Positions 1 to 10,329 of a stretch of DNA of 10,329 nt are shown in pieces. Source of the DNA: Candidatus Eiseniibacteriota bacterium (lineage in GTDB: Bacteria; Arandabacterota; Arandabacteria; JAGLYR01); the NCBI GenBank assembly GCA_023132135.1, contig JAGLYR010000202.1, positions 1-10,329 on the forward strand. The letters run 5' to 3'. The position numbers and the translations under genes were made by a program. Positions within the stretch are counted from its first letter, which is position 1; every line of letters starts with the position of its first letter. The notes below the pieces were generated by a model. The model searched no databases. It saw nothing but the letters and a program-made list of their open reading frames with translations, and was not told the DNA's origin.

Positions 1-2
1 GC

Positions 3-47
3 CTGGATTATGCATGAACCCCAGACTGGGGTTCATGCATAATCCAG
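3..47. repeat. Near-perfect 45-bp palindrome upstream of apt
   Basis: Bases 3-24 and 26-47 are exact reverse complements (22-bp arms) around the single centre base 25. As RNA the arms could form a very long hairpin. There is no T-tract after it, so it is not a standard intrinsic terminator. Each strand carries a CATAAT hexamer (38-43 on plus, mirrored at 7-12), a near-consensus -10 box, so the element could also hold a promoter for apt. No good -35 box is visible. It could be the end of a dispersed palindromic repeat, an operator, or a terminator-like hairpin of the gene upstream of the window. I cannot choose between these. Confidence 0.85.
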
Positions 48-66
48 CCTAGCGTGGAGGTATCTC

Positions 67-585
67 GTGCAGCTCCAGGACAGGATTCGATCCATACCGG
101 ATTTCCCGAAAAAGGGCATCGTCTTCCGGGATATCACCACATTGCTCAAGGACGGACAGGCGTTCGCTCGTGCTGTGGATCTCATGGCTGAGCAGGCCAG
201 GGCGCGGAATGCGGACGTTATCGCCTGTGTCGAGGCCAGGGGATTCCTTTTCGGGAGCGCGGTTGCCAAGGCACTCGGCATAGGTGTCATTCCCATTCGG
301 AAACCCGGAAAGCTCCCCGCACAGATACGCCGCAAGGAATACACCCTGGAATATGGGACCGATGTAATCGAGGTTCACGAGGATGCGATCACGGATGGGC
401 TCAGGGTCTTCGTCGTAGACGATCTTCTGGCCACGGGGGGAACCGCTCTGGCGGCTGCGGGACTCATTGAGGATCTCGGAGGCGTGGTCGCGGGGTTCTC
501 TTTTCTGATTGACCTTGCCTTCCTCGGCGGCGGGAATAGACTCAAGGGTTATGACGTTCACGCGTTGATTGTGTATGAGAGCTAG
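67..585 (+). CDS. apt: Adenine phosphoribosyltransferase
   Basis: This cytosolic purine-salvage enzyme joins adenine to PRPP to give AMP and pyrophosphate. The 172-residue length is normal for bacterial Apt. The PRPP-binding signature VFVVDDLLATGGT spans residues 114-126. Also visible are the N-terminal PDFPKKGIVFRDIT segment (residues 11-24), EARGF (56-60) and the RKPGKLP loop (78-84), all typical of Apt rather than Hpt or Xpt. The start is a GTG at 67, chosen because GGAGG lies at 56-60 with a 6-base spacer and the protein then begins as the family does. tRNA-Arg follows after 4 bases, so the two are probably transcribed together and end at the hairpin at 668-705. Confidence 0.96.
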   Translation: MQLQDRIRSIPDFPKKGIVFRDITTLLKDGQAFARAVDLMAEQARARNADVIACVEARGFLFGSAVAKALGIGVIPIRKPGKLPAQIRRKEYTLEYGTDVIEVHEDAITDGLRVFVVDDLLATGGTALAAAGLIEDLGGVVAGFSFLIDLAFLGGGNRLKGYDVHALIVYES

Positions 586-589
586 AAAC

Positions 590-666
590 GCCCCCGTAGC
601 TCAGGTGGATAGAGCAACGGTTTCCTAAACCGTGTGCCGCGTGTTCGAGTCACGCCGGGGGTGCCA
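590..666 (+). tRNA. tRNA-Arg (anticodon CCU)
   Basis: A full cloverleaf can be drawn. The acceptor stem pairs 590-596 with 656-662, with a G-U pair at the first position. The D stem is GCTC (599-602) with GAGC (612-615). The anticodon stem is 617-621 with 629-633, and its loop (622-628) carries anticodon CCT at 624-626. The variable loop has five bases. The T stem and loop are 639-655 with TTCGAGT at 644-650. The discriminator is G663 and the CCA end (664-666) is encoded. It reads the arginine codon AGG. Placement directly after apt suggests a shared transcript. Confidence 0.96.
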
Positions 667-667
667 G

Positions 668-705
668 AAAACGTGGGCCAGCCACAAGGCTGGCCCTCAC
701 GTTTT
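668..705 (+). terminator. Two-way intrinsic terminator after tRNA-Arg
   Basis: A 16-bp stem is formed by 668-683 and 688-705, with loop ACAA (684-687) and a 2-base bulge at 696-697. The inner part GGCCAGCC/GGCTGGCC is very GC-rich. The outer part is AAAACGTG/CACGTTTT, so a U-run forms in either direction. It should end the apt-tRNA transcript and also the minus-strand MFS gene, whose stop lies about 90 bases away on the other side. Confidence 0.85.
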
Positions 706-708
706 CCC

Positions 709-779
709 CCATTTCCGATTTCCGATTTGCCGACCTTCCCCGATGAACCGCAAATGGTAAATCGTAAATGGTAAATGGT
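709..779. repeat. Heptamer tandem repeats forming an imperfect inverted repeat
   Basis: Left part: two copies of ATTTCCG (711-724) and a variant, ATTTGCCG (725-732). Right part: four tandem heptamers, AAATGGT, AAATCGT, AAATGGT, AAATGGT (752-779). Read in reverse complement from 778, the right part matches the left from 709 at 17 of the first 20 bases, so the whole could fold as a loose hairpin. It lies between the terminator and the end of the MFS gene. No open reading frame or promoter is evident here. It resembles short heptamer repeats scattered in intergenic DNA of many environmental bacteria. Confidence 0.7.
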
Positions 780-792
780 TCTCGTACTCATC

Positions 793-2091
793 CTACTTAC
801 TTCTCGTCACCGTAATTGTCTCCAACCCGTGTGCGTTGGGGCCCGTCTCCGCTCTCCGCAAGAGGTACGCGAAGAAAAACCCGAGGAATCCGGAGACTGA
901 GAAAATCCACATTCCCAAGGAGTATCCTCCGGGGTTTGCGGCGCTCGCTCCCGAGAAATCGTTGGCCCATCCGATCATCAGATTGAAACCGGCGAGGCCG
1001 ATGTTCTGGATCATCGTCATCAGGCCGAAGGCCGTGCCGAGTCGCTTCTCGTCGACAATGTACGCCACTGACGGCCACATCACCGCCGGAACAAGTGAGA
1101 ATGCTATCCCCATCATCGCCATCGGGACCCTCAGGTGAACATCCGTGTAGGCCATCATGAGATAGACAGGAACGAGTATCAGCGAGCCGCACATCATGAA
1201 CAGCGAACGCTTGCCAACGCGATCGACAAGGTAGCCGAAAAGCGGCGTGCAGATCATCGCGAACAGCGTGATCATGGCGGACAGATCTCCACCGTATTCC
1301 CGGGTTGCCCCGTGCGCTTCCTGGAAAAACTTGATGGCAAACGTCTGGAACGGGAAGATCGCCGAGTAGAACGTCACACACAGCAGAACCACCAGCCAGT
1401 AGGATCTACCCATGCCAAACAGCTCGGAGAACGAAATCTTGTCTGTCTCACCGGCCTGTCCCATCGCATAACGCTTGACGGCTCGCTTCTCCATCACCCA
1501 GTAGATGAGTGGCCCTATGATGCAAAGCGTCCCGACTGCAACGGAGATCAAGAGCGGCAACTGCCAGTTCTCAAAGGCTGCCTTTGCCCACGTCGGAGAT
1601 CTCAGGGCCAGGTAGGAGCCCAGGCGGGCGATCGTGAGATTCACGCCAAACGCGAAAGAGAGCTCTTTTCCCTTGAACCACCTGGCAAGCGCCGTCGTAA
1701 CAGCGACGATCAGAGACTCCGCCCCGAGACCGAATACGAGACGGCCTGTCGCCATGATCGCAAGTTTGCCCGTCATGGCCGTGATCGCTGCGCCAGCGAA
1801 ACACAGAATGCCAAAAATCATCGTGGCCCGTCTCACACCGATACGGTCGATAATGATTCCGCCGATCAGAACCATGATGATATTCGGCAGGCTGTAGATC
1901 GCATTCAGCATTCCGATGTTGCTGTCGGAGAACCCAAGCTGGCTCTTCAGAAGGTCCGCTATCGGGCTGATCGTATCGTAGACGTAGTAGTTGCCAAACA
2001 TGGCCAGACTGATGACAACGAGTACAGCCCAGCGATAGGCCCTCGGTGGGGGAGGCCGATCAGGAACCTGCGCGTCCGGTGCTTCGTTCAT
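793..2091 (-). CDS. MFS transporter, MFSD1-like family
   Basis: This 432-residue inner-membrane carrier has about 12 predicted helices, starting near residue 20. Loop motif A is clear at residues 78-88 (G..DRIGVRR), with its second-half copy at 286-295 (GYLVDRVGKR). Several segments recall animal MFSD1, a lysosomal dipeptide carrier: GRLVFGLGAESLIVA (117-130), WFKGKELSFAFG (138-149), ARLGS (155-159), and VMWPSVAYIVDEKRLGTAFG (337-356) with IQNIGLA (361-367). The family call rests on remembered sequence. A dipeptide substrate is inference, and other small organic solutes remain possible. The ATG start at 2091 is preceded by AAGGAG (about 7 bases away). A weak promoter (TTGCTG, 17 bases, TAAAAC; 2130-2158 on minus) lies upstream. 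The gene stands alone, divergent from the next unit. Confidence 0.92.
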   Translation of the reverse strand: MNEAPDAQVPDRPPPPRAYRWAVLVVISLAMFGNYYVYDTISPIADLLKSQLGFSDSNIGMLNAIYSLPNIIMVLIGGIIIDRIGVRRATMIFGILCFAGAAITAMTGKLAIMATGRLVFGLGAESLIVAVTTALARWFKGKELSFAFGVNLTIARLGSYLALRSPTWAKAAFENWQLPLLISVAVGTLCIIGPLIYWVMEKRAVKRYAMGQAGETDKISFSELFGMGRSYWLVVLLCVTFYSAIFPFQTFAIKFFQEAHGATREYGGDLSAMITLFAMICTPLFGYLVDRVGKRSLFMMCGSLILVPVYLMMAYTDVHLRVPMAMMGIAFSLVPAVMWPSVAYIVDEKRLGTAFGLMTMIQNIGLAGFNLMIGWANDFSGASAANPGGYSLGMWIFSVSGFLGFFFAYLLRRAETGPNAHGLETITVTRSK

Positions 2092-2223
2092 CCTTCAACT
2101 CCTTGGGGATTCGGTGAGTCCGATTCGCCGTTTTACGAACTGCCCGACACTACAGCAACGGGTCCACCGCGGCAAGCCAGAAAACAACCTGCCGGCATAG
2201 CCCGCATGGCCGGGGGATGTGGC

Positions 2224-2252
2224 TTGACCTACTCCCGGCGGGCACCTATCAT
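2224..2252 (+). promoter_or_regulatory. Sigma-70 type promoter
   Basis: TTGACC (2224-2229) and TATCAT (2247-2252) are separated by exactly 17 bases. Each differs from consensus (TTGACA, TATAAT) at one or two positions. Transcription should begin near 2259, leaving a leader of about 90 bases before the small membrane-protein gene. It lies in the 260-base gap between the divergent MFS gene and that gene, where I see nothing else coding. It likely drives at least the two genes ending at 3715. Confidence 0.7.
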
Positions 2253-2350
2253 GTTCGCAGATTCACAGAAACCGGACTTCGTCTCTCAGGTTTCGCTATC
2301 CATGGCCGATTCTCTTGTTGTCGGGCGAGCCGACAGATCCGGGTGGGGGA

Positions 2351-2626
2351 GTGAGCGCTCGAGATCAGAAATCCTGGGGGAGTTTGAGTCGGGGGGAGCA
2401 GGTCGCGTTGCTCCTCCGTCTTGGAGTTCTCGCCGCCTTGGCCGTGACCCTTGTCCGGGCGTTTCTGGCATTCATGGATCTTGTTGAAACGCGGGACCTG
2501 CCCCTGCGGCAGCTGTTCTATGTTCCCGCCGCCATGGTGGCCGCTTTCGCCCTCACGGCCCGGTTGATTGTGCAGATCGTGAGGCGCGTGGGGAAAAAGG
2601 GCGACCCACCGGGTCGCCCCGACTAG
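2351..2626 (+). CDS. Small two-helix membrane protein, unknown function
   Basis: No family is recognised. From a GTG at 2351 the product has 91 residues. Two hydrophobic helices are visible, roughly residues 22-45 (LLLRLGVLAALAVTLVRAF) and 55-75 (LFYVPAAMVAAFALTARLIV), with a polar link (DLVETRDLPL) and a basic tail (RRVGKK). The start is uncertain. A TTG at 2315 in frame would add 12 residues but lacks a ribosome site, while the GTG has a G-rich run (GGGTGGGG) just before it. A later TTG at 2409 is also possible. The last codons are supplied by a hairpin repeat (2599-2619), giving the tail GDPPGRPD. The cyclase gene starts 21 bases downstream, so the two probably form one operon. Confidence 0.6.
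   Translation: MSARDQKSWGSLSRGEQVALLLRLGVLAALAVTLVRAFLAFMDLVETRDLPLRQLFYVPAAMVAAFALTARLIVQIVRRVGKKGDPPGRPD
2599..2619. repeat. GGGCGACCC hairpin repeat at the 3' end of a gene
   Basis: GGGCGACCC (2599-2607) and GGGTCGCCC (2611-2619) are exact reverse complements with a 3-base loop, ACC. No T-run follows, so termination is unlikely. It resembles a short hairpin repeat that I recall being scattered through many bacterial genomes. Here it is inside the reading frame of the small membrane protein and supplies its last codons. Confidence 0.75.
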
Positions 2627-2647
2627 ACGCACCAAGGACTTGTTCTC

Positions 2648-3715
2648 ATGGCTTTAGATACGCATATCGACCTGGCGAAAGGACTACCGGCGATCCGGGA
2701 CATGTTCGCGTCGGTCCAGCCGGATGACAACCCGGACAGGATTGCCCGGGCTCTCCTGAGGACCTGCCACGCTCTCTTCTGCGCGTCAGCGGCCGCACTC
2801 GTTGTCGACGGCAAGCCCGTCACCCGGTACACCATGACGCGGGATCAGTACAAGCTTGGCCCCCAGGCAGAGGCTGGATGGACAACGCTTCCGGAACGCC
2901 GGGGATTGGCTGTCCGGGCCATGGACGAAGCCGTGTCTCTGGCCTTCCCGCCGGCGGGCGGAAAGGAGGACGAGGACGCGGACTGGGACGCGGACGGGCT
3001 GCCCGGAGTGTCTCAACCCCACCACATCCTGGCGGCACCCCTGACGGCAACGGCCCCCGCGCCCGGGAGTCTCATACTGCTATTCGAACAGCCCCTTCCA
3101 GATGCGAATGCTGTCCTCGATAACCTGGCGCGCCTGGCCGAGATGGCCCAGTTGGCGTTCCAGCAGCAGCTGACTCTCCGGCGCCTCCGCAAGCTGTCCA
3201 CCACGGACGATCTGACAGGAGCCTACAACTACCGGTATCTTCTCGACAGTCTGGGCCGCGAGATCAAGCGCGCCCATCGATTCAAACAAGTTCTCTCATT
3301 CGTGATGCTGGACGTCGATCATCTGAAGGAGTACAACGACGTCCACGGGCATCTGGCCGGCAGCCGTCTTCTGACCTCCTTTGCACAGATTGTTCAGTCC
3401 CAGCTGCGAGCTGTCGATACATTGGCCAAGTATGGAGGCGATGAATTCGGGGTGATCCTGCCGCAGACCGCAAAGGGCGGCGCAAAGATCGTAGCTGAGC
3501 GAATACGGGCGGCCGTGGAATCTCATCACTTCCCCGGAGAGAAACGCAAGATCACGGCCAGTTTGGGCGTGGCCTCCTTTCCTGAGGATGGCGAGGTGGT
3601 GGAGACGCTGCTGGGCAGAGCGGATGAGGCACTGTACCGGGCCAAGAATCTGGGCCGCAACCGCGTGTGCCTGGTAGGGGAGGAGGTCGCCGGGCGATCC
3701 GGGGAAACCCGTTGA
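2648..3715 (+). CDS. Diguanylate cyclase (GAF-like sensor plus GGDEF)
   Basis: This 355-residue soluble protein makes c-di-GMP from two GTP. Residues about 25-175 look like a GAF-type sensor domain, with an acidic insert at 106-116. Residues about 180-345 are the GGDEF domain. It shows DLTGAYN (188-194), LDVDHLKEYND (221-231, metal and nucleotide contacts), an intact GGDEF signature (263-267) and ITASLGVASFP (302-312). The product-inhibition site RxxD is present at R254-D257, five residues before GGDEF. The usual GDxxL after GH is changed to GSRLL (238-242). No transmembrane segment is seen. The ATG at 2648 has AAGGA (2634-2638) upstream. It probably shares the promoter at 2224-2252 with the small membrane-protein gene. 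The cue sensed by the GAF part is unknown. Confidence 0.93.
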   Translation: MALDTHIDLAKGLPAIRDMFASVQPDDNPDRIARALLRTCHALFCASAAALVVDGKPVTRYTMTRDQYKLGPQAEAGWTTLPERRGLAVRAMDEAVSLAFPPAGGKEDEDADWDADGLPGVSQPHHILAAPLTATAPAPGSLILLFEQPLPDANAVLDNLARLAEMAQLAFQQQLTLRRLRKLSTTDDLTGAYNYRYLLDSLGREIKRAHRFKQVLSFVMLDVDHLKEYNDVHGHLAGSRLLTSFAQIVQSQLRAVDTLAKYGGDEFGVILPQTAKGGAKIVAERIRAAVESHHFPGEKRKITASLGVASFPEDGEVVETLLGRADEALYRAKNLGRNRVCLVGEEVAGRSGETR

Positions 3716-3768
3716 CACGCCCCTCATGTGGCCGTAATCTCGCATGGCGTATTGGCTTGCACCTGTGA

Positions 3769-3789
3769 ACCGGCGCGATGATGGCCGGT
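3769..3789. repeat. Short inverted repeat in the gap before the dehydrogenase gene
   Basis: ACCGGC (3769-3774) and GCCGGT (3784-3789) flank a 9-base loop in the 103-base gap between the cyclase and dehydrogenase genes. No T-run follows, so a terminator is not supported. The gap holds no clear sigma-70 promoter. The dehydrogenase gene may be read through from upstream, or this could be an operator. Confidence 0.35.
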
Positions 3790-3818
3790 GTCCCGTTCCG
3801 GAAATGAGAATCTGATCC

Positions 3819-5123
3819 ATGCCGCTATCTGAACTCAGGCGAAAAATCAAGCGCCGCGAAGCTCGAGTCGGCGTGATTGGAACAGGATATGTCGGTCTCC
3901 CTCTGGCCGTTGAGTTCGCCAGTGCAGGGTTCGACGTTGTTGGAATCGACACGGCCAACTGGAAAGTCGACAGGATCCTGAAGGGAGATTCCTACATCCC
4001 CGATGTGGACAGCGACCGCTTGCAGAAGCTGGTGCGCCAAGGCAAGCTCAGTGCTACGACAGAGTGGGACACAATCGGCGAACTGGACTCCATCAATATC
4101 TGTGTTCCTACGCCCCTCAGGAAGACACAGGATCCGGATGTCTCCCATATCATCGCTGCTGTCAAGGAGATCAGCAAACGCCTGAGACCCGGGCAGCTGA
4201 TTATTCTTGAGAGCACAACCTACCCCGGGACTACGGAAGAGGTCATCCTGCCGAGCCTGGAGAAAACCGGGCTCAAGGTGGGCAAGGATTTCCATTTGGC
4301 CTTCTCGCCTGAGCGCGTGGACCCGGGGAACCGCAAGTTCAAGACGGGCGACATCCCGAAGGTCGTGGGGGGAATCACTCCCGCCTGTACTGAAACCGCC
4401 GTGATGCTCTACCAGTCGTGCCTCAAGGACGTGGTTGCGGTGTCATCGACGAAGGTAGCTGAGATGGTGAAGCTGCTCGAGAACACCTTCCGCAGTGTCA
4501 ACATCGGACTGGTCAATGAGATCTCGCTCATGTGTCACCAGATGAAGATCAATGTGTGGGAGGTCATTGACGCCGCCGCCACAAAACCCTTTGGATTCAT
4601 GCCCTTTTATCCGGGACCCGGACTCGGCGGCCATTGCATTCCCATCGACCCGTTCTACCTCTCCTGGAAAGCCAAACTGATAGGCTTTGAGGCCCGGTTC
4701 ATTGAGCTGGCCGGCAGGATCAACGGCAGTATGCCCTACCACGTCGTCGGAATGATCAGCGATGCCCTGAACGAGGTAGCCAAGAGCTTACGCGGCTCAC
4801 GGATCCTCATCCTGGGTGTCGCCTACAAGAGGGACATTGACGACGTCCGTGAATCCCCCGCGCTGGACATCATTCGAATTCTCCAGTCCAAGGGAGCCGA
4901 GGTCTCATACAGTGATCCATACGTAGCCAATCTCGAAACCAATGGAAGCGTCCTCCAGTCAGCGCCGCTCTCGGCCGAGACGCTGCCGATGTACGACTGC
5001 GTAACCATTGTCACGGACCACTCGAACTTCGATTACAAGAGCGTGGCGAACAACGCCAGGATAGTCGTCGACACCAGGAATGCGCTCTCTGGAATCACGG
5101 GAACTCATATCCACCGACTCTAG
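3819..5123 (+). CDS. wbpA: UDP-N-acetylglucosamine 6-dehydrogenase (WbpA-like)
   Basis: This cytosolic enzyme of the UDP-glucose/GDP-mannose dehydrogenase family oxidises C6 of the sugar in two NAD-dependent steps, here probably UDP-GlcNAc to UDP-GlcNAcA. Of its 434 residues, the N-terminal Rossmann motif is GTGYVG (21-26). ESTTYPGTTE (131-140) and AFSPERVDPG (161-170) follow. EMVKLLENTFR (215-225) carries the conserved Lys218, and GPGLGGHCIPIDPFYLSWKA (266-285) holds the catalytic Cys273. The C-terminal nucleotide domain has GVAYKRDIDDVRESP (333-347). The GLGGHCIPIDPFYLSWKA form fits WbpA better than WecC or TviB as I recall them. The ATG at 3819 lacks a strong ribosome site. The epimerase gene follows 41 bases later. 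A UDP-glucose dehydrogenase is the main alternative. Confidence 0.92.
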   Translation: MPLSELRRKIKRREARVGVIGTGYVGLPLAVEFASAGFDVVGIDTANWKVDRILKGDSYIPDVDSDRLQKLVRQGKLSATTEWDTIGELDSINICVPTPLRKTQDPDVSHIIAAVKEISKRLRPGQLIILESTTYPGTTEEVILPSLEKTGLKVGKDFHLAFSPERVDPGNRKFKTGDIPKVVGGITPACTETAVMLYQSCLKDVVAVSSTKVAEMVKLLENTFRSVNIGLVNEISLMCHQMKINVWEVIDAAATKPFGFMPFYPGPGLGGHCIPIDPFYLSWKAKLIGFEARFIELAGRINGSMPYHVVGMISDALNEVAKSLRGSRILILGVAYKRDIDDVRESPALDIIRILQSKGAEVSYSDPYVANLETNGSVLQSAPLSAETLPMYDCVTIVTDHSNFDYKSVANNARIVVDTRNALSGITGTHIHRL

Positions 5124-5130
5124 TCCACAT

Positions 5131-5152
5131 TCCGGTTTTCGGAAGAACCGGA
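5131..5152 (+). promoter_or_regulatory. Hairpin just before the epimerase ribosome site
   Basis: TCCGGTT (5131-5137) pairs with AACCGGA (5146-5152), and a T-G and a T-A pair can extend it to leave a 4-base loop, CGGA. An alternative pairing, TTCCG (5130-5134) with CGGAA (5140-5144), would exclude the first. It ends one base before the GGGAG ribosome site (5154-5158) of the epimerase. It could tune translation or protect the mRNA. There is no T-run, so a terminator is unlikely. Confidence 0.45.
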
Positions 5153-5164
5153 TGGGAGCGGAAC

Positions 5165-6106
5165 ATGAAACGGTGCCTCATCACGGGAGGTGCAGGATTT
5201 ATCGGTGCTCACCTGGCGGAAGCCCTTGTTAAGCGGGGACAGAGCGTCCGGATCCTGGATGACTTCTCCACGGGCAGGGAGGAGAACCTCTCCGATATCC
5301 GAAAGGACGTGGAGGTAATCCGGGGCGATATTCGGGACAAGGAGACAACGGCCGCCGCCCTCCGGGATATGGAATGGGTTTTCCATCTGGCTGCCGCGGC
5401 TTCGGTTCCCCGATCTGTGAAAGATCCACTGGGCGTCAACGAAACCAACGTGGGGGGCACCCTCAACATTCTCATGCAAGCGCGCGAGGCCGGCGTCGCA
5501 CGCCTGGTTTACGCGGCCTCATCCTCCGCCTACGGTGAGTCGCCCATCTCTCCCAAGCACGAAGGGCTGCCGACCGATCCCCGGTCTCCCTACGCTGCCT
5601 CCAAACTGGCCGGGGAGGACTACTGCCGGGCTTTCTTCCACGTCTACGGTCTAGAAACCGTATGTCTCCGGTATTTCAACGTGTTCGGCCCTCGCCAGGA
5701 TCCGGATTCTCCCTATGCCGCCGTCATTCCTCTCTTCATCCGCGCTCTCCTGGAGGGAGGCTCTCCGCAGGTCTTCGGCGACGGGGAACAGACCAGGGAT
5801 TTCACGTACGTGGCTAATGTCGTGGACGCCAACCTCCGGGCTGCCGAGGCGCCGGCCCCGGACGCGTGCGGACTCGTCATCAACGCAGCGTGCGGTGATG
5901 AATTCAGCCTCAACCAGCTCCTTCAGCAACTCGGACATCTGATTGGTGTGACTCCGAATTCCACGTACCTGTCCCCCCGGCCCGGAGACGTTCGCCACTC
6001 CCGGGCCGACATCACCCGCGCCCGCCAACACCTGGGCTACGAGCCCTCGGTTTCCTTCGAGGAAGGTCTTAAGCTGACCGTCGATTGGCATCTCGCACAC
6101 GTGTAG
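5165..6106 (+). CDS. NAD-dependent UDP-sugar 4-epimerase (WbpP/GalE-like)
   Basis: This 313-residue extended short-chain dehydrogenase shows the NAD motif GGAGFIG (8-14), LDDFSTG (31-37), GDIRD (54-58), HLAAAASVP (74-82) and the catalytic SSSAYG (119-124) with Y143xxxK147 (SPYAASK). YFNVFGPRQDP (170-180), SPYAAVIP (182-189) and RPGDVRHS (272-279) are typical of UDP-GlcNAc or UDP-Glc 4-epimerases of the WbpP/TviC group. It would interconvert gluco- and galacto-forms, so with the dehydrogenase upstream a UDP-GalNAcA product is plausible. The ATG at 5165 has GGGAG at 5154-5158, a 6-base spacer. The two genes form a pair 41 bases apart, and a candidate terminator overlaps the stop codon. UDP-glucuronate-modifying enzymes of this fold are a less likely alternative. 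Confidence 0.9.
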   Translation: MKRCLITGGAGFIGAHLAEALVKRGQSVRILDDFSTGREENLSDIRKDVEVIRGDIRDKETTAAALRDMEWVFHLAAAASVPRSVKDPLGVNETNVGGTLNILMQAREAGVARLVYAASSSAYGESPISPKHEGLPTDPRSPYAASKLAGEDYCRAFFHVYGLETVCLRYFNVFGPRQDPDSPYAAVIPLFIRALLEGGSPQVFGDGEQTRDFTYVANVVDANLRAAEAPAPDACGLVINAACGDEFSLNQLLQQLGHLIGVTPNSTYLSPRPGDVRHSRADITRARQHLGYEPSVSFEEGLKLTVDWHLAHV

Positions 6107-6125
6107 CCTCCCATTGGGGCTTTTT
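6105..6125 (+). terminator. Candidate intrinsic terminator after the epimerase gene
   Basis: AGCC (6105-6108) and CC (6110-6111) pair with GG (6116-6117) and GGCT (6118-6121), with T6109 bulged and loop CATT. The run of five T at 6121-6125 follows directly. The stem is short, so termination may be partial. It begins inside the epimerase stop codon and separates the sugar genes from the kinase-regulator genes. Confidence 0.5.
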
Positions 6126-6197
6126 CCTCAAGCGCTCCACCTCATGAACCGACAACAGGTTGGAGGCAATTGGGCCAAATAGCACACCGGAGATGAA

Positions 6198-7295
6198 ATG
6201 CCAACCACCGCCGTCGACACGCAAGCCGCCACCCTGACCCGGATCGCATGTTTCCTGGCAGACCGCATTCCTGACCCCGTGTTGTTCTGCGACCGCGCAG
6301 GAACTGTCCTGGCAGCCAACGCCGCGCTGGAGGACGAAACAGGCCGCTCGCGCAGCGACTTGGTTGGGCAACCCCTGACGGGCATCTTCGAGGGCGAAGC
6401 ATTCTCGTCCTGGCCCGGGAATGCTGAAACCAGTGAGGAAGGGTGGACTGTCGAAACAAGAGTACGTACGCCCGAGGGCCATAGAACTCGAACTGTCCGG
6501 GCAGTTGCCCTGCGGTGGGGGAGCGAACCGGCCTACGCATTCTGCCTGATCTTCGAAGAAGACATGCATCGGTCTCCCGCCGTTGCCCACAGAATCTCCG
6601 ACGGCTGCAGCGCCGTCGGCAGATACGCCTCAATCCTTGCCCACGATCTCCGAAACCCGCTAACCGGGATTTCCACCGGCATTCAGTATCTCGGACATGC
6701 TCTGAAGGGAAATCCTCAACACACCGAGACCATCGGGATAATCCAGGCCGAAGTGAACAACCTGAACGAATGCATCGAGCGCTTGGCCCAGGTTGCTCAA
6801 ACTACGCCGGAGTTCGAACCATCCACACTCAATCTTGCCGTTGCCCTTCGGGAGATTCTGAGCACGTGGCAGTCCGAAATCGCCCGGAGGAACGTTCCCG
6901 TGTCAGTGAAAGTGGACCCGCTGCTTCCGGCTATCCCGGGAGACGCGAGCCGGATGACGCGTGCGCTGTCCGCTATTTTCGGACGGGCCCTGGGACTCGC
7001 AAGGGAAGGGAGTCCCCTCCAGGTCCGGCTTGAGCTCCGCTCGACAGCATCCCACCGTCCGCCGGGCGCAGTCCCATCCCAATGGGCAGTGGTTGAGATC
7101 AGCGGCACCAGCAGCCATTCTGATCCGAGGGAGGATCTGCAGACCCTGAATCCATCTTCCCCCGACTGGGGGGCGCAGGCGGATTTCTATCTCGCCGCCG
7201 GGATTGTCGAAGCACACAAGGGCTACTTTGAACTTGCCGCAGGCCCGGAGAACCGGATGCGTTTCTCGGTTGTACTTCCCATCCACCATTCATAA
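6198..7295 (+). CDS. PAS sensor histidine kinase with degenerate ATP-binding domain
   Basis: This 365-residue soluble protein has a PAS-like domain at about 17-120 (IPDPVLFCDRAGTVLAANAA). A HisKA dimerisation domain at about 135-205 has an intact H box, LAHDLRNPLTG, with phospho-acceptor His149. The catalytic domain (about 210-365) keeps its outline, including GDASRMTRAL (248-257), IVEAH (336-340) and a final VVLPI. Its key motifs are lost. The N-box Asn positions read AI and RA (259-264), the G1 Asp is Gly303 in EISGTSS, and G2 reads GAQADF (325-330) instead of GTGLGL. It may therefore not bind ATP and could act as a phosphatase or scaffold for the regulator downstream. GGAG (6189-6192) sits 5 bases before the ATG. 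Its stop overlaps the ribosome site of the regulator gene. Confidence 0.88.
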   Translation: MPTTAVDTQAATLTRIACFLADRIPDPVLFCDRAGTVLAANAALEDETGRSRSDLVGQPLTGIFEGEAFSSWPGNAETSEEGWTVETRVRTPEGHRTRTVRAVALRWGSEPAYAFCLIFEEDMHRSPAVAHRISDGCSAVGRYASILAHDLRNPLTGISTGIQYLGHALKGNPQHTETIGIIQAEVNNLNECIERLAQVAQTTPEFEPSTLNLAVALREILSTWQSEIARRNVPVSVKVDPLLPAIPGDASRMTRALSAIFGRALGLAREGSPLQVRLELRSTASHRPPGAVPSQWAVVEISGTSSHSDPREDLQTLNPSSPDWGAQADFYLAAGIVEAHKGYFELAAGPENRMRFSVVLPIHHS

Positions 7296-7306
7296 GGAGC
7301 AGGACC

Positions 7307-8740
7307 ATGCAAGCCAGCATCCTCATCGTCGATGATCAGGATTCGATTCGGCGCTTCCTGGCGCAGACCCTGGAAGATGAGGATTTCGAAGTCCGGACGG
7401 CAGCGCTCGGTGAAAGGGCTCTCGAGATCTGCGAGCAGGTTCTGCCCGACATCGTGCTGCTGGATTTGAAGCTGCCGGACATGGATGGGATCGCAGTCCT
7501 CGAAGAAATCAAGAAAACCGCGCAGGAGATCATCGTGATCATGATTACGGCTCACGGCGACATCAGGTCCGCCGTCGAGGCCATGAGACTGGGGGCTTTC
7601 GACTACGTCAGCAAGCCATTGAACGTAGATCAGCTTATCGTCACAATCCACAAAGCCATGGATTCACACCGCCTCTGGATGGAGCTGTCGCACTGGCGGC
7701 GGCAGAACCAGAAGCGCGCCGATGCCGATCTCATCATCGGCGAGAGTGACATAATGCGCCAGGTGATGTCCATGACGGAGCAGGTGGCGCGGTCCAACAG
7801 CACCAGCGTTCTCATTGAAGGCGAGAGCGGAACCGGCAAGGAGCTCGTTGCCCACGCAATCCACAACCTGAGCCCGCGTCGGAACGGCCCCTTCATGGAC
7901 CTCAACTGTGCCTCTCTTCCGAACGAGCTGCTGGAATCGGAGCTGTTCGGTCACGAGAGGGGGGCATTCACAGACGCCAAGGCGATGAAGAAGGGGCTCC
8001 TGGAGCTGACGGACGGTGGAACGCTGTTCCTGGATGAAGTCGGGGAGATGCCTCTCTCGATACAGGCGAAGCTGCTCCGTGTCCTGGAGCGAATGATCTT
8101 CAAGAGGATCGGTGGGACCAAAGACATCCGCGTCGATGTCCGGATCATCTCTGCCACCAACCGCGATCTCAATCTGGCGCTGGAGCAGGGACTCTTCCGT
8201 GAGGACCTCTACTATCGCCTCAAGGTGGTTCCCATCCTCATACCTCCTCTGAGGGAGAGGGGGGAGGACGCGCTGATCCTGGGCAAGCATTTCATGCACG
8301 AGTTCAACAGCACCTTTGGCAAGTCCTTCGCGGGATTTGCTCCCGAAGCTGAGGCTCTGCTCCTGCAGTACTCCTGGCCCGGCAACGTGCGCGAGCTCAG
8401 AAACACACTCGAACGTGCGATTCTCCTCGGAGAGGGTGATCTGCTCACTGCCCAGGGCCTGGGTATCAGACCCTCCCAGACCGCGCGCCATTCATCTCTC
8501 CTGGAACAGCTCGAACAGGCCACTTGCGGGCAGTTCCCTGAATCCGGCTTCGATTTCGAAGCGCTTCTTAATAAAGTCGAGAAGGAGATCATACTCCAGG
8601 CATCCAACCAGACCGCGTGGAACCAGACCAGAACGTCCTTGCTCCTCGGCATGAATCGTGATAAGCTCCGCTACCGGATGAAGCTTCACGACATCCGCAA
8701 GACCAAGCGCGGAGCCGACCATGTGCCCATCCCGTCCTAG
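7307..8740 (+). CDS. NtrC-family sigma-54-dependent response regulator
   Basis: This 477-residue regulator activates sigma-54 RNA polymerase. The receiver domain (1-118) has acidic pocket D9/D10, phospho-acceptor D53, T81 and K103, all intact. The AAA+ domain (about 142-375) has Walker A GESGTGKE (172-179), Walker B GGTLFLDE (237-244), arginine-finger region FREDLYYRL (297-305) and sensor II WPGNVREL (357-364). The sigma-54 contact loop reads GAFTDA (219-224) where GAFTGA is canonical. I recall this variant in other regulators, so the protein may still be active. A Fis-type helix-turn-helix ends it (about 418-464, LLLGMNRDKLRYRM). AAGGAG (7294-7299) overlaps the kinase stop, indicating coupled translation. 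By eye I found no convincing -24/-12 promoter in the window. Targets are unknown. Confidence 0.95.
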   Translation: MQASILIVDDQDSIRRFLAQTLEDEDFEVRTAALGERALEICEQVLPDIVLLDLKLPDMDGIAVLEEIKKTAQEIIVIMITAHGDIRSAVEAMRLGAFDYVSKPLNVDQLIVTIHKAMDSHRLWMELSHWRRQNQKRADADLIIGESDIMRQVMSMTEQVARSNSTSVLIEGESGTGKELVAHAIHNLSPRRNGPFMDLNCASLPNELLESELFGHERGAFTDAKAMKKGLLELTDGGTLFLDEVGEMPLSIQAKLLRVLERMIFKRIGGTKDIRVDVRIISATNRDLNLALEQGLFREDLYYRLKVVPILIPPLRERGEDALILGKHFMHEFNSTFGKSFAGFAPEAEALLLQYSWPGNVRELRNTLERAILLGEGDLLTAQGLGIRPSQTARHSSLLEQLEQATCGQFPESGFDFEALLNKVEKEIILQASNQTAWNQTRTSLLLGMNRDKLRYRMKLHDIRKTKRGADHVPIPS

Positions 8741-9278
8741 AGTTCTCCTTCGGACCACGCTGTTTGTGGCCCTGTCACTCCTTTGCGCATGCGCCCATTA
8801 CTCAACCTCTGCCAGCGGCCGCAGCTCCCTGAAGTCCATCGCCATTCCTCTTTTCAAGAACAACACTCTCGAGCACGGCCTTGGCGAAACCGTCACCAGT
8901 GCCCTTTCTGCGGCCTTCGTCGCCGATAACCATCTCGATGTCGTCGCCGAACCGGAGTCAGAGTCCATCCTCTGGGGCACAATCGTCGAGTACCGCCGTT
9001 TCCCGTTCACATTCGATTCTCAGGGCGCCGTCATTGAGTACAAGATCGAGATCGTTGTCAGTGTTGAGTACGAGGACCGGAAACATTCCAGGACGCTCTG
9101 GGCCGACGAAGATCTCCGCGCCTGGGCCAGTTACACGCCCGCCACATCTGCGTCTGCCGACGAACCGGATCAGTCCGTCGAGGAGAGCACAATTGCTGCT
9201 ACCGAGGAGGAGGCGCTTCTTGCAGCCATTGGGAAGCTGGGGCGGGAGCTGGTAGCCAAGACCTTGGGTGGGTGGTAG
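8721..9278 (+). CDS. lptE: LptE-like outer-membrane lipoprotein
   Basis: LptE is a lipoprotein that plugs the LptD barrel, through which lipopolysaccharide reaches the outer leaflet of the outer membrane. This 185-residue protein has an N-terminal signal peptide (residues 1-23, hydrophobic core LLRTTLFVALSLL) ending in lipobox LCAC with Cys24 as the lipidated residue. The mature part follows the family pattern: SLKSIAIPLFKNNTLEHGL (36-54), then SALSAAFVADNHLDVV (60-75), then ILWGTIVEYRRFPF (83-96) and a beta-rich stretch. A low-complexity Ala/Ser/Glu segment lies at 140-163. The ATG at 8721 overlaps the regulator gene by 20 bases, and GGAG (8711-8714) precedes it by 6. The assignment rests on family pattern, so a different small outer-membrane lipoprotein is possible. 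Confidence 0.75.
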   Translation: MCPSRPRVLLRTTLFVALSLLCACAHYSTSASGRSSLKSIAIPLFKNNTLEHGLGETVTSALSAAFVADNHLDVVAEPESESILWGTIVEYRRFPFTFDSQGAVIEYKIEIVVSVEYEDRKHSRTLWADEDLRAWASYTPATSASADEPDQSVEESTIAATEEEALLAAIGKLGRELVAKTLGGW

Positions 9279-9304
9279 AGGGCGGACAAGATGCAGCGTG
9301 TCTA

Positions 9305-9332
9305 AGTTGACATAATACCTATTATGCGCACT
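9305..9332 (-). other. dif: Candidate dif site (XerC/XerD recombination site)
   Basis: Read on the minus strand, the 28 bases are AGTGCGCATAA (XerC arm), TAGGTA (6-bp centre) and TTATGTCAACT (XerD arm). The E. coli site as I recall it has arms GGTGCGCATAA and TTATGTTAAAT, so 10 of 11 and 9 of 11 bases agree. The B. subtilis XerD arm TTATGTAAACT agrees at 10 of 11. XerC and XerD resolve chromosome dimers at dif in the replication terminus, with FtsK. The site lies between the converging lptE-like gene and the TPR gene, which fits a terminus. Plasmid or phage dif-like sites look similar, but no integrase or element ends are visible. Confidence 0.8.
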
Positions 9333-9388
9333 TGCGGCTCCTGCTTAATGTCCTCCCGAAGAGTCTTCTCACACATACTGTTCCCGAA

Positions 9389-10078
9389 TCAGGGTTCCGT
9401 TCGTCCGAGAACCTTCGCTCTGGCGACCAACCGCTCACCCTCCCGACGCCACTGGTCGTCGTCTCCAAATTCCTCCACGATCCGTCGACCAAGACGCTCA
9501 GATGATGCGTAGTCGGCAGCGAGCTCGTAGCAACGCGCGGATTGCGCGAGCATACCCGGGATACGGATCTCATCCGGCGCGTCCTCTGCAAGACGCTCGT
9601 AGTGCTCCGCTGCGCGCCCGAACTCAGACTGAGCCTCGTAGCAATTGCCAATGCCATCGCGCACGGCGAATCGATGCAGCGGGTCTCGGAGATGCTTCTG
9701 CTCCAGCTTCTGGAAAAGCTCGAGTGCTCGCTGATGATTCCCGCTGAGGAACTGCGCTGTGGCGCAGTGATACATGATGTCTTCGCCGAGAGCCCCGCCC
9801 GGATGCTTCTCCATAAGGGATTCCAGCATGAGAGCGCCTCGCTCATGGTTCATGGTCTGCGACATCATAAGAGCCTCGGACAGCTGCGCCTGAACCTGGT
9901 CGCGCGCGCGCGTTCTCGATCTTGCAACAAGGCTGGAAACAGCGACGATGAGGACTATGGCTACAGCGATAGCCAAAAGCCTCGTTGTGTGGCGCAGAAT
10001 GTAGTCGCGCGCGGCCACGAAAGTTGCTGTCAGCTTGTCCTCTTCCTCAATACCGGCTCTCTTCCGCAAATCTGCCAA
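9389..10078 (-). CDS. Membrane-anchored tetratricopeptide-repeat protein
   Basis: From a TTG at 10078 the product is 229 residues. One transmembrane helix lies at about 34-52 (LLAIAVAIVLIVAVSSLVA), after a short charged N-terminus (ADLRKRAGIEEEDK). The large C-terminal part would then face the periplasm. Helix pairs matching TPR repeats appear at about 98-130 (YHCATAQFLSGNHQRALELF), 140-165 (GIGNCYEAQSEFGRAAEHYE) and 175-205 (LAQSARCYELAADYASSERL). The layout recalls YfgM or periplasmic TPR adaptors, so a role in envelope protein assembly is only inference. The start is uncertain. An in-frame ATG at 10174 would add 32 residues, but those are not family-like and lie upstream of a possible promoter. 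The TTG has a GGGGGG run (10085-10090) 6 bases ahead. Confidence 0.85.
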   Translation of the reverse strand: MADLRKRAGIEEEDKLTATFVAARDYILRHTTRLLAIAVAIVLIVAVSSLVARSRTRARDQVQAQLSEALMMSQTMNHERGALMLESLMEKHPGGALGEDIMYHCATAQFLSGNHQRALELFQKLEQKHLRDPLHRFAVRDGIGNCYEAQSEFGRAAEHYERLAEDAPDEIRIPGMLAQSARCYELAADYASSERLGRRIVEEFGDDDQWRREGERLVARAKVLGRTEP

Positions 10079-10123
10079 CGAACACCCCCCATTTTGAACG
10101 TTCTGCCTAGACAACCGGGTTAC

Positions 10124-10151
10124 GTTATCACACCTTCTCGGTGCCGCGCAA
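10124..10151 (-). promoter_or_regulatory. Possible promoter of the TPR gene
   Basis: On the minus strand TTGCGC (10151-10146) and GATAAC (10129-10124) are 16 bases apart, with a TG extended -10 element just ahead of GATAAC. Transcription would start near 10117, about 40 bases before the TTG start, which favours TTG 10078 over ATG 10174. Match to consensus is only moderate. Confidence 0.35.
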
Positions 10152-10181
10152 GTACATTTCAAGGAGAAGGGCATTAGAACA

Positions 10182-10202
10182 AGTCCCTAGTCCGTAGTCC
10201 CT
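10182..10202. repeat. Heptamer tandem repeat (AGTCCCT, three copies)
   Basis: AGTCCCT, AGTCCGT and AGTCCCT follow one another without gaps. The 7-base period matches the AAATGGT heptamers at 752-779, although the units differ. The surrounding 150 bases to the end of the window have no open reading frame I would support. Confidence 0.7.
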
Positions 10203-10288
10203 ACCCTGCTTCATGCACAAGTTTTCCCGCCTGATACTGCAACTCTGTGGTCTGCATGTGGTTGGTACGCGAAAGCGGTAGTGTGGTT

Positions 10289-10315
10289 GTCCTTCGACGG
10301 GCTCAGGACGAACGG
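10289..10315. repeat. Dispersed palindromic repeat, GTCCTTCGAC type
   Basis: GTCCT (10289-10293) and AGGAC (10305-10309) are reverse complements around TCGACGGGCTC, followed by GAACGG. This resembles a short palindromic repeat that I recall being common in intergenic DNA of many environmental bacteria. The left outer arm (GTGGTT before GTCCT) matches the expected complement of GAACGG only partly, so this copy is decayed or partial. Confidence 0.6.
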
Positions 10316-10329
10316 TTTGGGGGCCTGTC

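Follow-up and report, generated by a model that had tools for sequence, protein, structure and literature searches.

A chromosomal dif-like XerC/XerD site marking the terminus region in a sparsely sampled bacterial phylum

The 28-bp element at positions 9305-9332 of the window, by which we mean the whole stretch of 10,329 nucleotides analysed here (the complete contig C116 of a 3.40-Mb genome in 345 contigs, 96% complete), is almost certainly a chromosomal dif site working like that of E. coli with XerC, XerD and FtsK, dif being the place at which copies of a circular bacterial chromosome that have become joined by accident are separated by two recombinases. Its designation as a dif-like XerC/XerD site, made in an earlier note, was well supported by its sequence, its uniqueness, the occurrence of XerC, XerD and the FtsK gamma domain, and its conserved place and orientation in relatives. 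The site is an ordinary component of a bacterial genome, a known kind of element, here in a sparsely sampled phylum. Its parts and surroundings are as follows.

9305-9332, minus strand: dif site, 28 bp, AGTGCGCATAATAGGTATTATGTCAACT, unique in the genome and at the same place in the related genomes G001 and G006
9322-9332, minus strand: XerC arm AGTGCGCATAA, one difference from E. coli GGTGCGCATAA
9316-9321, minus strand: central region TAGGTA, 6 bp
9305-9315, minus strand: XerD arm TTATGTCAACT, two differences from E. coli TTATGTTAAAT
9279-9388, no strand: 110-bp gap containing dif, bounded by the stop codons of two convergent genes
8721-9278, plus strand: lptE (LPS assembly; PF04390, 2.9e-11), which closes the conserved gene group on the left side of dif and keeps its synteny in G001 and G006
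67-8740, plus strand: apt, GGDEF, ugd, epimerase, histidine kinase and sigma-54 response regulator genes, a conserved group running towards dif, with an MFS gene on the minus strand within it
9389-10174, minus strand: TPR gene on the right, directed at dif; G001, G006, G004 and G002 have its homologue on that side of dif too

On the minus strand the 28-mer reads AGTGCGCATAA-TAGGTA-TTATGTCAACT, exactly the arms and centre that had been described, and thereby shows the dif layout of 11-bp XerC and XerD arms, a 6-bp centre and a conserved XerD arm. When compared with the dif of E. coli K12 as printed by Carnoy and Roten (GGTGCGCATAATGTATATTATGTTAAAT; PMC2731167), the XerC arm was identical at 10/11 positions and the XerD arm at 9/11, in agreement with the one and two mismatches to E. 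coli given in the earlier note. The central hexamer differs (TAGGTA in the window, TGTATA in E. coli), as does the end of the XerD arm, TCAACT, which is closer to the TNAACT common in the phylum. The length of 28 bp, 11-6-11 layout, intergenic position, A+T-richness and single copy are shared with dif of E. coli and other proteobacteria, whereas the host belongs to a different, sparsely sampled phylum. The G/C content of the element was 10/28 (0.36), as compared with approximately 0.59 for the window.

The element is non-coding, lying in the gap between lptE (plus strand) and the TPR gene (minus strand), which converge on it as the earlier note had stated. Left of lptE the order is apt, MFS (opposite strand), a short ORF, GGDEF, ugd, epimerase, histidine kinase and sigma-54 response regulator; eight of the nine likely genes left of dif run rightward and the TPR gene on the right runs leftward, so that the gene directions noted previously were also confirmed.

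In a search of the entire genome allowing up to three mismatches, which had been proposed as a check, the 28-mer at 9305-9332 was the sole match, and the reversed pattern gave none. The 28-mer pattern likewise had no match in 200 dinucleotide-preserving shuffles of the window. A stringent pattern search of 193 genomes detected dif-like sites in 16, with a single site in all but one, while its reversed control had no match among the 193. Matches to a looser pattern with three mismatches were disregarded, their frequency being that of the reversed control. The genome G027, from another phylum, had a dif-like site on each of three contigs (L009, L021 and L022; around 1501-1528), the outer arms differing from site to site; no integrase or phage family was found among the scanned neighbouring proteins, and the three could reflect multiple replicons, insertions that have decayed or an assembly of mixed origin.

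Within a sample of eight genomes of the same phylum, where sites were counted at up to two mismatches to the looser pattern, the following dif sites were identified.

G001 and G004: ATGTCGCATAATAAACATTATGTAAACT
G005: ACGTCGCATAATGTACATTATGTAAACT
G002: ACTGCGCATAATAATAGTTATGTTAACC
G006: ACTACGCATAATCTATATTATGTTTACT

G007 yielded one further match of this kind, at a contig end. The phylum-level dif pattern is NNNNCGCATAA-N6-TTATGTNAACT, from which G002 and G006 depart slightly. All of the sites listed have the inner arms CGCATAA/TTATGT of the window site, and TTATG with most of the rest of the XerD arm is conserved across five same-phylum sites, whereas the outer XerC arm varies between the same-class sites and the window (ATGT, ACGT, ACTG or ACTA before CGCATAA). 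Two of these genomes, G001 and G006, come from another family of the class that includes the window's genome. In both, dif lies between the apt-GGDEF-ugd-epimerase-histidine kinase-response regulator-lptE group and the TPR gene, each of which runs towards it, and has the orientation seen in the window; the TPR side is also present in G002 and G004. Unlike in the window, where dif directly follows lptE, three genes separate the two in G001, which we take, from inspection of their translations, to be leuS, trxB and a glycosyltransferase-like gene.

The three proteins that the earlier note had proposed to look for were all found in the genome, as in the dif system of E. coli and other proteobacteria: XerD (353.0 bits against an NCBIfam cut-off of 329.6) and XerC (342.3 bits against 335.15), which together with two integrase-like proteins make up its four tyrosine recombinases, and an FtsK having alpha, motor and gamma domains. 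In E. coli, the gamma domain of FtsK reads KOPS and activates XerD (PMC5052618, PMC2680272). Binding of XerC and XerD, recombination and FtsK control at the window dif are inferred from E. coli. By that analogy, XerC would bind AGTGCGCATAA and XerD TTATGTCAACT; septal FtsK would pump the DNA along KOPS towards dif, its gamma domain would switch on XerD, and the two recombinases would exchange strands within the 6-bp centre, resolving chromosome dimers. KOPS were searched as GGGNAGGG octamers, and three KOPS-like octamers in the window point towards dif.

5272-5279, plus strand: GGGCAGGG
7003-7010, plus strand: GGGAAGGG
10199-10206, minus strand: GGGTAGGG

The plus:minus counts left and right of dif were 33:13 and 1:4 in G001, 6:2 and 0:5 in G006, and 2:0 and 0:1 in the window, the octamers in G001 and G006 also being directed at dif from both sides. 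Since KOPS follow GC skew in the genome's own contigs (37 leading, 13 lagging), this evidence is not fully independent of skew.

Two other origins for the 28-mer were weighed. A chance resemblance to the dif arms might be imagined from the hits that looser patterns with three mismatches do yield in controls, but the empty shuffles of the window, the empty reversed control among the 193 genomes at the stringent setting and, above all, the dif sites of relatives at the same position and in the same orientation already contradict this reading, whose probability we consider negligible. It is also very improbable, if less extremely so, that the element is not a chromosomal dif but the Xer site of a plasmid or a remnant attachment site of an XerCD-exploiting mobile element; such sites have the same arms, and half of the genome's tyrosine recombinases are integrase-like, but the 28-mer is single copy, it is flanked by housekeeping genes (apt, lptE) whose order recurs in a second family of the class, the window contains neither phage nor plasmid genes, and no exact-arm match occurred among viral contigs.

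The claim that dif marks a probable replication terminus was supported in its broader form. In G001 (contig C120, 356,541 bp) dif lies at 301,616 and the cumulative GC-skew maximum at 302,480, 0.9 kb apart, and in G006 (contig C97, 43,902 bp) the positions are 25,081 and 25,839, 0.8 kb apart; the orthologous dif of both relatives, with neighbours and orientation matching those in the window, is thus located at the skew maximum, so that the corresponding site is at the terminus there. On large contigs of two unrelated genomes, dif was 3.9 kb from the skew maximum in G044, a clear case, and G055, with hardly any skew, was uninformative. The narrower claim of a meeting of forks, with a switch of skew sign, at 9305 was not borne out in the window itself: no switch occurred near 9300 within the 10-kb contig, skew being negative both left (-0.022) and right (-0.073, over only 997 bp) of dif, and cumulative skew was highest at 677 and had a smaller peak near 4500, but none at 9305. 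A genome-wide curve could not be drawn from the 345-contig assembly, and skew is noisy over 10 kb; local noise may be an alternative cause of the missing switch. We therefore read dif as marking the terminus region, not the exact point at which forks meet.

A narrower reading, compatible with a real dif, places that point some kilobases to its left and makes dif a loose marker of the region; we regard this as a serious possibility, though somewhat short of probable. It accords with the negative skew on both sides and the leftward cumulative peaks, and with ugd, epimerase, histidine kinase and lptE, whose third-position skew resembles that of the genome's lagging-strand genes. Displacement of dif by several kilobases from the skew maximum is moreover usual, the median distance in proteobacteria being 7,277 bp (PMC2731167), and Kono et al. 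argue that replication does not end strictly at dif (PMC3025954). Against it, gene direction and the full set of three KOPS point to dif from either side, the skew of a 10-kb contig is noisy, and part of the right arm in G001 likewise has the opposite skew sign. Several homologues of the lagging-like genes, on the leading side in G001, are likewise low in third-position skew. That dif has kept its flanking genes from family to family within the phylum, with the fork-meeting point drifting off dif in this lineage, seems rather unlikely to us; if true, the skew switch would be uncoupled from dif-guided FtsK pumping in this genome.

As a marker of the terminus region, the dif site provides an anchor in a poorly sampled bacterial phylum, and its conserved neighbourhood is usable for ordering fragmented assemblies; the understanding of Xer recombination is unchanged by it. 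Gene-calling pipelines do omit such sites, as the earlier note remarked, though dif prediction is published for 641 organisms in 16 phyla (PMC3025954).

Beyond the window, the G001 gene past apt had no match in the window's genome (G000), and gave no leftward extension. On the right, contig C206 is plausibly the next one: it carries, at 126-2570 (L127), a homologue of a PDZ-GAF-SpoIIE phosphatase, whose relative in G001 is divergent from the TPR gene adjacent to dif. The skew of C206 (-0.049) would fit negative skew along the right arm, given the inferred join. At 10292-10315, by the contig end, lies an interspersed repeat, CTTCGACGGGCTCAGGACGAACGG, with 28 copies in the genome (up to three mismatches), where its reversed control had no hit; it may have broken the assembly there. 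Several of its copies form inverted pairs approximately 30 bp apart (e.g., in C11, C117 and C214), like REP/BIME elements.
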